DNA of 62,283 nucleotides from Clostridia bacterium (GTDB lineage Bacteria; Bacillota; Clostridia; Oscillospirales; Acutalibacteraceae), in contig JAFWYP010000067.1 in the NCBI GenBank assembly GCA_017517665.1, positions 1 through 62,283 on the forward strand, given 5' to 3'. The notes beneath the pieces were generated by a model. That model saw only the letters and a list, made by a program, of their open reading frames with translations, made no database searches and was not told the DNA's origin. Positions 1 to 62,283 of the stretch are shown here, piece after piece. Within the stretch, counting starts at the first letter, position 1. Every line of letters begins with the position of its first letter. Position numbers and translations under genes: made by a program.

Positions 1-831
1 GCTCAGTACAGAATTACAAACTTTGAATTTGAAAAGCTTCTTCTCGGTAAATACGGTCTCGGTCTCGGTGATCCCAGAAAGCTTTTCGATCCCGATTGGT
101 TTATCACAAGAAATTTCCACGGTCAGTGGTATCTTGACTCAGATGTACTTGAAAGCTACTGCCATTTCCGTGCTAATATGCCTATCGAAGATTACTTCAA
201 GAGTGTTATGAACAGAGTAGAATGGTTCTACAAGCTTGCCAAACTTGCTAAGCCCTTTGCATTTGCTGTCAAGCCCTTCATGAAGAAGATTGCAAAGACT
301 CCCGTTTACGGTACTCTCTGGTGGAGAGAAAACAACGTTACCGAAAGAATCAACGCTTATGTAGGTTCAAAGGAAAAGTGGGATGCAATCGGCAGCGATT
401 GGAGCAAGGTTAAGGTTTACCGTCCCAACGATGATCCCAAGAAGGCTCTTGTTCTTGATCACGGTTATGATGAAACCAAAGACTTTGATTCTCTTACACT
501 CGAAGACCTTAAGAAGGCTGCTGCATTCAGAGGCGGCGAATGCCTTGCAACTGAAATCGTTGATATGTATACTCCCGTTCTCTGGAAGTGTGCTCACGGT
601 CACGAATTCATGATGTCACCCAACCTTGTTCTCAGAGGCGGTCATTGGTGTAATGAGGAACTTCCCTCAACACTTGAAAAGGCTGAACAGAAGAAATTCC
701 GTTGGGCATATGATGACGAAGCAAAGGTTAACCCCTTCTTTGCACAGGTTTGGTATCCTCTCCATGACAAGGATGAGAATAACGTTTATACCGAAGAAAT
801 CTACAAGGATTTCAAGGAATACAAGAACTGA
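1..831 (+). CDS. 5'-truncated protein of unknown function with a CxHGH zinc-knuckle-like motif
   Basis: The reading frame is open from the first base to the TGA at 829-831, so this is the C-terminal 276 residues of a longer protein whose start lies left of the window. The in-frame ATG at 178 is internal. I do not recognise the family with confidence. Visible parts are an aromatic-rich stretch (KLFDPDWFITRNFHGQWYLD), a basic segment with hydrophobic faces (VEWFYKLAKLAKPFAFAVKP) and, near the end, WKCAHGHEF followed by GGHWC. The last pair resembles half of a treble-clef or zinc-ribbon site. The earlier aromatic part could be the tail of an extended short-chain dehydrogenase, but that is a guess. 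Codons look biased (AAG, CTT, GTT, CCC), as in alaS here, suggesting good expression. A strong terminator follows at once. Confidence 0.75.
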   Translation, partial: AQYRITNFEFEKLLLGKYGLGLGDPRKLFDPDWFITRNFHGQWYLDSDVLESYCHFRANMPIEDYFKSVMNRVEWFYKLAKLAKPFAFAVKPFMKKIAKTPVYGTLWWRENNVTERINAYVGSKEKWDAIGSDWSKVKVYRPNDDPKKALVLDHGYDETKDFDSLTLEDLKKAAAFRGGECLATEIVDMYTPVLWKCAHGHEFMMSPNLVLRGGHWCNEELPSTLEKAEQKKFRWAYDDEAKVNPFFAQVWYPLHDKDENNVYTEEIYKDFKEYKN

Positions 832-841
832 GTATTATTTC

Positions 842-875
842 AAGGTGTCTTTCTTCGGAAAGACACCTTTTTTTA
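842..875 (+). terminator. Rho-independent terminator after the first gene
   Basis: Perfect 12-bp stem AAGGTGTCTTTC / GAAAGACACCTT with a TTCG tetraloop (854-857), followed by a T-run. It lies 10 bases after the stop codon. Confidence 0.93.
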
Positions 876-885
876 TATAATAATA

Positions 886-914
886 TTGTATCTTATAAAA
901 AAATGTGATAAAAT
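886..914 (+). promoter_or_regulatory. Candidate sigma-A promoter for the solute-binding protein gene
   Basis: TTGTAT (886-891), 17-bp spacer, TAAAAT (909-914) with an extended TG one base before the -10. It lies between the terminator and the ATG at 952. Confidence 0.55.
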
Positions 915-951
915 CAATATATATTTCTTCGAGTTCAAGGAGTTTAACGCT

Positions 952-2901
952 ATGAGATTTCTCAAAGTGATTTTAATATCTGTTATTTGTGTTTCAATGT
1001 TAGTTTTATCATCTTGCAGCATTTTTAACAGTATATCGGTTAATAACAATGAAATTAAAATCGGTGTATCCGGAATTTCCGGGCAGTTCAATCCTTTCTA
1101 CTGCGAAACAGAGGCAGATAAACAGATTGTTACACAAACGGCAAGACCGATTCAAAGAGTTTCAACAAACAATACGCTTGTTAATCACAGCGGCGGAATA
1201 TCTTATGAAATAACTTCCGATGAAAAAATAAAATATACTGTTTCAATTAAGGATAACATGATGTTTTCTGACGGAACAAATATTACGATTGACGATGTTA
1301 TTTTCTTTTATTATTTCATTTCAGATGCCACGTATGACGGTGTATACAAAGATTGGTATCTGAATGATATAGAAGGACTTAAAGAATATTATTTTGATGA
1401 TAAAAATTATGAGTCATCAATTAACACAATCGAAAATACGGTTAATGAAAAATATACGCTTTCAACAATTACTGCAGATGATTTTGTTAAATATCTTGTT
1501 GCAACAAATCTTGAGGGGAAATTTGACGGCGATATCAATTCTTTGTCACCGAGCGGTAACTCATGGAAGGAGTATATTGATAAATTAGGATATACGGAAG
1601 CATACAATGACCTCGGTAATAAACCTGCAGCGGAACAGCTTCTGAAGCTTGTTGCAACTGTTGAATCGGAGAATAATCCTCTTGCATATAATCCCGAATC
1701 ATGGTACAGAGAACAACTGTATAATCGCTATATTGAAAAGAATTATTCCGACGGTATAGACGTAACGGAAATCTCGGGAATTAAAAAGATTAACGATTAT
1801 ACCTGTACAGTATTTTTTGATTCAAAAAATATTAATGCTGTTTCTCAGCTTAATGCTTTTCTTGTTTCAAAAAACTATTACTCTGCAGAATATGTTAAAG
1901 GTTCAGCTGATAAAGTTAAAGAGATTAACGGAATTTCATCGGTTTGTTCCGGTCCTTATGTTGTTACAGAGTATGATAACAACAAAGTAATTGCTGATTT
2001 TAATGAATATTACACCGATGCGGATTGTGAATTCAACAGACTTGAATTTATCGAAACATCGGCAGATAATGCTGTAAAAGATGTATCGTCAGGAAAAATT
2101 GATGTTGTTTCTGTTGAAGCATCGTCTTCAGTTGTTAATTCACTGACAGATAAACCTGTCGCTTATTATATAACAAATAAGAATGAATATGTTTCTGCGT
2201 TCTTTAATACAAGAACGCTTGAAACTTCCGCAAGAATGGCGCTTTCGGGACTGTTTTCGGTGAATAGTGTTCTTGAAAGTGAGATAGGCTCATATTACAC
2301 AAGGCTTATCAGTCCTATCAGCATAAGATTTAACGAATATCCTTCAAAAATTACAAATCCTTATTATACTGAAACTGCTTTTTCTGCTTATAAAACATAT
2401 GCATCTGATCCGGTGGAAAATTTGACCGCATATTGTATAAGTGATGAAAACAGCTTGCAATATAAGGTCTTGGAAGCATATAAATCAATTCTTTCGCAAA
2501 ACGGAATTGCTTTGGATATTATTCTTTGTGACGAGGATGAATTCAGAAATGCTATCCTTTCGGGCGAAACGGATTTGTGGCTTGAAACAGTCCCGGACGG
2601 TGCGACCTGCGACAAATATGAGTATTATAACAGCTTTGGCAAACATAATTATACAGCTCTCAGCTCACCCGATATTGATGAAATGACCTCGAAAATAAGA
2701 ACATCCGTCGGATTTTACAATAAGGCGGAAATGACGGAAACGCTTATAAAGCTTGTTATGGAACAAGCAGTGGAATTCCCGATTTATCAGCTTCAGGTTA
2801 TAACAATTTATAATACCGACACAATTAAACCCGAATCGTTGGAAGGACTTGACGATTACGATGGATTTGCCTATATTATTCCTTATCTTGAAGAAAAATA
2901 A
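952..2901 (+). CDS. ABC transporter solute-binding lipoprotein, peptide/nickel (SBP_bac_5) type
   Basis: Predicted extracytoplasmic binding lipoprotein of 649 residues for an oligopeptide-type ABC importer. The frame is open from further upstream, but ATG 952 has an AAGGAG box nine bases ahead and begins a clean lipoprotein signal: MRFLKV, a hydrophobic core, then lipobox L-S-S-C with Cys near residue 20. Family signs are the early GQFNPFYCETEADKQ segment, FSDGTNITIDDVIFFYYFIS (the usual 'dG..lta.DV.fs' motif) and ISGIKKINDYTCTVFF. No permease or ATPase is adjacent, so the transporter partners must be elsewhere. The next genes encode glycosidase-like enzymes, so the ligand may be a glycan rather than a peptide; that is inference from context only. 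Confidence 0.85.
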   Translation: MRFLKVILISVICVSMLVLSSCSIFNSISVNNNEIKIGVSGISGQFNPFYCETEADKQIVTQTARPIQRVSTNNTLVNHSGGISYEITSDEKIKYTVSIKDNMMFSDGTNITIDDVIFFYYFISDATYDGVYKDWYLNDIEGLKEYYFDDKNYESSINTIENTVNEKYTLSTITADDFVKYLVATNLEGKFDGDINSLSPSGNSWKEYIDKLGYTEAYNDLGNKPAAEQLLKLVATVESENNPLAYNPESWYREQLYNRYIEKNYSDGIDVTEISGIKKINDYTCTVFFDSKNINAVSQLNAFLVSKNYYSAEYVKGSADKVKEINGISSVCSGPYVVTEYDNNKVIADFNEYYTDADCEFNRLEFIETSADNAVKDVSSGKIDVVSVEASSSVVNSLTDKPVAYYITNKNEYVSAFFNTRTLETSARMALSGLFSVNSVLESEIGSYYTRLISPISIRFNEYPSKITNPYYTETAFSAYKTYASDPVENLTAYCISDENSLQYKVLEAYKSILSQNGIALDIILCDEDEFRNAILSGETDLWLETVPDGATCDKYEYYNSFGKHNYTALSSPDIDEMTSKIRTSVGFYNKAEMTETLIKLVMEQAVEFPIYQLQVITIYNTDTIKPESLEGLDDYDGFAYIIPYLEEK

Positions 2902-2922
2902 GTTTCGGAAAGGATGATTATA

Positions 2923-4560
2923 TTGTCAAAGTTTTCGGCATTTGCTCAAAAAGCAGTTAATTCTGTTAAATTTAATAATCCTATTGGTGAAATATATGAT
3001 AATTCCGTTGCGCTGACTCCGCCTATGGGGTGGTCAAGCTGGAATCTTTTTCGTAACAAGATTAATGAAGATTTGATATATGAAACCGCTGAAGCGCTTA
3101 AAGACAGCGGTCTTGCGGACTGCGGATATAAATATGTCAATATCGACGATTGTTGGCAGTCATCAATGAGAGATAAAAACGGCAGACTGCAAGGTGATTT
3201 ATCTTCTTTTCCCAATGGCATAAAAAACTTGGCTGAAAGAGTAAATTCTCTCGGCTTAAAGCTCGGCATTTACAGTTCAAACGGCACTCTGACTTGCGAG
3301 GATTTACCTGCAAGCCTCGGAAAAGAAGCGATTGATGCCGATACATTTGCCGAATGGGGAATTGAATATTTCAAGTATGATTTTTGCCACAATATTCCCA
3401 TTTCAACGTCAGCACCTAAAATCGGCGGAATTACAGTAACCGATACAAAAACCTATGAAGAAACTGAATACAATATTGATTCGGCTGTACTGAGCGGAGA
3501 AGCTGAAATAATCAATGATAAGCATCTTCGATATATTTCGGGCCTTTCTTCAAATTCAGGTGCATGCGAGTTTAAAAACATTTATGTTCGGGAATCCGGA
3601 GAATATATTCTTACGATTATTGTCCGCAAATCAGGCAGAAACGAGAAACATCTTGATATTCTTGTTAACGGAACTGATATTTACAGAACTGACCTGCCGG
3701 GTACAAAGTCGCCTACACCTGATGGCAAGCATCAGATAAAGATTAAACTGTCTGAGGGTGAAAACAACGTTAAACTTTATAATTCCGTTGCTTCAAGGCG
3801 TGACAGTGCTGCTGTTCAGTATTCCGTAATGGGTAAGGAATTAAAAAGAGCAACAAAGGAGTATGCCGAAAAAAACGGATGTGAAGAGAAGCCTATTGTA
3901 TTTTCTATCTGTGAATGGGGAAGAAATTTCCCGTGGCAATGGGGCTCAAAAGCGGGCAACCTTTGGAGAACAACTCCTGATATCTTACCTAAATGGTTTT
4001 CTGTTCTCGGAATATATGAATTTAATGTTATGCTTTATAAATATTCAGGAATAGGTTCATGGAATGACCCTGATATGCTTGAAGTCGGCAACGGAAATCT
4101 TACATATGAAGAAAACAAGTCGCATTTTACTCTTTGGTGTATGATGGCAGCGCCGCTTATTCTCGGAAACGATGTAAGAAAATTCATTAAATCTGACGGA
4201 AGCGTGGATATTAATAACCCCACATATAAAATTTTGTCAAATAAAAAACTTATTGCAGTAAATCAGGATAAACTCGGAATTCAATGCCGAAGAGTTAAAA
4301 CAAACGGTGCAGAGGATATTCTAGTAAAACCTCTTGAAAACGGAGAGTTTGCTGTTTGCCTGTTTAATAAAGCGGGTTCGCTTGCAAGGATGGAGTGCTC
4401 TCTTAAGGAGCTTTCGTCACATCCTTTTGTCGGAGTGTACTCTTCAAATGAATTTGAAATCAATGAACTTTGGAGTGATGATATTCTGTCTGTCAGCGAT
4501 AAACTTGAAACAACAGTTCCTCCTCACGGAGTTAAAATTTACAGGGTTAAGGTGATGTGA
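2923..4560 (+). CDS. GH27-family alpha-galactosidase-like enzyme with an inserted beta-sandwich domain
   Basis: GH27 enzymes hydrolyse terminal alpha-galactosides or alpha-N-acetylgalactosaminides with retention. The barrel opens with PPMGWSSWN and IDDCWQ. The expected nucleophile is the Asp in FKYDFCHN (about residue 153), the candidate acid/base is the Asp in WRTTPDI (about 353), and GSWNDPDMLEVG is the family hallmark. Between nucleophile and acid/base lie about 150 extra residues (DNA roughly 3406-3859) with alternating beta strands, resembling a CBM6/CBM35-like module inside the barrel. The C-terminal part is a beta domain. An in-frame ATG at 2914 abuts its GGAAAGG box, so TTG 2923 (nine-base spacing) is the better start, giving 545 residues. 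No signal peptide is visible, so it probably acts in the cytoplasm. It lies 21 bases after the binding-protein gene. Confidence 0.85.
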   Translation: MSKFSAFAQKAVNSVKFNNPIGEIYDNSVALTPPMGWSSWNLFRNKINEDLIYETAEALKDSGLADCGYKYVNIDDCWQSSMRDKNGRLQGDLSSFPNGIKNLAERVNSLGLKLGIYSSNGTLTCEDLPASLGKEAIDADTFAEWGIEYFKYDFCHNIPISTSAPKIGGITVTDTKTYEETEYNIDSAVLSGEAEIINDKHLRYISGLSSNSGACEFKNIYVRESGEYILTIIVRKSGRNEKHLDILVNGTDIYRTDLPGTKSPTPDGKHQIKIKLSEGENNVKLYNSVASRRDSAAVQYSVMGKELKRATKEYAEKNGCEEKPIVFSICEWGRNFPWQWGSKAGNLWRTTPDILPKWFSVLGIYEFNVMLYKYSGIGSWNDPDMLEVGNGNLTYEENKSHFTLWCMMAAPLILGNDVRKFIKSDGSVDINNPTYKILSNKKLIAVNQDKLGIQCRRVKTNGAEDILVKPLENGEFAVCLFNKAGSLARMECSLKELSSHPFVGVYSSNEFEINELWSDDILSVSDKLETTVPPHGVKIYRVKVM

Positions 4561-4561
4561 T

Positions 4562-5830
4562 ATGTTTAAAAAAATATTTGAAAAATTTTCTTTCGGAAAC
4601 GGTGCAGGGGATTATACAATTCCTCTTATCAGGCTTGATGTTATGCCTGAGAATACTCCCGATGAAATGAAATACCTTTATGATTTTTCCGTTGTTGACA
4701 ACGGACTTGATTATATCGGACATCCCGATGCGATTCTTTTTAAAGACGGAAGAATTCTTCAGGTTTATCCTTCCGGACACGGAAAGGGTGCGGTAAGAAG
4801 CAGAATAAGCACGGACGGCGGTCTGACCTATACATCGGAAATTGAGAATCAGCCGAAGTCGTGGGAAACATCCAGAGAAACTCCCACCGTTTACCGCCTT
4901 GAATTTTCCGACGGAACACCCGATAAAATAATTCTTTTTTCGGGCAATCCCGATTGGCGCGACGGAAAGGGTACTGTGGGCGGCTTTAATTACTCGCTTT
5001 CCGATGATGAAGGAAAAACATGGACTGAATTTGAACTTGTTTTTTCAAAGAAGGACGATGTGACTGTTATTCCTACGGTAGCAATGGCTTCGCTTACAAG
5101 ACTTAAAGAAAACGGCAGATTTGTTGATAAGTGGATGGCATTCTTCCATGACCATTGGGGCGGTTTTATTAATTATAAAACTATCCTTTCTTTTGAAAAC
5201 GGAAAAGCTGTATGGAGCAAGCCCGAACCTTATTTTTCTCAGCACAGAAAGATTGAAAAGAATGCGAAGATGTGTGAGGTTGAGGTTATTCGTTCCGATT
5301 TCGGAAAAGGCGATGAGCTTTGTCTGATTGCAAGAAGCAATAATAAAAGATATAATTCACTTATTTCTTTTTCAAATGATGAAGGTAAAACATGGTCTGC
5401 GCCGAAATTTGTTCCTTCTGCACTCAACGGTGAAAGACATAAGGCGGATTATCTTCCCGACGGAAGACTGTTTATTACTTTCCGTTCAATAGAAAGAAGC
5501 AAAAAGAGAATAAAGACAAATTATGAAGTCAAGGGCAGAAATTGGTACAGCGAAGGCTGGATTGCATGGGTCGGTACTTATGATGATCTTAAAAACGGCA
5601 GAGAAGGTCAGTACAGAATAAAGCTTGCGCACACTTATCTCAGTAATCAGACTGAACCTTGCATTACAGCAAACGGTGATACAGGTTATTGCGGAAATGT
5701 CGTTCTTGATGACGGAACTGTAGTTACTTCAACATACGGATGTTTCGGAGAAAAGAATTCCGACGGAAGCTATAAAACATATGTTGTTTCAAAGCGTATT
5801 AATCTTTCAGATACAGATAAACTTATATAA
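4562..5830 (+). CDS. Sialidase-superfamily (BNR/Asp-box) beta-propeller protein
   Basis: A 422-residue protein with at least three Asp-box motifs (S-x-D-x-G-x-T-W/Y): STDGGLTY, SDDEGKTW and SNDEGKTW. These mark a six-bladed sialidase-type propeller. Arg residues in suitable places (AVRSR, LIARSN, ITFRS) could form part of the arginine cluster, but I cannot confirm the triad, so the activity (exo-sialidase or another glycan hydrolase) is open. There is no signal peptide, which is unusual for a secreted sialidase and agrees with the cytoplasmic prediction for the gene before it. The ATG starts one base after the stop of the GH27 gene, so the two are co-transcribed. The substrate could be a short glycan brought in by a transporter. 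Confidence 0.75.
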   Translation: MFKKIFEKFSFGNGAGDYTIPLIRLDVMPENTPDEMKYLYDFSVVDNGLDYIGHPDAILFKDGRILQVYPSGHGKGAVRSRISTDGGLTYTSEIENQPKSWETSRETPTVYRLEFSDGTPDKIILFSGNPDWRDGKGTVGGFNYSLSDDEGKTWTEFELVFSKKDDVTVIPTVAMASLTRLKENGRFVDKWMAFFHDHWGGFINYKTILSFENGKAVWSKPEPYFSQHRKIEKNAKMCEVEVIRSDFGKGDELCLIARSNNKRYNSLISFSNDEGKTWSAPKFVPSALNGERHKADYLPDGRLFITFRSIERSKKRIKTNYEVKGRNWYSEGWIAWVGTYDDLKNGREGQYRIKLAHTYLSNQTEPCITANGDTGYCGNVVLDDGTVVTSTYGCFGEKNSDGSYKTYVVSKRINLSDTDKLI

Positions 5831-5852
5831 TTACATCAGGAGGTAATGTATA

Positions 5853-7172
5853 ATGGGACTTATCAAAGCAGGAATCGGAGCACTCGGCGGAGTGTTGGCA
5901 GACCAATGGAAGGAATTTTTCTATTGCGATTCACTTGAAAATGATGTGCTTATGGTAAAAGGTCAGAAGCGTGTAAGCGGACGTTCTTCCAATACCAAGG
6001 GCAGCGATAATATTATATCCAATGGCTCAGGAATAGCTGTTGCAGACGGACAATGCATGATTATCGTCGAGCAGGGTAAGGTCGTTGAAGTTTGTGCGGA
6101 ACCCGGTCAGTTTACATATGACAGCTCAACAGAACCCAGCATCTTCTCGGGTAAGCTCGGTGATTCAATTAAAGATACTTTTAAGCTTATCGGCAAAAGA
6201 TTTACATACGGCGGCGATACCGGTAAAGACCAAAGAGTTTATTATTTCAATATGAAAGAAATAATGGACAACAAGTTTGGTACGGCAAATCCGTTTATGT
6301 TTGAAGTTGTAAACAAAAGAATCGGTATGAGCCGCACGGTTCAGGTAAGATGTAACGGTCTCTATTCATATAAAATTACTGACCCCATTCTTTTCTATAC
6401 TCAGATTGCTGGAAATGTCAGTGATGAATTCAGACGTGAAGAAATTGATATGCAGCTTAAAACAGAGTTTATCTCTGCGCTTCAGCCTGCATTTGCAAGA
6501 TTGACAGAGCTTGAGCTTCGTCCTGCACAGATTCCCGCGCACACAACGGAGCTTAAAGACGCAATGAATGCTGCACTTAAAGTTGAGTGGACAGACAGAA
6601 GAGGTATTTCCGTTGAATCAATTGCACTTAATCCGATTACCCTCACAGAAGAGGATATGAAGAAAATCAATCAGATGGAAGATGCCGCAACAATGGGCAG
6701 CAATCCGTTTATGATGGCAGGCAGAATGACAGATGCACAGGCTAATGCAATGGAAGCAGCTGCAAACAATGAAGCAGGTGCAATGACAGGCTTCATGGGA
6801 ATGGGTATGGCAATGAATGCAAACGGAGGATTTAATGCGGCGCAGATGTATAACGCAGGTGTTCAGCAGCAACAGCAAATGGCAAAGCAGCAGACTCAGA
6901 CTGCAAACGGTTGGAAGTGTGCTTGCGGTGCAACTGTAAGCGGTAATTTCTGCACAGAATGCGGTGCTAAAAAGCCTGAAGATGAAGGCTGGACCTGCTC
7001 CTGCGGTGCTGTAAACAAAGGTAAATTCTGTCCAAACTGCGGTGCAAAGAAACCCGAGGGCGCACCTCTCTATCAGTGTGACAAATGCGGATGGAAACCT
7101 GAAGACCCCAAGAATCCGCCAAAGTTCTGCCCTGAATGCGGTGACAGATTCGACAGTAACGACATTCAATAA
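5853..7172 (+). CDS. SPFH-domain protein with C-terminal triple zinc ribbon (YdjI-like)
   Basis: A 439-residue cytoplasmic protein, start set by AGGAGG before ATG 5853. Residues 1-290 carry the SPFH/virion-core-like region typical of Bacillus YdjI relatives (opening with ADQWKEFFYCDSLENDVLM; KRIGMSRTVQVRCNGLYSYK in mid-domain). A Met/Ala/Gln-rich linker follows (about 290-350). The C-terminal 85 residues hold three short zinc ribbons built from CACG/CTECG, CSCG/CPNCG and CDKCG/CPECG pairs, twelve cysteines in all. SPFH proteins form oligomeric rings or scaffolds, often at membranes. In Bacillus the related gene sits with membrane-stress genes; here it follows two glycosidases by 22 bases. The role is unknown. 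A terminator closes the unit. Confidence 0.82.
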   Translation: MGLIKAGIGALGGVLADQWKEFFYCDSLENDVLMVKGQKRVSGRSSNTKGSDNIISNGSGIAVADGQCMIIVEQGKVVEVCAEPGQFTYDSSTEPSIFSGKLGDSIKDTFKLIGKRFTYGGDTGKDQRVYYFNMKEIMDNKFGTANPFMFEVVNKRIGMSRTVQVRCNGLYSYKITDPILFYTQIAGNVSDEFRREEIDMQLKTEFISALQPAFARLTELELRPAQIPAHTTELKDAMNAALKVEWTDRRGISVESIALNPITLTEEDMKKINQMEDAATMGSNPFMMAGRMTDAQANAMEAAANNEAGAMTGFMGMGMAMNANGGFNAAQMYNAGVQQQQQMAKQQTQTANGWKCACGATVSGNFCTECGAKKPEDEGWTCSCGAVNKGKFCPNCGAKKPEGAPLYQCDKCGWKPEDPKNPPKFCPECGDRFDSNDIQ

Positions 7173-7182
7173 TAATTCAATG

Positions 7183-7208
7183 CCCTCTGAGAAATCTCAG
7201 AGGGTTTA
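7183..7208 (+). terminator. Rho-independent terminator
   Basis: Perfect 10-bp stem CCCTCTGAGA / TCTCAGAGGG with a two-base loop, followed by TTTATT. It closes the binding protein-GH27-sialidase-SPFH unit. Confidence 0.9.
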
Positions 7209-7236
7209 TTGACATTTGTTGATTTAGTGTTATACT
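7209..7236 (+). promoter_or_regulatory. Candidate promoter for the MATE transporter gene
   Basis: TTGACA (7209-7214), 16-bp spacer, extended TGTTATACT with -10 TATACT at 7231-7236. It directly abuts the preceding terminator. Confidence 0.7.
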
Positions 7237-7264
7237 TGTTTTATTCTATTTCAGGGAGAAAGAA

Positions 7265-8617
7265 ATGAAAAGCAGATATTCTTTGGATATGACAAGCGGA
7301 CCGTTTTTGAAGAAAATAATGATATTTTCCGTTCCGCTGATACTTACAGGTATTTTACAGCTTGCGTATAATACTGCCGATGTTATTGTTGTAGGCAGAT
7401 TTGTCGGAAAGGAAGCGCTTGCAGCTGTCGGTTCAACAGGCTCGCTTGTGAATTTGTTTCTTAATGTTTTTCTCGGTCTTTCCATGGGGTCGGGAGTTAT
7501 GGTTGCTCGTCATATAGGCGCAAGAGATGACAGAAGAGTGTCCGAAAGCGTTCATACATCAATGCTGCTGAGCGTTATATGCGGTTTATTAATTGGGCTT
7601 ATCGGGTTTTTCTTTTCAGGTAATATGCTGAAACTTATGAAAGTGCCCGATGATGTACTTGATTTGGCAACGCTCTATCTTAAGGTTTATTTTATAGGCT
7701 CACCGGGACTTCTTGCATATAATTTCGGCGCATCTGTTGTAAGATCAACCGGTGATACAAAAAGACCTCTTTTTATTCTCGGTGTGTCGGGTCTTGTTAA
7801 TGTTGTTTTGAATGTTGTATTAATTGTTGTTTTTAAATTTGGTGTGGAAGGTGTAGCAATCGCTACGGTTGTTTCTCAATATTTATCTGCAATAATGATA
7901 ACTGTATATCTTTTAAGAATAAATAATTCCTGCAGATTGAATATCAGGAATATACATATTGATAAAACTGAACTTATACAGATTCTGAAACTCGGACTCC
8001 CTGCGGGAATCCAAAGTTCGCTTTTTTCAATTTCAAATGTAATAATTCAATCCTCGGTTAATTCTTTCGGTTCGGTTGCAATGGCAGGAATTGCTGCGGG
8101 TTCAAATTATGATTCGTATATTTACACGGGAACAAATGCAGTTGCGCAAACGACGATGACTTTCACATCCCAGAATATCGGTGCGAAAAAGGTTGAAAAC
8201 ATCGGTAAGGTATTCCGTTATTGTATTTTTTTTGCGTTATCAATCGGAGTTGTTTTCGGATTTGCAGGAACTGTTTTCAGTGATGAGATTGTCGGATTTT
8301 TCTCCGATGATGCGGGTGTTATTCAAATTGGTGCAGAAAGAATGCGCCTTGTTCTGCCTTTCTATTTCTTCTGTTCGCTGATGGACGTTGCTGCAAGTCA
8401 GATAAGAGGAATGGGGAAATCGGTTGAACCTATGATTGTATCTTTGATTGGTGCTTGCGGTATCAGAGTTTTCTGGGTGTTTTTCATTCTTCCGCTTGAT
8501 AAAACGCTTATTAATCTTTATTGGTCTTATCCTGTTTCATGGATGATAACATTTTTTGCTCAGTTTATTATGTACTTTATTTTAAAACGAAAAATTATTA
8601 AAAATAATAATATATGA
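7265..8617 (+). CDS. MATE-family multidrug/metabolite efflux transporter
   Basis: A 450-residue integral membrane protein with about 12 hydrophobic segments. MATE proteins export cationic drugs or metabolites against Na+ or H+ entry. The family pattern is clear in the N-terminal half: LKKIMIFSVPLILTGILQ, then YNTADVIVVGRFVGKEALAA and the GLSMGSGVMVARHIGA loop. The second half repeats the fold (ILKLGLPAGIQSSLFSISN; AVAQTTMTFTSQNIGAKK). Start ATG 7265 has GGGAG upstream. It is a single-gene unit with its own promoter and terminator. The substrate cannot be read from sequence. Confidence 0.92.
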   Translation: MKSRYSLDMTSGPFLKKIMIFSVPLILTGILQLAYNTADVIVVGRFVGKEALAAVGSTGSLVNLFLNVFLGLSMGSGVMVARHIGARDDRRVSESVHTSMLLSVICGLLIGLIGFFFSGNMLKLMKVPDDVLDLATLYLKVYFIGSPGLLAYNFGASVVRSTGDTKRPLFILGVSGLVNVVLNVVLIVVFKFGVEGVAIATVVSQYLSAIMITVYLLRINNSCRLNIRNIHIDKTELIQILKLGLPAGIQSSLFSISNVIIQSSVNSFGSVAMAGIAAGSNYDSYIYTGTNAVAQTTMTFTSQNIGAKKVENIGKVFRYCIFFALSIGVVFGFAGTVFSDEIVGFFSDDAGVIQIGAERMRLVLPFYFFCSLMDVAASQIRGMGKSVEPMIVSLIGACGIRVFWVFFILPLDKTLINLYWSYPVSWMITFFAQFIMYFILKRKIIKNNNI

Positions 8618-8619
8618 AC

Positions 8620-8649
8620 AAAACGGCTTACCGTAAGGTAAGCCGTTTT
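8620..8649. terminator. Bidirectional terminator between convergent genes
   Basis: Perfect 13-bp stem AAAACGGCTTACC / GGTAAGCCGTTTT with GTAA loop. A-run and T-run flanks allow it to serve the MATE gene (+) and the gene ending at 8654 (-). Confidence 0.9.
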
Positions 8650-8653
8650 GCTG

Positions 8654-9571
8654 TTATCTTAATATTTTTTCACCGTCAAATACGATTATACCGAAAGCAC
8701 CGCCTGCACCGTTGCCTGCAAGAAGCCAATCAGCATAGGCGTTCTGCAAAGAGTTGTTTCTCGGAAGCTTGTCGAGAGGCAAGTCGGAATCTTTGCCGAA
8801 TACTCTCCATCCGTTTGAGAAATCTTCGCTTTCATGTGATTCAATGATTTCAAAATCGTCCATGAATCTGAGAATATTCAGGTGTGAGGGGAGAAATTCT
8901 CTGTGTTTGGGATAAAGAAGCCATGAACTGCAGCCGAAAATTACTTTTCCGTCAGTAAATTCATCTTTGAATGCTGCATAAGCTTTTTTATATGAATCAA
9001 ATCTTACGTCATCTGTAAGCGAAACGCCTGATGAAGGAATGTGAAAGTTAACATATTTATCGCCGCTTTTGATTTCAATTCCGCATGAAGTTGTGAAATC
9101 TTTATCGAATTCACGCATTTCATACTGGAATCTGCCGTAAGCAAAACGGGTCATGTCATGGAAACCGTTATACCAGTCTGCAACAAAAATTCCGGGCACT
9201 TCTTCGCAGTCCATGCATTCTTTGAGTTTATATTTGATGTCTGCCATGGTATCCCAATAGATTTCTTTATCAATTCCCGCCTCTTCATATCTGGGTTCAA
9301 GAATTTCTGCACAATGGATAAGAAAAACGCAGTGAAGAGAGTAAACGTTGATGTCATTTTCTTCGGCAAGCTTGGTTAAAGCGTTGAGCGAAGGTCTGAT
9401 TTCTTCGTTTGCAACGGGATACATATATTCATTGAGAATATCATCGTATTTTTTACCGAAGGCTTCCTCTGAATCAAGCTTCTGTGATATTGCGTTAAAG
9501 CAATCTTTTGCTTCCAGAGGAAAATCAAATCTTTCCATGAAGCTTATAAAATAATTACTGTTATGTATCAT
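8654..9571 (-). CDS. Acyltransferase-like protein (NAT_N / GNAT_C domains, DUF5596 type)
   Basis: A 305-residue soluble protein. The frame extends upstream, but the Met at 9571 has an AGGTGA box seven bases ahead and gives a natural start (MIHNSNYFISFMERF). The N-terminal helical half matches my memory of the NAT_N domain. The C-terminal half has the GNAT_C hallmarks: NFHIPSSGVSLT, then FGCSSWLLYP and NILRFMDDFEI. Such two-domain proteins are annotated as putative acyltransferases and their substrate is unknown. It is divergent from the metallophosphoesterase gene and convergent with the MATE gene, and stands alone as a transcription unit. Confidence 0.7.
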   Translation of the reverse strand: MIHNSNYFISFMERFDFPLEAKDCFNAISQKLDSEEAFGKKYDDILNEYMYPVANEEIRPSLNALTKLAEENDINVYSLHCVFLIHCAEILEPRYEEAGIDKEIYWDTMADIKYKLKECMDCEEVPGIFVADWYNGFHDMTRFAYGRFQYEMREFDKDFTTSCGIEIKSGDKYVNFHIPSSGVSLTDDVRFDSYKKAYAAFKDEFTDGKVIFGCSSWLLYPKHREFLPSHLNILRFMDDFEIIESHESEDFSNGWRVFGKDSDLPLDKLPRNNSLQNAYADWLLAGNGAGGAFGIIVFDGEKILR

Positions 9572-9651
9572 GTTAATCACCTCATTTTTTATAATCTTAT
9601 CATAAATAAAAATATTTAACAATATAATTATATAAAATTTTTGGAAAAAGT

Positions 9652-9680
9652 TTGCATTATGTGATTATATTTGTTAGAAT
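9652..9680 (+). promoter_or_regulatory. Candidate promoter for the metallophosphoesterase gene
   Basis: TTGCAT (9652-9657), 17-bp spacer, TAGAAT (9675-9680), ending 29 bases before ATG 9710. Confidence 0.5.
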
Positions 9681-9709
9681 ATAAAAAAATAAATCTGAGG
9701 TGCAAAAAT

Positions 9710-10693
9710 ATGGTTGGAATTATTAAAACATTTGTTTCAATTTTAATGGCAATTCTTAATTTCTTCACATCGTTGTTTTTCGGTAATTTCACCGCTGATT
9801 TCAAACCGATTAATTCCGATGAATGCAGACTTAATTGCTCCGTTATTTCTGATATACATATGGATAAAACCGTTCTTCGTTCCTTCATGCTCGAATTCGG
9901 TCTTCATGATATGGAAAATGCAGATGAAAAAATAGACCTTCTTATTTGCTCCGGTGATCTTACTGACCACGGCGAAAAAGAAGAGTGGGAAATGCTTGCA
10001 AAAACATTTTCAAAATACAGTCCCGCAAAAGAAATCATCCTTGCCCAAGGAAACCACGATACATGGACAGAAGATGAAGGTTACAACCTTGCAAAGGATT
10101 ATTTCATTGATTACACCAATGATATTACCGGAAGAAGCAATGAGCATGAATATTTTTCAACAAAAGTAAACGGTTATACATTCATTGTGCTTGCGAGCGA
10201 AGATGACAGAACATCTATGTATATGAGCGATGAACAGCTTGACTGGCTTGCAGATGAAATGGAAAAGGCATCGCAGAACGGACTCCCTATTTTTGTTGTG
10301 TCGCATTGGCCTATCAACCAGACTCACGGTCTTCCCGAAACATGGGGCGATGAAGATATGGAACCTGATGACGGCGGTATCGGCGATCAGTCTGCGGCGG
10401 TTGAAGCAATCCTCAAAAAGTATAAAAATGTATTTATGATTACAGGTCATCTTCATAACGGATTTGCAAATGAAGACCAGGAAAGTGTTTATCATTATGC
10501 AAGTGTTGAATCTGACGGCTCGTTCCACAGCATAAATGTTCCTTGCTATATGTATATGACAATAAGAGGCAGGGTTGCAAACGGCACGGGATATCAGCTT
10601 GAGGTTTATGATGACAGAGTTGAAATCCGCCCCAGAAGCTTCTCGGCAAGTGTGTGGTATACGGATTATAATGTAACAATTCCTCTTGTATAA
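9710..10693 (+). CDS. Calcineurin-like metallophosphoesterase
   Basis: A 327-residue two-metal phosphoesterase. The motifs appear in order: SDIHMD, CSGDLTDHGE, AQGNHDTW, VVSHWPIN and TGHLHNG, giving all the expected Asp, Asn and His metal ligands. The first 25 residues are hydrophobic and could be an uncleaved anchor, so the catalytic domain may lie outside the membrane. Start ATG 9710 has GAGGTG at a good distance; the frame extends upstream without a better site. The substrate may be a nucleotide, phospholipid or phosphodiester; nothing here decides it. Confidence 0.88.
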   Translation: MVGIIKTFVSILMAILNFFTSLFFGNFTADFKPINSDECRLNCSVISDIHMDKTVLRSFMLEFGLHDMENADEKIDLLICSGDLTDHGEKEEWEMLAKTFSKYSPAKEIILAQGNHDTWTEDEGYNLAKDYFIDYTNDITGRSNEHEYFSTKVNGYTFIVLASEDDRTSMYMSDEQLDWLADEMEKASQNGLPIFVVSHWPINQTHGLPETWGDEDMEPDDGGIGDQSAAVEAILKKYKNVFMITGHLHNGFANEDQESVYHYASVESDGSFHSINVPCYMYMTIRGRVANGTGYQLEVYDDRVEIRPRSFSASVWYTDYNVTIPLV

Positions 10694-10699
10694 AAAGTT

Positions 10700-10736
10700 T
10701 TCCTCCCGTGAAAATGTGCTCACGGGAGGAATTTTT
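10700..10736. terminator. Bidirectional terminator between convergent genes
   Basis: 12-bp perfect stem TTCCTCCCGTGA / TCACGGGAGGAA, eight-base loop, then TTTTTA. It serves the metallophosphoesterase gene and, on the other strand, overlaps the end of the glycosidase gene. Confidence 0.9.
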
Positions 10737-13494
10737 ATTTTACTGTTATGTTATGGATGTTTTTATCGGAAATTGAAATAGATATTTCGAGCGTACCCTT
10801 AAATCTTTCGGTGAACGGAATTTCTTTTCCGTCAAGATAAACTTTATACTCTTTGTTTTCATCATCGTTCATCGTTGAAATAACGGTGAATTTTTCTTTT
10901 TCTCCGAAATATGTAATATCGGCGGAAAGAGATTTTTTATCTTCGCTGAATTCATATTTATCAACCCATGTATCCAAACCTGTGTTGAAAGTTCCGGCTT
11001 TGTAATATGCGTCTGCCCACATTGTAATGGGAGTTGAGAGACCGCCGAAATTATGGAACCAACCGCCTCTGCCCGTTACAACATTAACCATTTCAAATGT
11101 ATAGTATGAGTAGTCGACTTCTCTTTTCCAGATATCCAGAGCGAGTTGTGCAATTTTGTATGCAAAGTCGTTTTCACCGATATCAAGCATGGATTTCCAG
11201 ATAAACCATTGATGGGGAAACCATACATTTCCGTTCCAATAGCCGTTCACCATGAAGTATCCTGCGCTCATATCAACGGCACTTATACCGTAAGGGGAGA
11301 GCATTTCTTTCTCGTTCTTCATGTGGCCGAGGATTGCATTTTGCTGTTCTTCGTTGCAAACGCCTGCAATAAAGGGATAAATACCGTCAAGACCTTTGTT
11401 AAGGTTTTCTCCGTCTTCTGCAAGCATAAATCCCGTGGGATTGTATTCTTTGTCGTGGAGAACATAGCTGTAATAACCACTTTCTTTATCCCATGAATAT
11501 TTATTGAGTGAATCGGTTAATCTTGCAATGTCATCCGAATAGTTTTTGATATCTTCGGAAAGACCAATTTTTTCAGCAACCATTCTGAGAATTTTACCGC
11601 ATCTGATTAATTGAGATGTTGATATAACAGGCGCGGCAGTATCTCTGATGTTTCTGTCCATCATAGCAACCTGAGCAGGGTAATCATCCATACCGCTTGA
11701 TGAATAGAAATAGTCGTAGGTGGTTGTAAGACCGCTTTTGAATTTAGCGGTTGTTGAACCTCTTATCTTCCCTGCAAGAAAATCATAATAAAGTTTTACT
11801 CTCGGATATAATGCGATAAGGTCAGATTTGTCATTGTTTCTTTTAAGAAGCTCAAGCCATTGATACATCTGAACTGGAACGGGTGACCCGTGATGAAGGA
11901 ATGCATAATCAGGGTTGCTTTCGTCGCTGAGATATGTATCAAGGCTGTATCTTGAAAATCTTTCCGAATAGTCAATCAGACCAAGTCCGATGAAGCCTGA
12001 ATCCCATGTGTAAAGGCAGTCCCAGCGTTTTCCGGGTGTGTGATGAATAATATATTCTCCGTGCTTATAAATCGGATATACAGCGTTGGTTAAAACTGTT
12101 GCCTTAAGAATATCGTTGCTGAGTTCATACTTTTTACCGCTTTTATTCAGGTTTGTTGAAGGTGCTTCTTTGAGACGCTCTAAATACAGATTTTCGTATT
12201 CATCGGCGGTTTTATATTCTGTGTTGCCCTTGGAAATAACAGCATACTCAACATGATTATTATTGGGGTTTACGAAAATTGTGTGAACAATTGCATTTGA
12301 AAAGAAACCGTCATCGCTGTGTTTCCTTGAGAATGCACCTGTGAAGCTTTCGGTAACATCGTCGAAAGACGGGTCGGAGTTTGAAAGTCTTGCACTCATG
12401 CAGTCTTCAAGCGCGCCTGTTTCGATCTGACGAAAACGAGTGTTATCATTGAATGTGCGGAGGAAAAATTCTCCGTCAATGTCATTGTATCTGCATGATG
12501 AAAGGTAACCTTTTTCACATTTTAAAGTTTTTATTTCGGGTGTGAAATCATATGCGGTCATGTCTGCTTTTATGTTTTCAAAATCTTCTTTTTCACATAT
12601 ACAGAAAAAGTCAAATTCTATTCCGCCTGTTCCGATTGCACTGAGATTTATATTATAATCTTCAGCTTTAATATGTCCGATATCAAAGCTGGCGATTTTG
12701 AGTTCATCCGTCGGCTCAAAATCAAAACGGTTGGTTTCGTTCATGATGAAAGATGAAACTGTATCACCGGTTGTAACATTAACACCGACCATTTTGCCTT
12801 GCTCATATTTAATACCGGATGTTCTGTATCTGACAGCGAGAACAGCATTTTTAAACTCATGGCTGTTTTTTATTGTTATACTTAAATTATCTCCTTTTTC
12901 ACATCCGAAGGGTGGAAGATAACGGTGAGGCATATGCCATTTGCCTGCTCTGTCGCCCAGACCGAAGCCGTCAACAAACTTGCTGTCTGCAAATTCACCC
13001 TTTTTATATCCGTCGGCATTTTCTTCGTCCCAAGGTCTTTTAACTGCATAATTATAGCTGTTGTATTCAATCGCCTTTTTGTAAGCGCATTTTGAGGGCA
13101 ATGTAAGCTTGCAGTATGACGGTGTGGGATACTCGATTGATTTGAAGAAATTGATTACGCAGTTTTGCATAATTTCCGAATTATTAACAATCTCTGTGCG
13201 TACTAAAATGCTTTCGTCATCAATTCTTACATATGAAACTTCCGCATAAACCTTATCTTTCCATTCAAGGTCATATCTGTATGTGAAAAGTGAATAATCG
13301 GGACTGCATCTCCACGGATGGCATCCGGAAGGAAGAGTCGTGTTTGGAAGTTTTATTTCACCGCCGAAAATTGCAGGCGCAACCGTCACGTCAAAACGGA
13401 CACCCTTAGCAAAAGCATGGTCTGCAATACGGGAAACACCCATGTATTTCTTGCCGTAAGGTCCCCACGCAGGAAAGCATTTTGAATAATACAT
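10735..13494 (-). CDS. GH63/GH37-like (alpha/alpha)6-barrel glycosidase
   Basis: A 919-residue protein without a signal peptide. The N-terminal half is beta-rich (substrate-shaping sandwich, about 1-460). The C-terminal half has the helical-barrel pattern of clan GH-G enzymes (trehalase, alpha-glucosidase I, mannosylglycerate hydrolase): TWDSGFIGLG (about 495-505), SSGMDDYPAQ (about 600; its Asp pair is the likely acid), NGYWNGNVWFPHQW (about 755) and FEMVNVVTGRGGWF (about 800; possible base region). A short beta tail ends the protein. The substrate is probably an alpha-linked sugar, but the family covers several. It begins 13 bases after the small lipoprotein gene and is the last gene of the nnr operon. 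Confidence 0.8.
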   Translation of the reverse strand: MYYSKCFPAWGPYGKKYMGVSRIADHAFAKGVRFDVTVAPAIFGGEIKLPNTTLPSGCHPWRCSPDYSLFTYRYDLEWKDKVYAEVSYVRIDDESILVRTEIVNNSEIMQNCVINFFKSIEYPTPSYCKLTLPSKCAYKKAIEYNSYNYAVKRPWDEENADGYKKGEFADSKFVDGFGLGDRAGKWHMPHRYLPPFGCEKGDNLSITIKNSHEFKNAVLAVRYRTSGIKYEQGKMVGVNVTTGDTVSSFIMNETNRFDFEPTDELKIASFDIGHIKAEDYNINLSAIGTGGIEFDFFCICEKEDFENIKADMTAYDFTPEIKTLKCEKGYLSSCRYNDIDGEFFLRTFNDNTRFRQIETGALEDCMSARLSNSDPSFDDVTESFTGAFSRKHSDDGFFSNAIVHTIFVNPNNNHVEYAVISKGNTEYKTADEYENLYLERLKEAPSTNLNKSGKKYELSNDILKATVLTNAVYPIYKHGEYIIHHTPGKRWDCLYTWDSGFIGLGLIDYSERFSRYSLDTYLSDESNPDYAFLHHGSPVPVQMYQWLELLKRNNDKSDLIALYPRVKLYYDFLAGKIRGSTTAKFKSGLTTTYDYFYSSSGMDDYPAQVAMMDRNIRDTAAPVISTSQLIRCGKILRMVAEKIGLSEDIKNYSDDIARLTDSLNKYSWDKESGYYSYVLHDKEYNPTGFMLAEDGENLNKGLDGIYPFIAGVCNEEQQNAILGHMKNEKEMLSPYGISAVDMSAGYFMVNGYWNGNVWFPHQWFIWKSMLDIGENDFAYKIAQLALDIWKREVDYSYYTFEMVNVVTGRGGWFHNFGGLSTPITMWADAYYKAGTFNTGLDTWVDKYEFSEDKKSLSADITYFGEKEKFTVISTMNDDENKEYKVYLDGKEIPFTERFKGTLEISISISDKNIHNITVK

Positions 13495-13507
13495 TTAAAT
13501 CATCCTT

Positions 13508-14026
13508 TTAATTTGTTGTATAGTCCTTAAACAGGATTCTTAATTCTGCACCTACAACTGAAAATTCATTCCATAAACCTGTTCTTGAGTCACAAGTCAG
13601 AACGAAATCTCCGTAATCCGTAATACCTTTATAGATTACAGTTCCGTCATCGGCGAGAGTTTTAGAAACAATTCCACCATCAATGTCTTTCAGTGAATTT
13701 ATGAGTATTCCGCCGAATTCGCTCTGCGGGAATCTCTTCATATCTGTTTCGAAAGTAAGACCGTCATATGTAACGGTGCAGATGTCATTTTCGTAAATAA
13801 GATTAAGCGGTCTCATTATTTCAGGGGAGAGCATTTGCAGTTCGTATTTCTGTGAAGAATGCTTTATAAGTTTTGCGTTCATTTCCGTGTTTTTGAATGT
13901 TACATCAAGAATTACGGAATTAAAAGACGGGGGAGTGAAGTTTTCTTTTTGAGGGCTATTGTCTTTATTACATCCCGATATGAATAATACAATCACAATA
14001 ACGAGGGAAACACAAAACTTTTTCAA
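13508..14026 (-). CDS. Small lipoprotein of unknown function
   Basis: A 172-residue predicted lipoprotein: MKKFCVSLVIVIVLFISGC with lipobox I-S-G-C and Cys 19 as the lipid site. The mature part is mostly alternating hydrophobic/polar strands (VTYDGLTFETDMKRFP, GTVIYKGITDYGDFVLTCD), suggesting a small beta fold. It looks like the short clostridial lipoproteins that sit near sporulation or envelope genes, but I do not recognise a named family. It lies between nnr and the glycosidase gene with gaps of 11 and 13 bases, so all three are co-transcribed. Confidence 0.8.
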   Translation of the reverse strand: MKKFCVSLVIVIVLFISGCNKDNSPQKENFTPPSFNSVILDVTFKNTEMNAKLIKHSSQKYELQMLSPEIMRPLNLIYENDICTVTYDGLTFETDMKRFPQSEFGGILINSLKDIDGGIVSKTLADDGTVIYKGITDYGDFVLTCDSRTGLWNEFSVVGAELRILFKDYTTN

Positions 14027-14037
14027 TTTATCACCTG

Positions 14038-15585
14038 CTATTCAAATTTTGAAAAAAGCTCAGGCAAATGATTTAATACATCTGACGGTAACATCCCTCT
14101 CATTGATGTTTCATCCGCAACCATGTCAGCGCATAATCCGTGAAGATAAACCGCACAGACAGAAGCATCAAAAGGTGACATTCCCTGCGCAAGCAATGAC
14201 ACAGTCATTCCTGCAAGCAAATCACCGCTTCCGCCTCTCGCGAGTCCGGAGTTACCTGTTGTGTTGATATATATTTCGTTGCTGTCATGGCTGCAAACAA
14301 TTGTATTTGATCCTTTGAGAACAACGGTTACTCCGTATTTCTTGGCAAATTCATAGGCTGTAACTATAGGATTCTCTATAATTTCACCAATACTTTTTCC
14401 GCAGATGCGGCTCATTTCTCCGGGGTGTGGTGTCAGAATAACGGGAGCCTGAGCATCTTTCAATATATCTATATTAGTGCTCAGGGCATTTATTCCGTCT
14501 GCATCAATAATCATAGGTTTATTTATTTCTTTGATTAACGAATGAACAAGCAATGTTGTGTCTTTGTTGAATCCTAAACCGCATCCGATAAGAACAGCAC
14601 TTGCTCTTTTAACTGCTTCCGAAATTCCTGCTTTTGCTGAAAAAGCAAATGTTCCTTCGAAATTTGATTCAAGCGGAAGAAGAAGGGGCTCAACAAGCTT
14701 CGGGGCAATTGCGGCGTAAGCGCTTTGAGGAAATGCAGCAGTAACAAGTCCGACACCGCATCTTAATGCACCGCTGACAGCAAGATATGCTGCACCTGTC
14801 ATTCTCATGCTTCCGCAGACGCAGAGTGCATGCCCGTAAGTTCCTTTGTTTGAAACCGGTTTTCTTTTCGGAAGCATATCTCTGATGTCCTGTGCATTGA
14901 GAGAAAAACAGGTAACGCTGTCAATATTTCTGAAATCCTCTTTTGTTATTCCAATGTCAGCGATAACTGTTCTTCCGCAATATTTGTTACACGGCTTCAT
15001 AATATGTATTGGTTTGTATGCCGAAATTGCAATGGTTGTGTCTGCTTTGAAAACTGCACCTTTAACGGATGCTGCATCGCAGTCAGCACCCGCGGGAACA
15101 TCAATGGAAACAAGCGTTCCCTTTGCTGCGTTAACAGCTTGAGCAAGAACGCTTAAAGAATGATTGAGCGAACCTGAAAAACCTGTTCCGAAAATCGCTT
15201 CAACTATTATTTCCGCATTCTCTATATAAGATTTCAGGACCGTGAGATTGTTATCATAATTTAATATTTCAATCCCTGTTGCCTCAACAAGAGAATACAT
15301 ATCAATTGCATCCGATGCTTTTGGCTCTCCGCAAGCGAGCATAACAGTAACATCGCAGCCGTATTCCCACATCTTTCTTGCGATTACAAAGCCGTCACCG
15401 CCGTTTTTGCCTTTACCGCATATAACAAGGATTTTTTTTGAGTTATCCTTACTGATGCAAAAGTGGTTTTTTATTATTTTAGCACAAGCCTGACCTGCAT
15501 TTTCCATAAGCTGAGGAAAAGATATTCCTCTTTTTACGGCGTTGCATTCCGCCTGAAACATCTGATTGCTTGTAACAACAAACAT
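14038..15585 (-). CDS. nnr: Bifunctional NAD(P)H-hydrate epimerase / ADP-dependent NAD(P)H-hydrate dehydratase
   Basis: Repairs damaged nicotinamide cofactors: the N-terminal YjeF domain epimerises NAD(P)HX and the C-terminal ribokinase-fold domain dehydrates S-NAD(P)HX using ADP. Residues 1-215 show ICGKGKNGGDGFVIAR and IEAIFGTGFSG of the epimerase. Residues about 230-515 show GCGLGF, VILTPHPGEMSRI and GNSGLARGGSGDLLAGM of the dehydratase. At 515 residues the full fusion length is present. GAGGTG precedes ATG 15585. It leads an operon with a lipoprotein and a glycosidase, neither an obvious partner for metabolite repair. I saw only a poor promoter upstream on this strand. Confidence 0.95.
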   Translation of the reverse strand: MFVVTSNQMFQAECNAVKRGISFPQLMENAGQACAKIIKNHFCISKDNSKKILVICGKGKNGGDGFVIARKMWEYGCDVTVMLACGEPKASDAIDMYSLVEATGIEILNYDNNLTVLKSYIENAEIIVEAIFGTGFSGSLNHSLSVLAQAVNAAKGTLVSIDVPAGADCDAASVKGAVFKADTTIAISAYKPIHIMKPCNKYCGRTVIADIGITKEDFRNIDSVTCFSLNAQDIRDMLPKRKPVSNKGTYGHALCVCGSMRMTGAAYLAVSGALRCGVGLVTAAFPQSAYAAIAPKLVEPLLLPLESNFEGTFAFSAKAGISEAVKRASAVLIGCGLGFNKDTTLLVHSLIKEINKPMIIDADGINALSTNIDILKDAQAPVILTPHPGEMSRICGKSIGEIIENPIVTAYEFAKKYGVTVVLKGSNTIVCSHDSNEIYINTTGNSGLARGGSGDLLAGMTVSLLAQGMSPFDASVCAVYLHGLCADMVADETSMRGMLPSDVLNHLPELFSKFE

Positions 15586-15674
15586 ATTAGCACCTCGGTT
15601 TATGTTATAAATTTATTTTACCATATGAAATATTTGTTTAAAAGTATATTTTTAAAAATTTTTTTTATTTTTTA

Positions 15675-15703
15675 TTGATACTGTTAATTTATAATGATAT
15701 AAT
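15675..15703 (+). promoter_or_regulatory. Sigma-A promoter for pgm
   Basis: TTGATA (15675-15680), 17-bp spacer, perfect TATAAT (15698-15703). It lies in the nnr/pgm divergent gap, 62 bases before ATG 15766. Confidence 0.8.
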
Positions 15704-15765
15704 CTATATTAAATAACTGTGTTTGTTGGTTATTTCGTAATTTAATGCAAAAGGACGTGTTTAAA

Positions 15766-17397
15766 ATGAACAATTATGAATACTGGCTTACGTTTGACGA
15801 GGAAACCAAAAAAGAACTTGAAAGCATCACAGACAAAGCCGAGCTTGAGGACAGATTCTATAAGGAACTCGAATTCGGCACAGGCGGTCTCCGCGGCATT
15901 ATGGGTGCAGGTGCAAACAGAATGAATAAATACACTGTTTCAAAAGCTACCAAAGGTCTTGCCGATTATCTTAATGATGAATTTGACGGTGAAAAGTCTG
16001 TTGCAATCGCTTTTGATTCAAGAAATAATTCAGCTGATTTTGCTAAGACTGCGGCAGGTGTTCTTTGTGCAGCTGGAATAAAAGTATTTCTCTTTGAAAC
16101 CCTTATGCCTACACCCGTTCTTTCTTTTGCCGTGAGGTATCATAACTGCACTGCAGGTATTGTTATTACTGCAAGCCACAATCCCAAGGAATATAACGGA
16201 TATAAGGTGTATGATTCAAAGGGCTGCCAGCTTGTTCCCCAGTATGCTGATAAGGTTATTGCTTATGTTAATGCCGTTACAGATCTTAAGAACATTCCTT
16301 CTGTTTCACTTGATGAAGCGAAGCGAAACGGAATGCTTGTTATTATTGGCAATGATACTCTTGATGCATTCCTTGCAGAAGTAAAAAAGCATAGCCTTTA
16401 TGATGAAAAATCAGACCTTAAGATTGTTTACACAGCGCTTCACGGCACGGGCAATATTCCCGTTCGCCGTATTCTTGAAGGAAAGAATGTTTCAATCGTA
16501 AAAGAACAGGAGCTTCCCGACGGAAACTTCTCAACCGTTCGCTCACCCAACCCCGAGGAAAAAGATGCTCTTACACTTGCTCTTAAGCAGGCAGAAGCAG
16601 AAGGTGCTGATATTGTTATCGGTACAGACCCCGACTGCGACAGAATTGGTGTCGGCGTTCTTCATAACGGTGCATATTCTTTGCTTACCGGCAATCAGAC
16701 AGGCGCTCTTCTTGTTGATTTTGTTCTTAAGTTCAAGAAAGATTCAATGCCAGCAAATGCTGCTGTTGTCAAAACGATTGTAACAAGCGGTCTCGGTGCG
16801 GCTATTGCTGAAAAATGCGGTGCAAAGTCAGTTCAGACTCTCACGGGCTTTAAGTATATCGGTGAGAAAATCTGCCTGTGGGAAGAAAGCGAGGAATACA
16901 CATTCCTCTTCGGTTATGAAGAAAGCTACGGTTATCTTGCAGGAACACACGCAAGAGATAAGGATGCTGTTTCTTCTGCAATGCTTATTGCTGAAATGGC
17001 TTCTTATTACAAGAACAAAGGAATGACACTTGTTGATGCAATGAATGCCATATATGATGAATACGGCTACTATTTCGATTGCCTTGAAACAATTGTACTT
17101 AAGGGTAAAGAAGGTGCAGAAAAGATTCAGAATGCCATGAAGGACCTTCGTGAAACAGGTAATACATTATTTGATGATCTTGATGTTCTTCTTGATTATT
17201 CAAAAGGCATAGATGATCTTCCCAAAGAAAATGTTCTTCGTTTTGATTTCAAAGACGGTTCATGGACTGCAGTAAGACCTTCGGGCACAGAACCTAAGCT
17301 GAAGATTTATTTCTCAGTAAAGGGAGAAGGCAAAGAATCTGCCGAAAAGAGAAAGGAATTTATTCATAATAAGCTTATTGAGATTATTATGAAATAA
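15766..17397 (+). CDS. pgm: Phosphoglucomutase/phosphomannomutase (alpha-D-phosphohexomutase)
   Basis: Interconverts hexose 1- and 6-phosphates through a phosphoserine, feeding UDP-glucose and wall-sugar synthesis. The four domains are visible: GTGGLRGIMGAG (substrate entry), TASHNPKEYNGYK (phosphorylated Ser), GTDPDCDRIGVG (Mg2+ loop), GYEESYGY (sugar-binding) and RPSGTEPKLKIYF (phosphate-binding). An upstream ATG at 15745 is in frame, but AAAGGA (15749-15754) fits ATG 15766, giving 543 residues. The strong promoter is just upstream. The secreted CotH protein follows after 18 bases and is probably co-transcribed. Confidence 0.95.
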   Translation: MNNYEYWLTFDEETKKELESITDKAELEDRFYKELEFGTGGLRGIMGAGANRMNKYTVSKATKGLADYLNDEFDGEKSVAIAFDSRNNSADFAKTAAGVLCAAGIKVFLFETLMPTPVLSFAVRYHNCTAGIVITASHNPKEYNGYKVYDSKGCQLVPQYADKVIAYVNAVTDLKNIPSVSLDEAKRNGMLVIIGNDTLDAFLAEVKKHSLYDEKSDLKIVYTALHGTGNIPVRRILEGKNVSIVKEQELPDGNFSTVRSPNPEEKDALTLALKQAEAEGADIVIGTDPDCDRIGVGVLHNGAYSLLTGNQTGALLVDFVLKFKKDSMPANAAVVKTIVTSGLGAAIAEKCGAKSVQTLTGFKYIGEKICLWEESEEYTFLFGYEESYGYLAGTHARDKDAVSSAMLIAEMASYYKNKGMTLVDAMNAIYDEYGYYFDCLETIVLKGKEGAEKIQNAMKDLRETGNTLFDDLDVLLDYSKGIDDLPKENVLRFDFKDGSWTAVRPSGTEPKLKIYFSVKGEGKESAEKRKEFIHNKLIEIIMK

Positions 17398-17415
17398 TAA
17401 AAGAGAGGTAAAAAT

Positions 17416-19266
17416 ATGAAGAAGATTATTGCGATTATCTTGGCACTTGTTCTTTCGTGTTCATGTCTTTCAATTACAGTTTCGGCTGCGAAAGATCCTG
17501 CAATTTCAAATTTTGCTGTTGAATCCGTTGCAGAGTATGATGTAAAAGCCGGTAAAGGTGACGGTGCGGCTGTTAAGACCGACTGGTATGAAATTGACGG
17601 AACATATTATCTTTTTGTTCCTTCATCAATTGACCTTTCAAATGCAAAAATCAGCTTTGATGCCTCTGCCGATGTTTACGCAGGTTCAACAAAGCTTGTT
17701 AACGGGGAAACAACTGATGTTTTCAACGGAAAAAATGAAGTTGTTCTCAGCTGCGGCAATGAAACTTTTAAAGTAATCGTTATTAATGAATCAACGGTTG
17801 CTTCTGTATTCATTGAAACAGAATCCGGTAATCTTGATGCTGTTCATGCCGATAAAAATTATAAAGAAGAGGGCAAAATCACAATTATCAATACTGATTT
17901 GGTATCTGCCGAATACAACGGTGTTCTTGAATACATCAAGGGCAGAGGCAATTCAACATGGGGAATGGATAAGAAGCCTTATAACATTAAGCTTGATAAG
18001 AAGGCGGACCTTTTCGGAATGGGCAAAAGCAAGAAATGGAGTCTTATTGCAAACCACAGCGATGACTCACTTGCAAGAAATGTTGCTGCTTATTATGCTG
18101 CAAAAGAAGCGGGAATGCCTTATACACCGCTTTTCGTTCCCTGTGATGTTTATATAAACAATGAATACATGGGTGCATACATTCTTACAACAAGAGTTGA
18201 AGTTGATGAAACAAGAGTTGATATTGATAACCTTGATGATGTGAACGAAGAAATCTGCATTAAAGAGTACGGCGAAGACTTTGATATGGATACTCTTGCC
18301 AAAGGCGGTATTTACGGAAGATTTGCCGGTCTTCTTCAGGGTACTCAGAAATGGGTAGAAGTTCCCGCAACAGAGGACGAAGCTGAAACCGGCGGATATA
18401 TTCTTGAAATGGAACTTGCCAACAGATATACAGATGAAATCAGCGGTTTTGTTACATCAAGAAATCAGCCGTTTATCATGAAATCTCCCGAATATGCATC
18501 GGAAGCACAGATTAAATATATTAATGACTATTATCAGAGATTTGAAGATGCTGTATTCTCCGAATCGGGTAAAAACAGCGAGGGAGAAGATTATAAAGAA
18601 CTTGCTGACATGAATTCTCTTGCTAAGTTTTACGCAATCAACGAATGGACTTCCAATCAGGACTGCGGTCTTACAAGTACCTATTTCTATAAGCCTGCAG
18701 GCGATAAGCTTTATGCAGGTCCTGTGTGGGATTTCGACATTTGTTTCGCAAATAATGACAGCGGCAGATTCGGCTGTGATTACACTAATCCCAAAGAATT
18801 TACCGTTTGCTTCGGCAGACAGTACAGAAACACCTTCTTCGGCAAATATGACGTTGACGAAGTTCCTCATATTTACAATGAGCTTTGCAAAAAGCAGGAA
18901 TTTGTTTCGGAAGTTAAAAAGGTATGGGATTCTGAGGTTAAAGCTGCGGTTGATAATACAAACTCTATGCTTTCGACATATGCAGAAGCAAACATGGGTT
19001 CAGCCGTAATGAATGCAATCCGCTGGAATATTTTCGGAACATACGATGTTGCCGCAATCAAAACTGCTTATGCAAAAGCGGTCAACGATATTTATACTTT
19101 CTCAACTGTAAGAGCTCAGTTCCTTACCGAGAATTTAGGAACTGTTCAGGTTCAGAATGTTGAAACAAACTTCTTCCTTGCTGGTCTCAAGAAAATCGGT
19201 ACAGGCATGAATAATCTTTTTGAAAAGCTTATCGTTGCCTTCGGTCTTGAAAATATGACATTCTAA
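17416..19266 (+). CDS. Secreted CotH-kinase-family protein
   Basis: A 616-residue exported protein: MKKIIAIILALVLSCSCLS with likely cleavage after VSAA. An N-terminal Ig-like beta region (about 40-130) precedes the CotH domain. That domain shows IKGRGNSTWGMDKKPYNIKL, LFGMGKSKKWSLIANHSDDS and GPVWDFDICFAN. These are the conserved features of CotH, the atypical kinase that phosphorylates spore-coat proteins in Bacillus; many gut Clostridia carry secreted versions near glycan genes, with no known substrate. GAGAGGT lies at a good distance. C-terminal residues are amphipathic but not a clear anchor or sorting signal. Confidence 0.88.
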   Translation: MKKIIAIILALVLSCSCLSITVSAAKDPAISNFAVESVAEYDVKAGKGDGAAVKTDWYEIDGTYYLFVPSSIDLSNAKISFDASADVYAGSTKLVNGETTDVFNGKNEVVLSCGNETFKVIVINESTVASVFIETESGNLDAVHADKNYKEEGKITIINTDLVSAEYNGVLEYIKGRGNSTWGMDKKPYNIKLDKKADLFGMGKSKKWSLIANHSDDSLARNVAAYYAAKEAGMPYTPLFVPCDVYINNEYMGAYILTTRVEVDETRVDIDNLDDVNEEICIKEYGEDFDMDTLAKGGIYGRFAGLLQGTQKWVEVPATEDEAETGGYILEMELANRYTDEISGFVTSRNQPFIMKSPEYASEAQIKYINDYYQRFEDAVFSESGKNSEGEDYKELADMNSLAKFYAINEWTSNQDCGLTSTYFYKPAGDKLYAGPVWDFDICFANNDSGRFGCDYTNPKEFTVCFGRQYRNTFFGKYDVDEVPHIYNELCKKQEFVSEVKKVWDSEVKAAVDNTNSMLSTYAEANMGSAVMNAIRWNIFGTYDVAAIKTAYAKAVNDIYTFSTVRAQFLTENLGTVQVQNVETNFFLAGLKKIGTGMNNLFEKLIVAFGLENMTF

Positions 19267-19273
19267 AAACGAT

Positions 19274-19303
19274 AACCCCGACAGTTCATTCTGTCGGGGT
19301 TTA
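19274..19303. terminator. Bidirectional terminator between cotH-like gene and GH43 gene
   Basis: 11-bp perfect stem AACCCCGACAG / CTGTCGGGGTT with a six-base loop. It lies in the 43-base gap between convergent genes. Confidence 0.88.
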
Positions 19304-19309
19304 CTGTTG

Positions 19310-20290
19310 TTAGGAATTAAGAATCGGGAAACCGTTTGAGTCCCATTTGACTTTTCTTATTCTTGCGCTTCTGCAAGGGTCATAAAGGGGGGCGTTATCG
19401 GAATATCCGCATTTACCGGTGAAACACACTTCATCTCTTGAATGATAAACAAAAAACCAATCACCGTTTTCATCTTTAACAAATGAATTATGACCGGGAC
19501 CGTATTCTCCGTCAAGGTCTTCAGATGTAAGAATAGGTTTGTCAAGCTTTATCCAGCTGTTTATATCTGTTAAATCATCATTGATATCTGCATACATAAG
19601 CCCCAAACAATATTCGGGACCTGTTGCTGATGCGGAGAAAGCAAGAAAAATTCTTTCATCGTGAATCATTGCGGCAGGACCTTCATTGACGGGGATATTA
19701 ACTCTTTCCCAATCATATTCGGGTTTTGTTAACAGAACGGCTTTACACGTTGTTTTCCACGGTTCATCGGGATTTATAGTTGCAAGGTAAACATTTGAGT
19801 TTCCGCCGTTTTGTGCCCATGAAACATAATGTTTTCCGTTACATACAAAGTGAGTCATATCTAGTGAGAATCCTCTGAACGAAAAATTATCACCTTCACA
19901 AGCTTTGAATTTTCCTATGTCATTCCAAGTGTTATTATAAGGGTCTTTACCCGAACACGTGATTATATGGCAGTCAATATCCCAAACATTGTTGCCGCTT
20001 CCGCTTGCGGCAAAAAGAACATACCATTTACCGTTTATTTCATGGATTTCAGGTGCCCATATGAAACGGAAAGCTGTGTCCGACTCTTTTTCGTGCCAGA
20101 TAATTTTTTCCTCTGCATCAGCAAGGTCGGCAATTCTTTTTGCACGTCTGAGAATAATTCTGTCATATCCCTCAGAATCCTTTTCACCGTACATCGGATA
20201 GGAAGCGGTGAAATAATAATATCCGTCACTGCCTTTTGTTATAAACGGGTCGGCTCTGTCCTTAATAAAGATATCGGTTTTAACGCTCAT
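19310..20290 (-). CDS. GH43-family glycosidase (arabinofuranosidase/xylosidase type)
   Basis: A 326-residue five-bladed propeller without signal peptide. The three expected acidic positions can be placed: RADPFITKGSDGYYYF (base Asp, about residue 14), SLDMTHFV (pKa-modulating Asp) and NEGPAAM (acid Glu). IWAPEIHEINGKWYVLFA and YGPGHNSFVKDENGDWFFVY are typical blade motifs. The likely role is intracellular release of arabinose or xylose from imported oligosaccharides. The start has AAGGATTG upstream and lies 11 bases after the stop of the GH3 gene, so both form one operon. The exact GH43 subfamily is not decided. Confidence 0.88.
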   Translation of the reverse strand: MSVKTDIFIKDRADPFITKGSDGYYYFTASYPMYGEKDSEGYDRIILRRAKRIADLADAEEKIIWHEKESDTAFRFIWAPEIHEINGKWYVLFAASGSGNNVWDIDCHIITCSGKDPYNNTWNDIGKFKACEGDNFSFRGFSLDMTHFVCNGKHYVSWAQNGGNSNVYLATINPDEPWKTTCKAVLLTKPEYDWERVNIPVNEGPAAMIHDERIFLAFSASATGPEYCLGLMYADINDDLTDINSWIKLDKPILTSEDLDGEYGPGHNSFVKDENGDWFFVYHSRDEVCFTGKCGYSDNAPLYDPCRSARIRKVKWDSNGFPILNS

Positions 20291-20301
20291 TAAATCAATC
20301 C

Positions 20302-22677
20302 TTATATGAGTTTTAAGAACATTTCAAGAATTCTCTTTGCGCAAAGCTCAAGGTCAGCTCTTGTGAGCTCGCCCTTATCATAAGCTGCTTTGAGGTCTTC
20401 GGGATATCCGCAATGCATCTTCATATCGTTGCCGGCTTTAACCTCGAGAACGGGATTGTTTTTTACACCCCAGTCTGTCACAACCATGCCCTTGAATCCC
20501 CATTCATTTCTGAGAATACAAGTAAGAAGCTCATAGCTTTCTGATGTATGCTGACCGTTGATTCTGTTATAGGATGACATAACAGTCCACGGATCGGCTT
20601 CTTTTACTGTTATTTCAAAGCCTTTAAGATATATTTCACGAAGAGCTCTTTCGGAAATTCTTGCATCAATATCATAACGGTTTGCTTCTTTGTTGTTACA
20701 AGCAAAATGTTTTATTGACACAGCGGCTTTTTGTGACTGAATACCTCTTACAGCCGCTGATGCGGATTTGCCTGCAACGAGCGGGTCTTCAGAATAATAT
20801 TCAAAGTTTCTGCCGCAAAGAGGGTCTCTGTGAATGTTGAGTGCGGGTGCAAGCCATATTGCAAGATTATTTTCTCGAAGCTCTGCACCGCCTGCAGCAC
20901 CTACTTCATAAAGCAGTTCTGGATCCCAGCAGCATGCGAGAAGAGTTGCGCAGGGCCATGCTGTTGTGGGGATTCCAGTTGAGGGTTCGAGTCTTAAGCC
21001 TGCAGGTCCGTCAGCGGTGGGGAAATAGGGGATGTCAAGTCTTTCAATACCGCCGAATGAACCTGTGTTGCAAACGCCCGTTGTTTTCTGACCGCCGACA
21101 ATATACATAAGTTCATCAAGTGTGAACTGCGAAACAAATTCATCGAGAGTTATTTCTTCTCCGACTTTATCAAATTTAACAAGGCTTTCGGGCGTATTTG
21201 CATTTGTCGGTTTGTTTGTTCCGTAGTAATATTTTTCTTCGCAGACGGGTAATTCTTCAAAACTGCCGTCAGCAAGCATTCTCTTTTCAAGTCTGAACGG
21301 CTTGCACCAACTGTTGAGCTGTTCAACAACAGTGTTTTCAGAAACAACATATTCAAATTCAAGCTTTTTCAAATCTCTGACAGATGTACCGAGATAGAAT
21401 TGATAATTTCCTTTTTCAAGCACGTAAGCGGATTTACTGATTTTTCCGAGGTCATCAAAGCTTGCCATATCTTTGACATCAAAACTCATTACAACAGTCT
21501 CAGATTCGCCGGGGGAGAGGAGTTTTGTTTTCTTGAAAGCGCAAAGCTCCTTTGAGGGTTTACCGAGCAATCCCTGAGGAGCGCTGTAATAAAGCTGAAT
21601 TACTTCTTTGCCTGCAACATCTCCTGTGTTTCTGACTGTTGCAACAGCAACGATTTTACCTTCGTTCTCGATGCATACTCTGCCGCTGATTTCAAATGTT
21701 GTGTAGGAAAGACCGAAGCCGAAGGGGTAACGCACATGTTTTTTCGCACCGGGAATTGTTTCAAAATATCTGTAGCCTACATATATATCGTCGCTGTAAT
21801 CAATCTTTTTGAAGCTTTCCCAGAATTCATCCTTGCAGGGATAATAATCATATGATTTAGTTATTGTATCTGCAAGCTTACCCGAGGGATTGACATCGCC
21901 GCAAAGAATATCGGCGATTGCTGCGCCGCCCTCCATGCCGCCCTGCCATGACATAAGAACAGCCTGAATTTTATCGTTTTCTGCGAAAAATTCGCAATCA
22001 ATTGTTGCGCCCGAGTTAATTATAATAATAACCTTACCAAAACATTCTGCAGCTTTTGTGATGAGGTTTTTTTCAAGGTCGGATAGATAGTAGTCACCGC
22101 CCTGAGGTCTGCGGTCAACACCCTCAGCAGAGAAACGGCTGAGGGTTATAACGGCTGTATCTGCCCATTCTGCCGATGCTTTAATAAGTTCATCGGGCAC
22201 TTCTGCTTCTTTTACATGCATGGCGGCAAATGTGTCATATGTCATGTCGTCGCGTTCTGTGCAGAATTCCATGTTGTTGACAATGTCCCATCTTGCGTTG
22301 ATTTGCTCTTGGGTGAGAACATTGACGCTTTCTTTTTCGACATAATCTTTGTAAAACTCAACGAGAGGCATATATACGGAAACCTTACCTTCATGTTCCT
22401 TTTCTTTGAATCCCTCATAAATATTGCGTATGTACGGGCAATGCACGTCACCGCTTCCGCCGCCCCCTTTTATGTATTCAATGGTTGCTTTGCCGAAAAG
22501 AGCAACTTTTTCGCCTCTCGAAAAGGGGAGTGCGTTATTTTCATTTTTCAGAAGAACCATGCCGTCAGCGGCAGCTTTTCGTGAAAGTGAGATATGTTTT
22601 TTTGATGCTGTGACGCATCTTCCGTCTTCGCCGAGAGGAATACACGGCTGATATCTGAATCTTGCAAATTTATCCAT
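20302..22677 (-). CDS. GH3 beta-glucosidase-type enzyme with permuted domain order
   Basis: A 791-residue GH3 enzyme, cytoplasmic by lack of a signal. The usual order is reversed: the alpha/beta sandwich comes first (about 30-330: AADGMVLLKNENNALPF; LSRFSAEGVDRRPQGGDY with the acid/base Glu), then an FnIII-like domain (about 365-460: YPFGFGLSYTTFEISG; VIQLYYSAPQG), and the TIM barrel last (about 510-791: ADGPAGLRLEP; GRNFEYYSEDP; VSIKHFACNNKE; VVTDWG with nucleophile Asp 735). This permuted layout is known from Ruminococcus albus and Butyrivibrio fibrisolvens enzymes, which supports the gut-Clostridia assignment. AGGAGA precedes ATG 22677. GH43 is the second gene of the operon; together they suit arabinosylated or xylosylated beta-glucans. 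Confidence 0.92.
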   Translation of the reverse strand: MDKFARFRYQPCIPLGEDGRCVTASKKHISLSRKAAADGMVLLKNENNALPFSRGEKVALFGKATIEYIKGGGGSGDVHCPYIRNIYEGFKEKEHEGKVSVYMPLVEFYKDYVEKESVNVLTQEQINARWDIVNNMEFCTERDDMTYDTFAAMHVKEAEVPDELIKASAEWADTAVITLSRFSAEGVDRRPQGGDYYLSDLEKNLITKAAECFGKVIIIINSGATIDCEFFAENDKIQAVLMSWQGGMEGGAAIADILCGDVNPSGKLADTITKSYDYYPCKDEFWESFKKIDYSDDIYVGYRYFETIPGAKKHVRYPFGFGLSYTTFEISGRVCIENEGKIVAVATVRNTGDVAGKEVIQLYYSAPQGLLGKPSKELCAFKKTKLLSPGESETVVMSFDVKDMASFDDLGKISKSAYVLEKGNYQFYLGTSVRDLKKLEFEYVVSENTVVEQLNSWCKPFRLEKRMLADGSFEELPVCEEKYYYGTNKPTNANTPESLVKFDKVGEEITLDEFVSQFTLDELMYIVGGQKTTGVCNTGSFGGIERLDIPYFPTADGPAGLRLEPSTGIPTTAWPCATLLACCWDPELLYEVGAAGGAELRENNLAIWLAPALNIHRDPLCGRNFEYYSEDPLVAGKSASAAVRGIQSQKAAVSIKHFACNNKEANRYDIDARISERALREIYLKGFEITVKEADPWTVMSSYNRINGQHTSESYELLTCILRNEWGFKGMVVTDWGVKNNPVLEVKAGNDMKMHCGYPEDLKAAYDKGELTRADLELCAKRILEMFLKLI

Positions 22678-22704
22678 AACTATCTCCTATCGTTAATTTT
22701 ATCC

Positions 22705-22734
22705 ATTATATAATAGATAATATTTAATCGTCAA
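22705..22734 (-). promoter_or_regulatory. Promoter of the GH3-GH43 operon
   Basis: On the minus strand, TTGACG (22734-22729), 18-bp spacer, perfect TATAAT (22710-22705), 28 bases before the ATG at 22677. No operator-like inverted repeat is obvious. Confidence 0.78.
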
Positions 22735-22742
22735 GTAAATCA

Positions 22743-22771
22743 TTAATGTTTTAAATTATCTGTGATATAAT
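22743..22771 (+). promoter_or_regulatory. Candidate extended -10 promoter for the DUF4186 gene
   Basis: Poor -35 (TTAATG), 17-bp spacer, extended TGATATAAT with TATAAT at 22766-22771, 26 bases before ATG 22797. Confidence 0.45.
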
Positions 22772-22796
22772 TTTCAAAAAATTTTGGGGAGTAAAT

Positions 22797-23150
22797 ATGA
22801 CTGTTGAAGAAGCATTGAATAACCTTAATAAATCAAACTTCCGTTCATCTTTTTATCTGAGTTGTTCGGAGAAAAAGTATGTTAAAGAAAAAGGAATTGA
22901 AACAATTAGAAATCATGCAGAAGATTTTATCAGACAGAGAATTGCCCCTGCCGTAATTCCGAATGACGGGAAACAGACTCCGATGAGAGGTCATCCTGTT
23001 TTTAAGGCTCAGCACGCTTGTGCCTGCTGTTGCAGGGGATGCCTCAATAAATGGTATAAAGTGCCTTTCGGAGTAACCCTTAATGAAACTCAACAGACCA
23101 AAATAGTAAATCTTCTGATAGCATGGATTGAAAGGGAAATGTTGAAATAA
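22797..23150 (+). CDS. DUF4186-family protein
   Basis: A 117-residue conserved protein of unknown function. The family core is clear: FRSSFYLSCSEKKYVKEKG, ETIRNHAEDFIRQRIAP, DGKQTPMRGHPVFKAQHA and the cysteine-rich CACCCRGCLNKWYKVP. The Cys/His cluster (QHACACCCRGC) suggests metal binding or a redox site. Length matches the family. GGGGAG precedes the start. It has its own promoter and no co-directional partner except the tRNA gene 73 bases later. Confidence 0.88.
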   Translation: MTVEEALNNLNKSNFRSSFYLSCSEKKYVKEKGIETIRNHAEDFIRQRIAPAVIPNDGKQTPMRGHPVFKAQHACACCCRGCLNKWYKVPFGVTLNETQQTKIVNLLIAWIEREMLK

Positions 23151-23178
23151 TTTTATAAAAATAATTTTTAAATAATTC

Positions 23179-23207
23179 TTGATTTTTCTAATTATTTATG
23201 ATAATAT
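23179..23207 (+). promoter_or_regulatory. Candidate promoter of the tRNA-Ala gene
   Basis: TTGATT (23179-23184), 17-bp spacer, TAATAT (23202-23207). It ends 16 bases before the mature tRNA 5' end, as expected for a short stable-RNA leader. Confidence 0.5.
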
Positions 23208-23223
23208 ATTCAAGTAAATTTAT

Positions 23224-23299
<76 letters not shown>

Positions 23300-23301
23300 A
23301 G

Positions 23302-23335
23302 AAAAAATCCGAGGTATTGATACCTCGGATTTTTT
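23302..23335 (+). terminator. Terminator of the tRNA-Ala unit
   Basis: Long perfect stem (16 bp) AAAAAATCCGAGGTAT / ATACCTCGGATTTTTT around a TG loop, three bases after CCA. Confidence 0.93.
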
Positions 23336-23383
23336 AACACTATAAAACAAAAGTTTATTATTGTTTATGTAGGAGTTTGAATT

Positions 23384-23794
23384 ATGTTATTTGGTTTGTT
23401 TGAGCGAAAGAAAAAATACTCTGAGATAGCGGAATTATCGGAAGATGCAAAACAATGGAACAAAATGTGGGATATGTGGTCTGACGGTGAAGTTGTTTCG
23501 CCTTATAATGAACTTATGAATTATCAGAGCGAAGTTAACAACGGCGGTCACGCTCAATATTTCATTAATACAGAAAATGTGAGCAATTTAACCGATGAAA
23601 TATCAACGCTGAACAACATTCTTCCTGGTGTTTTAAAAGAAAATCTGAAAAATGCTTATCAAGCTCATTTGTTGTTGAAAGACGGTGAAACCAATGACGC
23701 TGCCGAAGCTGATATCAAAAAATGTGATGCAGTATTTTTTGCTAATGAAGAAATGATAAATGATATTCTGAATAATTATTGTAAAGAATTATAA
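23384..23794 (+). CDS. DMP19-like (DUF4375) small protein
   Basis: A 136-residue soluble acidic protein. The stretch YNELMNYQSEVNNGGHAQYF carries the 'E-x-NNGG-x-x-QYF' signature I associate with DMP19/DUF4375 proteins. DMP19 of Neisseria is a DNA-mimic that binds a repressor; most relatives are uncharacterised. The remainder is helical with many Asp/Glu, compatible with mimicry or simple protein binding. It has an AGGAG box before the ATG and stands alone between the tRNA terminator and the MgtC gene promoter. Confidence 0.65.
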   Translation: MLFGLFERKKKYSEIAELSEDAKQWNKMWDMWSDGEVVSPYNELMNYQSEVNNGGHAQYFINTENVSNLTDEISTLNNILPGVLKENLKNAYQAHLLLKDGETNDAAEADIKKCDAVFFANEEMINDILNNYCKEL

Positions 23795-23815
23795 ATTTGT
23801 ACGACGCTATAATGA

Positions 23816-23844
23816 TTGACAAAGATTGTTGAAACTGATATAAT
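23816..23844 (+). promoter_or_regulatory. Consensus sigma-A promoter for the MgtC-like gene
   Basis: Perfect TTGACA (23816-23821), 17-bp spacer, perfect extended -10 TGATATAAT (TATAAT 23839-23844). By sequence it is one of the strongest promoters in the window. Confidence 0.88.
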
Positions 23845-23882
23845 ATTTAACCATAAAATACGATATGAAAAAGGGGATTGGA

Positions 23883-24575
23883 ATGCAAAACATTTTAGAT
23901 GCTGTTTATTCGGATTTCAGCGCAAACGGATATTTGCTTGTAAGAATGGTTCTTGCCGGTTTCTGCGGTGTTGTAATCGGTTTTGAAAGAAGCAGACGTC
24001 AAAAGGATGCCGGTATAAGAACACATATGATTGTTGCTCTCGGTGCTGCACTTGCCATGATAGTTTCAAAATACGGATTTTTTGATTTGCTGCAGTTTGA
24101 AGGTCTTCGTGCCGATGCTTCCAGAATTGCTTCTAATGTTATTACAGGTGTCGGTTTCCTTGGCGCAGGCGTTATATTTGTTAAAGATGTTTCAATCAAA
24201 GGTCTTACAACCGCGGCGGGTATCTGGACAACGGCGAGTGTTGGTCTTGCTATCGGTGCGGGAATGTATACCGTTGCACTCGGAGCAACACTTCTCATGG
24301 TTCTTTTTCAGCTTGTTTTTCACAGATTTTTCACCAGACTCGAAAATACCGTTAATGAATTTACTGTTACAATTTCGGATAGTCTGAATGCCGTAAAGGA
24401 TTTCAGAGCAATGCTCGAAAAGAATAAGATTCTTGTTGAAAACTGTAAAATGTCCAGAAACGATGATTCAACAATTACTCTTGATATTACAATAAAAAAA
24501 GCAAGAACAACTTCAATGGATGAAATTCTTCTCATCGCTGAACAAAACGAGCATATTATATCAGTTGAAATATAA
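23883..24575 (+). CDS. MgtC/SapB-family membrane protein
   Basis: A 230-residue protein with an N-terminal membrane domain of about four to five helices (LLVRMVLAGFCGVVIGFERS; THMIVALGAALAMIVSKYG; GVGFLGAGVIFV; LTTAAGIWTTASVGLAIGAG) and a C-terminal soluble ACT-like region (about 150-230). The GFER, RTH and GFLGAG motifs define the MgtC/SapB family, linked to growth in low Mg2+ and modulation of ATP synthase in pathogens; many anaerobes have housekeeping versions. A GGGG box fits ATG 23883 better than the ATG six codons upstream. The strong promoter suggests steady expression. Confidence 0.9.
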   Translation: MQNILDAVYSDFSANGYLLVRMVLAGFCGVVIGFERSRRQKDAGIRTHMIVALGAALAMIVSKYGFFDLLQFEGLRADASRIASNVITGVGFLGAGVIFVKDVSIKGLTTAAGIWTTASVGLAIGAGMYTVALGATLLMVLFQLVFHRFFTRLENTVNEFTVTISDSLNAVKDFRAMLEKNKILVENCKMSRNDDSTITLDITIKKARTTSMDEILLIAEQNEHIISVEI

Positions 24576-24581
24576 AAAGCA

Positions 24582-24615
24582 GGGTTGCCTCACTTAAAAG
24601 TGAAGCAACCCTTTT
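24582..24615. terminator. Bidirectional terminator between convergent genes
   Basis: 14-bp stem GGGTTGCCTCACTT / AAGTGAAGCAACCC with one C-A mismatch and a short A loop, then TTTT. Confidence 0.87.
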
Positions 24616-24616
24616 A

Positions 24617-25570
24617 TTATTTAGCAGTTCTTGCTTTTTTGTTTGAAGAGTCAGCTTTTGAGCTTCTTTCCATAAGAACAAGGATAAGACACCAGAATGC
24701 AGAAAGAAGTACGAAAAGAATGCACACAAGAATAGCGTTATCCATTGCAAATCTGAGAATTCCGCCGAGTGCAGGAATAAATCTGACAACTACGCCGAAG
24801 CTGGATGCACTTGGAAGAGTATAAGGATAACCTGATGATGAAACGGGTGTTACACTTAAAGATGCGTTATCTTCCGAATAAACGCTTACTGATGTAAGAA
24901 CCTGAATGTCACATCCGGAAAGACCTGAAGCGGGTACGGAAATATAATCACCAGGTGTATATTCTGTAACATCGCATTTCTTTGAAATGATAAGGTCGCC
25001 TTCGGAAACTTCAAGATTTTCTATGTCGTGACTCATTGTGTTAAAGCATAAGCCGCCGATATCAGTTCCGCTGTTATCAAGGAAAATTGTTACAAAGCAA
25101 CCGAGAATGAAAGTAACAACAGTAACGCAAAGCATAACAATTGAAATTATTTTGCCTGCCAAAACACCGCCGTTCTTTTTAGTTTTCTTGCTCTGGTCTT
25201 CAATCTTAGCTTCGCCGTAATTTGCATCGGAAAAATCAAGAATTTCTTCTTCGGTTTGTTCTTTTTCTGCCTTTGCACCCACAGGAACATAGGGCGAGGG
25301 TTTTTGACCGATTGGTACAAGAGGTCTGGGCTTTTTCTTTTCCGGTTCACCCATGGGCGAATAAATTGGATTATCCTGAACGGGAACTGCAACGGGTTTC
25401 TTGAAATAATGCTCACCGATTGTATCTTCCGGTTTTGGTTTATTTTCGGTTTTGCTTATTTCAGGTATAAGACTTGCAGGTTCTTTGTTGACGGGTTGAT
25501 TCTGACCTCTTGTTGCCGAAACAAACTCAAGGTCAAGTTCATCAATGCTTTTAAGCTTGAATTGTTCCAT
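24617..25570 (-). CDS. Membrane protein with a SipW/S26B signal-peptidase-like domain lacking the catalytic Ser
   Basis: A 317-residue protein. Residues 1-130 are a Pro/Lys/Glu-rich disordered cytoplasmic tail. TM1 is about 137-165 and TM2 about 276-300. Between them is a domain whose layout follows type I signal peptidases of the SipW branch: FNTM (about 176-179) where S-x-S-M is expected, SEGDLIISK and TPGDYISV for the two 'GD' turns, and GVVVRFIPALGGILRF, like the usual segment before the last helix. The catalytic Ser position is Thr and no His/Lys partner stands out, so if the relationship is right it is a pseudoenzyme. The gene follows the DivIVA-like gene by 20 bases, suggesting a septal or envelope role. 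The function is unknown. Confidence 0.6.
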   Translation of the reverse strand: MEQFKLKSIDELDLEFVSATRGQNQPVNKEPASLIPEISKTENKPKPEDTIGEHYFKKPVAVPVQDNPIYSPMGEPEKKKPRPLVPIGQKPSPYVPVGAKAEKEQTEEEILDFSDANYGEAKIEDQSKKTKKNGGVLAGKIISIVMLCVTVVTFILGCFVTIFLDNSGTDIGGLCFNTMSHDIENLEVSEGDLIISKKCDVTEYTPGDYISVPASGLSGCDIQVLTSVSVYSEDNASLSVTPVSSSGYPYTLPSASSFGVVVRFIPALGGILRFAMDNAILVCILFVLLSAFWCLILVLMERSSKADSSNKKARTAK

Positions 25571-25590
25571 ATTATGTACTGCCTTTCAAA

Positions 25591-25893
25591 TTATTTAATC
25601 AGACTGCGAAGAGCGGCGCTTTCGTTGGCAAGATTTTCAGCAAGCTTTGCGACTTTTTCAATGTTTTCGGCAAGTGCGGGATTTGCATTGGTTACTGCAC
25701 CGCCAGCTTTTAATGCTTTATTTTCGTCTGAAAGAGAACGGCAGATTTTTTTAAGCTTTTCGTTGTTGGCTTCTGTTGCTTTTGCATATTCAAAAACCTT
25801 TTTATATTCTGCTTTGAGAACGGTTATGTACTGCTCAACCTGCTCGCAGTTATAACCGTTTTGTTCCTTCTGAAATAAATCTTTATTATCCAT
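25591..25893 (-). CDS. Short DivIVA-like coiled-coil protein
   Basis: A 100-residue protein beginning MDNKDLFQKEQNGYNCEQVEQ. The F-x5-GY-x2-EQV-x2-YI pattern is that of the DivIVA/GpsB N-terminal membrane-curvature-binding domain, followed by a coiled coil to the end. Full DivIVA proteins are longer, so this is closest in size to GpsB, which links division to wall synthesis. GGAGG precedes ATG 25893. It is the first gene of a two-gene operon with the pseudo-signal-peptidase membrane protein. The upstream 220 bases to the ytrA-like promoter are AT-rich with no other gene seen. Confidence 0.7.
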   Translation of the reverse strand: MDNKDLFQKEQNGYNCEQVEQYITVLKAEYKKVFEYAKATEANNEKLKKICRSLSDENKALKAGGAVTNANPALAENIEKVAKLAENLANESAALRSLIK

Positions 25894-26025
25894 ATTGGTT
25901 TTATCCTCCGTTAATAAATATTTCTTAATAAATATAACACATAAATATTAAAAATACAACAAAAAATTTCAAAATTATGAGCGAAAATAACAATGTTAAC
26001 AAATTATGAAATTTCTGGAAGTGTA

Positions 26026-26054
26026 TTGACAAATCTTAAATGACGAGATATATT
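26026..26054 (+). promoter_or_regulatory. Promoter of the GntR-ABC operon
   Basis: Perfect TTGACA (26026-26031), 17-bp spacer, TATATT (26049-26054). The predicted start point is near 26061. Confidence 0.75.
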
Positions 26055-26060
26055 ATAGGT

Positions 26061-26070
26061 GTGATATCAC
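26061..26070 (+). promoter_or_regulatory. Palindromic candidate operator GTGATATCAC
   Basis: A perfect 10-bp palindrome at the predicted transcription start of the GntR-family regulator gene. YtrA-type regulators commonly repress their own operon, so this is the natural candidate site; the assignment is inference. Confidence 0.5.
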
Positions 26071-26117
26071 GGATAGCACAGTTGCAACGATTTTATTCTC
26101 TAAAAGGAGGAATGCCG

Positions 26118-26489
26118 ATGATAGTTGTTGATAAACAAAGCAGAATTCCCGTTTATGAACAAATCAAAAATCAGATAATAACTCTTATCAGGCTCGGGGT
26201 ATATCCTGCCAATTCAAAGCTTCCGTCAATCAGAAGCATATCTGCCGATATATCCGTAAATGTCAATACGGTAAAAAAGGCGTTTGCGGAGCTTGAAATG
26301 AATGGCGTGATTTATTCTGTGCCGGGTACGGGATGTTTTGTCAGTGAACAGGCTTTGGGGGATGATAAACTGTTTGAAAAGACAAAGAGAGAAATATCCG
26401 ATTCGGTTCAGACTGCAAAATCGCTCGGAATACCTCTTGAAGATTTGCTTGAACTTATTAAATCCGTATACAAGGAGGAGAGTTTATGA
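26118..26489 (+). CDS. GntR-family transcriptional regulator, YtrA subfamily
   Basis: A 123-residue regulator: an N-terminal winged helix (VYEQIKNQIITLIRLGVYPA; KLPSIRSISADISVNVNTVK; AFAELEMNGVIYSVPGTGCFV) and only a short C-terminal dimerisation tail of about 45 residues, the YtrA layout. Two in-frame ATGs lie at 26112 and 26118; AAAGGAGG ending at 26110 fits 26118. The stop overlaps the next ATG by four bases (ATGA), coupling it to the ABC ATPase. YtrA operons respond to cell-wall antibiotics in Bacillus. A palindrome at the promoter suggests autoregulation. Confidence 0.93.
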   Translation: MIVVDKQSRIPVYEQIKNQIITLIRLGVYPANSKLPSIRSISADISVNVNTVKKAFAELEMNGVIYSVPGTGCFVSEQALGDDKLFEKTKREISDSVQTAKSLGIPLEDLLELIKSVYKEESL

Positions 26490-27385
26490 TTGAAATCAGA
26501 AATGTCACCAAGAAATTCGGTGATTTTACGGCTATTGAAAATTTATCGCTTAAAGTCGATAAATCTTCGGTCTATGGATTAGTAGGTTATAACGGTGCAG
26601 GTAAAACCACACTTCTGAAGACCATAGCAGGCGTGTATAAAGCGGACGAGGGAGAAGTTTTAATAGACGGAGTAAATACATATGATTCGGCACAGGCAAA
26701 GAAAAAGATTTTCTTTGTGCCTGATGATATTTACTTTGAGGCATATTCAACAATTGCAAAAATGGCAAATTTCTACAGCGGATATTATGAAGATTTCAGT
26801 TATAACCTTCTTGACAAACTGTGTGATGTTTTCGGACTTGATAAAAATGCAAAGCTGAATTCTTTTTCAAAAGGAATGCAGCGTCAGGCAGAGCTTGTTC
26901 TCGGTCTTTCAACTAATCCCAAAATAATTTTGCTTGACGAAAGCTTTGACGGTCTTGACCCTGCAAAGCGCAATCTTATGAATAAAATGCTGATTGAATA
27001 TTCGGCAGACAGAGAATGCAGCATTATTATTTCATCGCATAATCTTCATGAACTTACCGAAATTTGCGACCATATTGCTCTTATCAACGGCAAAAAGATT
27101 GTTATGGATTGTTGCGTTGACGATATAAGTGCAAGCAGATGCAAATTCAGGCTTGCCTTTGCCGAAGAAAAAACCGAAAAGGATTTTGAAAATTTAACTT
27201 ACGGTAAATTCAAACAGGACGGTAAATTAATCACCCTTACAATGAAGGGTGACACAGACGAGAACGAAGAAAAGCTCAAAGCTTTGAATCCCATTCTTAT
27301 TGAACGTTATCCGCTTACTCTTGAAGAAATATTCCTTGAAGAAATGGAGGGAACAGACTATGACTTCAGCGAAATCTTCGGCTAA
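26486..27385 (+). CDS. ABC transporter ATP-binding protein (YtrB-like)
   Basis: A 299-residue ATPase with all motifs: Walker A GYNGAGKTT (about 36-44), signature SFSKGMQRQ, Walker B IILLDESFDGLDP and switch His in SSHNLHE. The C-terminal about 80 residues are the accessory domain typical of YtrB/BcrA-type exporters. It is translationally coupled to the regulator upstream and overlaps the permease gene by 26 bases. The likely role is export or sensing of a peptide antibiotic, or lipid-flux control; the substrate is unknown. Confidence 0.94.
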   Translation: MIEIRNVTKKFGDFTAIENLSLKVDKSSVYGLVGYNGAGKTTLLKTIAGVYKADEGEVLIDGVNTYDSAQAKKKIFFVPDDIYFEAYSTIAKMANFYSGYYEDFSYNLLDKLCDVFGLDKNAKLNSFSKGMQRQAELVLGLSTNPKIILLDESFDGLDPAKRNLMNKMLIEYSADRECSIIISSHNLHELTEICDHIALINGKKIVMDCCVDDISASRCKFRLAFAEEKTEKDFENLTYGKFKQDGKLITLTMKGDTDENEEKLKALNPILIERYPLTLEEIFLEEMEGTDYDFSEIFG

Positions 27386-29825
27386 GCCTTTCAGATTTAC
27401 ATTTTTCAGAACAATAAAGAAAAACTGGCATTTTCCCGCATTGATATGTGCTGTTGTATCTTTCCTGACTTTGATTTGCGGACTTTTCAATGAATGGATG
27501 ATATATAACAATCATTCGTGGGAATTGGGAAAAAGCTTCAGAGAATGGATTTCACTTAATACTGTCTATATTCTCGGTGATGTCGGAATGAGAACCGAAC
27601 TTTATATGGCACTTCTGATGGTTCTTGCCATGGCAACGGGAATCATGATATTCCGTTATATGTTCTCAAAAAAAGCAGTCAATGTTTATTACAGTCTCGG
27701 AATTTCAAGAACAAATATGTTCCTTGCAAAGTATTTTTCGGGTGCATTTCTTCTTGTCCTTGCGGTTATGATTCCGCTCGCAATTGATGTTATTGCCAAC
27801 ATCGCAATTTTCGGAAGCTGTAAAGAATTGTGGATTTCTGCTTTGTTTTATTTTCTTGGCGCAACTCTCTCGATTCTATTTGCATATACCGTTTCTGTCG
27901 CCGTTTGCTGCAGAGTCGGAACGATTATCGAAGCAATTATATACAGCGCCGTTTTCCTTGTTGCTCCGTTTATTCTCAGTTATATTGGCGAATTCTTTTT
28001 CCGCACCTTGCTCTACGGTTCGCCTCTTCACGAGAATGAATGGATTTACAGATGGAACCATTCCGAATACTACAGCACGAGCGAAAGCCATTATACCCAA
28101 ACGGGTTTTGTATCTAACACCGTTCCGTTTGCGGATGTATTCTATTTCAGCGAACAGCTTTCAAAATCCGGTTCAAATATGATAAACCCCGATTTCATTT
28201 CGCTTATTCCTCTTGCATTTCTTGTTGTTGCTGTTGCTTTGATTGCGCTTGTAACATATAAAAAAAGAAAAACCGAAATTGCAGGATTTCTCGGTGCAGA
28301 TGAGCTGACAAAAGGTCTTTCGGTATTTCTTATTGCATCATTTATATCCAGTTTTGTTTTTTTGGATCTGATTGAATATTCACCTGATATTGCTGTTTTC
28401 TGTTTATGTCTTACAGCGGTTATATTCCTCGTTGTTTATCTTTTCTTTGATATCATTACGGTTCATAATATTAAAAAAATCCTTGGAACAATGTGGAAAT
28501 ATCTTGTTCATCTGGGCGCTGTTGCGGTTTGCATTATCATTTTCTCAACGGGATTTTTCGGTTATTCATCGAGATTGCCTGACATAAAAGATGTTGAAAG
28601 TGTTTCCGTTTCAACAGGCACGGGCGATATCATGATGAATTATGATGAATTGACGGTTATGAAAAACAATGCAGGAGCATATGACCTTGCTGATTATTAT
28701 CTGCTTGCAGGCATTTGCTATCAGGGCATTGTTGACGGAATTACCGATGCGGAAGATATTGAATATGTAATGGATATTCATAAAAAGTTTATTGAATGCA
28801 AAGGTCTTAAGGTTAACGATGAAACCCTTAATGCCGGCTATGGCAAGAGAGTTCTTCCTGTAAATATCAAAATTATTTATGAACTCAGAAACGGTGAAAG
28901 ATTTGAAAGAATGTATCCCGTTGCAACAGATGAAATCATGCAGATGCTTTCTGAAGTAACGAAAACCGAAAGATACAAAGAGCTTGCGGTTAAAAATATT
29001 CAGAAGCCTGTTCCTAAAATGGAATACAGTGAAATATATGATGAATATTATTATAAATCAGAGCCTGTTTACAGTATTGACAGTGTGACTGTTGAAAGCG
29101 TTGCCCATGCAGTATCAACCGTTATGCCCTTCACTTTCAGAGGCGCACAGGTTTCGCTTGCATCACCGTTGTTATCAAATATTACTTATTTACCTCAGCT
29201 TAACGGTGATTCGGAATTAAAAGACAGTCTTCTCAATGCAATTTGCGCTGATATCGAAAACGATAATCTGCCTCTTAACTACAGAAGCGATGCTGATATT
29301 CTCGGCTATATCGTTTTCAATAAATTCAATCCCGATGATCAGAATAGCGGCTTCAATGATATCAGATATCAGGGCGGAACTCTGATTACTCCCGAAATGA
29401 CAGAACCTGTTAAAATCAATGTTTTCGGCGGTGAATTTAAAGTTTTCTTCACAAACAGAGTCAGCGTTCCTGTTTATGCCGATATGTCAAACACAATCAA
29501 TTTCCTAAAGATTAACGGACTTGAAAGTTATCTTGAAGAGGTTGTTGAGGTTTCAAAAATTCGCATATGGGTTCCCGATGAACAGTCGGTTGCGGATATA
29601 AACACATATGACGGCGCATCAATGCTCTGGTCGGGTTGGTGGTTCAATACCGATGAAACCTGCCTTCTTGTTCCCGGAAATTCTGTTTCCGTAACGGATA
29701 AAAATGAAATTGCAGATGTTGCAAAGGAATGCACCTTGATGTGTCTTGCTTGCTACGAAACAAACTACGCAGAGATAATTTTTGAGGATGGATCAAGAAC
29801 ATTTGCGGCAATTCCAATTAAATAA
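27360..29825 (+). CDS. Large ABC transporter permease with extracytoplasmic domain (DUF6449-like)
   Basis: An 821-residue membrane protein, start ATG 27360 fixed by GGAGG; the frame extends further up inside the ATPase gene. Residues 1-420 hold about eight to ten hydrophobic helices (HFPALICAVVSFLTLICGLF; YFSGAFLLVLAVMIPLAIDV; LVHLGAVAVCIIIFSTGFFG). Residues about 430-821 are a long soluble region, presumably outside the membrane, with several beta/alpha segments and a Trp-rich end (ASMLWSGWWFN). This layout fits permeases next to YtrA/YtrB genes that carry a DUF6449-type domain. It completes the three-gene operon; a terminator follows. Confidence 0.8.
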   Translation: MTSAKSSAKPFRFTFFRTIKKNWHFPALICAVVSFLTLICGLFNEWMIYNNHSWELGKSFREWISLNTVYILGDVGMRTELYMALLMVLAMATGIMIFRYMFSKKAVNVYYSLGISRTNMFLAKYFSGAFLLVLAVMIPLAIDVIANIAIFGSCKELWISALFYFLGATLSILFAYTVSVAVCCRVGTIIEAIIYSAVFLVAPFILSYIGEFFFRTLLYGSPLHENEWIYRWNHSEYYSTSESHYTQTGFVSNTVPFADVFYFSEQLSKSGSNMINPDFISLIPLAFLVVAVALIALVTYKKRKTEIAGFLGADELTKGLSVFLIASFISSFVFLDLIEYSPDIAVFCLCLTAVIFLVVYLFFDIITVHNIKKILGTMWKYLVHLGAVAVCIIIFSTGFFGYSSRLPDIKDVESVSVSTGTGDIMMNYDELTVMKNNAGAYDLADYYLLAGICYQGIVDGITDAEDIEYVMDIHKKFIECKGLKVNDETLNAGYGKRVLPVNIKIIYELRNGERFERMYPVATDEIMQMLSEVTKTERYKELAVKNIQKPVPKMEYSEIYDEYYYKSEPVYSIDSVTVESVAHAVSTVMPFTFRGAQVSLASPLLSNITYLPQLNGDSELKDSLLNAICADIENDNLPLNYRSDADILGYIVFNKFNPDDQNSGFNDIRYQGGTLITPEMTEPVKINVFGGEFKVFFTNRVSVPVYADMSNTINFLKINGLESYLEEVVEVSKIRIWVPDEQSVADINTYDGASMLWSGWWFNTDETCLLVPGNSVSVTDKNEIADVAKECTLMCLACYETNYAEIIFEDGSRTFAAIPIK

Positions 29826-29843
29826 TTCTTGATTGATTTTTAT

Positions 29844-29875
29844 AACCGGGCCGGCATAATGTCGGCTCGGTTTTT
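29844..29875 (+). terminator. Rho-independent terminator after the ABC operon
   Basis: GC-rich stem AACCGGGCCGGCAT / ATGTCGGCTCGGTT with G-U wobbles, followed by TTTTT. Confidence 0.85.
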
Positions 29876-29930
29876 AGTCACTTTAAATAAATTGTATACA
29901 TATTTTAAATATTATTCGGGTTTAATGTTC

Positions 29931-29959
29931 TTGATTTTAAATGAGAAAACTGTTATAAT
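29931..29959 (+). promoter_or_regulatory. Promoter of the acyl-adenylase/lipase operon
   Basis: TTGATT (29931-29936), 17-bp spacer, perfect TATAAT (29954-29959), 38 bases before ATG 29998. Confidence 0.82.
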
Positions 29960-29997
29960 ACGTAAGATTTTGAAAAATATGATAGGATGTGATATTT

Positions 29998-31728
29998 ATG
30001 GCTATGTCTGATTTGGGAATATTGCTCGGTGATGTTTCTCTTCTTGAAATTGAGCATTTCACCAAAAATCCGATGAAGGCACAGGAAAGCACCCTCAGAA
30101 AGATTATAAGACGAAACAAAAACTGCGAACTCGGAAAGAAACATAATTTTAAAGATATAAAAACAATTGAGGATTACCAGAAAAATGTTCCTCTTTCAAC
30201 TTATGAAGACTATGTTCCTTATGTTGAAAGAATGGTTAATAATCGCGAAAAGAATCTTATGTTTTCCGGTCCTAACATCCGTTACTGCTCTTCATCGGGA
30301 AGCGTCGGAAAACCGAAGATTCTTCCAAAAGGTATAAAAGACCTCTGGAATATGCAGTGCATAGGTTTTTCGTGTACTGTTGCCACTTCGGCACATTATT
30401 TGAAAAAGTATAAGAATAAAAAGATGCCTGCTCAGATGGGTCCTCTTGTTCTTATTCTTACGGGACATCCTCTTGAAGACGGAAAAATGTGCAACGGTGC
30501 CGCACAGATTCCTCTTACATATCTTAAAACAATAACACCGTTTTTCTGCACATCACCCAATTCTCTTCTTTATCCTGAACATGAAGAGCTTATTGATACT
30601 TCTTATCTTCAGCTTCGATTTGCACTTGAGAACAGAAAGGTAAGCTATATCGGTTCTTTGGTTATAACTCTTGTTACAACCATGTTCGATTATCTTAAAG
30701 AAAACTGGGAAATGCTTTGCGATGATATTGAAAAGGGAATTATTAACCCGAATATCAAAATCACTCCGGAATTAAAAGAGGAATATGCAAAGAAATTCAA
30801 GCCCAATCCCGAAAGAGCCGCAGAGCTTCGCAGGGAGTTTGAAAAGGGCTTTGATGAACCTATTGCACCCAGAATCTGGCCCATGCTTACTTGGGCATAT
30901 GGTATGGTTGGCTCAAATCTTAAGGTTTATGTTGAAAAACTCCGTAAGTATATCGGTGATGATGTACCCATTCACGGTATGGGATTTGCTGCTGCTGAAG
31001 GCTTTTTCGCTATGGCAACGAAGCTTGATTCACATGACGGTGTTCTTCTTCCTCATTGCCTTTTCTTTGAATTTTTACCTGTTGACGATGATGCTGATGA
31101 TCCCGATGAAGATGTTAAGCCTCTGCTTATAAACCAGCTTGAGGTCGGAAAGAAGTATGAAATAGTTGTTTCTAACTTCTCGGGTCTTTACAGATACCGC
31201 ATGGAAGACGTTGTTAAGGTTACGGGTATGCATAACAATACTCCTATGATTGAGTTCCTTTACAGACGCAATCTCGGCATGAACCTTGCAAATGAAAAAA
31301 CAACAACAGAGATGGTTGACCTCGCTGCAAAGCAGACTGCCGAGGCGATGGGTAATGAATTTGTGGGACACAGCCTTTATGCCGATTATTCAACCAATCC
31401 TCCCCGTTACTGTATGCTTGCTGAGCCTGTTCATCCTGTATCTGAAGAAGACAGGCAGAAATATATTGATATTCTTGACGAAAAATTCAAGGATTTCAAT
31501 GAAAAGTATTTCAAATACCGCCGCTGGGGCATGATTAACAGACCCGAAGTCCTTTTCCTTAAGGAAAAAACTTATTGGGATTACAGAGAGTATCTTCGTT
31601 CGCAAGGCAGAGTTCTCAATCAGATTAAACCCGTAACAATTATCAATTCCGAAGAAAGATGCGAATTTTTCTTCTCCCATGTTGCAACTGAAACTGAACT
31701 TCCCTATAAACCGAAGTCAGTAAAGTAA
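29998..31728 (+). CDS. GH3 auxin-responsive-promoter family acyl-adenylating enzyme
   Basis: A 576-residue member of the plant-type GH3 (acyl acid amido synthetase) family, not glycoside hydrolase family 3. Plant members adenylate jasmonate or auxin and join them to amino acids; bacterial roles are mostly unknown. Visible motifs: RYCSSSGSVGKPKILP (ATP-binding P-loop), YGMVGSNLKVYVEKL, GMGFAAAEGFFA (acyl/adenylate site), SNFSGLYRYRMEDVVKVTG (adenosine site) and YRRWG...RPEVLFLKEKTYWDY near the C-terminus. GTG 29989 is in frame, but AGGATG fits ATG 29998. A secreted LCAT-like hydrolase begins 12 bases later. The substrate cannot be read. Confidence 0.88.
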   Translation: MAMSDLGILLGDVSLLEIEHFTKNPMKAQESTLRKIIRRNKNCELGKKHNFKDIKTIEDYQKNVPLSTYEDYVPYVERMVNNREKNLMFSGPNIRYCSSSGSVGKPKILPKGIKDLWNMQCIGFSCTVATSAHYLKKYKNKKMPAQMGPLVLILTGHPLEDGKMCNGAAQIPLTYLKTITPFFCTSPNSLLYPEHEELIDTSYLQLRFALENRKVSYIGSLVITLVTTMFDYLKENWEMLCDDIEKGIINPNIKITPELKEEYAKKFKPNPERAAELRREFEKGFDEPIAPRIWPMLTWAYGMVGSNLKVYVEKLRKYIGDDVPIHGMGFAAAEGFFAMATKLDSHDGVLLPHCLFFEFLPVDDDADDPDEDVKPLLINQLEVGKKYEIVVSNFSGLYRYRMEDVVKVTGMHNNTPMIEFLYRRNLGMNLANEKTTTEMVDLAAKQTAEAMGNEFVGHSLYADYSTNPPRYCMLAEPVHPVSEEDRQKYIDILDEKFKDFNEKYFKYRRWGMINRPEVLFLKEKTYWDYREYLRSQGRVLNQIKPVTIINSEERCEFFFSHVATETELPYKPKSVK

Positions 31729-31740
31729 TTGAGGTATATC

Positions 31741-33297
31741 ATGAAAAAAATTATTTCATTTATTCTCGCTGCTGTCATATTATCAACTGCTGTTGTGTGT
31801 GTTCTTCCTTCAGCTATCGCTTCTGAAGACGGAACAACTACACCTATAGTTCATGTTGTTGGAACGGGAACACCCATTCTCCGTTATAATGAGGCTGGCG
31901 AGAGAGAAACTGTATATCCCTTGCAGATTCCCGATGGATATATTGAAGAAAAAGCAGAAATTTTTCTTCCCGTTTTTGCTGATGCTTTCTTTACTCAGGA
32001 ATGGGATGAATTCTGCGATGTTCTTTATGAGTGTGTTTCGCCCATATTCAATCAGATGTCGCTTGATAAAAACGGAAATGTTTCAGACGGAAGCTTTGTT
32101 GACTGGGACTGGTCCAAAGAGGATCTCGCCAATCATAACGACGGTTTATACAGCGCAACGGAATTTAAATTCCATTACGATTGGCGTCTTGACCCGTTTG
32201 TGACAGCGGATACTCTTCATCAGTATATTGAAGATGTTATGGAAGCGACCGGGTCCGATAAGGTTGCGCTTTACGGACGCTGTCTCGGTTCAAACATGGT
32301 TGCCGCATATATGAAAAAATATGACGGTGAATATGTTTCTGAAGTTATTCACTATGCAAGTGCCGCTTACGGTGCTACACAATGCAGCAAAATGTTTACA
32401 GGAGAGCTTTTTCTCCATGCTGACGGTATCGAAAGATTTATCTATGATACTGACCTCGGACTGGAGGAGTATATAACAGACCTTGTTGAGTCGCTTGTGA
32501 CTCTTATGAATAAAACATACGGTCTTGATATTGCTTGCTGGGCTGTAAATAATGTTGTTCAGGATATTTATCTTGATATTTTCCCGAGAATTGTCGGCGA
32601 AAGCTACGGCACGTTTCCTGCTTATTGGAGCATGGTAAGCCTTGAAGACTATGACCGCGCAATGGAAACTATGTTCTACGGTAAAGACGTTTCCGAATAT
32701 GCTGAGCTGATATCAAAAATTGAGAACTATCATAACAATGTTCGTCTTACATTTGAAAGCGATGTCAAGGCTTTTGAAGAAAGAGGCATTGAGTTTTCAA
32801 ATATTGTCAAATACGGTTATCAGAGCATTCCCGTTACCGAAAATTCAAATGAACTGTCTGACCAGCTTGTAACTGTCCGTGAAAGTTCTTTCGGTGCAAC
32901 CGCGCTTGATGTCGGAAAAACCTTTGACGATGAATATATCCGTAGCGCTGTTACAAACAGCACGGCAAAATATATTTCACCGGATAAGCAGATTGATGCT
33001 TCAACCTGCCTTTCACCTGATAAAACATGGTTTGTAAAAAATCTAAAACATGCAGATTTCCCTGACTGCATTAATGGCCTGGTAAGTGACATAGTGAATA
33101 ATGAAAACTTCAATATTTACTCTAACAGCGAATATCCTCAGTATCTTGTTTATAAAGATGATACGTCTGTCATTGTACCTATGACTGCTGAAAACATGAA
33201 TACAACCGGACGTTGGGAAACTTTATATTTTGATTCGCTTATCAAATTCTTCAAAGCGATTTTCACTCTTGTTGAAAATAAACTTTCACAAGCATAA
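31741..33297 (+). CDS. Secreted LCAT-like alpha/beta-hydrolase with Cys in the nucleophile elbow
   Basis: A 518-residue exported protein: MKKIISFILAAVILSTAVVC with likely cleavage near SAIA-SE. The alpha/beta-hydrolase pattern of the lecithin:cholesterol acyltransferase branch is visible: HVVGTGTPI (oxyanion region), FHYDWRLDP (the LCAT 'DWRL' motif) and SDKVALYGRCLGSNMVAAYM, where G-x-S-x-G is expected. The nucleophile position is Cys 181 (TGT at 32281), giving G-R-C-L-G. Dienelactone hydrolase shows that Cys can serve in this fold, so activity is possible but altered. I cannot place the acid and His with certainty. GAGGT precedes ATG 31741; the upstream TTG is too close to the preceding stop. 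It is in an operon with the acyl-adenylating enzyme. Confidence 0.8.
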   Translation: MKKIISFILAAVILSTAVVCVLPSAIASEDGTTTPIVHVVGTGTPILRYNEAGERETVYPLQIPDGYIEEKAEIFLPVFADAFFTQEWDEFCDVLYECVSPIFNQMSLDKNGNVSDGSFVDWDWSKEDLANHNDGLYSATEFKFHYDWRLDPFVTADTLHQYIEDVMEATGSDKVALYGRCLGSNMVAAYMKKYDGEYVSEVIHYASAAYGATQCSKMFTGELFLHADGIERFIYDTDLGLEEYITDLVESLVTLMNKTYGLDIACWAVNNVVQDIYLDIFPRIVGESYGTFPAYWSMVSLEDYDRAMETMFYGKDVSEYAELISKIENYHNNVRLTFESDVKAFEERGIEFSNIVKYGYQSIPVTENSNELSDQLVTVRESSFGATALDVGKTFDDEYIRSAVTNSTAKYISPDKQIDASTCLSPDKTWFVKNLKHADFPDCINGLVSDIVNNENFNIYSNSEYPQYLVYKDDTSVIVPMTAENMNTTGRWETLYFDSLIKFFKAIFTLVENKLSQA

Positions 33298-33302
33298 TTC
33301 AA

Positions 33303-33335
33303 CAGGCTGTCTCATTGTGAGGCAGCCTGATTTTT
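33303..33335. terminator. Bidirectional terminator between the LCAT-like gene and sigE
   Basis: 12-bp stem CAGGCTGTCTCA / TGAGGCAGCCTG (one T-G pair) with TTG loop, then TTTTT. It ends sigE transcription on the other strand. Confidence 0.87.
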
Positions 33336-34047
33336 ATATTTCACGTTTGATTTTTTCGATTATTCTTTTTTCAAGCCTTGAAATATAGCTTTGTGATATG
33401 CCGAGAGAATCAGCTACTTCTTTTTGAGTATATTCTTTTCCGCCTCCGATTCCGAATCTCATTGTCATTATCATTTTTTCTCTTTCTTCAAGTGATGATA
33501 TGATTTTATATAATCTGCTTTTTTCGTCATCTTCTTCAAGTTCTCGGTAAACGTCTTCGGGTTCATTTCCCAAAACATCGGAAAGCAATAGTTCGTTTCC
33601 ATCCCAATCAACATTCAAAGGTTCAAAATAAGATACCTCAGCTTTAAGAGAATTGGTTTTTCTTAGGTACATCAGAATTTCGTTTTCTATGCATCTGGAA
33701 GCATATGTAGCGAGTTTTATATTTTTTGAAATCCTGAATGTGTTTACCGCTTTAATTAGTCCTAAAGTTCCGATTGATATTAAATCTTCAATTGCTATTC
33801 CTGTATTTTCAAATTTTTTGGCTATATATACAACAAGTCGCAGGTTGTGAACAATAAGTTCTTCTCTTGCATCTTTATCTCCATTTTCATGTTTCAGTAA
33901 TAAAATGTTTTCTTCTTCGACAGAAAGCGGGGCGGGAAGTGATTCCGGACCGTTTATATAGTCTACCTCAACTTCAAATAATTTGCATTTAATTTTATCA
34001 ATAAATTTTCTCAATGATGCTATGAATTTTGTTGATTTTATATTCAT
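33334..34047 (-). CDS. sigE: Sporulation sigma factor SigE precursor (mother-cell sigma-29)
   Basis: A 237-residue sigma-70 factor that directs early mother-cell transcription. The N-terminal hydrophobic/basic pro-sequence (about 1-27) is removed by SpoIIGA. The family mark [17 protein letters not shown] follows. Region 2 shows [35 protein letters not shown] and [19 protein letters not shown]. Region 4 shows [21 protein letters not shown] and [19 protein letters not shown] fits Met 34047; the seven upstream residues in frame are not part of the gene. It lies 23 bases after spoIIGA. sigG, which follows sigE in many spore formers, is absent: a terminator and a convergent gene come next. Confidence 0.95.
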
Positions 34048-34070
34048 GGTTTTCCTCCTTGAAATCATCT

Positions 34071-34916
34071 TTAGTTTTTATCTTGCAACAAATCAAAAAA
34101 CGGTTGACCTATTAATGCTGAATAATTGCCCGAAATGATTTTTTTGTCTGTAATTCCGATAAAAATATTTTTAACAATTTTTGTGTTTCCGGAGATAATA
34201 ATTTCTATACTGTCAGGCATAAAAGCCGGAAGGATGCTTTTTCCGCTTATTGTTGAAAATGGGATTAATCTGTAATTTTTCAGGTTTTCAAATTCCTCTT
34301 TATTTGTCAATTTGATAATTAAATCTTTTTCGGCAATTACAACGGGTTTTCCCGAAAAACAGTCGCAGAGTGTGTTGCCCGAGTCAAACAGGGCTTTACC
34401 TTTAACGGCTCTGCCTTTATATTTTATAGCTATATCATAAACGCATTTTGGCGGCGTTTTATTATTATTTATTTTGGTTATTACCCAAATTAATAAGTAA
34501 CAAATTACCGATATTATAATTAAAGACAGAATATCAATATCAAAGTAAATTATTCCGTTGTTATATACTGATAAATTCGGAAACAGAAGGATGTTAATTG
34601 CAAGCATTATTCCGCTGAATATAAAATTTACCGATAAAAAAGCAAAAAAATGTTTTAAAAAATTTTTTAATGATTTTATTTCGGTTACAATTAAAATAAT
34701 AATCGTTATGTAAATAAGTTTAGTAACAATATTAAAAATCGGATGTATCTTATTAATAAAAATTGTAAGAGAAAAAAGACTTCCGATAAATGAAGAAATA
34801 ATTAATCTTATTGTTTTATAATTTTGTCCGGTTATCATTGACTCAGCTTTAAGCAATAAGTAGTTAATTATAAAGTTTAAAATAATCAGAATGTCCGCAT
34901 AGACAACCGTTTTCAT
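34071..34916 (-). CDS. spoIIGA: Sigma-E processing peptidase SpoIIGA
   Basis: A 281-residue membrane aspartic protease that cleaves pro-SigE after signalling from the forespore. The N-terminal half has about five hydrophobic helices ([34 protein letters not shown]). The C-terminal half is the protease domain, with catalytic motif [19 protein letters not shown] and later [11 protein letters not shown] and [18 protein letters not shown] fits Met 34916; six further in-frame residues upstream are unlikely to be translated. It is the first gene of the spoIIGA-sigE operon and its promoter has the 22-bp spacing known for Spo0A-activated spoIIG. Confidence 0.93.
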
Positions 34917-34939
34917 TCTATCACCCCTTAACATCTTTG

Positions 34940-34973
34940 ATTATAGACATTATGACAATATAAAATTTGTCAA
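34940..34973 (-). promoter_or_regulatory. spoIIG promoter with 22-bp spacing and Spo0A-box-like sites
   Basis: On the minus strand, perfect TTGACA (34973-34968) and perfect TATAAT (34945-34940) are separated by 22 bp instead of 17. Bacillus subtilis spoIIG has the same spacing and needs Spo0A. TTTGTCAAT (34966-34974, plus strand) overlaps the -35 and matches eight of nine bases of the 0A box TTTGTCRAA. A weaker match, ATTGTCATA, lies at 34959-34951 on the minus strand. Confidence 0.8.
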
Positions 34974-34999
34974 TTCGGGGCATAAAAATAAATTTTCTA

Positions 35000-35028
35000 T
35001 TGAATATTTAAATTACCGAGTATATAAT
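35000..35028 (+). promoter_or_regulatory. Promoter of the PHP-domain gene
   Basis: TTGAAT (35000-35005), 17-bp spacer, perfect TATAAT (35023-35028), 21 bases before ATG 35050. Confidence 0.75.
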
Positions 35029-35049
35029 ATCGTCAGGAGGTCGATATAA

Positions 35050-35721
35050 ATGAAAGGTTATCTTTTTGATACTCATATACACACAAAAGAGGCAAGTTCT
35101 TGCAGCAGAGTTTACGCTGAAGACATTGTAAAAAGATATAAAGAACTCGGATATAAAGGTCTTTGTATCACAGACCATGTCAGCGTTCATCAGTTTTCAA
35201 GACACGGCGAATCATATGAAGAACAGGTCGAAAAATATCTTTCAGGATACAGAGCTGCAAAGAAATTTGAGGATGAAAATTTTCACATAATTCTTGGAAT
35301 GGAAATCCGTTTTCTTGAAAATGATAACGACTACCTTGTATACGGTTTTGATGAGGATTTTGTAAAAAAACATGACATGATTCATTTTAAGGACCCTGAG
35401 GAATTCAGACCTTTCGCAAATGAACATAATCTTATTGTTTTTCAGGCACATCCTTTCAGAACAGGAATGACTGTTGTTGACCGTGAATTTCTTGACGGTG
35501 TTGAAGTTTATAACGGTCACGGTGATCACAATTCAAGCAATGATGTTGCTTATAAATGGGCTGAAAAATACGCCCTCCGGAAACTTTCGGGCTCCGATTT
35601 CCACGGCAATCTTTCACTTGAACCCGGTGGTGTTTTCTTTGAAGAGTATCTTACCGATTCATATCAGGTAGCAGAAGCTTTGAGAAACAATAAATACAAT
35701 TTGAAAATATTTGAAAAATAA
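35050..35721 (+). CDS. PHP-domain phosphoesterase
   Basis: A 223-residue protein with the PHP metal-binding motifs: FDTHIHTKEASSC (motif I), YKGLCITDHVS (motif II), GMEIRFLEND, QAHPFR and ending LSGSDFHG. PHP proteins are tri-metal phosphoesterases acting on phosphodiesters, histidinol phosphate or nucleotides; this short stand-alone type has no fixed substrate. AGGAGG lies nine bases before the ATG. It is divergent from spoIIGA and is a single-gene unit with its own promoter and terminator. Confidence 0.88.
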   Translation: MKGYLFDTHIHTKEASSCSRVYAEDIVKRYKELGYKGLCITDHVSVHQFSRHGESYEEQVEKYLSGYRAAKKFEDENFHIILGMEIRFLENDNDYLVYGFDEDFVKKHDMIHFKDPEEFRPFANEHNLIVFQAHPFRTGMTVVDREFLDGVEVYNGHGDHNSSNDVAYKWAEKYALRKLSGSDFHGNLSLEPGGVFFEEYLTDSYQVAEALRNNKYNLKIFEK

Positions 35722-35725
35722 AATT

Positions 35726-35760
35726 CAGGTGTGCATTGCTGTATAATGCACACCTGTTTA
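35726..35760. terminator. Bidirectional terminator
   Basis: 11-bp perfect stem CAGGTGTGCAT / ATGCACACCTG with a nine-base loop, then TTTA, between convergent genes ending at 35721 and 35761. Confidence 0.87.
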
Positions 35761-35955
35761 TTAAAAAAATTGATTTTTCCCTTTTTCCAGTTTGCTTACA
35801 ATTCTGTTCATTTCTTCTTTTGAACGGACAGAACGTGTAAGCTCAATGATTCTCTTCTTTTCTTCGTTGTTCAGATTTGAAAAATTATTCATGGCTTTGA
35901 TATTTTTCGTCAGAGCCATGCCAAAACCTTGCGGAATGCCGTTTAAGTCATTCAT
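35761..35955 (-). CDS. Small conserved hypothetical protein (64 aa)
   Basis: Begins MNDLNGIPQGFGMALTKNIK and continues with a helical segment (MNNFSNLNNEEKKRIIELTR) and SKEEMNRIVSKLEKG. The same pattern, IP-x-GFGMAL then a helix with 'L..EEK..I...', is common in small clostridial proteins of unknown function, and the gene has its own GAGGTG box and terminator, so I take it as real. It is probably soluble and two-helical. It has no partner on its strand. Confidence 0.7.
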   Translation of the reverse strand: MNDLNGIPQGFGMALTKNIKAMNNFSNLNNEEKKRIIELTRSVRSKEEMNRIVSKLEKGKNQFF

Positions 35956-36023
35956 ATTAACACCTCAATTATATTGTGTCCGATTTTGTTTGTTTTATGA
36001 TATATTTTATGTTTCCTTTGGGG

Positions 36024-36052
36024 TTGTTTTTGATTTTTGAATATGATATAAT
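36024..36052 (+). promoter_or_regulatory. Promoter of the aldo/keto reductase cluster
   Basis: TTGTTT (36024-36029), 17-bp spacer, extended TGATATAAT with TATAAT at 36047-36052, 26 bases before ATG 36078. Confidence 0.72.
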
Positions 36053-36077
36053 ATTATAAATATATAGAGGTGATAAA

Positions 36078-37184
36078 ATGAGATACAGAGTTTTGGGAAA
36101 AACAAATGTCGAAGTTTCCGCGCTCGGATTCGGATGCATGAGATTGCCCGTGCTTGATAATGATGTTATTGATGAATCCGAAGCAATAAGAATCATCCGA
36201 AAAGGCATTGACAGCGGAATTAATTATCTTGATACCGCTTTCGGATATCATAACGGGCAAAGTGAAGTCCTTGTCGGTAAAGCTCTTAAAGACGGTTACA
36301 GAAATAAAGCATATCTTGCAACAAAGCTTCCGTTGTGGAGTGTTAATTCGGAAGAAGATGTTGATAAGATTTTTAATGAACAGCTTTCTAAATTAGATAC
36401 CGATTATATTGATTTTTATCTTCTCCATGCCGTCAATAATGAATCGTGGGAAACAAAGGTTCTGAAGTTCGATATTCTTCCGAAACTTGAAAAAAAGCTT
36501 GCGGAAGGGAAAATAAAGCACCTTGGTTTTTCGTTTCATGATGACCTCGATGTTTTTAAAAAGATAATTGATTCATATGACGGGTTTGAGTTTTGTCAGA
36601 TTCAGTTTAACTACATTGATGTTGACTATCAGGCAGGTGTTGAAGGTCTTGAATATGCCGCGTCAAAAGGTCTCGGAGTTATTGTCATGGAGCCTCTTCT
36701 TGGCGGTAAGCTTGCAAATCCCAATGATAAAATTAAGGAAGTTCTTTCGGATAAGAAATCTCCCGTCGAGTGGGCGCTTGATTTTGTCTGGAACAGACCT
36801 GAGGTTGGAATGCTTCTGAGCGGAATGGGCAGCGAACAGATGGTTGATGATAATATCGGATATGCCGATAAATCAAATCCCGGTATGCTTTCCGAAGAAG
36901 AACTTGCAATGCTTTCAAAAGCGAAGCTTGTTTTTGATGAAATGAATCTTGTTCCTTGTACAGGATGCGAATACTGCATGCCTTGTCCCGAAGGTGTAAA
37001 AATTCCAGAAGTTTTTTCTGCATTTAATAAAATTACGGAAGGCGGCAGAAGGCTCGTTAAAGAAGTTTTTCCCGATATAGAAACAAACGCTTCTCTTTGC
37101 AAAAAGTGCGGAAAATGTGAAAATGCCTGTCCGCAGCATATTCCTGTTATAGAAATGCTTCGTAAAGTCAGAGATAAGTTTTGA
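36078..37184 (+). CDS. Aldo/keto reductase with C-terminal 4Fe-4S domain
   Basis: A 368-residue oxidoreductase. Residues 1-270 form the aldo/keto barrel: GFGCMRLP, NYLDTAFGYHNGQSE (Asp/Tyr of the catalytic set), ATKLPLW (Lys) and LLHAVN (His). Residues about 290-368 add two ferredoxin-like cysteine motifs, CTGCEYCMPCPEG and CKKCGKCENACPQ. This fused type is widespread in anaerobes and may couple NAD(P)H chemistry to ferredoxin, but its substrate is unknown. GAGGTG precedes ATG 36078. The SGNH hydrolase gene begins nine bases after the stop. Confidence 0.92.
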   Translation: MRYRVLGKTNVEVSALGFGCMRLPVLDNDVIDESEAIRIIRKGIDSGINYLDTAFGYHNGQSEVLVGKALKDGYRNKAYLATKLPLWSVNSEEDVDKIFNEQLSKLDTDYIDFYLLHAVNNESWETKVLKFDILPKLEKKLAEGKIKHLGFSFHDDLDVFKKIIDSYDGFEFCQIQFNYIDVDYQAGVEGLEYAASKGLGVIVMEPLLGGKLANPNDKIKEVLSDKKSPVEWALDFVWNRPEVGMLLSGMGSEQMVDDNIGYADKSNPGMLSEEELAMLSKAKLVFDEMNLVPCTGCEYCMPCPEGVKIPEVFSAFNKITEGGRRLVKEVFPDIETNASLCKKCGKCENACPQHIPVIEMLRKVRDKF

Positions 37185-37193
37185 GGTGATAAT

Positions 37194-37814
37194 ATGAAAA
37201 TACTTTTTCAAGGTGATTCGATAACAGATGCAGGCAGAAACCGTTTGGATTATCATGATTTGGGTGCGGGATATCCTTTCTATGCCGCACGTTATATTAA
37301 AGAAGATAATCCTGATACCGAATTTGAATTCATAAATCTTGGTATCAGCGGAAACCAGACTGCTGATTTGGTCAACAGACTTCAAGCGGATTTTATCGAC
37401 ATACAGCCTGATATTGTTTCAATTCTTATTGGTGTCAACGATACGTGGCACAGGGCTGATAACAGAAAATGGCTCGGCAATGATATCTTTGAGTCTAATT
37501 ACAGAAAAATCCTGACGGAGATAAAAGAAAAAACAAATGCAAAAATAATGATTCTTGAACCTTTTTTGCTTTTTGCACCCGAAAAGGAATATTTCAGAGT
37601 TGATCTTAATCCCAAGATTGATATTATAAGAAAACTTGCAAAAGAATTTGCGGATTTCTATATTCCCCTTGACGGTCTTTTTGCTTCTGCAAGTATCGGC
37701 GCTGATGATTTGCATTGGTCTGAAGACGGTGTACATCCGAATAAAAACGGTTCTGAATTTATCGGTGATGTTTATGCCAACGCAATTAATATTTTACTTG
37801 ACGAGATGAAATAG
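37194..37814 (+). CDS. SGNH/GDSL-family hydrolase
   Basis: A 206-residue esterase or acetylesterase without a signal peptide. The four SGNH blocks are in place: FQGDSITDAGRNR (Ser), GISGNQTADL (Gly), IGVNDTWHR (Asn) and DGVHPNKNGSEF (Asp/His). Such short enzymes often remove acetyl groups from sugars. It is tightly linked to the reductase before it and to the membrane transporter-like gene after it (one-base gap), so the three are one operon. Confidence 0.9.
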   Translation: MKILFQGDSITDAGRNRLDYHDLGAGYPFYAARYIKEDNPDTEFEFINLGISGNQTADLVNRLQADFIDIQPDIVSILIGVNDTWHRADNRKWLGNDIFESNYRKILTEIKEKTNAKIMILEPFLLFAPEKEYFRVDLNPKIDIIRKLAKEFADFYIPLDGLFASASIGADDLHWSEDGVHPNKNGSEFIGDVYANAINILLDEMK

Positions 37815-37815
37815 A

Positions 37816-38889
37816 ATGAAGACAATAAAAAACATATTCAATTACATTTTTGTTGACGGTTTATCGGGAATGGCTCTCGGTTTGTTTGCCACACTTATCA
37901 TAGGTACGATTATTGAACAGATTGGCGGATTTATCAATAACAGTATCGGCACATATCTTATTGCCGTTGCTGCTGTTGCAAAGTCATTGACCGGAGCTGG
38001 TATCGGTGCCGGCATGGCTTTTAAATATAAATGTTCGCCGCTTGCGGGAGTTTCTGCCGCAGTTGCCGGAATGGTGGGTGCGTTTGCTCCGAAAATTATT
38101 GCTGGTTCGGTTTTGACCGAAAGCGGAATGTTGTATTCCGGTCCGGGAGATCCGCTTTGTGCTTTTATTGCAGCTTTTTTTGCTGTTCAGGCAGGTTTGC
38201 TTGTCGGCGGAAAAACAAAGCTTGATATTATTGTTACTCCCGCCGTTTCCATCATAACCGGATGTGCTGCAGGTTTATTTATCGGACCTCCTGTATCTAA
38301 TGTTACAACATATATCGGCGAGGTAATTAATTGGGGTATGGAGCGTCAGCCCGTTGTTATGGGTATTGTTGTTTCTGTTGTTATGGGTATTTGCCTTACT
38401 CTTCCGATAAGTTCTGCCGCACTCGGAATAATTCTCGGACTTTCGGGTATTGCAGGCGGTGCAGCTGTTGTAGGATGCAGTGCAAATATGATTGGTTTTG
38501 CAGTTGCCAGCTATCGCGAGAATAAATTCGGTGGACTTGTTGCTCAGGGTATCGGCACTTCGATGCTTCAGATGCCTAACATTGTTAAACATCCTCAGAT
38601 ATGGATTCCGCCGATTGTTGCGAGTGCCGTTCTCGGTCCGATTTCGTCAGCTGTTCTCGGAATGACATGTCATGCTTCGGGTTCAGGAATGGGAACGTCA
38701 GGTCTTGTAGGTCAGTTCATGACTTACGCTTCAATGACTGAATCGGGAACTGATCCTGCAATTGTACTTGTTGAAATCGCTGTTATGCATTTCATTGCAC
38801 CCGCATTAATTTCATTTGCCGTTTCCGAGTTTATGCGTAAGAAAAAGCTTATAAGCTTCGGTGATATGGAGCTTAAAAATATGGATTAA
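37816..38889 (+). CDS. Orphan PTS EIIC-like transporter (PTS_EIIC_2 type)
   Basis: A 357-residue Gly/Ala-rich membrane protein with about nine to ten helices (GLFATLIIGTIIEQIGGFIN; LIAVAAVAKSLTGAGIGAGM; AVAGMVGAFAPKIIAGSVL; GIVVSVVMGICLTLPISSAA; CSANMIGFAVASYRE). The pattern fits the PF13303-like EIIC_2 family. No EIIA or EIIB gene is nearby, and many members of this family appear without PTS partners, so phosphorylating sugar uptake should not be assumed. ATG 37816 begins one base after the previous stop. A secreted ceramidase-like gene follows after 20 bases. Confidence 0.8.
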   Translation: MKTIKNIFNYIFVDGLSGMALGLFATLIIGTIIEQIGGFINNSIGTYLIAVAAVAKSLTGAGIGAGMAFKYKCSPLAGVSAAVAGMVGAFAPKIIAGSVLTESGMLYSGPGDPLCAFIAAFFAVQAGLLVGGKTKLDIIVTPAVSIITGCAAGLFIGPPVSNVTTYIGEVINWGMERQPVVMGIVVSVVMGICLTLPISSAALGIILGLSGIAGGAAVVGCSANMIGFAVASYRENKFGGLVAQGIGTSMLQMPNIVKHPQIWIPPIVASAVLGPISSAVLGMTCHASGSGMGTSGLVGQFMTYASMTESGTDPAIVLVEIAVMHFIAPALISFAVSEFMRKKKLISFGDMELKNMD

Positions 38890-38909
38890 ATTAACGGAGG
38901 TTAAGTTTT

Positions 38910-40517
38910 ATGACAAAAAGAATTACCGCATTTATCCTTTCAATTGCCGTTCTCATGTCGGCATTCGCAATCCCTGCTTATGCAGCAACAGAAGTAACAT
39001 CCGATTTCGAAAGAGGTTTTTATCGTTTTGTTGATAAACTTCTTGACGTAGTTGTCGGCGGAATAACAAATCTTATTGTTGAACCCCGCAGTTTTGTTGA
39101 TAACGATGATTATGTTTCTGAGAACTTCTATGAAGGTCATAAACCTGAAGAGTTTTTGAACGCTCCCGCATCCGATGCCGTTTGGAAAGTCGGCTATGCA
39201 AACGCATCAATCAAAACAGGTAAGGAACTTGAAGAGGAGCATTATGTCGGTGGCAGCCTTGCAATAACAAAGAAGCTTGCCGATGAAGTAAGAGATGATC
39301 AGAAAATCAGAACCGTTGCAATTTCCGACGGAAGAGGAATCAGCATTTTTGCATCAATTGATACATTTGGTCTTGCAAACAATGAAGTGAAGGTTATCCG
39401 TGAGAAGTTCCAGGCTTATGCAGATACTATGGGCTGGGATATTACAAGCATCAATATTTCCGCACTCCATCAGCATAGCTGCGTTGACACATTCGGTCTT
39501 AACGGAGATATTATCGGAGCCCTTTTCACTTCTTCTTTCAGAAACCTTCTCGGTCTTGAGCTTCCCAGCGGAAAAAATACAGGTTTTATGGATAATCTTT
39601 ATGAAGTATCAGTTCAGTCAATGATTGATGCTGTAAATGATATGCAGACAGGTAAACTTTACTTTGGTACAATTGATGCAACAGAGTATATCAGAGAAAA
39701 GCGTAAGCCTGAAGTTTTTGACAGCAACCTTAACAGAATCCGCTTTGTTCCCGATGCAGCCGGTGAAAAAGAAACATGGATTATCAACCTTCCCATTCAC
39801 TGTGTCGGCAACGGCGCTGCAGGAACAATGGTTACAGGCGACTATCCTTATTTTATGGAAGAATATATTAATAAGAATGAAGATGCTAACTTTATGCTGA
39901 TTCTTGGTGCTGAACTTGCAATTTCTTCCGAATATCCCGATGATCTTGTTGCTGATCCTTATTATCTGGATAAGTATCCCGATGACGAAGGTTATGCAAG
40001 AATGGCTGCTTACGGTTATCTTCTTGCCGAGCTTGCAAGCAATGTTTCAAACGATAAGGAAATAGCACCTATTCTTAATATCAGATACAAGGAAGTTATG
40101 GTCCCCGTTGATAATTCAATATTCAAGCTTGCTGCAAGAGGCGGTCTTCTTACTAATACTGTTGTTAAGAACGGACTCGGATATGAAACTCCCACCGAAG
40201 TAGGATACCTTGAACTTGGTAATGACCTTGCAATTGCAATTATTCCTGGTGAGCTTGCACCTGAAATTGCTTTCGGCGGTGCTGTTTCTGCTGAGGATTC
40301 ATGGGACGGAACTGAATGGAACTATACTGCATTTGCAGATGCAACAGAAAGAAAGCTTCTTGTTTTTGGTATTACTAATGACCAGATAGGTTACATGCTT
40401 ACAGATAATGACTGGCGTTCATATCTTACCGAAAATGAAGAAATCGTTTCAACAGGTCCCAAGGCAGGCGCTGTTATTACAGCAACATATCTCGATCTCT
40501 ATAATGAAGTTAAATAA
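38910..40517 (+). CDS. Secreted neutral-ceramidase-like hydrolase
   Basis: A 535-residue exported protein: MTKRITAFILSIAVLMSAFA, cleavage likely after AYA. The mature part resembles the N-terminal domain of neutral/alkaline ceramidases: VGYANASIKTG (opening strand), NISALHQHSCVDTFG in the place of the ceramidase 'SxTHSG' zinc motif, then LPIHCVGNG and VTGDYPYFMEEYI, and LAIAIIPGELAPEIAFGG near the C-terminus. Neutral ceramidases split ceramide into sphingosine and fatty acid; gut bacteria can meet host and Bacteroides sphingolipids. The expected Ser nucleophile is not obvious to me, so the exact reaction is uncertain. GGAGG precedes the ATG. Confidence 0.7.
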   Translation: MTKRITAFILSIAVLMSAFAIPAYAATEVTSDFERGFYRFVDKLLDVVVGGITNLIVEPRSFVDNDDYVSENFYEGHKPEEFLNAPASDAVWKVGYANASIKTGKELEEEHYVGGSLAITKKLADEVRDDQKIRTVAISDGRGISIFASIDTFGLANNEVKVIREKFQAYADTMGWDITSINISALHQHSCVDTFGLNGDIIGALFTSSFRNLLGLELPSGKNTGFMDNLYEVSVQSMIDAVNDMQTGKLYFGTIDATEYIREKRKPEVFDSNLNRIRFVPDAAGEKETWIINLPIHCVGNGAAGTMVTGDYPYFMEEYINKNEDANFMLILGAELAISSEYPDDLVADPYYLDKYPDDEGYARMAAYGYLLAELASNVSNDKEIAPILNIRYKEVMVPVDNSIFKLAARGGLLTNTVVKNGLGYETPTEVGYLELGNDLAIAIIPGELAPEIAFGGAVSAEDSWDGTEWNYTAFADATERKLLVFGITNDQIGYMLTDNDWRSYLTENEEIVSTGPKAGAVITATYLDLYNEVK

Positions 40518-40547
40518 TTATTAAAACTATAATTCGGCGGTGGTACT

Positions 40548-41759
40548 TTGAACAACAAAAGTTCAATTAAATATGCGCTTAAAGAAACCGATTTTATTCT
40601 GTTTTTGCTTTGTCTTTTTACGACGGCGTTTGGCGTATTGATGGTTCATAGTGCAACCCGTAATGAAGCAATTGCCGACGGAACAATTATCGGTCGTGAC
40701 TGTCTTGTTATGATTTGTGCAGCATCTGTCGGTATAATTGCTTGTATTATAATATCGTTTCTGGATTATGATGCAATTGTCAGGCTTTGGCCTCTTGCAG
40801 GCGGTGTATGCTTTCTTCTTTTGCTTATTTTATTTCCTTTTGGAGAAGGCGCACCGGGAAGAGAAGAAGCGAGATGCTGGTTGAGAATAATAAATGTTGG
40901 CGGATTAGTTGTAAGATTTCAGCCGTCTGAATTGGCAAAAATCGGATTTTTGATTACTTTTACGGCTCATATTGAGGCAGTTAAAGATAATATTAATTCT
41001 TTGAAAAATATATTATTGCTCCTTGTTCATGCTATTGTCCCGATAGGAATTATCATCATTACCGATGACCTTGGATCTGCAATGGTTTTTGCATTTATAT
41101 TTGTTGGTATGATGTTTGTATCCGGTGTTCAGCTTCGGTATTTTGCGGTTGCAATCGGCGGTGCTGTAGCGTTTGTTCCTTTGATATGGACAAAATTCCT
41201 TGCAAGTTTTCATAAATACAGAATTCTTGCAATATACTATCCTTCATCTCTCAGCGAAGATGTGTATGAGAAATACATTTATCAGCAACAAAGAGGTGTT
41301 AATGCAATCGGTTCGGGGCAGTTCTGGGGTGACGGTCTTTTTAAGGGTACTTATACTCAATCGGCAACGGGTGTACCTGTTAATGAAAGCGATATGGTTT
41401 TTACCGTCGTAGGTGAAGAACTTGGGTTCGTTGGCGCAGCCGGATTTCTGGCGGTTATGGTTTTTATAATTGTCAGAATTGTTGCAGTCGGTAAAATGTC
41501 TCGAAATCTTTCGGGAAGTTTGCTTTGTTTCGGCACAGCGTTTATGATTGGATCGCAAACAATTATTAATATCGGTATGTGTCTTAAACTGTTTCCGTGC
41601 ATAGGTATCACACTTCCTTTTTTGAGTGCGGGAGGTTCATCTAATCTTTGTATTTATTTTGCAATCGGAATTGTAATGAGCGTTTATCGTTTTAACTGTA
41701 ACCGTGATCCGATTAATTTCCGACTAACACATCTCAGCACACCATTCTCGGAAGCGTAA
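40548..41759 (+). CDS. rodA: RodA/FtsW/SpoVE-family peptidoglycan glycosyltransferase
   Basis: A 403-residue SEDS protein that polymerises lipid II. About ten helices are visible. Family motifs: WLRIINVGGLVVRFQPSELAKI (periplasmic WL..PS.lak motif), DLGSAMVFAFIF (conserved Asp region), YQQQRGVNAIGSGQFWGDGL, then ESDMVFTVVGEELGFVGA and LPFLSAGGSSNL. The gap from the ceramidase-like stop is 30 bases. The start is TTG 40548, behind GGCGGTGG; there is no better ATG. The pattern is closer to RodA than FtsW, but that split is a judgement. A terminator follows. Confidence 0.88.
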   Translation: MNNKSSIKYALKETDFILFLLCLFTTAFGVLMVHSATRNEAIADGTIIGRDCLVMICAASVGIIACIIISFLDYDAIVRLWPLAGGVCFLLLLILFPFGEGAPGREEARCWLRIINVGGLVVRFQPSELAKIGFLITFTAHIEAVKDNINSLKNILLLLVHAIVPIGIIIITDDLGSAMVFAFIFVGMMFVSGVQLRYFAVAIGGAVAFVPLIWTKFLASFHKYRILAIYYPSSLSEDVYEKYIYQQQRGVNAIGSGQFWGDGLFKGTYTQSATGVPVNESDMVFTVVGEELGFVGAAGFLAVMVFIIVRIVAVGKMSRNLSGSLLCFGTAFMIGSQTIINIGMCLKLFPCIGITLPFLSAGGSSNLCIYFAIGIVMSVYRFNCNRDPINFRLTHLSTPFSEA

Positions 41760-41774
41760 AAATAATTATTTTAT

Positions 41775-41807
41775 ACAGAAGCAATTTATGTTGCTTCTGT
41801 TTTTTTA
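41775..41807 (+). terminator. Rho-independent terminator after rodA
   Basis: 10-bp perfect stem ACAGAAGCAA / TTGCTTCTGT with a six-base loop and a T7 run. Confidence 0.92.
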
Positions 41808-41838
41808 CAATATGTTGTCTTAATATTGTTTAACTTAC

Positions 41839-41867
41839 TTGACAAATCACCAAATATAGTATAAAAT
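41839..41867 (+). promoter_or_regulatory. Promoter of the sigma-like/WG/SH3 fusion gene
   Basis: Perfect TTGACA (41839-41844), 17-bp spacer, TAAAAT (41862-41867). It is a sigma-A-type promoter, not an ECF-type AAC/CGT element, so autoregulation by the encoded factor is not suggested. A 73-base untranslated leader follows. Confidence 0.75.
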
Positions 41868-41940
41868 CAAATATAATTATGTTTAATGGGTTAAAATGTT
41901 TGATTTATAAGATAATATATATGATTGGAGTGTATTAAAA

Positions 41941-44100
41941 GTGAGCGAAAACATTATTCAGTATGTTGCCGCTGCATCAAACGGTGATACCGATGCAATG
42001 GCAAAGCTCTATTCCAAAACATTGAAAGCTTCGTATTTTCTTGCCTATACTTTGAGCAACGATAAAGATGCAGCTCTCGAAATAACAAAGAAGTCTTACG
42101 CAAAGGCATTCTGCACAATTGATAAACTGAAAAGACCTGAAGCGTTTGAAATCTGGATGAAACAAAACGTCGCTTTGGTTTATAAAGAAGGCGTTAAGTT
42201 TGTTTTTTCTGATGCGGATGCCGGTGCCGTTGAGAATTCTTCAGAATTTCTTTCCGAGGAAATTTATAATGATGAAGAGGCAAGCGCAAAGATACTTTCT
42301 GCCGTATCCGAACTCAGCCCCGAGCTTCGTGCTGCAATTGTTCTACACTATAATAATGGTATGCCCGTAAATATTCTTGCTAAATTTTTCGGTGTGTCTG
42401 AAAGCACATCCAATGCTTTGCTCGGAAAGGCAAGAAGTGCTATTCTTTCTGCGGTAGAACTTGATTCATCAAATATAGAGAACGGAGCCCTTCCTGTTCT
42501 TACAAAAATCTTCCAGCGTTCAGCAACGGTTACTGCAATTGAAAATTCATTTGTTCGCGATATTTTTATATATGCTATTGATGCTTATGAAGCTTCAAAG
42601 CCTGCTGAACCTGTTCATGAAGAAACTGTTGTTCCTGCTCCCGTTGAAGAAGCTCCTGCTGTTCAGGATAATTCTGTTGTTCAGGAAGCAACAACTGAGC
42701 AAGACGAAGTTTCTGCTGATGAGGCAGAAGATTCTTCACAGTCTTTGACTCCGGAAGACAGCAATGTTTTAGCGTTCAAGCAGAAGATAAGTGAAATTCT
42801 CAGCGGAGAAAGCGTTCCTGAAGATGTTCAGTCTGAAACTGCAGAATCAGATGTTCAGGATGATGTTGATGTTCCCGAGTTTGTTTCTGAAGAAAAAACA
42901 CAAGAGGCAATTGAACATTTTTCAAATTATGAATCAAATGATGAGAATAGCAAAGCTGTTGTTTCGGATAATAAAAAGAAAAAATTTGATTTGAAGATTA
43001 ATAAAAAATTAATCGCTATCATATGTGCTTCACTTGTTGCGTTAATAGTGATTTGTGTTGCAGTGTCTAAAATCACAGGCGGTGATAAACCCGGTAAGAC
43101 TCCTGCAAACAACGATCCATCAGGCGTGGTTGATACTCTTGCATCGGGATATGATTGGCGCGCGGGCGGTTTTGCTGAATGCTCGGAAATTAAATATCTC
43201 GATGAAAACTGTATTTCTTTCAAATCTGTTTCAACCGGAAAATACGGATTGCTTGATTATCAGGGCAATGTAATTCTGCAACCCAATTATGACGGCTTCA
43301 GACATTGCCGTACAGGCAGAGATTATTCAAACAGCGGTATTTATCACAGTCTTGTCGTTATCGGTACGGAAGAATATGAGTTTGATGTTATCAACGGTAA
43401 TGTAACAATTTCCGATACGCCTCATCTTGACCATACTCTTAACAGCGAAACTCTCGGTGATAGATCATATGAAGAACGTGACCGTTATTTTGAAGGATAT
43501 GCCGCTGCCAGAAAAGACGGTAAGTGGGGTTATGTAAGCCAGGAAAGAGATAAGAAAGTTATTCCTTATGAATACGAAGCCGTAAATGAATATCCTTCCG
43601 CTCTCGATTATGCAGGCAGCGATTATTGCCGTCCTGTTACTGACGGTCACATCGCTGTTAAAAAGAACGGAATGATGGGTATTATTAATCTCGAAAACGA
43701 TATTGTTGTTCCTTTTGAGTATTCAAATATTATGCCGGGTAAAAACGGTGTATATATTGCCTGCAAAGGCGGTACATGGGGTGTAATCCTTCTCGGCGAT
43801 GCTGTTTCATCTTTTACCGGTATTAACATTTCAATTGAGCCTGTTTCACCCGATAATTCGGAAGATACAACCGGTTCTTCAACAGCTTATGACAGCTACA
43901 CTGTTATTTCTGAAAGCGGTGCAAATGTAAGAGACGGTGCAGGTGCTGATTATGAAAAAATCGGTGAACTTAAGTATGGCGATACTGTAAGAGCCTATGA
44001 TACCAAGAGAGCCGACAACGGCAATAAATGGGTTAAAATCAGATACGAAGGCAAATACGGATGGGTTGCAATGAGCAATCTTGAAGAAGAAGGCGTTTAA
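41941..44100 (+). CDS. ECF-sigma-like module fused to a transmembrane segment, WG repeats and SH3 domain
   Basis: A 719-residue protein starting at GTG 41941 with GGAG ten bases upstream. Residues about 1-80 match sigma region 2 (DTDAMAKLYSKTLKASYFLA; LKRPEAFEIWMKQ) and about 115-172 match region 4 (LSPELRAAIVLHYNNGMPV; ILAKFFGVSESTSNALLGKA). In region 2.2, the usual core-binding Q-E pair reads K-K (about 50-51). Residues about 175-350 are an acidic, Pro/Glu/Val-rich linker; a basic KKKK stop precedes one TM helix (about 357-376). Outside are WG-repeat strands (GKYGLLDYQGNVILQPNYDG; GKWGYVSQERDKKVIPYEYE; GMMGIINLENDIVVPFEYS) and a C-terminal SH3b (ANVRDGAGADYEKIGELKYG; KWVKIRYEGKYGWV). A membrane-held sigma or a sigma-derived sensor is possible. 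It is a single gene. Confidence 0.85.
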   Translation: MSENIIQYVAAASNGDTDAMAKLYSKTLKASYFLAYTLSNDKDAALEITKKSYAKAFCTIDKLKRPEAFEIWMKQNVALVYKEGVKFVFSDADAGAVENSSEFLSEEIYNDEEASAKILSAVSELSPELRAAIVLHYNNGMPVNILAKFFGVSESTSNALLGKARSAILSAVELDSSNIENGALPVLTKIFQRSATVTAIENSFVRDIFIYAIDAYEASKPAEPVHEETVVPAPVEEAPAVQDNSVVQEATTEQDEVSADEAEDSSQSLTPEDSNVLAFKQKISEILSGESVPEDVQSETAESDVQDDVDVPEFVSEEKTQEAIEHFSNYESNDENSKAVVSDNKKKKFDLKINKKLIAIICASLVALIVICVAVSKITGGDKPGKTPANNDPSGVVDTLASGYDWRAGGFAECSEIKYLDENCISFKSVSTGKYGLLDYQGNVILQPNYDGFRHCRTGRDYSNSGIYHSLVVIGTEEYEFDVINGNVTISDTPHLDHTLNSETLGDRSYEERDRYFEGYAAARKDGKWGYVSQERDKKVIPYEYEAVNEYPSALDYAGSDYCRPVTDGHIAVKKNGMMGIINLENDIVVPFEYSNIMPGKNGVYIACKGGTWGVILLGDAVSSFTGINISIEPVSPDNSEDTTGSSTAYDSYTVISESGANVRDGAGADYEKIGELKYGDTVRAYDTKRADNGNKWVKIRYEGKYGWVAMSNLEEEGV

Positions 44101-44114
44101 TTTAATATTAAAGC

Positions 44115-44334
44115 GTTGAAAAGGAAGAATTTATTATCAGCGTCACAGAGAGTCGGTTACATGGCTGAAATGACCGATGAGCATAAGGATAATAAAAGGC
44201 CGCCTTTGAGCTCCGTTCCGATGAGTTACGGCGTTTCCTGCGTTAAAGGAATTGAGTGGTGCAGTTTGCACAATTTGGGTGGTACCGCGGCAAAAGCCGT
44301 CCCATAACCGAATTGTTAAACTGCACCTTTTTTT
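44115..44334 (+). promoter_or_regulatory. T-box riboswitch controlling alaS
   Basis: A tRNA-sensing leader. Stem I begins with AGAGAGTCGG around 44147-44157. The T-box TGGGTGGTACCGCG is at 44276-44289. Its UGGU (44280-44283) pairs with the ACCA end of uncharged tRNA-Ala. The competing terminator is GGTGCAGTTT (44258-44267) / AAACTGCACC (44318-44327) plus T7. Specifier candidates are GCT at 44164-44166 and GCT in TTGAGCTCC at 44210-44212; the second sits where specifier loops usually occur, and either fits tRNA-Ala(GGC). When alanine runs short, uncharged tRNA stabilises the antiterminator and alaS is read. Confidence 0.93.
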
Positions 44335-44380
44335 AGATTATAAAAAAACACGGGATTTTGTCCCTTAGGAGGAATTTATT

Positions 44381-47038
44381 ATGCAGTGGATGGGACTTAA
44401 TGAAATCAGAGAAAAATATCTTTCTTTTTTTGAATCAAAAGAACATTTGAGAATGCCCAGTTTTTCTCTTGTGCCGCAGGGTGATAAGAGCCTTTTGCTT
44501 ATCAATGCAGGTATGGCACCTCTTAAAAAGTATTTTACGGGTGAACTCACACCTCCCCGTAACAGAGTTACAACCTGCCAGAAATGTATCAGAACTCCCG
44601 ATATTGAAAGCGTTGGTATCACCGCACGTCACGGCACATATTTTGAGATGCTTGGCAACTTCTCATTCGGTGATTATTTCAAGCACGAAGCTACCCGTTG
44701 GGCATGGGAATTCTGCACAAAGGTAATGGAAATGCCTGCCGACAGAATTTATATCAGTGTTTATGAAGAAGATGATGAAGCATTTGACATCTGGACAAAG
44801 GAAGTCGGTATTCCCGAAGACCATATGGTAAGATTCGGCAAGGCAGATAACTTCTGGGAGCACGGTGCAGGTCCTTGCGGTCCTTGTTCAGAGCTTTATT
44901 TTGACAGAGGCGAAAAATACGGCTGCGGATCACCCGATTGCAAAGTCGGTTGTGAATGTGACAGATATATTGAATTCTGGAACCTTGTTTTCACTCAGTT
45001 TGAAAATGACGGTAACGGAAACTATACAAGACTCAAGAGCTGCAACATTGATACAGGTATGGGTCTTGAAAGACTTGCATGCATTATGCAGGATGTCGAC
45101 AATATTTTTGAGGTTGATACCGTTCAGAATATCATGAAGCATGTAATGGAAATAACGGGCATCAAGTATCATGAGAACGAGAAGAACGATATCTCTCTTC
45201 GCGTCATTACAGACCATATCAGAAGCACAACATTCATGATTGGTGACGGTGTTATGCCTTCAAATGAGGGCAGGGGATATGTTCTTCGCCGTCTTCTCAG
45301 AAGAGCTGCACGTCATGGCAGACTTCTCGGAATTCAGGGTACATTCCTTTCAGATGTTTGTGAAACAGTTATCAAAGAAAATGCAAACGCATACCCCAAT
45401 CTTGTAGAAAAGCGTGACCTTATTGTTAAGGTTATCAAAGCAGAGGAAGAAAGCTTCAATAAGACAATTGACACAGGTCTCAGCCTTCTTGAAAATATTA
45501 TCGAAAATATGGATTCAAAGGTTCTCGGCGGTGCAGATGCATTCAAGCTTCAGGACACCTTCGGATTCCCCATTGACCTCACAAAAGAGCTTCTCGAAGA
45601 AAGAGGCATGAGCGTTGATATTGATGAGTACAAACGTCTTTATGCTGAAAGCAGAGCCGCTGCAAGAGCTGCCCGTAAGGATGCAGGTGCAGAAGCATGG
45701 AAAGGCGGACAGGCTTCGCTCAAGGATATCGAAGCTACCGAACACCTTGTATATGATCTTGTCGGCGGAGAATTCCGTAATAACACAGAAGCGGTTGTTA
45801 AAGCTATTATTGTTGACGGTGAAAGAGTTGAGAGTGCTTGTGAAGGAACAAACGCTGCCATTATTCTTGATAAATCCGTATTTTACGGTGAAAGCGGCGG
45901 TCAGGTCGGTGACTCAGGTGTAATAAAAGTACAGTCTGAAAGCTTCGGAGCATCATTTGTTGTTTCAACAACAAGCAAAACTGCTGACGGCATTATTCTT
46001 CACATCGGTACAGTTGATGGCGGAGATATTTCTGTCGGTGAAGAAGTTGTTGCTGTTATTGATATTGCAAAACGCGAAAAAATCATGAGAAATCACACTG
46101 CTGCTCATCTTCTTCAGGCTGCACTCCGTGAAATTCTCGGCTCACACGTTGAGCAGGCTGGCCAGCTTGTTAATGATACTGCAATGAGATTTGACTTTAC
46201 ACATTTCTCTGCTCTTACCGCTGAAGAACTTTCAAAAGTTGAAAACAAGGTTAATAATATTATCCTTTCTGCATTGCCTGTAACAAGTAATGAAATGCCT
46301 ATCGAAGAAGCAAAGAAGCTTGGTGCGATGGCTCTCTTCGGAGAAAAATACGGCGATGTGGTACGTGTTGTAAAAGCAGGTGATTTTTCAACTGAACTTT
46401 GCGGCGGCACTCATGTGAATAACACGGGTAAACTCGGTCTTTTCAAGATTATTTCCGAGTCTTCCGTTGCAGCAGGTGTTCGCAGAATTGAAGCCGTAAC
46501 AGGTTATGGCGTGCTTGATTATATTGCAAAGAACAATGGGCTTATCAATAATACTGCAGCTGCAATGAAGCTTGCAAATGTTTCTGAACTTGACAAAAAA
46601 GCAAATTCGCTTATGTCCGACCTTAAGGCAAAGGAAAAGGAAATCGAACAGCTTCGTGCAGAACTTTCACAGCTTAAAACTGGCGACCTTATGAGTAGTT
46701 CGGTTGATGTGAAGGGAGTAACTCTTATTTCAACAACCGTTGAAGGTGTTAACCCCGGTGATCTTCGTTCAATGTGCGATAAGGTTAAGGAAAACCCCGA
46801 TGCTGTTGCAGTTATCTGCGGCATTAACGGTGCAAATGCAAACTTTGCCTGCGCTTGCGGTGCAAATGCTGTTTCTAAAGGCGCTCATGCTGGAAATATT
46901 GTAAAGAATGTTTCAAAGATTGCAGGCGGTTCAGGCGGCGGCAGACCCGACAGTGCAATGGCTGGCACAAAAGATGTTTCAAATATTAAAGCTGCTATGG
47001 ATGCGGTTGTATCAATAGTTGAAGAAATGATTAAATAA
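44381..47038 (+). CDS. alaS: Alanine--tRNA ligase
   Basis: An 885-residue class II synthetase that charges tRNA-Ala and clears mischarged Ser/Gly. The order is complete: catalytic core (EIREKYLSFFESKEHLRMPS; NAGMAPLKKYFTG; GHGTYFEMLGNFSFGDYFK-type motif), tRNA-binding part, editing domain with HTAAH and CGGTH zinc motifs (about 560-665), and C-terminal DHHA1 (GGSGGGRPDSAMAG). A Cys-rich insert GCGSPDCKVGCECDRY in the core is a likely zinc site seen in many firmicute enzymes. GGAGG precedes ATG 44381. It is controlled by the T-box upstream and followed by hit after 12 bases. Confidence 0.98.
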   Translation: MQWMGLNEIREKYLSFFESKEHLRMPSFSLVPQGDKSLLLINAGMAPLKKYFTGELTPPRNRVTTCQKCIRTPDIESVGITARHGTYFEMLGNFSFGDYFKHEATRWAWEFCTKVMEMPADRIYISVYEEDDEAFDIWTKEVGIPEDHMVRFGKADNFWEHGAGPCGPCSELYFDRGEKYGCGSPDCKVGCECDRYIEFWNLVFTQFENDGNGNYTRLKSCNIDTGMGLERLACIMQDVDNIFEVDTVQNIMKHVMEITGIKYHENEKNDISLRVITDHIRSTTFMIGDGVMPSNEGRGYVLRRLLRRAARHGRLLGIQGTFLSDVCETVIKENANAYPNLVEKRDLIVKVIKAEEESFNKTIDTGLSLLENIIENMDSKVLGGADAFKLQDTFGFPIDLTKELLEERGMSVDIDEYKRLYAESRAAARAARKDAGAEAWKGGQASLKDIEATEHLVYDLVGGEFRNNTEAVVKAIIVDGERVESACEGTNAAIILDKSVFYGESGGQVGDSGVIKVQSESFGASFVVSTTSKTADGIILHIGTVDGGDISVGEEVVAVIDIAKREKIMRNHTAAHLLQAALREILGSHVEQAGQLVNDTAMRFDFTHFSALTAEELSKVENKVNNIILSALPVTSNEMPIEEAKKLGAMALFGEKYGDVVRVVKAGDFSTELCGGTHVNNTGKLGLFKIISESSVAAGVRRIEAVTGYGVLDYIAKNNGLINNTAAAMKLANVSELDKKANSLMSDLKAKEKEIEQLRAELSQLKTGDLMSSSVDVKGVTLISTTVEGVNPGDLRSMCDKVKENPDAVAVICGINGANANFACACGANAVSKGAHAGNIVKNVSKIAGGSGGGRPDSAMAGTKDVSNIKAAMDAVVSIVEEMIK

Positions 47039-47050
47039 GGAAGTGTAATT

Positions 47051-47386
47051 ATGGATTGCCTTTTTTGTAAAATTATAAACGGCGATATTCCTTGCTCAAA
47101 GGTTTATGAAGATGATAAAGTTCTTGCTTTCAATGACATAGAACCTCAGGCTCCCGTTCATATTCTCATAATTCCCAAGGAGCATATTAAATCTGCGGCT
47201 GAAATTGATGAATCAAACAGCGTTCTTATCGCCCATGTTTTTGAAGTTGCCTCAAAAATTGCAAAGGATATGAAGCTCGACGGTTTCCGCATTGTTAACA
47301 ACTGCGGCGACTGTGCAGGTCAGACCGTTAAGCATATTCATTTCCATTTAATGAGCGGCAGGGAATTTACCTGGCCTGCCGGCTGA
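47051..47386 (+). CDS. HIT-family nucleotide-binding protein (HinT-like)
   Basis: A 111-residue protein with CLFCKIINGDIPCSKVYEDD (zinc Cys pair), PVHILIIPKEHIKSA and the histidine triad GQTVKHIHFHLMSG. HinT enzymes hydrolyse aminoacyl- and lysyl-adenylates and AMP-amides, which suits its place right after alaS. The usual firmicute length is 110-140. The start has GGAAG eight bases ahead. The next gene begins 19 bases after the stop, so it is part of the alaS operon. Confidence 0.95.
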   Translation: MDCLFCKIINGDIPCSKVYEDDKVLAFNDIEPQAPVHILIIPKEHIKSAAEIDESNSVLIAHVFEVASKIAKDMKLDGFRIVNNCGDCAGQTVKHIHFHLMSGREFTWPAG

Positions 47387-47405
47387 TGTGAATGGAGGAA
47401 TTGAT

Positions 47406-47945
47406 ATGTCAGAATATTACAGAGTTAATATAGCTGGTCTTGATAGAGATTTACTCAGATGCCCTATAAGCGATAAGCTTGATATTGCCGCTTTTATTCT
47501 TTTCGGAGATGTAGAGGTAACTGTTCATTCAGCCACAGAGCTTCTCAAAAGACTTCCTGAGTTTGATTATATTGTCACTCCTGAAGCAAAAAGTATTCCT
47601 CTTGCATATGAAATGTCAAGACAGAGCGGCAAGAAATATTTTGTTGCACGAAAAAAAGCAAAGCTTTATATGAAAGATGCTGTTTCTGTTGAAGTTCGTT
47701 CCATAACAACGGATGCGGTTCAGACTCTTATTCTTGACGGTGCTGAAGGGGAACAGATAAGAGGCAAGCGTGTTGTCATTCTTGATGATGTTATCAGCAC
47801 GGGTGAATCGCTTAAGGCAGTTGAAAAGCTTTGTGAAAAATTTGATGCTGATATTGTTGCCAAAGCATCCGTTCTCGCTGAAGGCGATGCGGCCGACAGA
47901 AACGATATAGTTTTCCTTGGTGTTATTCCTCTTATTGAAAAATAA
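47406..47945 (+). CDS. Adenine-phosphoribosyltransferase-like protein
   Basis: A 179-residue type I phosphoribosyltransferase. The PRPP motif is clear: RVVILDDVISTGESLKAVEK (two Asp followed by a T-G loop). The hood and the flexible loop are visible (DYIVTPEAKSIPLAYEMS; KYFVARKKAKLYMKDAV). The last fits Apt-type enzymes with substituted loop residues, so the base could be adenine or another purine. The frame starts at GTG 47388, but GGAGG at 47394-47398 fits ATG 47406. It sits between the HIT gene and comEC on the alaS unit. Confidence 0.88.
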   Translation: MSEYYRVNIAGLDRDLLRCPISDKLDIAAFILFGDVEVTVHSATELLKRLPEFDYIVTPEAKSIPLAYEMSRQSGKKYFVARKKAKLYMKDAVSVEVRSITTDAVQTLILDGAEGEQIRGKRVVILDDVISTGESLKAVEKLCEKFDADIVAKASVLAEGDAADRNDIVFLGVIPLIEK

Positions 47946-47960
47946 AAATTTTAAATAGTG

Positions 47961-50186
47961 ATGACTATGTCTCGTCCGTTTGCTGTTATTGGCTTCACGG
48001 TGTTTTTCACCATTGCTTTACTGTTTAAATTTCCATCCGGAGTGACGGTTTCCGCATTAATTGTGTTTTCCGTCGCTCTGGTTGTTGCACTTTTAAATAA
48101 ATCATTAAGAGATAATAGGGTTGTTCCTGTTTCTGCAGCATCCGCAATTCTTGCTTGCGTGCTTTTATTAACGAATATAAATTTTCTATACATACCTGCG
48201 ATATCACATAAAGGTAAAACCTGTGATATCTCTGCGGTGCTGACAAGTGAGCCGGAATTTGAATACGGAAATTGTTATTATATTGCCAAGGTCACGCAGA
48301 TTGATTCAGAGAATGTCGATTTGAAGATTCGTCTTGTGTTTTCCGATGTACCCGATGCAGAACCGTATGATATTGTGAACGGTAAGTTTACGTTTTATAT
48401 TCCGGGTGAAACAAATGAAGTATCTCTGTCATCAAATATTTCAAGCGGTATATTTATAGCTGCATATCCCAATGAAGACGGTTATGAAATAACTACTGTT
48501 CCCGAATCCGATAAACCTTTCGGAAAGAAAATCATAGACATCAGAACAAAGATAAAAGATTCTGTTTACCGTGTTTTACCTAATGAATACGGTGCTTTGG
48601 CTGTTGCGCTTCTGATTGGCGATAAAAGCGGTCTTTCGGCGGAAACTTTAAATAATTTCAATTTTATCGGAATATCACATATTATTTGTGTTTCGGGATA
48701 TCATCTTTCTTTGTGGACTTTGGTTGTTTATGAATTATTAAGAAAATCAAAAGTCGGAATCAGATTATCAAGTTTTATTTGTATTTTTCCCGTTATACTC
48801 TTTATGTTTATTTCCGGCATGACTTATTCCGTTATCCGTGCAGGTATTATGACGGTTATTTATCTTGCTTCAAATGTTGTGTTAAGGAAACGAGACCCGT
48901 TGAATTCTCTTGGATTTGCATTGATGTTGATTGCTGTTTTCAATCCTTTTGCAATGGGTTCGGCAAGTTTGCAGCTTTCAGCCATGGCTACTGCAGGCAT
49001 AATTATTTATTCTGAAAATCTTTCTCCAAAAATTTATGATAGAATTAACGGAATAAACAATAGTATAATAAGAAGATTTATTAAATCTGTTGTATCTGTT
49101 TTATCTGTTACGGTTGCTGCAACTGCTTTCACACTTCCTGTTTCCTTATCGCTTTATAACAGATTCAATTTTATGGTTTTTGCTGCAAATATGATTGCTG
49201 TTCCTTCTTCAGGTATTTGCATGGTTCTCTGTGCCGTAGGTGCATTTATCGGTTGTTTTACAACAAAAATCATTAATATTCCTGCTTATTCAGGCGGAGT
49301 TCTTTCAAAGTTTCTTATTGAGTTTTCAGATAAGCTTTCCGAATTACGCTTTTTATCTTTCAATACAGAAAGCGATGAAACTGCCATTATAATAATTTCT
49401 TTGTTTTTAATATGTGTTTTCTCGCTTCTGCTTGCTTATTTCGATAAATCATTTCCGAGACTTACATGTTTAATATGTTCTGTTGTTTTTGTCGGGTTAA
49501 TTCTGATTTTTTCATTATCCGATAAATGTTTAACAAAAGTTCGTATTGTTGATTGTGGGAACGGCACATCGGTAGTCTTAAGCAAGGGAAACGAATGTAT
49601 TGTTATCGGCTGCGGCGGAACTGAATTTCTCGGTTCATATAATCTGTGCAACGCTGTATACAGTACGGGTAACAATTTAAACGCAATAATTTATCCTGAA
49701 CCGGACGAAAAATCATCGGGATATCTTTCTGATATATTAAACGAATATTGCCCTGACGAAATATATTGTCGGACTCTTTCGTCGGAAATTTTACCACTTG
49801 TCAAGGAGATACCGGTTAATTCTTTTGACGGAACATACGGATTTTTAAATTTTGAAATTGTATCGGAATCAATAAGCGGTAAATCTTTTTCGTTCATAAA
49901 AAATAATGATATATCATTATTGGTTTTATTTGACCCGTTTGATGATTTTTCCGCCATTCCCGAGCAATATAAAAATTCCGATGTTATAATTACAAGAAAC
50001 GATTATCCTGCAGGGATAGAAAATATTGATTGCCGAATGACGGTTATTAATGCCGAAAATTCAAGAGGACTAATTTTACAAAATGAATTAACAGATAAAG
50101 GTTTGTTTTGTGCCGCAACGGCAGGCTGCAGTGATATAATTATTAAAGCTGACGATGGAAATATCAGTTCATACAGAGAGGATTGA
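47961..50186 (+). CDS. comEC: ComEC/Rec2-family DNA-uptake channel protein with degenerate C-terminal MBL domain
   Basis: A protein of about 741 residues. GTG 47958, ATG 47961 and ATG 47967 are close together and none has a good box, so the start is uncertain. ComEC forms the channel for single-stranded DNA during transformation. N-terminal helices and an OB-like region (about 75-165) come first, then the competence core (about 215-500: LPNEYGALAVALLIGDKSGL; ISHIICVSGYHLSLWTLVVY; MTYSVIRAGIMTVIYLAS). The C-terminal part (about 520-741) has the MBL-like opening RIVDCGNGTSVVLSKGN, but where HxHxDH should follow there is IIYPEPDEKSSGYLSD, with no histidines. The nuclease-like site is therefore lost. 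comEA is not next door. Confidence 0.87.
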   Translation: MTMSRPFAVIGFTVFFTIALLFKFPSGVTVSALIVFSVALVVALLNKSLRDNRVVPVSAASAILACVLLLTNINFLYIPAISHKGKTCDISAVLTSEPEFEYGNCYYIAKVTQIDSENVDLKIRLVFSDVPDAEPYDIVNGKFTFYIPGETNEVSLSSNISSGIFIAAYPNEDGYEITTVPESDKPFGKKIIDIRTKIKDSVYRVLPNEYGALAVALLIGDKSGLSAETLNNFNFIGISHIICVSGYHLSLWTLVVYELLRKSKVGIRLSSFICIFPVILFMFISGMTYSVIRAGIMTVIYLASNVVLRKRDPLNSLGFALMLIAVFNPFAMGSASLQLSAMATAGIIIYSENLSPKIYDRINGINNSIIRRFIKSVVSVLSVTVAATAFTLPVSLSLYNRFNFMVFAANMIAVPSSGICMVLCAVGAFIGCFTTKIINIPAYSGGVLSKFLIEFSDKLSELRFLSFNTESDETAIIIISLFLICVFSLLLAYFDKSFPRLTCLICSVVFVGLILIFSLSDKCLTKVRIVDCGNGTSVVLSKGNECIVIGCGGTEFLGSYNLCNAVYSTGNNLNAIIYPEPDEKSSGYLSDILNEYCPDEIYCRTLSSEILPLVKEIPVNSFDGTYGFLNFEIVSESISGKSFSFIKNNDISLLVLFDPFDDFSAIPEQYKNSDVIITRNDYPAGIENIDCRMTVINAENSRGLILQNELTDKGLFCAATAGCSDIIIKADDGNISSYRED

Positions 50187-50203
50187 TTTCGGAAAGGAGT
50201 ATT

Positions 50204-51232
50204 ATGCCTACGATAAATGAAAGCGGATTAAAAGAAATAATAAAGAATAGTCCTGTGAATATATATCTTATTCACGGCGAAGAAAGCTATTTGAAAAAGG
50301 CATATACGGAAAAGATTATATCCAAAACAGTTGACGAAGCGTTTGCTGACTTCAATTTTCATTCATTTGACGGAAAAGAATGTACTCTTTCCGATATTTA
50401 TGAGAGTGCAGGCGCCGTACCTATGATGGCTGAAACAAAATGTGTTTTGGTTAAAGACTTTCCGCTTGACACACTTGATGATAACGGTTTCGAGCAGCTT
50501 GAAACCGTGCTCAGCGATAATCCCGAGGATTGTGCGCTTATTTTTTCTTTTGCAGGCTACAATCCCAAAGGTGCAAAATGGAACAAAGCCGTCAAATTGT
50601 TTGAAAAATACGGTTATAATGCAAAACTTGACAAAAAAACCACGCCCGAGCTTGTTAAAATGCTTGAAAGCGGCGCTAAAAAAAGAGGAACAAATTTTGA
50701 AAAAGGCGTTGCTTCGTATCTTATAGGATGCGTGGGGAATGACCTTAACACATTGCTTAATGAAACAGATAAAGTCTGTGCTTTTGCGAGAGACAGAGAA
50801 ATCAAAAAGAGTGATGTTGATGCTGTTTGTATAAAAAGTCTGGACGCAAAAGTCTTCGATATGATTAAAGATTTGACCGCAGGAAGATTTGACAGCGCAT
50901 TTAAAAAGCTGTCGCTTCTTTTTGATCAGAGGGAAGATGAATTTCAGATTCTCGGTGCTCTTATTGCGCAGTATTCCGATATTTACAGAGCGAAAGCTGC
51001 TGTTAAATCGGGAAACAGACCGGAAATGATTTCAAAATATTATGATTATAATGGCAAAGAATTCAGACTCAGCAACGCTGCAAGAAACGGTTCTTCGCTT
51101 TCTTTTGAAGCGATTGGTGAGTGTGTTGATATTCTTTCATGGGCTGATACGACACTTAAAAGTTCGGCACTTGATAAAAGACTTGTTCTTGAACAAACGG
51201 TTGTAAAACTGGCAAGAGCGGGCAGGAGATAA
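50204..51232 (+). CDS. holA: DNA polymerase III subunit delta
   Basis: A 342-residue clamp-loader subunit that opens the beta clamp. The N-terminal AAA+-like domain shows NIYLIHGEESYLKKAYTEKI, the middle SAGAVPMMAETKCVLVKDF and EDCALIFSFAGYNPKGAKWN, and the helical C-terminal collar starts near AKVFDMIKDLTAGRFDSAF. AAAGGAG seven bases ahead supports ATG 50204 rather than the frame's earlier start inside comEC. comEC-holA linkage is common in firmicutes. rpsT, often next to holA, is not here; the toprim gene follows after one base. Confidence 0.94.
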   Translation: MPTINESGLKEIIKNSPVNIYLIHGEESYLKKAYTEKIISKTVDEAFADFNFHSFDGKECTLSDIYESAGAVPMMAETKCVLVKDFPLDTLDDNGFEQLETVLSDNPEDCALIFSFAGYNPKGAKWNKAVKLFEKYGYNAKLDKKTTPELVKMLESGAKKRGTNFEKGVASYLIGCVGNDLNTLLNETDKVCAFARDREIKKSDVDAVCIKSLDAKVFDMIKDLTAGRFDSAFKKLSLLFDQREDEFQILGALIAQYSDIYRAKAAVKSGNRPEMISKYYDYNGKEFRLSNAARNGSSLSFEAIGECVDILSWADTTLKSSALDKRLVLEQTVVKLARAGRR

Positions 51233-51233
51233 G

Positions 51234-51833
51234 ATGATAAAAATAAAACAAGCTGTTATTGTTGAGGGTAAATATGATAAAATCAAGCTGTCGGGAATTA
51301 TTGATGCTCCGATAATTCAGACGGACGGATTCGGTATATTCAAAGACAAGGAATTACAGCTTTTAATCAGAAAACTTGCTGAAAAAAGAGGTATTCTTGT
51401 ACTTACGGACAGTGATTCAGCCGGTTTTAAGATTCGCTCTTTTATCGGTTCAACAGTTGATCAAAAAAACATTAAGCATGCTTATATACCAGATATTTTC
51501 GGAAAGGAAAGCAGAAAAACAGAGCCTTCCAAAGAAGGAAAAATCGGGGTTGAAGGTGTTTCTGAAGATATAATTATGCAGGCTCTTGCCAATGCAGGTG
51601 TATTGTGTGAAACAACTCCTGAACCCGAAAGACCCATTACAAAACTTGATTTGTATGACTTCGGATTTACAGGCGGAGAGGAAAGTTCAAAAAAAAGAGC
51701 AGCCTTGCTGAAATATTATTCTTTTCCGTCAAGGCTTTCCGCAAATTCTCTCATTAAAGTTTTGAATTGCGTTACTACATACGACAGGTTTCTTGAGGAT
51801 ATCAAAGAAATCGAAAAGGAGATGCTGAAATGA
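51234..51833 (+). CDS. rnmV: Toprim-domain RNase M5-like protein (DUF4093)
   Basis: A 199-residue protein with N-terminal toprim: [20 protein letters not shown] (catalytic Glu) and [16 protein letters not shown] (DxD). Then [20 protein letters not shown] and the DUF4093 C-terminal half. RNase M5 matures 5S rRNA in Bacillus. This group shares the whole layout, so I use the name rnmV, but direct 5S processing by it is inferred. It begins one base after the holA stop and overlaps ispF by four bases (ATGA). Confidence 0.85.
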
Positions 51834-52303
51834 TTAGAATAGGACACGGTTATGATGTTCATAAGCTTGTCGAAGGAAGAAAGCTTATAATCGGCGGTGT
51901 TGAAATTGAACATGATAAAGGTCTTCTCGGACACTCCGATGCAGACGTACTTCTTCATGCTATAAGCGATTCTCTTCTCGGTGCAGCCGCAAAAGGGGAT
52001 ATAGGCTGTCTTTTTCCCGATAATGATGACAAATATAAAGATGCAGACAGTCTTGAACTTCTGAAAGAGGTAGTAAATTTTCTTAAATCCGAGGGATATT
52101 CTATTAATAACATTGATGCTACTCTTATTGCTCAGAAGCCAAAAATGCGTCCGTTCATTGAAGAAATGAGAAATAATATAGCGTTCGCCTGCGGTGTTTT
52201 AATTGATAATATAAGTGTTAAGGCGACAACAGAAGAAAAACTCGGCTTTACCGGAAGAGAAGAAGGTATTTCTGCACATGCTGTTTGTCTTATAGAAAAA
52301 TAA
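51830..52303 (+). CDS. ispF: 2-C-methyl-D-erythritol 2,4-cyclodiphosphate synthase
   Basis: A 157-residue enzyme of the MEP isoprenoid pathway that releases CMP from CDP-ME-2-phosphate. Motifs: [11 protein letters not shown] (zinc Asp/His), [20 protein letters not shown] (second zinc site), [18 protein letters not shown] and [20 protein letters not shown]. It is full length. It overlaps rnmV by four bases, is the last gene before the cdaA promoter region, and ispD is not adjacent. Confidence 0.97.
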
Positions 52304-52330
52304 ACTTTTTGTAAATATCCGTTAATTATA

Positions 52331-52360
52331 TTTACATATTTATTTTATTTGTGTTATTAT
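52331..52360 (+). promoter_or_regulatory. Candidate promoter of cdaA-cdaR
   Basis: TTTACA (52331-52336), 18-bp spacer, extended TGTTATTAT with TATTAT at 52355-52360, in the 98-base gap after ispF. Confidence 0.45.
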
Positions 52361-52401
52361 GTTATTGAATTATTGCAGAATCGGAAAGGAATGGTCAGAT
52401 T

Positions 52402-53301
52402 ATGGCCCTTTTTGATAATATAGTCGAGTTTTTTTCAAAGCTTGGTTCGTTAAGCTTCGGCATAACGGACTTGCTTGATATTGCATTGATTTCTTTTGTT
52501 GTTTACAATGCAATCAAGTTAATAAGAGAAACCCGCGCATTTCAGCTTGTTAAGGGTTTACTTCTTCTCGGCGTTGCTTATCTTATAATCACTCAGCTTG
52601 ATATGCAGGCAAGCTCATACATATTCAGGTTTTTGTTCCAGAATATTTTTATAATTCTTATTATTTTGTTTCAGCAGGAAATCAGACAAGTTATTGAAAA
52701 AGTCGGTAACAGTAAATTTACAAGTCTCAGTCTTATTCTAAAAGGAAATTCATCTGAAAAAGAAAAAATCATTAATGAGTCAATAAATGAAATTTCAAAG
52801 GCTGTTCAGAGAATGAGTGATAGCAAAACCGGCTCCCTCATTGTTATGGAACGCCAGACACTTCTCGGAGATGTTATCAAATCGGGAAAACCTGTTGACG
52901 CTTATATTACACATGAATTGATTGGAAACATCTTTTTTCCGAAATCTCCGCTTCATGACGGCGCAGCAATTGTCAGAAACGGAAGACTTGTTTCGGCGGG
53001 ATGTGTCCTTCCGCTTACAAAAAACACTGATGTTTCAAGTGACCTCGGAACAAGACACAGAGCAGCACTCGGAATGAGTGAGCAAAGCGATGCAGTCGTA
53101 ATAGTTACTTCAGAAGAAACGGGTATTATTTCTCTTGCATACAACGGCAGTCTTGAACGAAATTTAACCGATTCGGAACTTCGTGAAAAACTTATCAATC
53201 TTCTTGTTGATAATCCTTCAGATAATATTATCGACAACGGTTTCTTCAAAAAAATATTTAAGGGTAAAAATGATGGAAAGAAAAAAACAAAGAATAAGTG
53301 A
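52402..53301 (+). CDS. cdaA: Diadenylate cyclase CdaA (c-di-AMP synthase)
   Basis: A 299-residue membrane cyclase that joins two ATP into c-di-AMP, an essential regulator of K+ and wall balance. Three N-terminal helices (about 20-95: ITDLLDIALISFVVYNAIKL; LVKGLLLLGVAYLIITQL; IFIILIILFQQEIRQVI) precede the DAC domain, with PLHDGAAIVRNGRLVSAG (DGA motif) and LGTRHRAALGMSEQ (RHR motif). GGAATGG-type box upstream. Its end overlaps the start of cdaR by 29 bases. glmM, often third, is not here. Confidence 0.97.
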   Translation: MALFDNIVEFFSKLGSLSFGITDLLDIALISFVVYNAIKLIRETRAFQLVKGLLLLGVAYLIITQLDMQASSYIFRFLFQNIFIILIILFQQEIRQVIEKVGNSKFTSLSLILKGNSSEKEKIINESINEISKAVQRMSDSKTGSLIVMERQTLLGDVIKSGKPVDAYITHELIGNIFFPKSPLHDGAAIVRNGRLVSAGCVLPLTKNTDVSSDLGTRHRAALGMSEQSDAVVIVTSEETGIISLAYNGSLERNLTDSELREKLINLLVDNPSDNIIDNGFFKKIFKGKNDGKKKTKNK

Positions 53302-54556
53302 CTTATTTTATGATAACCGTTTTCTTTTGGTGTTTTCGGTTTTGTTTGCATTGATTGCATGGCTGATTGTAGCAACGGAATTTGCGGAAACACAAAACAC
53401 TATTTCAAATGTTCCTGTTCAGATTAATTATTCCAATGTTAATAATAATCTGGGCGGTCTTCAGCCTTTTCTTGATAAAGAATATACTGTTGATGTAACA
53501 ATCAGCGGCAAGCGTTATATCGTTGAATCTGATGAAATCAAGGATGATATTCTTGTTATTGCTGATACAAGTCTTGTAAATTCTGTCGGTGAATTTCCTC
53601 TGACTCTTTCTGTTACTTCAAAAAGTGTGAGGCCGGAATATGAGTTTGTCAGCATTTCTCCTCAAATCACCGATAAAATAACATTCGATTACTTTAAAGA
53701 AGAAGAGTTTAAAATTGAACCCGAAATAACATTTTCAAGAGATTCCGTTCGTGACGGATATCATTTGGGAGATATTATTGTTTCGGATTTATCTTCTGTT
53801 AAGGTGAGCGGTCCTGAGTCTTCTGTGAAAAAAGTATCAAAAGTTGTAGCAAGAGCCGAACATGATGGCGATTTGCGTAAAAGCACATCAGTTGAAGCTT
53901 CGCTTCTTGCTGTTGATAAAAATAATGTTGTTGTTCAGGGTGTCAGTTTTAACAGAAATTCAACAAAAGTTAATGTAAAAATTCCTGTTTATTCAATTCA
54001 GACACTTCCTGTTGTGTGTTCTTTCTCTAATATTCCTTCAGAATATATCGGTAATATTCCTTTTGAGTATACAATTTCTCCGTCATTTGCTACATTTGGC
54101 GTTTTTGACGAAGACACGGAAAAAGAAAGTGTTGAGCTTGCAACAAAAATTGACTTTACCAAATTGAATGTTGGTGAAAACAAGTTTACTTTCAGTGTGA
54201 ATGCGAATGAATTTTCCGGTGCTGTTCTTCTTGATGAGGATATAACGGAGTTTGTTGTTACTGTTAAAGTTAATGATGTTATAAGCAAGAATTTCATTGC
54301 TTCCTCGGAAAACATAAGGCTTGAGAATCTTCCTAACGGTGTATCTGCAGAGTTTTCTGATTTTCAGTTTTCGGAATTAACTGTTATCGGACCTGAAGAC
54401 AATGTTTCTCAGATGCAAAATGAAAATATTATTCTGATTGCAGATTTTGGCGCTTATGATGAAATTGAAACTGAAACATTGATTGTTCCTGTCAGAGTTT
54501 CTGACGGATACTGTTGGTCTTTCGGAGAATATTATGCAGTATTTAATATAGCTTGA
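53273..54556 (+). CDS. cdaR: CdaR-like protein with YbbR repeats, regulator of CdaA
   Basis: A 427-residue protein. One N-terminal helix (FLLVFSVLFALIAWLIVATE) anchors an extracytoplasmic array of about four YbbR beta-domains, each with a 'V..sGp...v..v' turn (VKVSGPESSVKKVSKV; LTVIGPEDNVSQMQN). CdaR binds CdaA and tunes its activity in Bacillus and Listeria. The ORF extends 90 bases further up inside cdaA; ATG 53270 or 53273 behind AAGGG is the likely start. A terminator follows. Confidence 0.93.
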   Translation: MERKKQRISDLFYDNRFLLVFSVLFALIAWLIVATEFAETQNTISNVPVQINYSNVNNNLGGLQPFLDKEYTVDVTISGKRYIVESDEIKDDILVIADTSLVNSVGEFPLTLSVTSKSVRPEYEFVSISPQITDKITFDYFKEEEFKIEPEITFSRDSVRDGYHLGDIIVSDLSSVKVSGPESSVKKVSKVVARAEHDGDLRKSTSVEASLLAVDKNNVVVQGVSFNRNSTKVNVKIPVYSIQTLPVVCSFSNIPSEYIGNIPFEYTISPSFATFGVFDEDTEKESVELATKIDFTKLNVGENKFTFSVNANEFSGAVLLDEDITEFVVTVKVNDVISKNFIASSENIRLENLPNGVSAEFSDFQFSELTVIGPEDNVSQMQNENIILIADFGAYDEIETETLIVPVRVSDGYCWSFGEYYAVFNIA

Positions 54557-54560
54557 TTTT

Positions 54561-54586
54561 AACCGCTCTGAAAAGAGCGGTTTTTA
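54561..54586 (+). terminator. Rho-independent terminator after cdaR
   Basis: Perfect 9-bp stem AACCGCTCT / AGAGCGGTT with GAAA tetraloop and a T-run. Confidence 0.92.
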
Positions 54587-54631
54587 CTTTTAAATAATAT
54601 ATTAATTTTATATAAATAATATAAATATATA

Positions 54632-54661
54632 TTGATTTATATAAAAAGTGTGTGATATAAT
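54632..54661 (+). promoter_or_regulatory. Promoter of the lipoprotein/two-component operon
   Basis: TTGATT (54632-54637), 18-bp spacer, extended TGATATAAT with TATAAT at 54656-54661, 30 bases before ATG 54692. Confidence 0.75.
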
Positions 54662-54691
54662 ATGATGTAAAATAATATGGAGGAGTGACTG

Positions 54692-56038
54692 ATGAAAAGA
54701 CTCTTTGCTTTAAGTGTTATTATTCTTGCAATAGCAATGACATTTTCTTCCTGTGATTCTGAATCGCTTATTCTTCCGGCCGACTCTCTTCTTTCTCCTC
54801 CGCTGTATTATGAAGAATATGAAGAACTGGTTAATCTGTTTTACAATAGTATCAAAGATGAAACAACACTGTGCATTCCTCAGAAAGGTGATTATCGTTC
54901 TGCCATAATTGTAGAAGATTTTGATTCCGACGGGAATCCCGAAGCTGTTATATTTTATAAAAATAATAATGACGTTTCTGTCGCACGCATGCATTATTTT
55001 GATTCTGTTGACGGCAGATGGATATCGTTCGGTGATTACAACGGATATGGGGCAGGCATAGAAAATATTATAATCTCTGATATGGATATTGACGGAAACA
55101 GTGAAATTCTTGTTTTATGGAATACGTCCGGTTCACCTTCGGGAAACATACTTTCTATTTACAGATTAGATGTTGTTACAAAAAAATATAAAGAAATTCT
55201 GAATGAATCATGTTTTCTTTCCGAAGTGATTGATATTGACGGTAACGGAAGAAAAGACATTTTTTTGATTAGTCAGAATAATATTCAAAGCGGCAATCAA
55301 AAAGTTGCAAAAACAATGAGATTGTCAGGTGATTCATTCATTCTTTTCGGAGAAACAAAGCTTGATCCTAACATAAGTACTTACTCTTCAGTTAAAACAG
55401 AAAAAGCTTCCAAAGATTCACCGATGAGAATATATGTCGATGCGTTGAAGGGTGAACATGAGATGATTACCGAAGTGATTTATTGGGATCATTCTTTGTC
55501 AAAACTCTGTTCTCCTTTACTTGATACTGAAACAATGACCAATTTTGCAACTCTCAGATATGAACCCGTAGGATGTTCAGATATAAATAACGACGGAATA
55601 ATTGATATTCCCGTTCAATCTTCCGTTTTCGGAAAAGGAGATAATTTAATAACTGTTGACACAGAAAATATTTATCTTACCGAGTGGAAAAATCTTAATT
55701 CTTCGGGTTTAGAAACAGTTGCTTATACTCTTGTTAATTATTCGGACGGTTATATGATAAAGCTGGATGAGTCAGAAATTTATTCAACCGGAATCAGAAG
55801 TTACCGTTCTCAGAATTGTTGGATAGTATATTCGGCAGATTCTGACGGGGAAGCTGTTAATGAACTTTTTTCCGTGATTAAAATTCCTTTTTTGAAATGG
55901 AATGTACAAAAATTCAGTGCTTATATTCCTGTTATTGAAAATGAAGAAAGTATAGTTTGTGCCTTTGTTACTTCAGACGGTAAAAAACTTGGTCTTGACG
56001 AAAAATTTATCAAATCAAAAATAATAAAAATTTCTTAA
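54692..56038 (+). CDS. Lipoprotein with FG-GAP/VCBS-like calcium-loop repeats
   Basis: A 448-residue exported lipoprotein: MKRLFALSVIILAIAMTFSS followed by Cys 21 (F-S-S-C). Four Asp-rich loops are spread along the chain, DFDSDGNPEAV (about 75), DMDIDGNSEILV (about 130), DIDGNGRKDIF (about 185) and DINNDGIIDI (about 310). They have the D-x-D-x-D-G spacing of FG-GAP/VCBS propellers, which bind Ca2+. It is followed after 15 bases by a response regulator and its kinase, so it could be a surface accessory sensor or a target of the system. I do not recognise a named family. GGAGGAG precedes ATG 54692. Confidence 0.82.
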   Translation: MKRLFALSVIILAIAMTFSSCDSESLILPADSLLSPPLYYEEYEELVNLFYNSIKDETTLCIPQKGDYRSAIIVEDFDSDGNPEAVIFYKNNNDVSVARMHYFDSVDGRWISFGDYNGYGAGIENIIISDMDIDGNSEILVLWNTSGSPSGNILSIYRLDVVTKKYKEILNESCFLSEVIDIDGNGRKDIFLISQNNIQSGNQKVAKTMRLSGDSFILFGETKLDPNISTYSSVKTEKASKDSPMRIYVDALKGEHEMITEVIYWDHSLSKLCSPLLDTETMTNFATLRYEPVGCSDINNDGIIDIPVQSSVFGKGDNLITVDTENIYLTEWKNLNSSGLETVAYTLVNYSDGYMIKLDESEIYSTGIRSYRSQNCWIVYSADSDGEAVNELFSVIKIPFLKWNVQKFSAYIPVIENEESIVCAFVTSDGKKLGLDEKFIKSKIIKIS

Positions 56039-56053
56039 AAGGGGGATTGAGGA

Positions 56054-56752
56054 ATGAAGAGGGTACTGATCGCTGAAGATGAATCTGCAATAAGAGAATT
56101 TATTGTCATCAATCTTAAACGCGGCGGTTATGACGTTGTTGAAGCATCAGACGGTGAAATGGCACTTGAGCTTTATGAGAACTGTGACGGAGAAATTGAT
56201 GTTGCTTTACTTGATGTTATGATGCCCAATATTGACGGTTTTGAAGTATGTAAAAGATTAAGAGCGATGAATAATAATATCGGCATAATTATGCTTACAG
56301 CCAAAACTCAGGAAATGGACAAAATAACAGGGCTGATGAATGGTGCTGATGATTATGTAACAAAACCTTTTTCTCCCACCGAACTCGTGGCACGTGTGGA
56401 TGCAATCTATCGAAGAGTTGTAATGAATTCAAACCGTAAAACAGTCACTGTTGATATTATTGAGCTTGGTGAATTCAAACTCAACCTTCGCAACAGAACA
56501 TTGACTAAAAACGGAAGATATATTGAACTTACTCAGGTTGAGTTTCAGATGATGGAATATTTTTTCATAAACCCCGGAGCAGCTTTGAGCCGAACCGATA
56601 TACTGAATAAAGTATGGGGCAATGAGTATTTCGGTGAAGAAAAAATTGTTGATGTTAATATACGCCGCCTCAGAATGAAGATAGAAGACGAGCCTTCTGA
56701 ACCAAAGCATCTTACCACTATCTGGGGTATAGGATATAAGTGGATAGTATAA
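56054..56752 (+). CDS. OmpR/PhoB-family response regulator
   Basis: A 232-residue regulator. The receiver (1-120) shows VLIAEDESAIREF (acidic pocket), ALLDVMMPNIDGFEVCK (phospho-Asp about 55), IIMLTAKTQ and ADDYVTKPFSPTEL. The winged helix (about 135-232) shows LTKNGRYIELTQVEFQMMEY and VDVNIRRLRMKIEDEPSEP. It pairs with the histidine kinase 22 bases downstream. By length and linker it is PhoB/WalR-like; the regulon is unknown. Confidence 0.95.
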   Translation: MKRVLIAEDESAIREFIVINLKRGGYDVVEASDGEMALELYENCDGEIDVALLDVMMPNIDGFEVCKRLRAMNNNIGIIMLTAKTQEMDKITGLMNGADDYVTKPFSPTELVARVDAIYRRVVMNSNRKTVTVDIIELGEFKLNLRNRTLTKNGRYIELTQVEFQMMEYFFINPGAALSRTDILNKVWGNEYFGEEKIVDVNIRRLRMKIEDEPSEPKHLTTIWGIGYKWIV

Positions 56753-56774
56753 AAGCTCAGGAAGGAGATTGAAT

Positions 56775-58235
56775 GTGAATTATTTAAGCATAACAAAACG
56801 ATGGTTCATAAATGTTGCTTCCATAGTTATTGTTATTCTTTTATCTGTTTCTGTTTTACTCCTTCTTTCAATGAGAAATTATTATTACGGTGTAGCTTCA
56901 ATGGCACTGGATGCTTATTCATCCGATAAAATTGCTTCAACATTCAGTCGTTACGAAGCATCATCAAGCGGTTTTGAAAAAGCCGGCAGAGATTTTGTTG
57001 AAAACTTTCCCGATAAAGATATAATGGCGGTCTGGATTATTGACAGAAACGGCAATATTATTCTTTCATCAAGTGGTTTCCAAATTAAAGAAAAAGTTGA
57101 TATGCCTGATTATGTAAATGCATTAAGCAGCGAACACGGGTCTGCAAGATTTACAGGCAGGCTTCCTTCAGGTGAAAAAATCATAGCTTCAACATGCATA
57201 TATAATTTTTCTACCGGTGTTCACGGCGGTGCAGTCCGATTTATGATTTCACTTGAAGCGATTGACTCACAGCTTGTCAGAATATGCTTCATTGTTGCAT
57301 TTTGCTGTGTGTTTATGTTTGCGCTTTTGATATTGTCGGGAAGCTTGTTTATTCGTTCAATAGTAAATCCCGTTAAGGATATTGGTGATACTGCCAAAAA
57401 AATTGCGGGCGGTGATCTTGAAGCAAGAATTGACCGCTATCCGTATAATGATGAAATCGGAGAGTTATGTGCGACCATCAATGACATGGCTGACAAGCTT
57501 GCTACATCAGACAGATTAAAAAATGATTTTATTTCAACCGTTTCCCATGAACTGAGAACACCGCTTACTGCTATAAAAGGGTGGGGAGAAACGCTTCTTC
57601 AGATTGGTGATACCGATTCTCAGATGACTGAAAGAGGTATGGGCGTAATTATAAACGAGGCTTCACGTCTTAATGATATGGTTGAAGAACTTCTTGATTT
57701 CTCAAGAATGAGCAGTGGAAGAATGAAAATGAATAATGACAGAATTGATATTCTTGCAGAACTTGATGAAGTTGTATTTTCATTTAAAGAACGAACAATC
57801 AAGGATGGCATTGACCTTGTTTATAATGTACCGCATACACCTGCACCTGCAAACGGTGATGCTTCCAGAATAAAGCAGGTTTTTATCAATATTCTTGATA
57901 ACGCGTTAAAATATACCGAACACGGCGGAAAGATTATTATTTTTGCTGAAATTCCCAATCCCGCAACACTTATTATTTCTATAAGCGATACAGGTGCAGG
58001 AATTTCTCCCGAGGATTTGCCTCATATAAAAGAAAAGTTTTACAAAGCTAACACAACCGTTCGCGGTTCGGGAATCGGACTTGCTGTTGCAGATGAAATT
58101 ATCAGACTTCATAACGGTGAGATTGACATCGACAGCGTTCTCGGTGAGGGAACTACCGTGAGAATAACTGTTCCGATTTCGCCGTTTGAAAAAGATACTA
58201 CAGATACGGAAGGGGATATTTCAATAAATGAGTAA
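56775..58235 (+). CDS. Membrane sensor histidine kinase with HAMP domain
   Basis: A 486-residue kinase: TM1 (about 15-37), an extracytoplasmic sensor of about 130 residues (WIIDRNGNIILSSSGFQ suggests a single Cache/PAS-like fold), TM2 (about 173-195), HAMP (RSIVNPVKDIGDTAKKIAGG), HisKA with phospho-His in FISTVSHELRTPLTAIKGWG, and HATPase with N-box NALKYTEHGG and G-boxes DTGAGIS and GSGIGLAV. ATG at 56773 runs into TGA, so the start is GTG 56775 behind AAGGAGA; TTG 56769 is too close. Its end overlaps the DUF1385 gene by eight bases. Confidence 0.94.
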   Translation: MNYLSITKRWFINVASIVIVILLSVSVLLLLSMRNYYYGVASMALDAYSSDKIASTFSRYEASSSGFEKAGRDFVENFPDKDIMAVWIIDRNGNIILSSSGFQIKEKVDMPDYVNALSSEHGSARFTGRLPSGEKIIASTCIYNFSTGVHGGAVRFMISLEAIDSQLVRICFIVAFCCVFMFALLILSGSLFIRSIVNPVKDIGDTAKKIAGGDLEARIDRYPYNDEIGELCATINDMADKLATSDRLKNDFISTVSHELRTPLTAIKGWGETLLQIGDTDSQMTERGMGVIINEASRLNDMVEELLDFSRMSSGRMKMNNDRIDILAELDEVVFSFKERTIKDGIDLVYNVPHTPAPANGDASRIKQVFINILDNALKYTEHGGKIIIFAEIPNPATLIISISDTGAGISPEDLPHIKEKFYKANTTVRGSGIGLAVADEIIRLHNGEIDIDSVLGEGTTVRITVPISPFEKDTTDTEGDISINE

Positions 58236-59229
58236 AAATAAATGTAGTTATGTTGCAGTCGGCGGTCAGGCGCTTATGGAAGGAATAATGATGAGAGGTC
58301 CCAAGGGGACTGCTGTTTCGTTAAGACTTCCCGACGGTACTATAGAAACATCAATGAAAGATTTTGTTTCGGTCAGAAATAAAATTAAATTTTTCAATAT
58401 TCCCGTTCTTCGCGGTATTGTTTCATTTGTTGAATCCATGATATTCGGATATAAGCTTATTATGGAATCCGCAGAAAAGACTTCGCTTGATTTTGAAGAG
58501 GAGAATGAGTCCAAACTTGATAAATGGATTACGGAACATTTTGGTCCTAAAATGATGGCTGTTATCGGATTTGTTTCTGCCGTTCTCGGTATCGGTCTTG
58601 CTTTCGTTCTTTTTATGTGGCTTCCCAGCTTTCTTTTTGACCTTGTGAATAATCATCTTGCTAACGGTTCTATTCTTGGTCTCAGAGCAATTTTTGAAGG
58701 TGTAATAAGGGTAATCATTTTCATTGTTTACATGGCTCTTGTGGCAAGAATGAAAGAAATTCGCAGAGTTTATATGTATCACGGAGCTGAGCATAAAACA
58801 ATTTTTTGTTTTGAGCACGGTAATGAATTGACCGTTGCAAATATAAAAAAAGAAAAACGTTTTCACCCCAGATGCGGAACGAGCTTTATTTTTGTGACAA
58901 TTCTGCTCAGCATTCTTGTTTCATCAATTGTTTCCGTTCTGTTTCCTGAACTTACTCAAACAAGAGCACTCTGGATTCTTGCAAAGATTCTCATTACTCC
59001 GCTTATAATGGGTATTGGTTTTGAATTTATTCAGCTTGCAGGTAAATATCCCAATAAGCTGACAAATCTTCTTTCTGCACCCGGTTTACTTATGCAGAGG
59101 ATAACAACGGCTGAACCGGATGATGCAATTATAGAAGTTGCGATAGAAGCTATGAAAGCTGCACTCAGCGGTAAGGTTGATGAGATAAGCAATGATTCTG
59201 CAAACATTGATTCGGAGAATGCAGAATGA
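58228..59229 (+). CDS. DUF1385 membrane protein (YqhQ-like)
   Basis: A 333-residue protein with VGGQALMEGIMMRGPKG at the start, the family signature. About four to five helices follow (FGPKMMAVIGFVSAVLGIGL; GVIRVIIFIVYMALVARM), then YHGAEHKTIFCFEHG and FHPRCGTSFIFV with His and Cys residues that could bind a metal. The function is unknown; in firmicutes it is commonly found next to prmC/prfA, as here. It overlaps the kinase by eight bases and prmC by four. Confidence 0.92.
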   Translation: MSKNKCSYVAVGGQALMEGIMMRGPKGTAVSLRLPDGTIETSMKDFVSVRNKIKFFNIPVLRGIVSFVESMIFGYKLIMESAEKTSLDFEEENESKLDKWITEHFGPKMMAVIGFVSAVLGIGLAFVLFMWLPSFLFDLVNNHLANGSILGLRAIFEGVIRVIIFIVYMALVARMKEIRRVYMYHGAEHKTIFCFEHGNELTVANIKKEKRFHPRCGTSFIFVTILLSILVSSIVSVLFPELTQTRALWILAKILITPLIMGIGFEFIQLAGKYPNKLTNLLSAPGLLMQRITTAEPDDAIIEVAIEAMKAALSGKVDEISNDSANIDSENAE

Positions 59230-60071
59230 CCGTTAAAGAATTACTGACAGAAGGTAAATCAATTCTTGAAAAACATAACATTGAAAATTGTTCCAATGAA
59301 GCAAGATGGATATTTGAATCTGTTTTTGAGTGTAAATCGGATTATATAGTCTTTCATTCGGATGATATTGCTGATTCAACAAAGGCTACGGAATATCTGC
59401 AAAAAACAAAAAACAGAGCATCGGGTGTTCCTGTACAATATGTAATTGGTAAGTGGGATTTTTACGGTGAAGAATTTTTTGTTGGTGAAGGAGTTCTTAT
59501 TCCCAGACCTGAAACAGAACTTCTTGTTGATTTTGCGGTTGATTATCTGAAAGAAAAGAAAAATCCTGTTGTTTTTGATTTATGTGCCGGAAGCGGATGC
59601 ATCGGTCTTACGGTTGCAAGATTAGTTCCCGATTCAAAAGTATTTCTTATAGAGAAATCAGACGATGCAATGAAATATCTTGTTTCCAACAAAAATAAAT
59701 TCAATCTTAAAAATGTTGTTATAATTTCGGGAGATATATTTAACGGATTTGATTCATTTCAGATTCCTGAACCTGATTTGATATTATCCAATCCTCCCTA
59801 TATTAATTCTGATGAAATTTTGTCACTTCAGTCAGAGGTTCTTAAAGAACCCGTTATGGCTCTTGACGGCGGAATTGACGGACTGAATTTTTATAAAGTA
59901 ATTGCCGATAAATGGATTAAGTCGTGTAACAGTTCGATTGCGGTTGAATGTGGAGAGGGACAGGCTGAAAGCATAAAAAAACTTTTCTCATTTCATTGTT
60001 CCGAAATTTTTTCAATTTCTGATTTTAACGGAATCGAAAGAGTTGTTGTCGGAAGAAAGGATATAAAATGA
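59226..60071 (+). CDS. prmC: Release factor glutamine methyltransferase PrmC
   Basis: A 281-residue SAM-dependent enzyme that methylates the GGQ glutamine of release factors. An N-terminal helical domain (about 1-90) precedes the Rossmann domain: VLIPRPETELLVDFAVDYLK, FDLCAGSGCIGLTVAR (motif I) and LILSNPPYINSDE (NPPY). It begins in the ATGA overlap with DUF1385 and itself overlaps the M50 gene by four bases. prfA, its frequent partner, is not in the window. Confidence 0.95.
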   Translation: MTVKELLTEGKSILEKHNIENCSNEARWIFESVFECKSDYIVFHSDDIADSTKATEYLQKTKNRASGVPVQYVIGKWDFYGEEFFVGEGVLIPRPETELLVDFAVDYLKEKKNPVVFDLCAGSGCIGLTVARLVPDSKVFLIEKSDDAMKYLVSNKNKFNLKNVVIISGDIFNGFDSFQIPEPDLILSNPPYINSDEILSLQSEVLKEPVMALDGGIDGLNFYKVIADKWIKSCNSSIAVECGEGQAESIKKLFSFHCSEIFSISDFNGIERVVVGRKDIK

Positions 60072-60745
60072 TTTTTGATATAATCCGAAACGGATTTTCC
60101 ATGGATACTGTTTTAAATCTTCTTGCAAGAGTCTTTGTAGTTTTCTGTACTTTGCCTGTGCATGAATATGCCCATGCATTGATTGCAACAAAACTCGGAG
60201 ATGATACTCCGAGACTTAAAGGCAGACTCACACTTGCACCTCTTGCACACATTGACCTTATAGGTGCCTTGATGATATTTCTTGTCGGATTCGGTTATGC
60301 AAAACCCGTACCGGTTAATCCGAGAAGATTTAAAAATCCAAAAGCGGGAATGGCTCTTACTGCCTTTGCAGGACCTTTTTCAAATGTTCTTATGGCTGTT
60401 ATATTTATGCTGCTTTGCAACATTGCTTCAATTGTTTTTGATAATTCAGGTGTAATGTTTGCCGGTGTTGCTTATTCGTTTTTCTTTTTTGCTGCACAAA
60501 TCAATGTCAGCCTTGCAGTTTTCAATCTTATTCCCATTCCGCCTCTCGACGGTTCAAGAATTTTAAACTTGATTATTCCTTCAAAATATTATTTCAAAAT
60601 AATGCAATATGAACGCTATATTATATTGGCGGTATTTGCACTTATTTTTTTTGGCATCCTTGACGGTCCGCTTACTTTTGTATCAAACCTTATTATGAGA
60701 TTCATAGTTTTTATTGCAGGACTTCCTTTCGGACTTATTAATTAA
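60068..60745 (+). CDS. Site-2-protease-family (M50) membrane metalloprotease
   Basis: A 225-residue protein with about five to six helices. Zinc motif HEYAHALIATKLGDDTP (H-E-x-x-H) and the distal NLIPIPPLDGSRIL, with the Asp ligand. The GYAKPVPVNPRRFKNPKAGM stretch is typical of the YwhC-like short S2P group, often uncharacterised. It is translationally coupled to prmC and followed by scpA after 26 bases, the common clostridial order M50-scpA-scpB. Confidence 0.93.
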   Translation: MIFDIIRNGFSMDTVLNLLARVFVVFCTLPVHEYAHALIATKLGDDTPRLKGRLTLAPLAHIDLIGALMIFLVGFGYAKPVPVNPRRFKNPKAGMALTAFAGPFSNVLMAVIFMLLCNIASIVFDNSGVMFAGVAYSFFFFAAQINVSLAVFNLIPIPPLDGSRILNLIIPSKYYFKIMQYERYIILAVFALIFFGILDGPLTFVSNLIMRFIVFIAGLPFGLIN

Positions 60746-60771
60746 CCTTTAACAGAGAGGGGTTATTCCTT

Positions 60772-61503
60772 TTGGAAAAGCTTCAATATAAGCTTGAAGT
60801 ATTTGAAGGTCCCATGGATTTATTACTTCAGCTTATTTCAAAAAAGAAAGTCAGTATAAATGATGTTCCGATTATGGAAATCATTGAACAGTATCTTGAA
60901 TATGTCAGAATGATGCAGGAAGATAATCTTGATGTTTCGAGTGAATTTCTTGAAATGGCAGCAAGACTTATTTATATTAAAACAGTATCGCTTCTTCCTG
61001 TTCATGAAGAGGCCGAAAAACTTGTTGAAGAACTTCGCGGTGAATTGACAGAATATCAGGATTGCAAGCTTGTTGCGGGGAAACTTCAGACTCAGGCAAA
61101 GGGCTTTGAATTTTATTCAAGAGAACCCGAAGAATTTGAAGTTGATATGACTTACACAAGAATTCATGAACCGTTTGAGATTTTCAAGGCCTATATTTCT
61201 GCCGTCGGAAAAGGAAAAAGAAAGCTTCCTCCTCCGATTGAAGCGTTCAGAGGAATTGTTGCTCATAAAATTGTTTCTGTTTCTTCGAGAATAAGTTTTA
61301 TTATTGATAAGTTTAAAGACAAAAAGAGCAGAAAATTTGCATCGTTTTTTACCGAGGCAGAATCACGTTCCGAAATGGTTGCAACCTTTCTTGCTTTGCT
61401 TGCAATGGCAAAAGCAAAAAGAATTCAGATTGACGGTCAGGGTGATGAGCTGAGTGTAACCTTGCTTCAGGGCAGAGGGGAGAGTATTGAAATTGACGAA
61501 TGA
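60772..61503 (+). CDS. scpA: Segregation and condensation protein A
   Basis: A 243-residue kleisin that bridges the SMC heads in chromosome condensation. N-terminal YKLEVFEGPMDLLLQLISKK and VPIMEIIEQYLEYVRMMQ, and SSEFLEMAARLIYIKTVSLL; the C-terminal winged helix is visible near MVATFLALLAMAKAKRI. The start is TTG 60772 behind GAGGGG; no ATG fits. It overlaps the start of scpB by 11 bases. Confidence 0.95.
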   Translation: MEKLQYKLEVFEGPMDLLLQLISKKKVSINDVPIMEIIEQYLEYVRMMQEDNLDVSSEFLEMAARLIYIKTVSLLPVHEEAEKLVEELRGELTEYQDCKLVAGKLQTQAKGFEFYSREPEEFEVDMTYTRIHEPFEIFKAYISAVGKGKRKLPPPIEAFRGIVAHKIVSVSSRISFIIDKFKDKKSRKFASFFTEAESRSEMVATFLALLAMAKAKRIQIDGQGDELSVTLLQGRGESIEIDE

Positions 61504-62086
61504 ACAAATAAGAGCCGCCTGCGAGGCTATCCTTTTTGCCTCGGGAGAACCTGTTGAGGCAGTTCGTATTGCGGAGGCTCTTGAACTTGAAACGGAAGTT
61601 GTTACAGGCGCTCTGTGGGAACTTTCGCGTTCACTTGACGAAAGACAAAGCGGAATCTGTCTTTTAAAACTCGGCAGTAAATATCAGCTTTGTTCAAGAG
61701 TTGAGTATGCCCAGCAGGTCAGAAGCGTTCTTGATATTAAAAAGAATACACCGCTTTCACCTGCGGCTTTTGAAGTTCTTGCGGTTGTTGCGTATAATCA
61801 GCCGGTAACGAAAGCTTATATAGAACAAATCAGAGGAGTTGATTGCTCGGGTGTTGTTTCAACTCTTTGTCAGAGAGGTTTACTTGAAGAAAAAGGTCGA
61901 CTTGATTTACCCGGCAGACCGCTTCTTTACGGCACAACTCCCGATTTCCTTCGTTGTTTTTGTCTTACATCTCTTGCGGATTTACCGGAACTTCCGGAAA
62001 AACCTGAAATTGATGTTGAACAGGATGATGAAATAGATAATGACCAGGGTGAACAAATCAGAAATTTCTTTCAACCCGAAGAATAA
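61493..62086 (+). CDS. scpB: Segregation and condensation protein B
   Basis: A 197-residue partner of ScpA with two winged-helix domains: AACEAILFASGEPVEAVRIA at the start, LSPAAFEVLAVVAYNQPVTK and VSTLCQRGLLEEKGR. TTG 61493 lies eight bases behind GGGGAGAG inside scpA; TTG 61487 is nearer and less likely. A short acidic tail follows the second domain. The DUF2953-like gene begins 12 bases later. Confidence 0.94.
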   Translation: MTNEQIRAACEAILFASGEPVEAVRIAEALELETEVVTGALWELSRSLDERQSGICLLKLGSKYQLCSRVEYAQQVRSVLDIKKNTPLSPAAFEVLAVVAYNQPVTKAYIEQIRGVDCSGVVSTLCQRGLLEEKGRLDLPGRPLLYGTTPDFLRCFCLTSLADLPELPEKPEIDVEQDDEIDNDQGEQIRNFFQPEE

Positions 62087-62098
62087 GGAGTGAACAGC

Positions 62099-62283
62099 TT
62101 GACGGCGCTTTATATATTAATCGCAATTATAGCGTTTTTTGTTCTTTTACTCTCTGTGAAATTTGTTATAACCGTTCATTATGAGGACGATGTTGCGGTT
62201 TCTGTCGGTTGGCTTTTCTTAAAGTTTGATATTCTTCCTAAAAAAGAAAAAGAAGATAAACCCAAAAAAGAAAAGAAAAAGAA
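62099..62283 (+). CDS. DUF2953-like membrane protein, 3'-truncated
   Basis: TTG 62099 behind AAGGAG opens a frame that is unbroken to the window end: TALYILIAIIAFFVLLLSVK (one membrane helix), then ITVHYEDDVAVSVGWLFLKF and a Lys/Glu-rich charged stretch. This is the start of the DUF2953/YtfI type, which follows scpB and precedes gerW/ytfJ in many Clostridia. At least 61 residues lie in the window. The assignment is from the opening pattern and gene order. Confidence 0.75.
   Translation, partial: MTALYILIAIIAFFVLLLSVKFVITVHYEDDVAVSVGWLFLKFDILPKKEKEDKPKKEKKK

Follow-up and report, generated by a model that had tools for sequence, protein, structure and literature searches.

Single-chain proteins in which a sigma factor is fused to a membrane sensor are already known. 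For the groups ECF48, ECF52 and ECF53 (e.g. SCO4117; PMC8999054) and for IutY of ECF243 (PMC5826349), an ECF sigma domain, a transmembrane (TM) segment and a further extension are described in one chain without a separate anti-sigma factor, and release by proteolysis has been proposed for ECF52/53 and shown for IutY. In PhyR of the Alphaproteobacteria, according to PMC8103513, an ECF-fold domain with degenerate RNA polymerase (RNAP) and promoter regions sequesters NepR. The 719-aa protein analysed here shares sigma domain, TM and extension in one chain with ECF48/52/53 and IutY, and intact versions of this layout were found across its order, so the original prediction that sensor, anchor and sigma-like part in a single chain would be undescribed was not supported. 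What is unusual is the degenerate sigma domain: the sigma domains of ECF48/52/53 and IutY are working or presumed working, whereas the contact residues are lost in the 719-aa protein. ECF48/52/53 also carry a zinc finger, whereas the ectodomain of the 719-aa protein consists of WG repeats and SH3 and no zf-HC2 zinc finger occurred among its Pfam matches at E≤1. As in PhyR, where it is kept for protein binding, the ECF-like domain has degenerate RNAP and promoter regions. In contrast to PhyR, which is a response regulator, contains a receiver domain and has NepR as its partner, the 719-aa protein is a membrane protein with no receiver domain among its Pfam matches at E≤1. PhyR is the closest precedent for a pseudo-sigma adaptor. 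Neither a WG-repeat sigma fusion nor a membrane pseudo-sigma appeared in the titles and abstract openings of the papers listed from a mainly open-access literature, the 2021 ECF re-classification lying outside that scope, and the novelty of a membrane pseudo-sigma receptor is tentative. The preferred reading, to which a probability of about 0.6 is assigned, is a membrane receptor in which a tethered sigma has turned into a module for binding proteins, and which signals by means other than transcription initiation.

The open reading frame at 41941..44100 (+) of the window, that is, of the whole 62,283-nucleotide stretch of DNA analysed, was found to be a real gene with a GTG start. Its parts were as follows.

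41941..44100, + strand: gene of the pseudo-sigma/TM/WG-SH3 protein (open reading frame, orthologues, alignment)
41941..42216, + strand: sigma2-like domain, residues 1-92 (profiles, alignment)
42277..42456, + strand: sigma4-like domain, residues 113-172 (Pfam Sigma70_r4_2)
42487..42585, + strand: conserved segment after sigma4, residues 183-215, LPVLTKIFQ ... VRDIFIYA (orthologue alignment)
42616..42975, + strand: acidic variable linker, residues 226-345 (alignment, dN/dS)
43009..43065, + strand: single TM helix, Lys-rich on its N-terminal, predicted cytoplasmic, side (hydropathy)
43138..43830, + strand: WG-repeat ectodomain, residues 400-630 (profile, alignment)
43915..44082, + strand: bacterial SH3 domain, residues 659-714 (profile)

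The WG repeats and SH3_3 were matched by Pfam at 3.1e-13 and 2.5e-12, respectively, and the hydropathy scan gave a single hydrophobic stretch near residue 357 (Kyte-Doolittle 3.27), in agreement with the predicted order of acidic linker, one TM, WG repeats and SH3 in one chain. The positive-inside rule suggests that the WG/SH3 part lies outside. With this predicted orientation, sigma domain, TM and extracytoplasmic part occur in one chain as in a tethered ECF. Sigma regions 2 and 4 had both been placed in residues 1-172. Region 4 was recognized by Pfam Sigma70_r4_2 (1.5e-7, 31.3 bits, above the cut-off of 25.7), and the module as a whole by NCBIfam TIGR02954 over residues 6-169 (E=2e-19), a similarity beyond chance, though at 69.9 bits and thus below the profile's own cut-off of 188.5; TIGR02937 reached 24.8 bits against a cut-off of 42.9. 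Region 2 was not recognized by Pfam Sigma70_r2 at E≤1, and the 719-aa gene was not among the 19 places that this profile found in its own genome at E≤0.01. In 29 aligned orthologues, Sigma70_r2 matched 3 and Sigma70_r4_2 all 29 at E≤0.01. The N-terminal module may thus have kept a sigma-like fold, as far as profiles and alignment can tell. Since sigma4 is recognized in every one of these orthologues, binding to the RNAP flap may persist. In one special case of the preferred reading, sigma4 would still grip the beta flap but sigma2 would be unable to engage, leaving RNAP anchored or inhibited at the membrane; the better preservation of sigma4 speaks for it, and we give it little weight.

Regions 2.1/2.2 are reported to bind the beta-prime clamp helices (PMC7406223). 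In Mtb SigH, N88 acts as the wedge that unwinds the DNA, I85 forms part of the -10 pocket and R183 makes contact with -35 DNA, and changes in these residues reduce transcription (PMC6411747). SigH N88 and I85 were placed at positions 79 and 76 of the 719-aa protein by spacing from a conserved Trp (SigH W81, here W72). Position 160 is presumably the equivalent of SigH R183, judging from the SigH sequence. At all three sites the expected residues were replaced.

42088..42093, + strand: K50-K51 in place of the region-2.2 Q-E/D (alignments)
42166..42177, + strand: residues 76-79, pocket Ile changed to Asn and unwinding-wedge Asn to Leu, at the equivalents of SigH I85 and N88 (alignments)
42412..42420, + strand: residues 158-160, where the -35 helix has N and L for K and R (alignments)

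The K-K pair noticed earlier in the single sequence proved to be conserved, with K50 in 36/40 and K51 in 31/40 orthologues. Q50, E/D51, N79, K158 and R160 were each present in 21 of the 22 paralogue modules of the genus. In contrast, among the 29 aligned orthologues position 50 was K in 26 and Q in one, position 51 was K in 25, N79 was kept in L032 only, position 158 was N, D or E in all 29 and position 160 was L, V or F in all 29. Position 76 was I in 5 and N or K in 35 of 40 orthologues. A block of four residues that follows position 83 and as a rule includes two basic ones was missing in 29/29 orthologues, and the region-2.4 stretch had 10 residues in 40/40 orthologues compared to 14 in 56/59 intact modules. 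This comparison, like those of charge and fixed residues below, contrasts selected sets: the 40 leave out L031, whose N-terminus is cut off, and L116, and the 59 leave out the low scorers L036, L085, L090, L098, L103 and L104 and the stand-alone L005.

When Q50, E/D51, N79, K/R158 and R/H/K160 were scored in 106 modules, identical ones counted once and comparison modules fetched by similarity and not at random, the score was 0 in 38/40 orthologues and 1 in the other two (L028 keeps Q50, L032 keeps N79). The 65 other modules (64 plus L156) scored 5 in 46 cases, 4 in 13, 3 in two and 1 in four; without L156, 58/64 scored 4-5. Among the ECF-type proteins of the own genome, the stand-alone L005 scored 3, L223, L224 and L225 scored 2, L221 and L227 scored 3 and L219 scored 4, the non-ECF sigmas not being comparable on this scale; a low score is therefore suggestive, and no proof, of inactivity. 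Clamp-, -10- and -35-contact residues of an ECF sigma were thus absent and degenerate contacts of the PhyR type were present. Almost all orthologues lack the residues that contact RNAP and the promoter, which suggests that the N-terminal module is a pseudo-sigma and has probably lost sigma activity.

Intact sigma modules in long open reading frames, mostly with a hydrophobic segment, were present in the same genus. In the family, at least 31/300 genomes, 5 of them congeners, matched the sigma profile at E≤1e-20, and in the order at least 19/394 genomes from ten family codes had an intact sigma in long frames, both counts being lower bounds because scoring was limited to the two or three candidates taken from each genome; L046_1, only 217 aa as fetched, is a putative fusion. 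Like the 719-aa protein, these relatives are single chains that combine sigma with a large C-terminal part and, in most cases, a hydrophobic segment. In contrast to it, they keep the Q-E/D, the Asn and the region-4 K/R, and their hydrophobic segment is mostly weaker.

The motif AGACCAA-N14-CGTC was found 59-107 nt upstream of six intact tethered ECFs of the genus of approximately 740-760 aa, two of them near-identical (L035, L037, L038, L039, L043 and L052). A looser form of the motif occurred in 8/107 upstream regions compared to 10/5350 shuffles, a post hoc count, since it was inspection of these very regions by eye that had first suggested the motif. It occurred in none of 41 orthologue upstreams. 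The exact motif gave 37 sites in 7 genomes, compared to 2 for the reversed control; these sites lay in G000, G010, G013, G014, G019 and G026 and none in G004, and six of the seven genomes searched were already known as holders of tethered ECFs or orthologues. By a lenient rule applied without a control, the site was followed by an open reading frame in 17/20 loci, four of these being tethered ECF genes. AGACCAA-N14-CGTC looks like a promoter of the intact tethered ECFs, and those that bear it are probably working, self-regulated sigma factors. The genes that AGACCAA sites precede, as named by eye, were ECF genes, genes for secreted proteins resembling the ECF ectodomain and genes for NfeD-like membrane proteins.

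Upstream of the 719-aa gene there was no ECF-type motif, and ECF autoregulation of this gene was rejected. The following elements flank it instead.

41775..41800, + strand: hairpin resembling an intrinsic terminator, separating the FtsW/RodA-like gene from the 719-aa gene (hairpin scan)
41839..41867, + strand: sigma-A type promoter TTGACA-N17-TAAAAT (conserved in orthologue upstreams)
44107..44307, + strand: T-box leader of the downstream alaS (Rfam RF00230)

One terminator-like hairpin was found compared to a shuffle mean of 0.0, whereas the 2 promoter-like sites of the window alone were not above the shuffles (mean 2.1). The sigma-A promoter was accepted because of its conservation across orthologues: TTGACA-N17-TAnnAT lay 45-73 nt upstream in 28/29, the promoter score was ≥10/12 in 29/29, and it was ≥11/12 in 25/29 compared to 11/580 shuffles and 4/22 paralogue upstreams. 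With hairpin and promoter upstream and the alaS T-box downstream, the 719-aa gene looks like its own transcription unit.

Selection was compared along the gene by Nei-Gojobori dN/dS in 9 orthologue pairs, which share sequences and include some dS values >1. The ratio was 0.016-0.104 for sigma2, 0.038-0.127 for sigma4 and 0.008-0.086 for WG, compared to 0.116-0.315 for the acidic linker (7/9 pairs computable; itself below 1) and 0.147-0.358 for the TM stretch, which was among the least constrained parts. As the TM stretch is weakly constrained, no conserved cleavage motif near it was evident in the orthologues. K22, K29, S31, C58, K62, E70, Y81, F87, P142 and K148, among others, were fixed in 40 orthologues and rare in the 59 intact modules, and the mean charge of residues 5-92 was +2.7 in the orthologues compared to -1.6 in the intact modules. 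These findings show that the pseudo-sigma module is under purifying selection and is not decaying. That it is a decaying relic, a fossil attached to a WG/SH3 receptor that alone matters, is thus very hard to credit: WG-SH3 proteins without a sigma part do exist in the same genus (L002 and frames of 333-470 aa) and in G023 the halves of the orthologue are in two frames, but the low ratios of sigma2 and sigma4, the newly fixed residues and the presence of the complete module in all 29 aligned orthologues argue against it.

The original prediction had left two uses of the module side by side, a sigma released from the membrane or a fold reused as an adaptor. The adaptor is favoured, because purifying selection still acts on a domain whose contact positions have disappeared from almost all orthologues. 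A tethered ECF that has diverged but still works, in which a surface signal would lead to proteolysis near the TM and the N-terminal part would then direct RNAP to an unusual promoter, is improbable: the protein has the layout of known tethered ECFs (PMC8999054), of L156 and of the intact paralogues, its sigma4 is detected in 29/29 orthologues and ECF-type proteins with scores of 2-3 exist in its own genome, but the clamp, -10 and -35 contacts are gone, a sigma-A type promoter stands where the ECF-type motif is absent from all 41 orthologue upstreams, and the TM stretch is weakly constrained and shows no evident cleavage motif.

In the preferred reading, the protein would be a single-span membrane receptor, expressed from a housekeeping-type promoter, whose cytoplasmic part is an ECF-sigma fold that lost the residues for holding core RNAP, opening the -10 element and reading the -35 element, and was retained and adapted for binding proteins. 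The WG/SH3 part would face the cell surface or wall, which it may sense, and the long acidic linker would let the pseudo-sigma reach a cytoplasmic partner. The signal would then consist of binding or releasing that partner, which might be RNAP itself, a protein of the anti-sigma kind or some other regulator. As a special case, the module could be a PhyR-like mimic that titrates an anti-sigma or the inhibitory segment of another ECF and frees the true sigma depending on ectodomain occupancy. This is somewhat unlikely: PhyR/NepR sets a precedent (PMC8103513), and further ECF-type sigmas are encoded in the genome, one ECF having a zf-HC2 anti-sigma next to it, but no anti-sigma gene was recognized beside the 719-aa gene, no receiver was matched, and regions 2.1/2.2 and sigma4, which class I anti-sigmas contact according to PMC7406223, are altered here. 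More generally, and at a little under even odds, pseudo-sigma receptors may form a class of surface receptors whose cytoplasmic effector is a dead sigma, which arose when a tethered ECF lost its function and which selection maintains in an adaptor role, as with pseudokinases. If the sigma fold can signal for a membrane receptor without RNAP, some of the proteins that profiles would label as sigma factors in gut Clostridia are mislabelled, and mimicry of a sigma, described for the response regulator PhyR (PMC8103513), would extend to receptors. Intact and apparently dead versions of the same layout make the loss of sigma function directly testable.

An intact counterpart of the 719-aa protein was found in L156 of MAG AS10tlH2TH_150, one gene on one 9.7-kb metagenome contig. 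Sigma, TM and WG lie in one 735-aa chain; its sigma is intact (score 5/5; region 2 at 2e-11, region 4 at 1.5e-11, TIGR02937 at 89 bits compared to 24.8 in the 719-aa protein), and its WG half is 50% identical to that of the 719-aa protein. In contrast to the latter, L156 had no SH3 match and no alaS was found beside the gene. In 394 genomes of the order, with two candidates scored per genome, none of the matches listed outside G000 reached the WG half as a further relative with WG and intact sigma. In a quick tree with SH-aLRT support only, covering 86/106 modules and 20/40 orthologues without the five scored columns, the 20 sampled orthologues formed one group (SH-aLRT 100). L156, L036 and L085 adjoined this group without a resolved position, L085 on a long branch, while L090/L098 nested among intact LRR-type fused ECFs (SH-aLRT 96), apart from the orthologues. 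The most likely ancestor of the pseudo-sigma receptor is a working tethered ECF that had this layout. The simplest account is that such an ECF lost its sigma function, and this may have happened on more than one occasion, since L090/L098 are separate from the orthologues in the tree. L090 and L098 of the family, 683 aa each as extracted, form a second pseudo-sigma group. L085, of 784 aa and from another genus of the family, has a very degenerate sigma-like N-terminus, TM, WG and SH3, and its C-terminal part resembles a ComEA-type HhH.

An orthologue of the 719-aa gene was present in 42/45 congeneric genomes (best E-values 1.4e-66 or lower), and the gene is vertically inherited. G019 and G026 had paralogues only and nothing was found in G011; alaS was likewise not found in these three genomes, in a search without a positive control, so that they may simply lack the locus. 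The 29 orthologues aligned at full length had the same domain order, and together with the presence of the gene in 42/45 congeners this ruled out a chance fusion; the exception was G023. Contig ends cut the gene in several draft genomes. In G023 (C5:902-3302, L107) the halves of the orthologue were in two different frames on one contig. In the species collection, 40/42 loci were titled uncultured Clostridia (Oscillospiraceae, Ruminococcaceae and Clostridiaceae among others), often from the gut of ruminants or horses, and the other two were weak WG-only matches in Bacteroidota. A WG-SH3 protein with TM and without a sigma part was seen at about 95 kb in G000:C24 (L002; frame of 643 aa, start uncertain), with similar matches in most congeners.

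As originally noticed, no anti-sigma gene was recognized beside the 719-aa gene, which lies between the FtsW/RodA-like gene upstream and the T-box and alaS downstream. The downstream order alaS-HIT-PRT-comEC was kept, with alaS in 20/20 loci L055-L074 and 36/40 loci L117-L156, two sets that come largely from the same genomes; three of the 4 loci without alaS end at or soon after the gene and the fourth is L156. Because the upstream genes vary among loci and the T-box separates alaS, no functional link to the neighbours is claimed. Upstream of the 719-aa gene, at 38910-40517 of the window, lies the gene of a 535-aa secreted-looking protein, for which Pfam gave no match at E≤1 and NCBIfam none better than chance, in a neighbourhood kept in close relatives. 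SigE, a sporulation sigma, and SpoIIGA, the peptidase that processes it, are encoded at 33334-34934 (-), and a CotH kinase-domain protein at 17416-19266.
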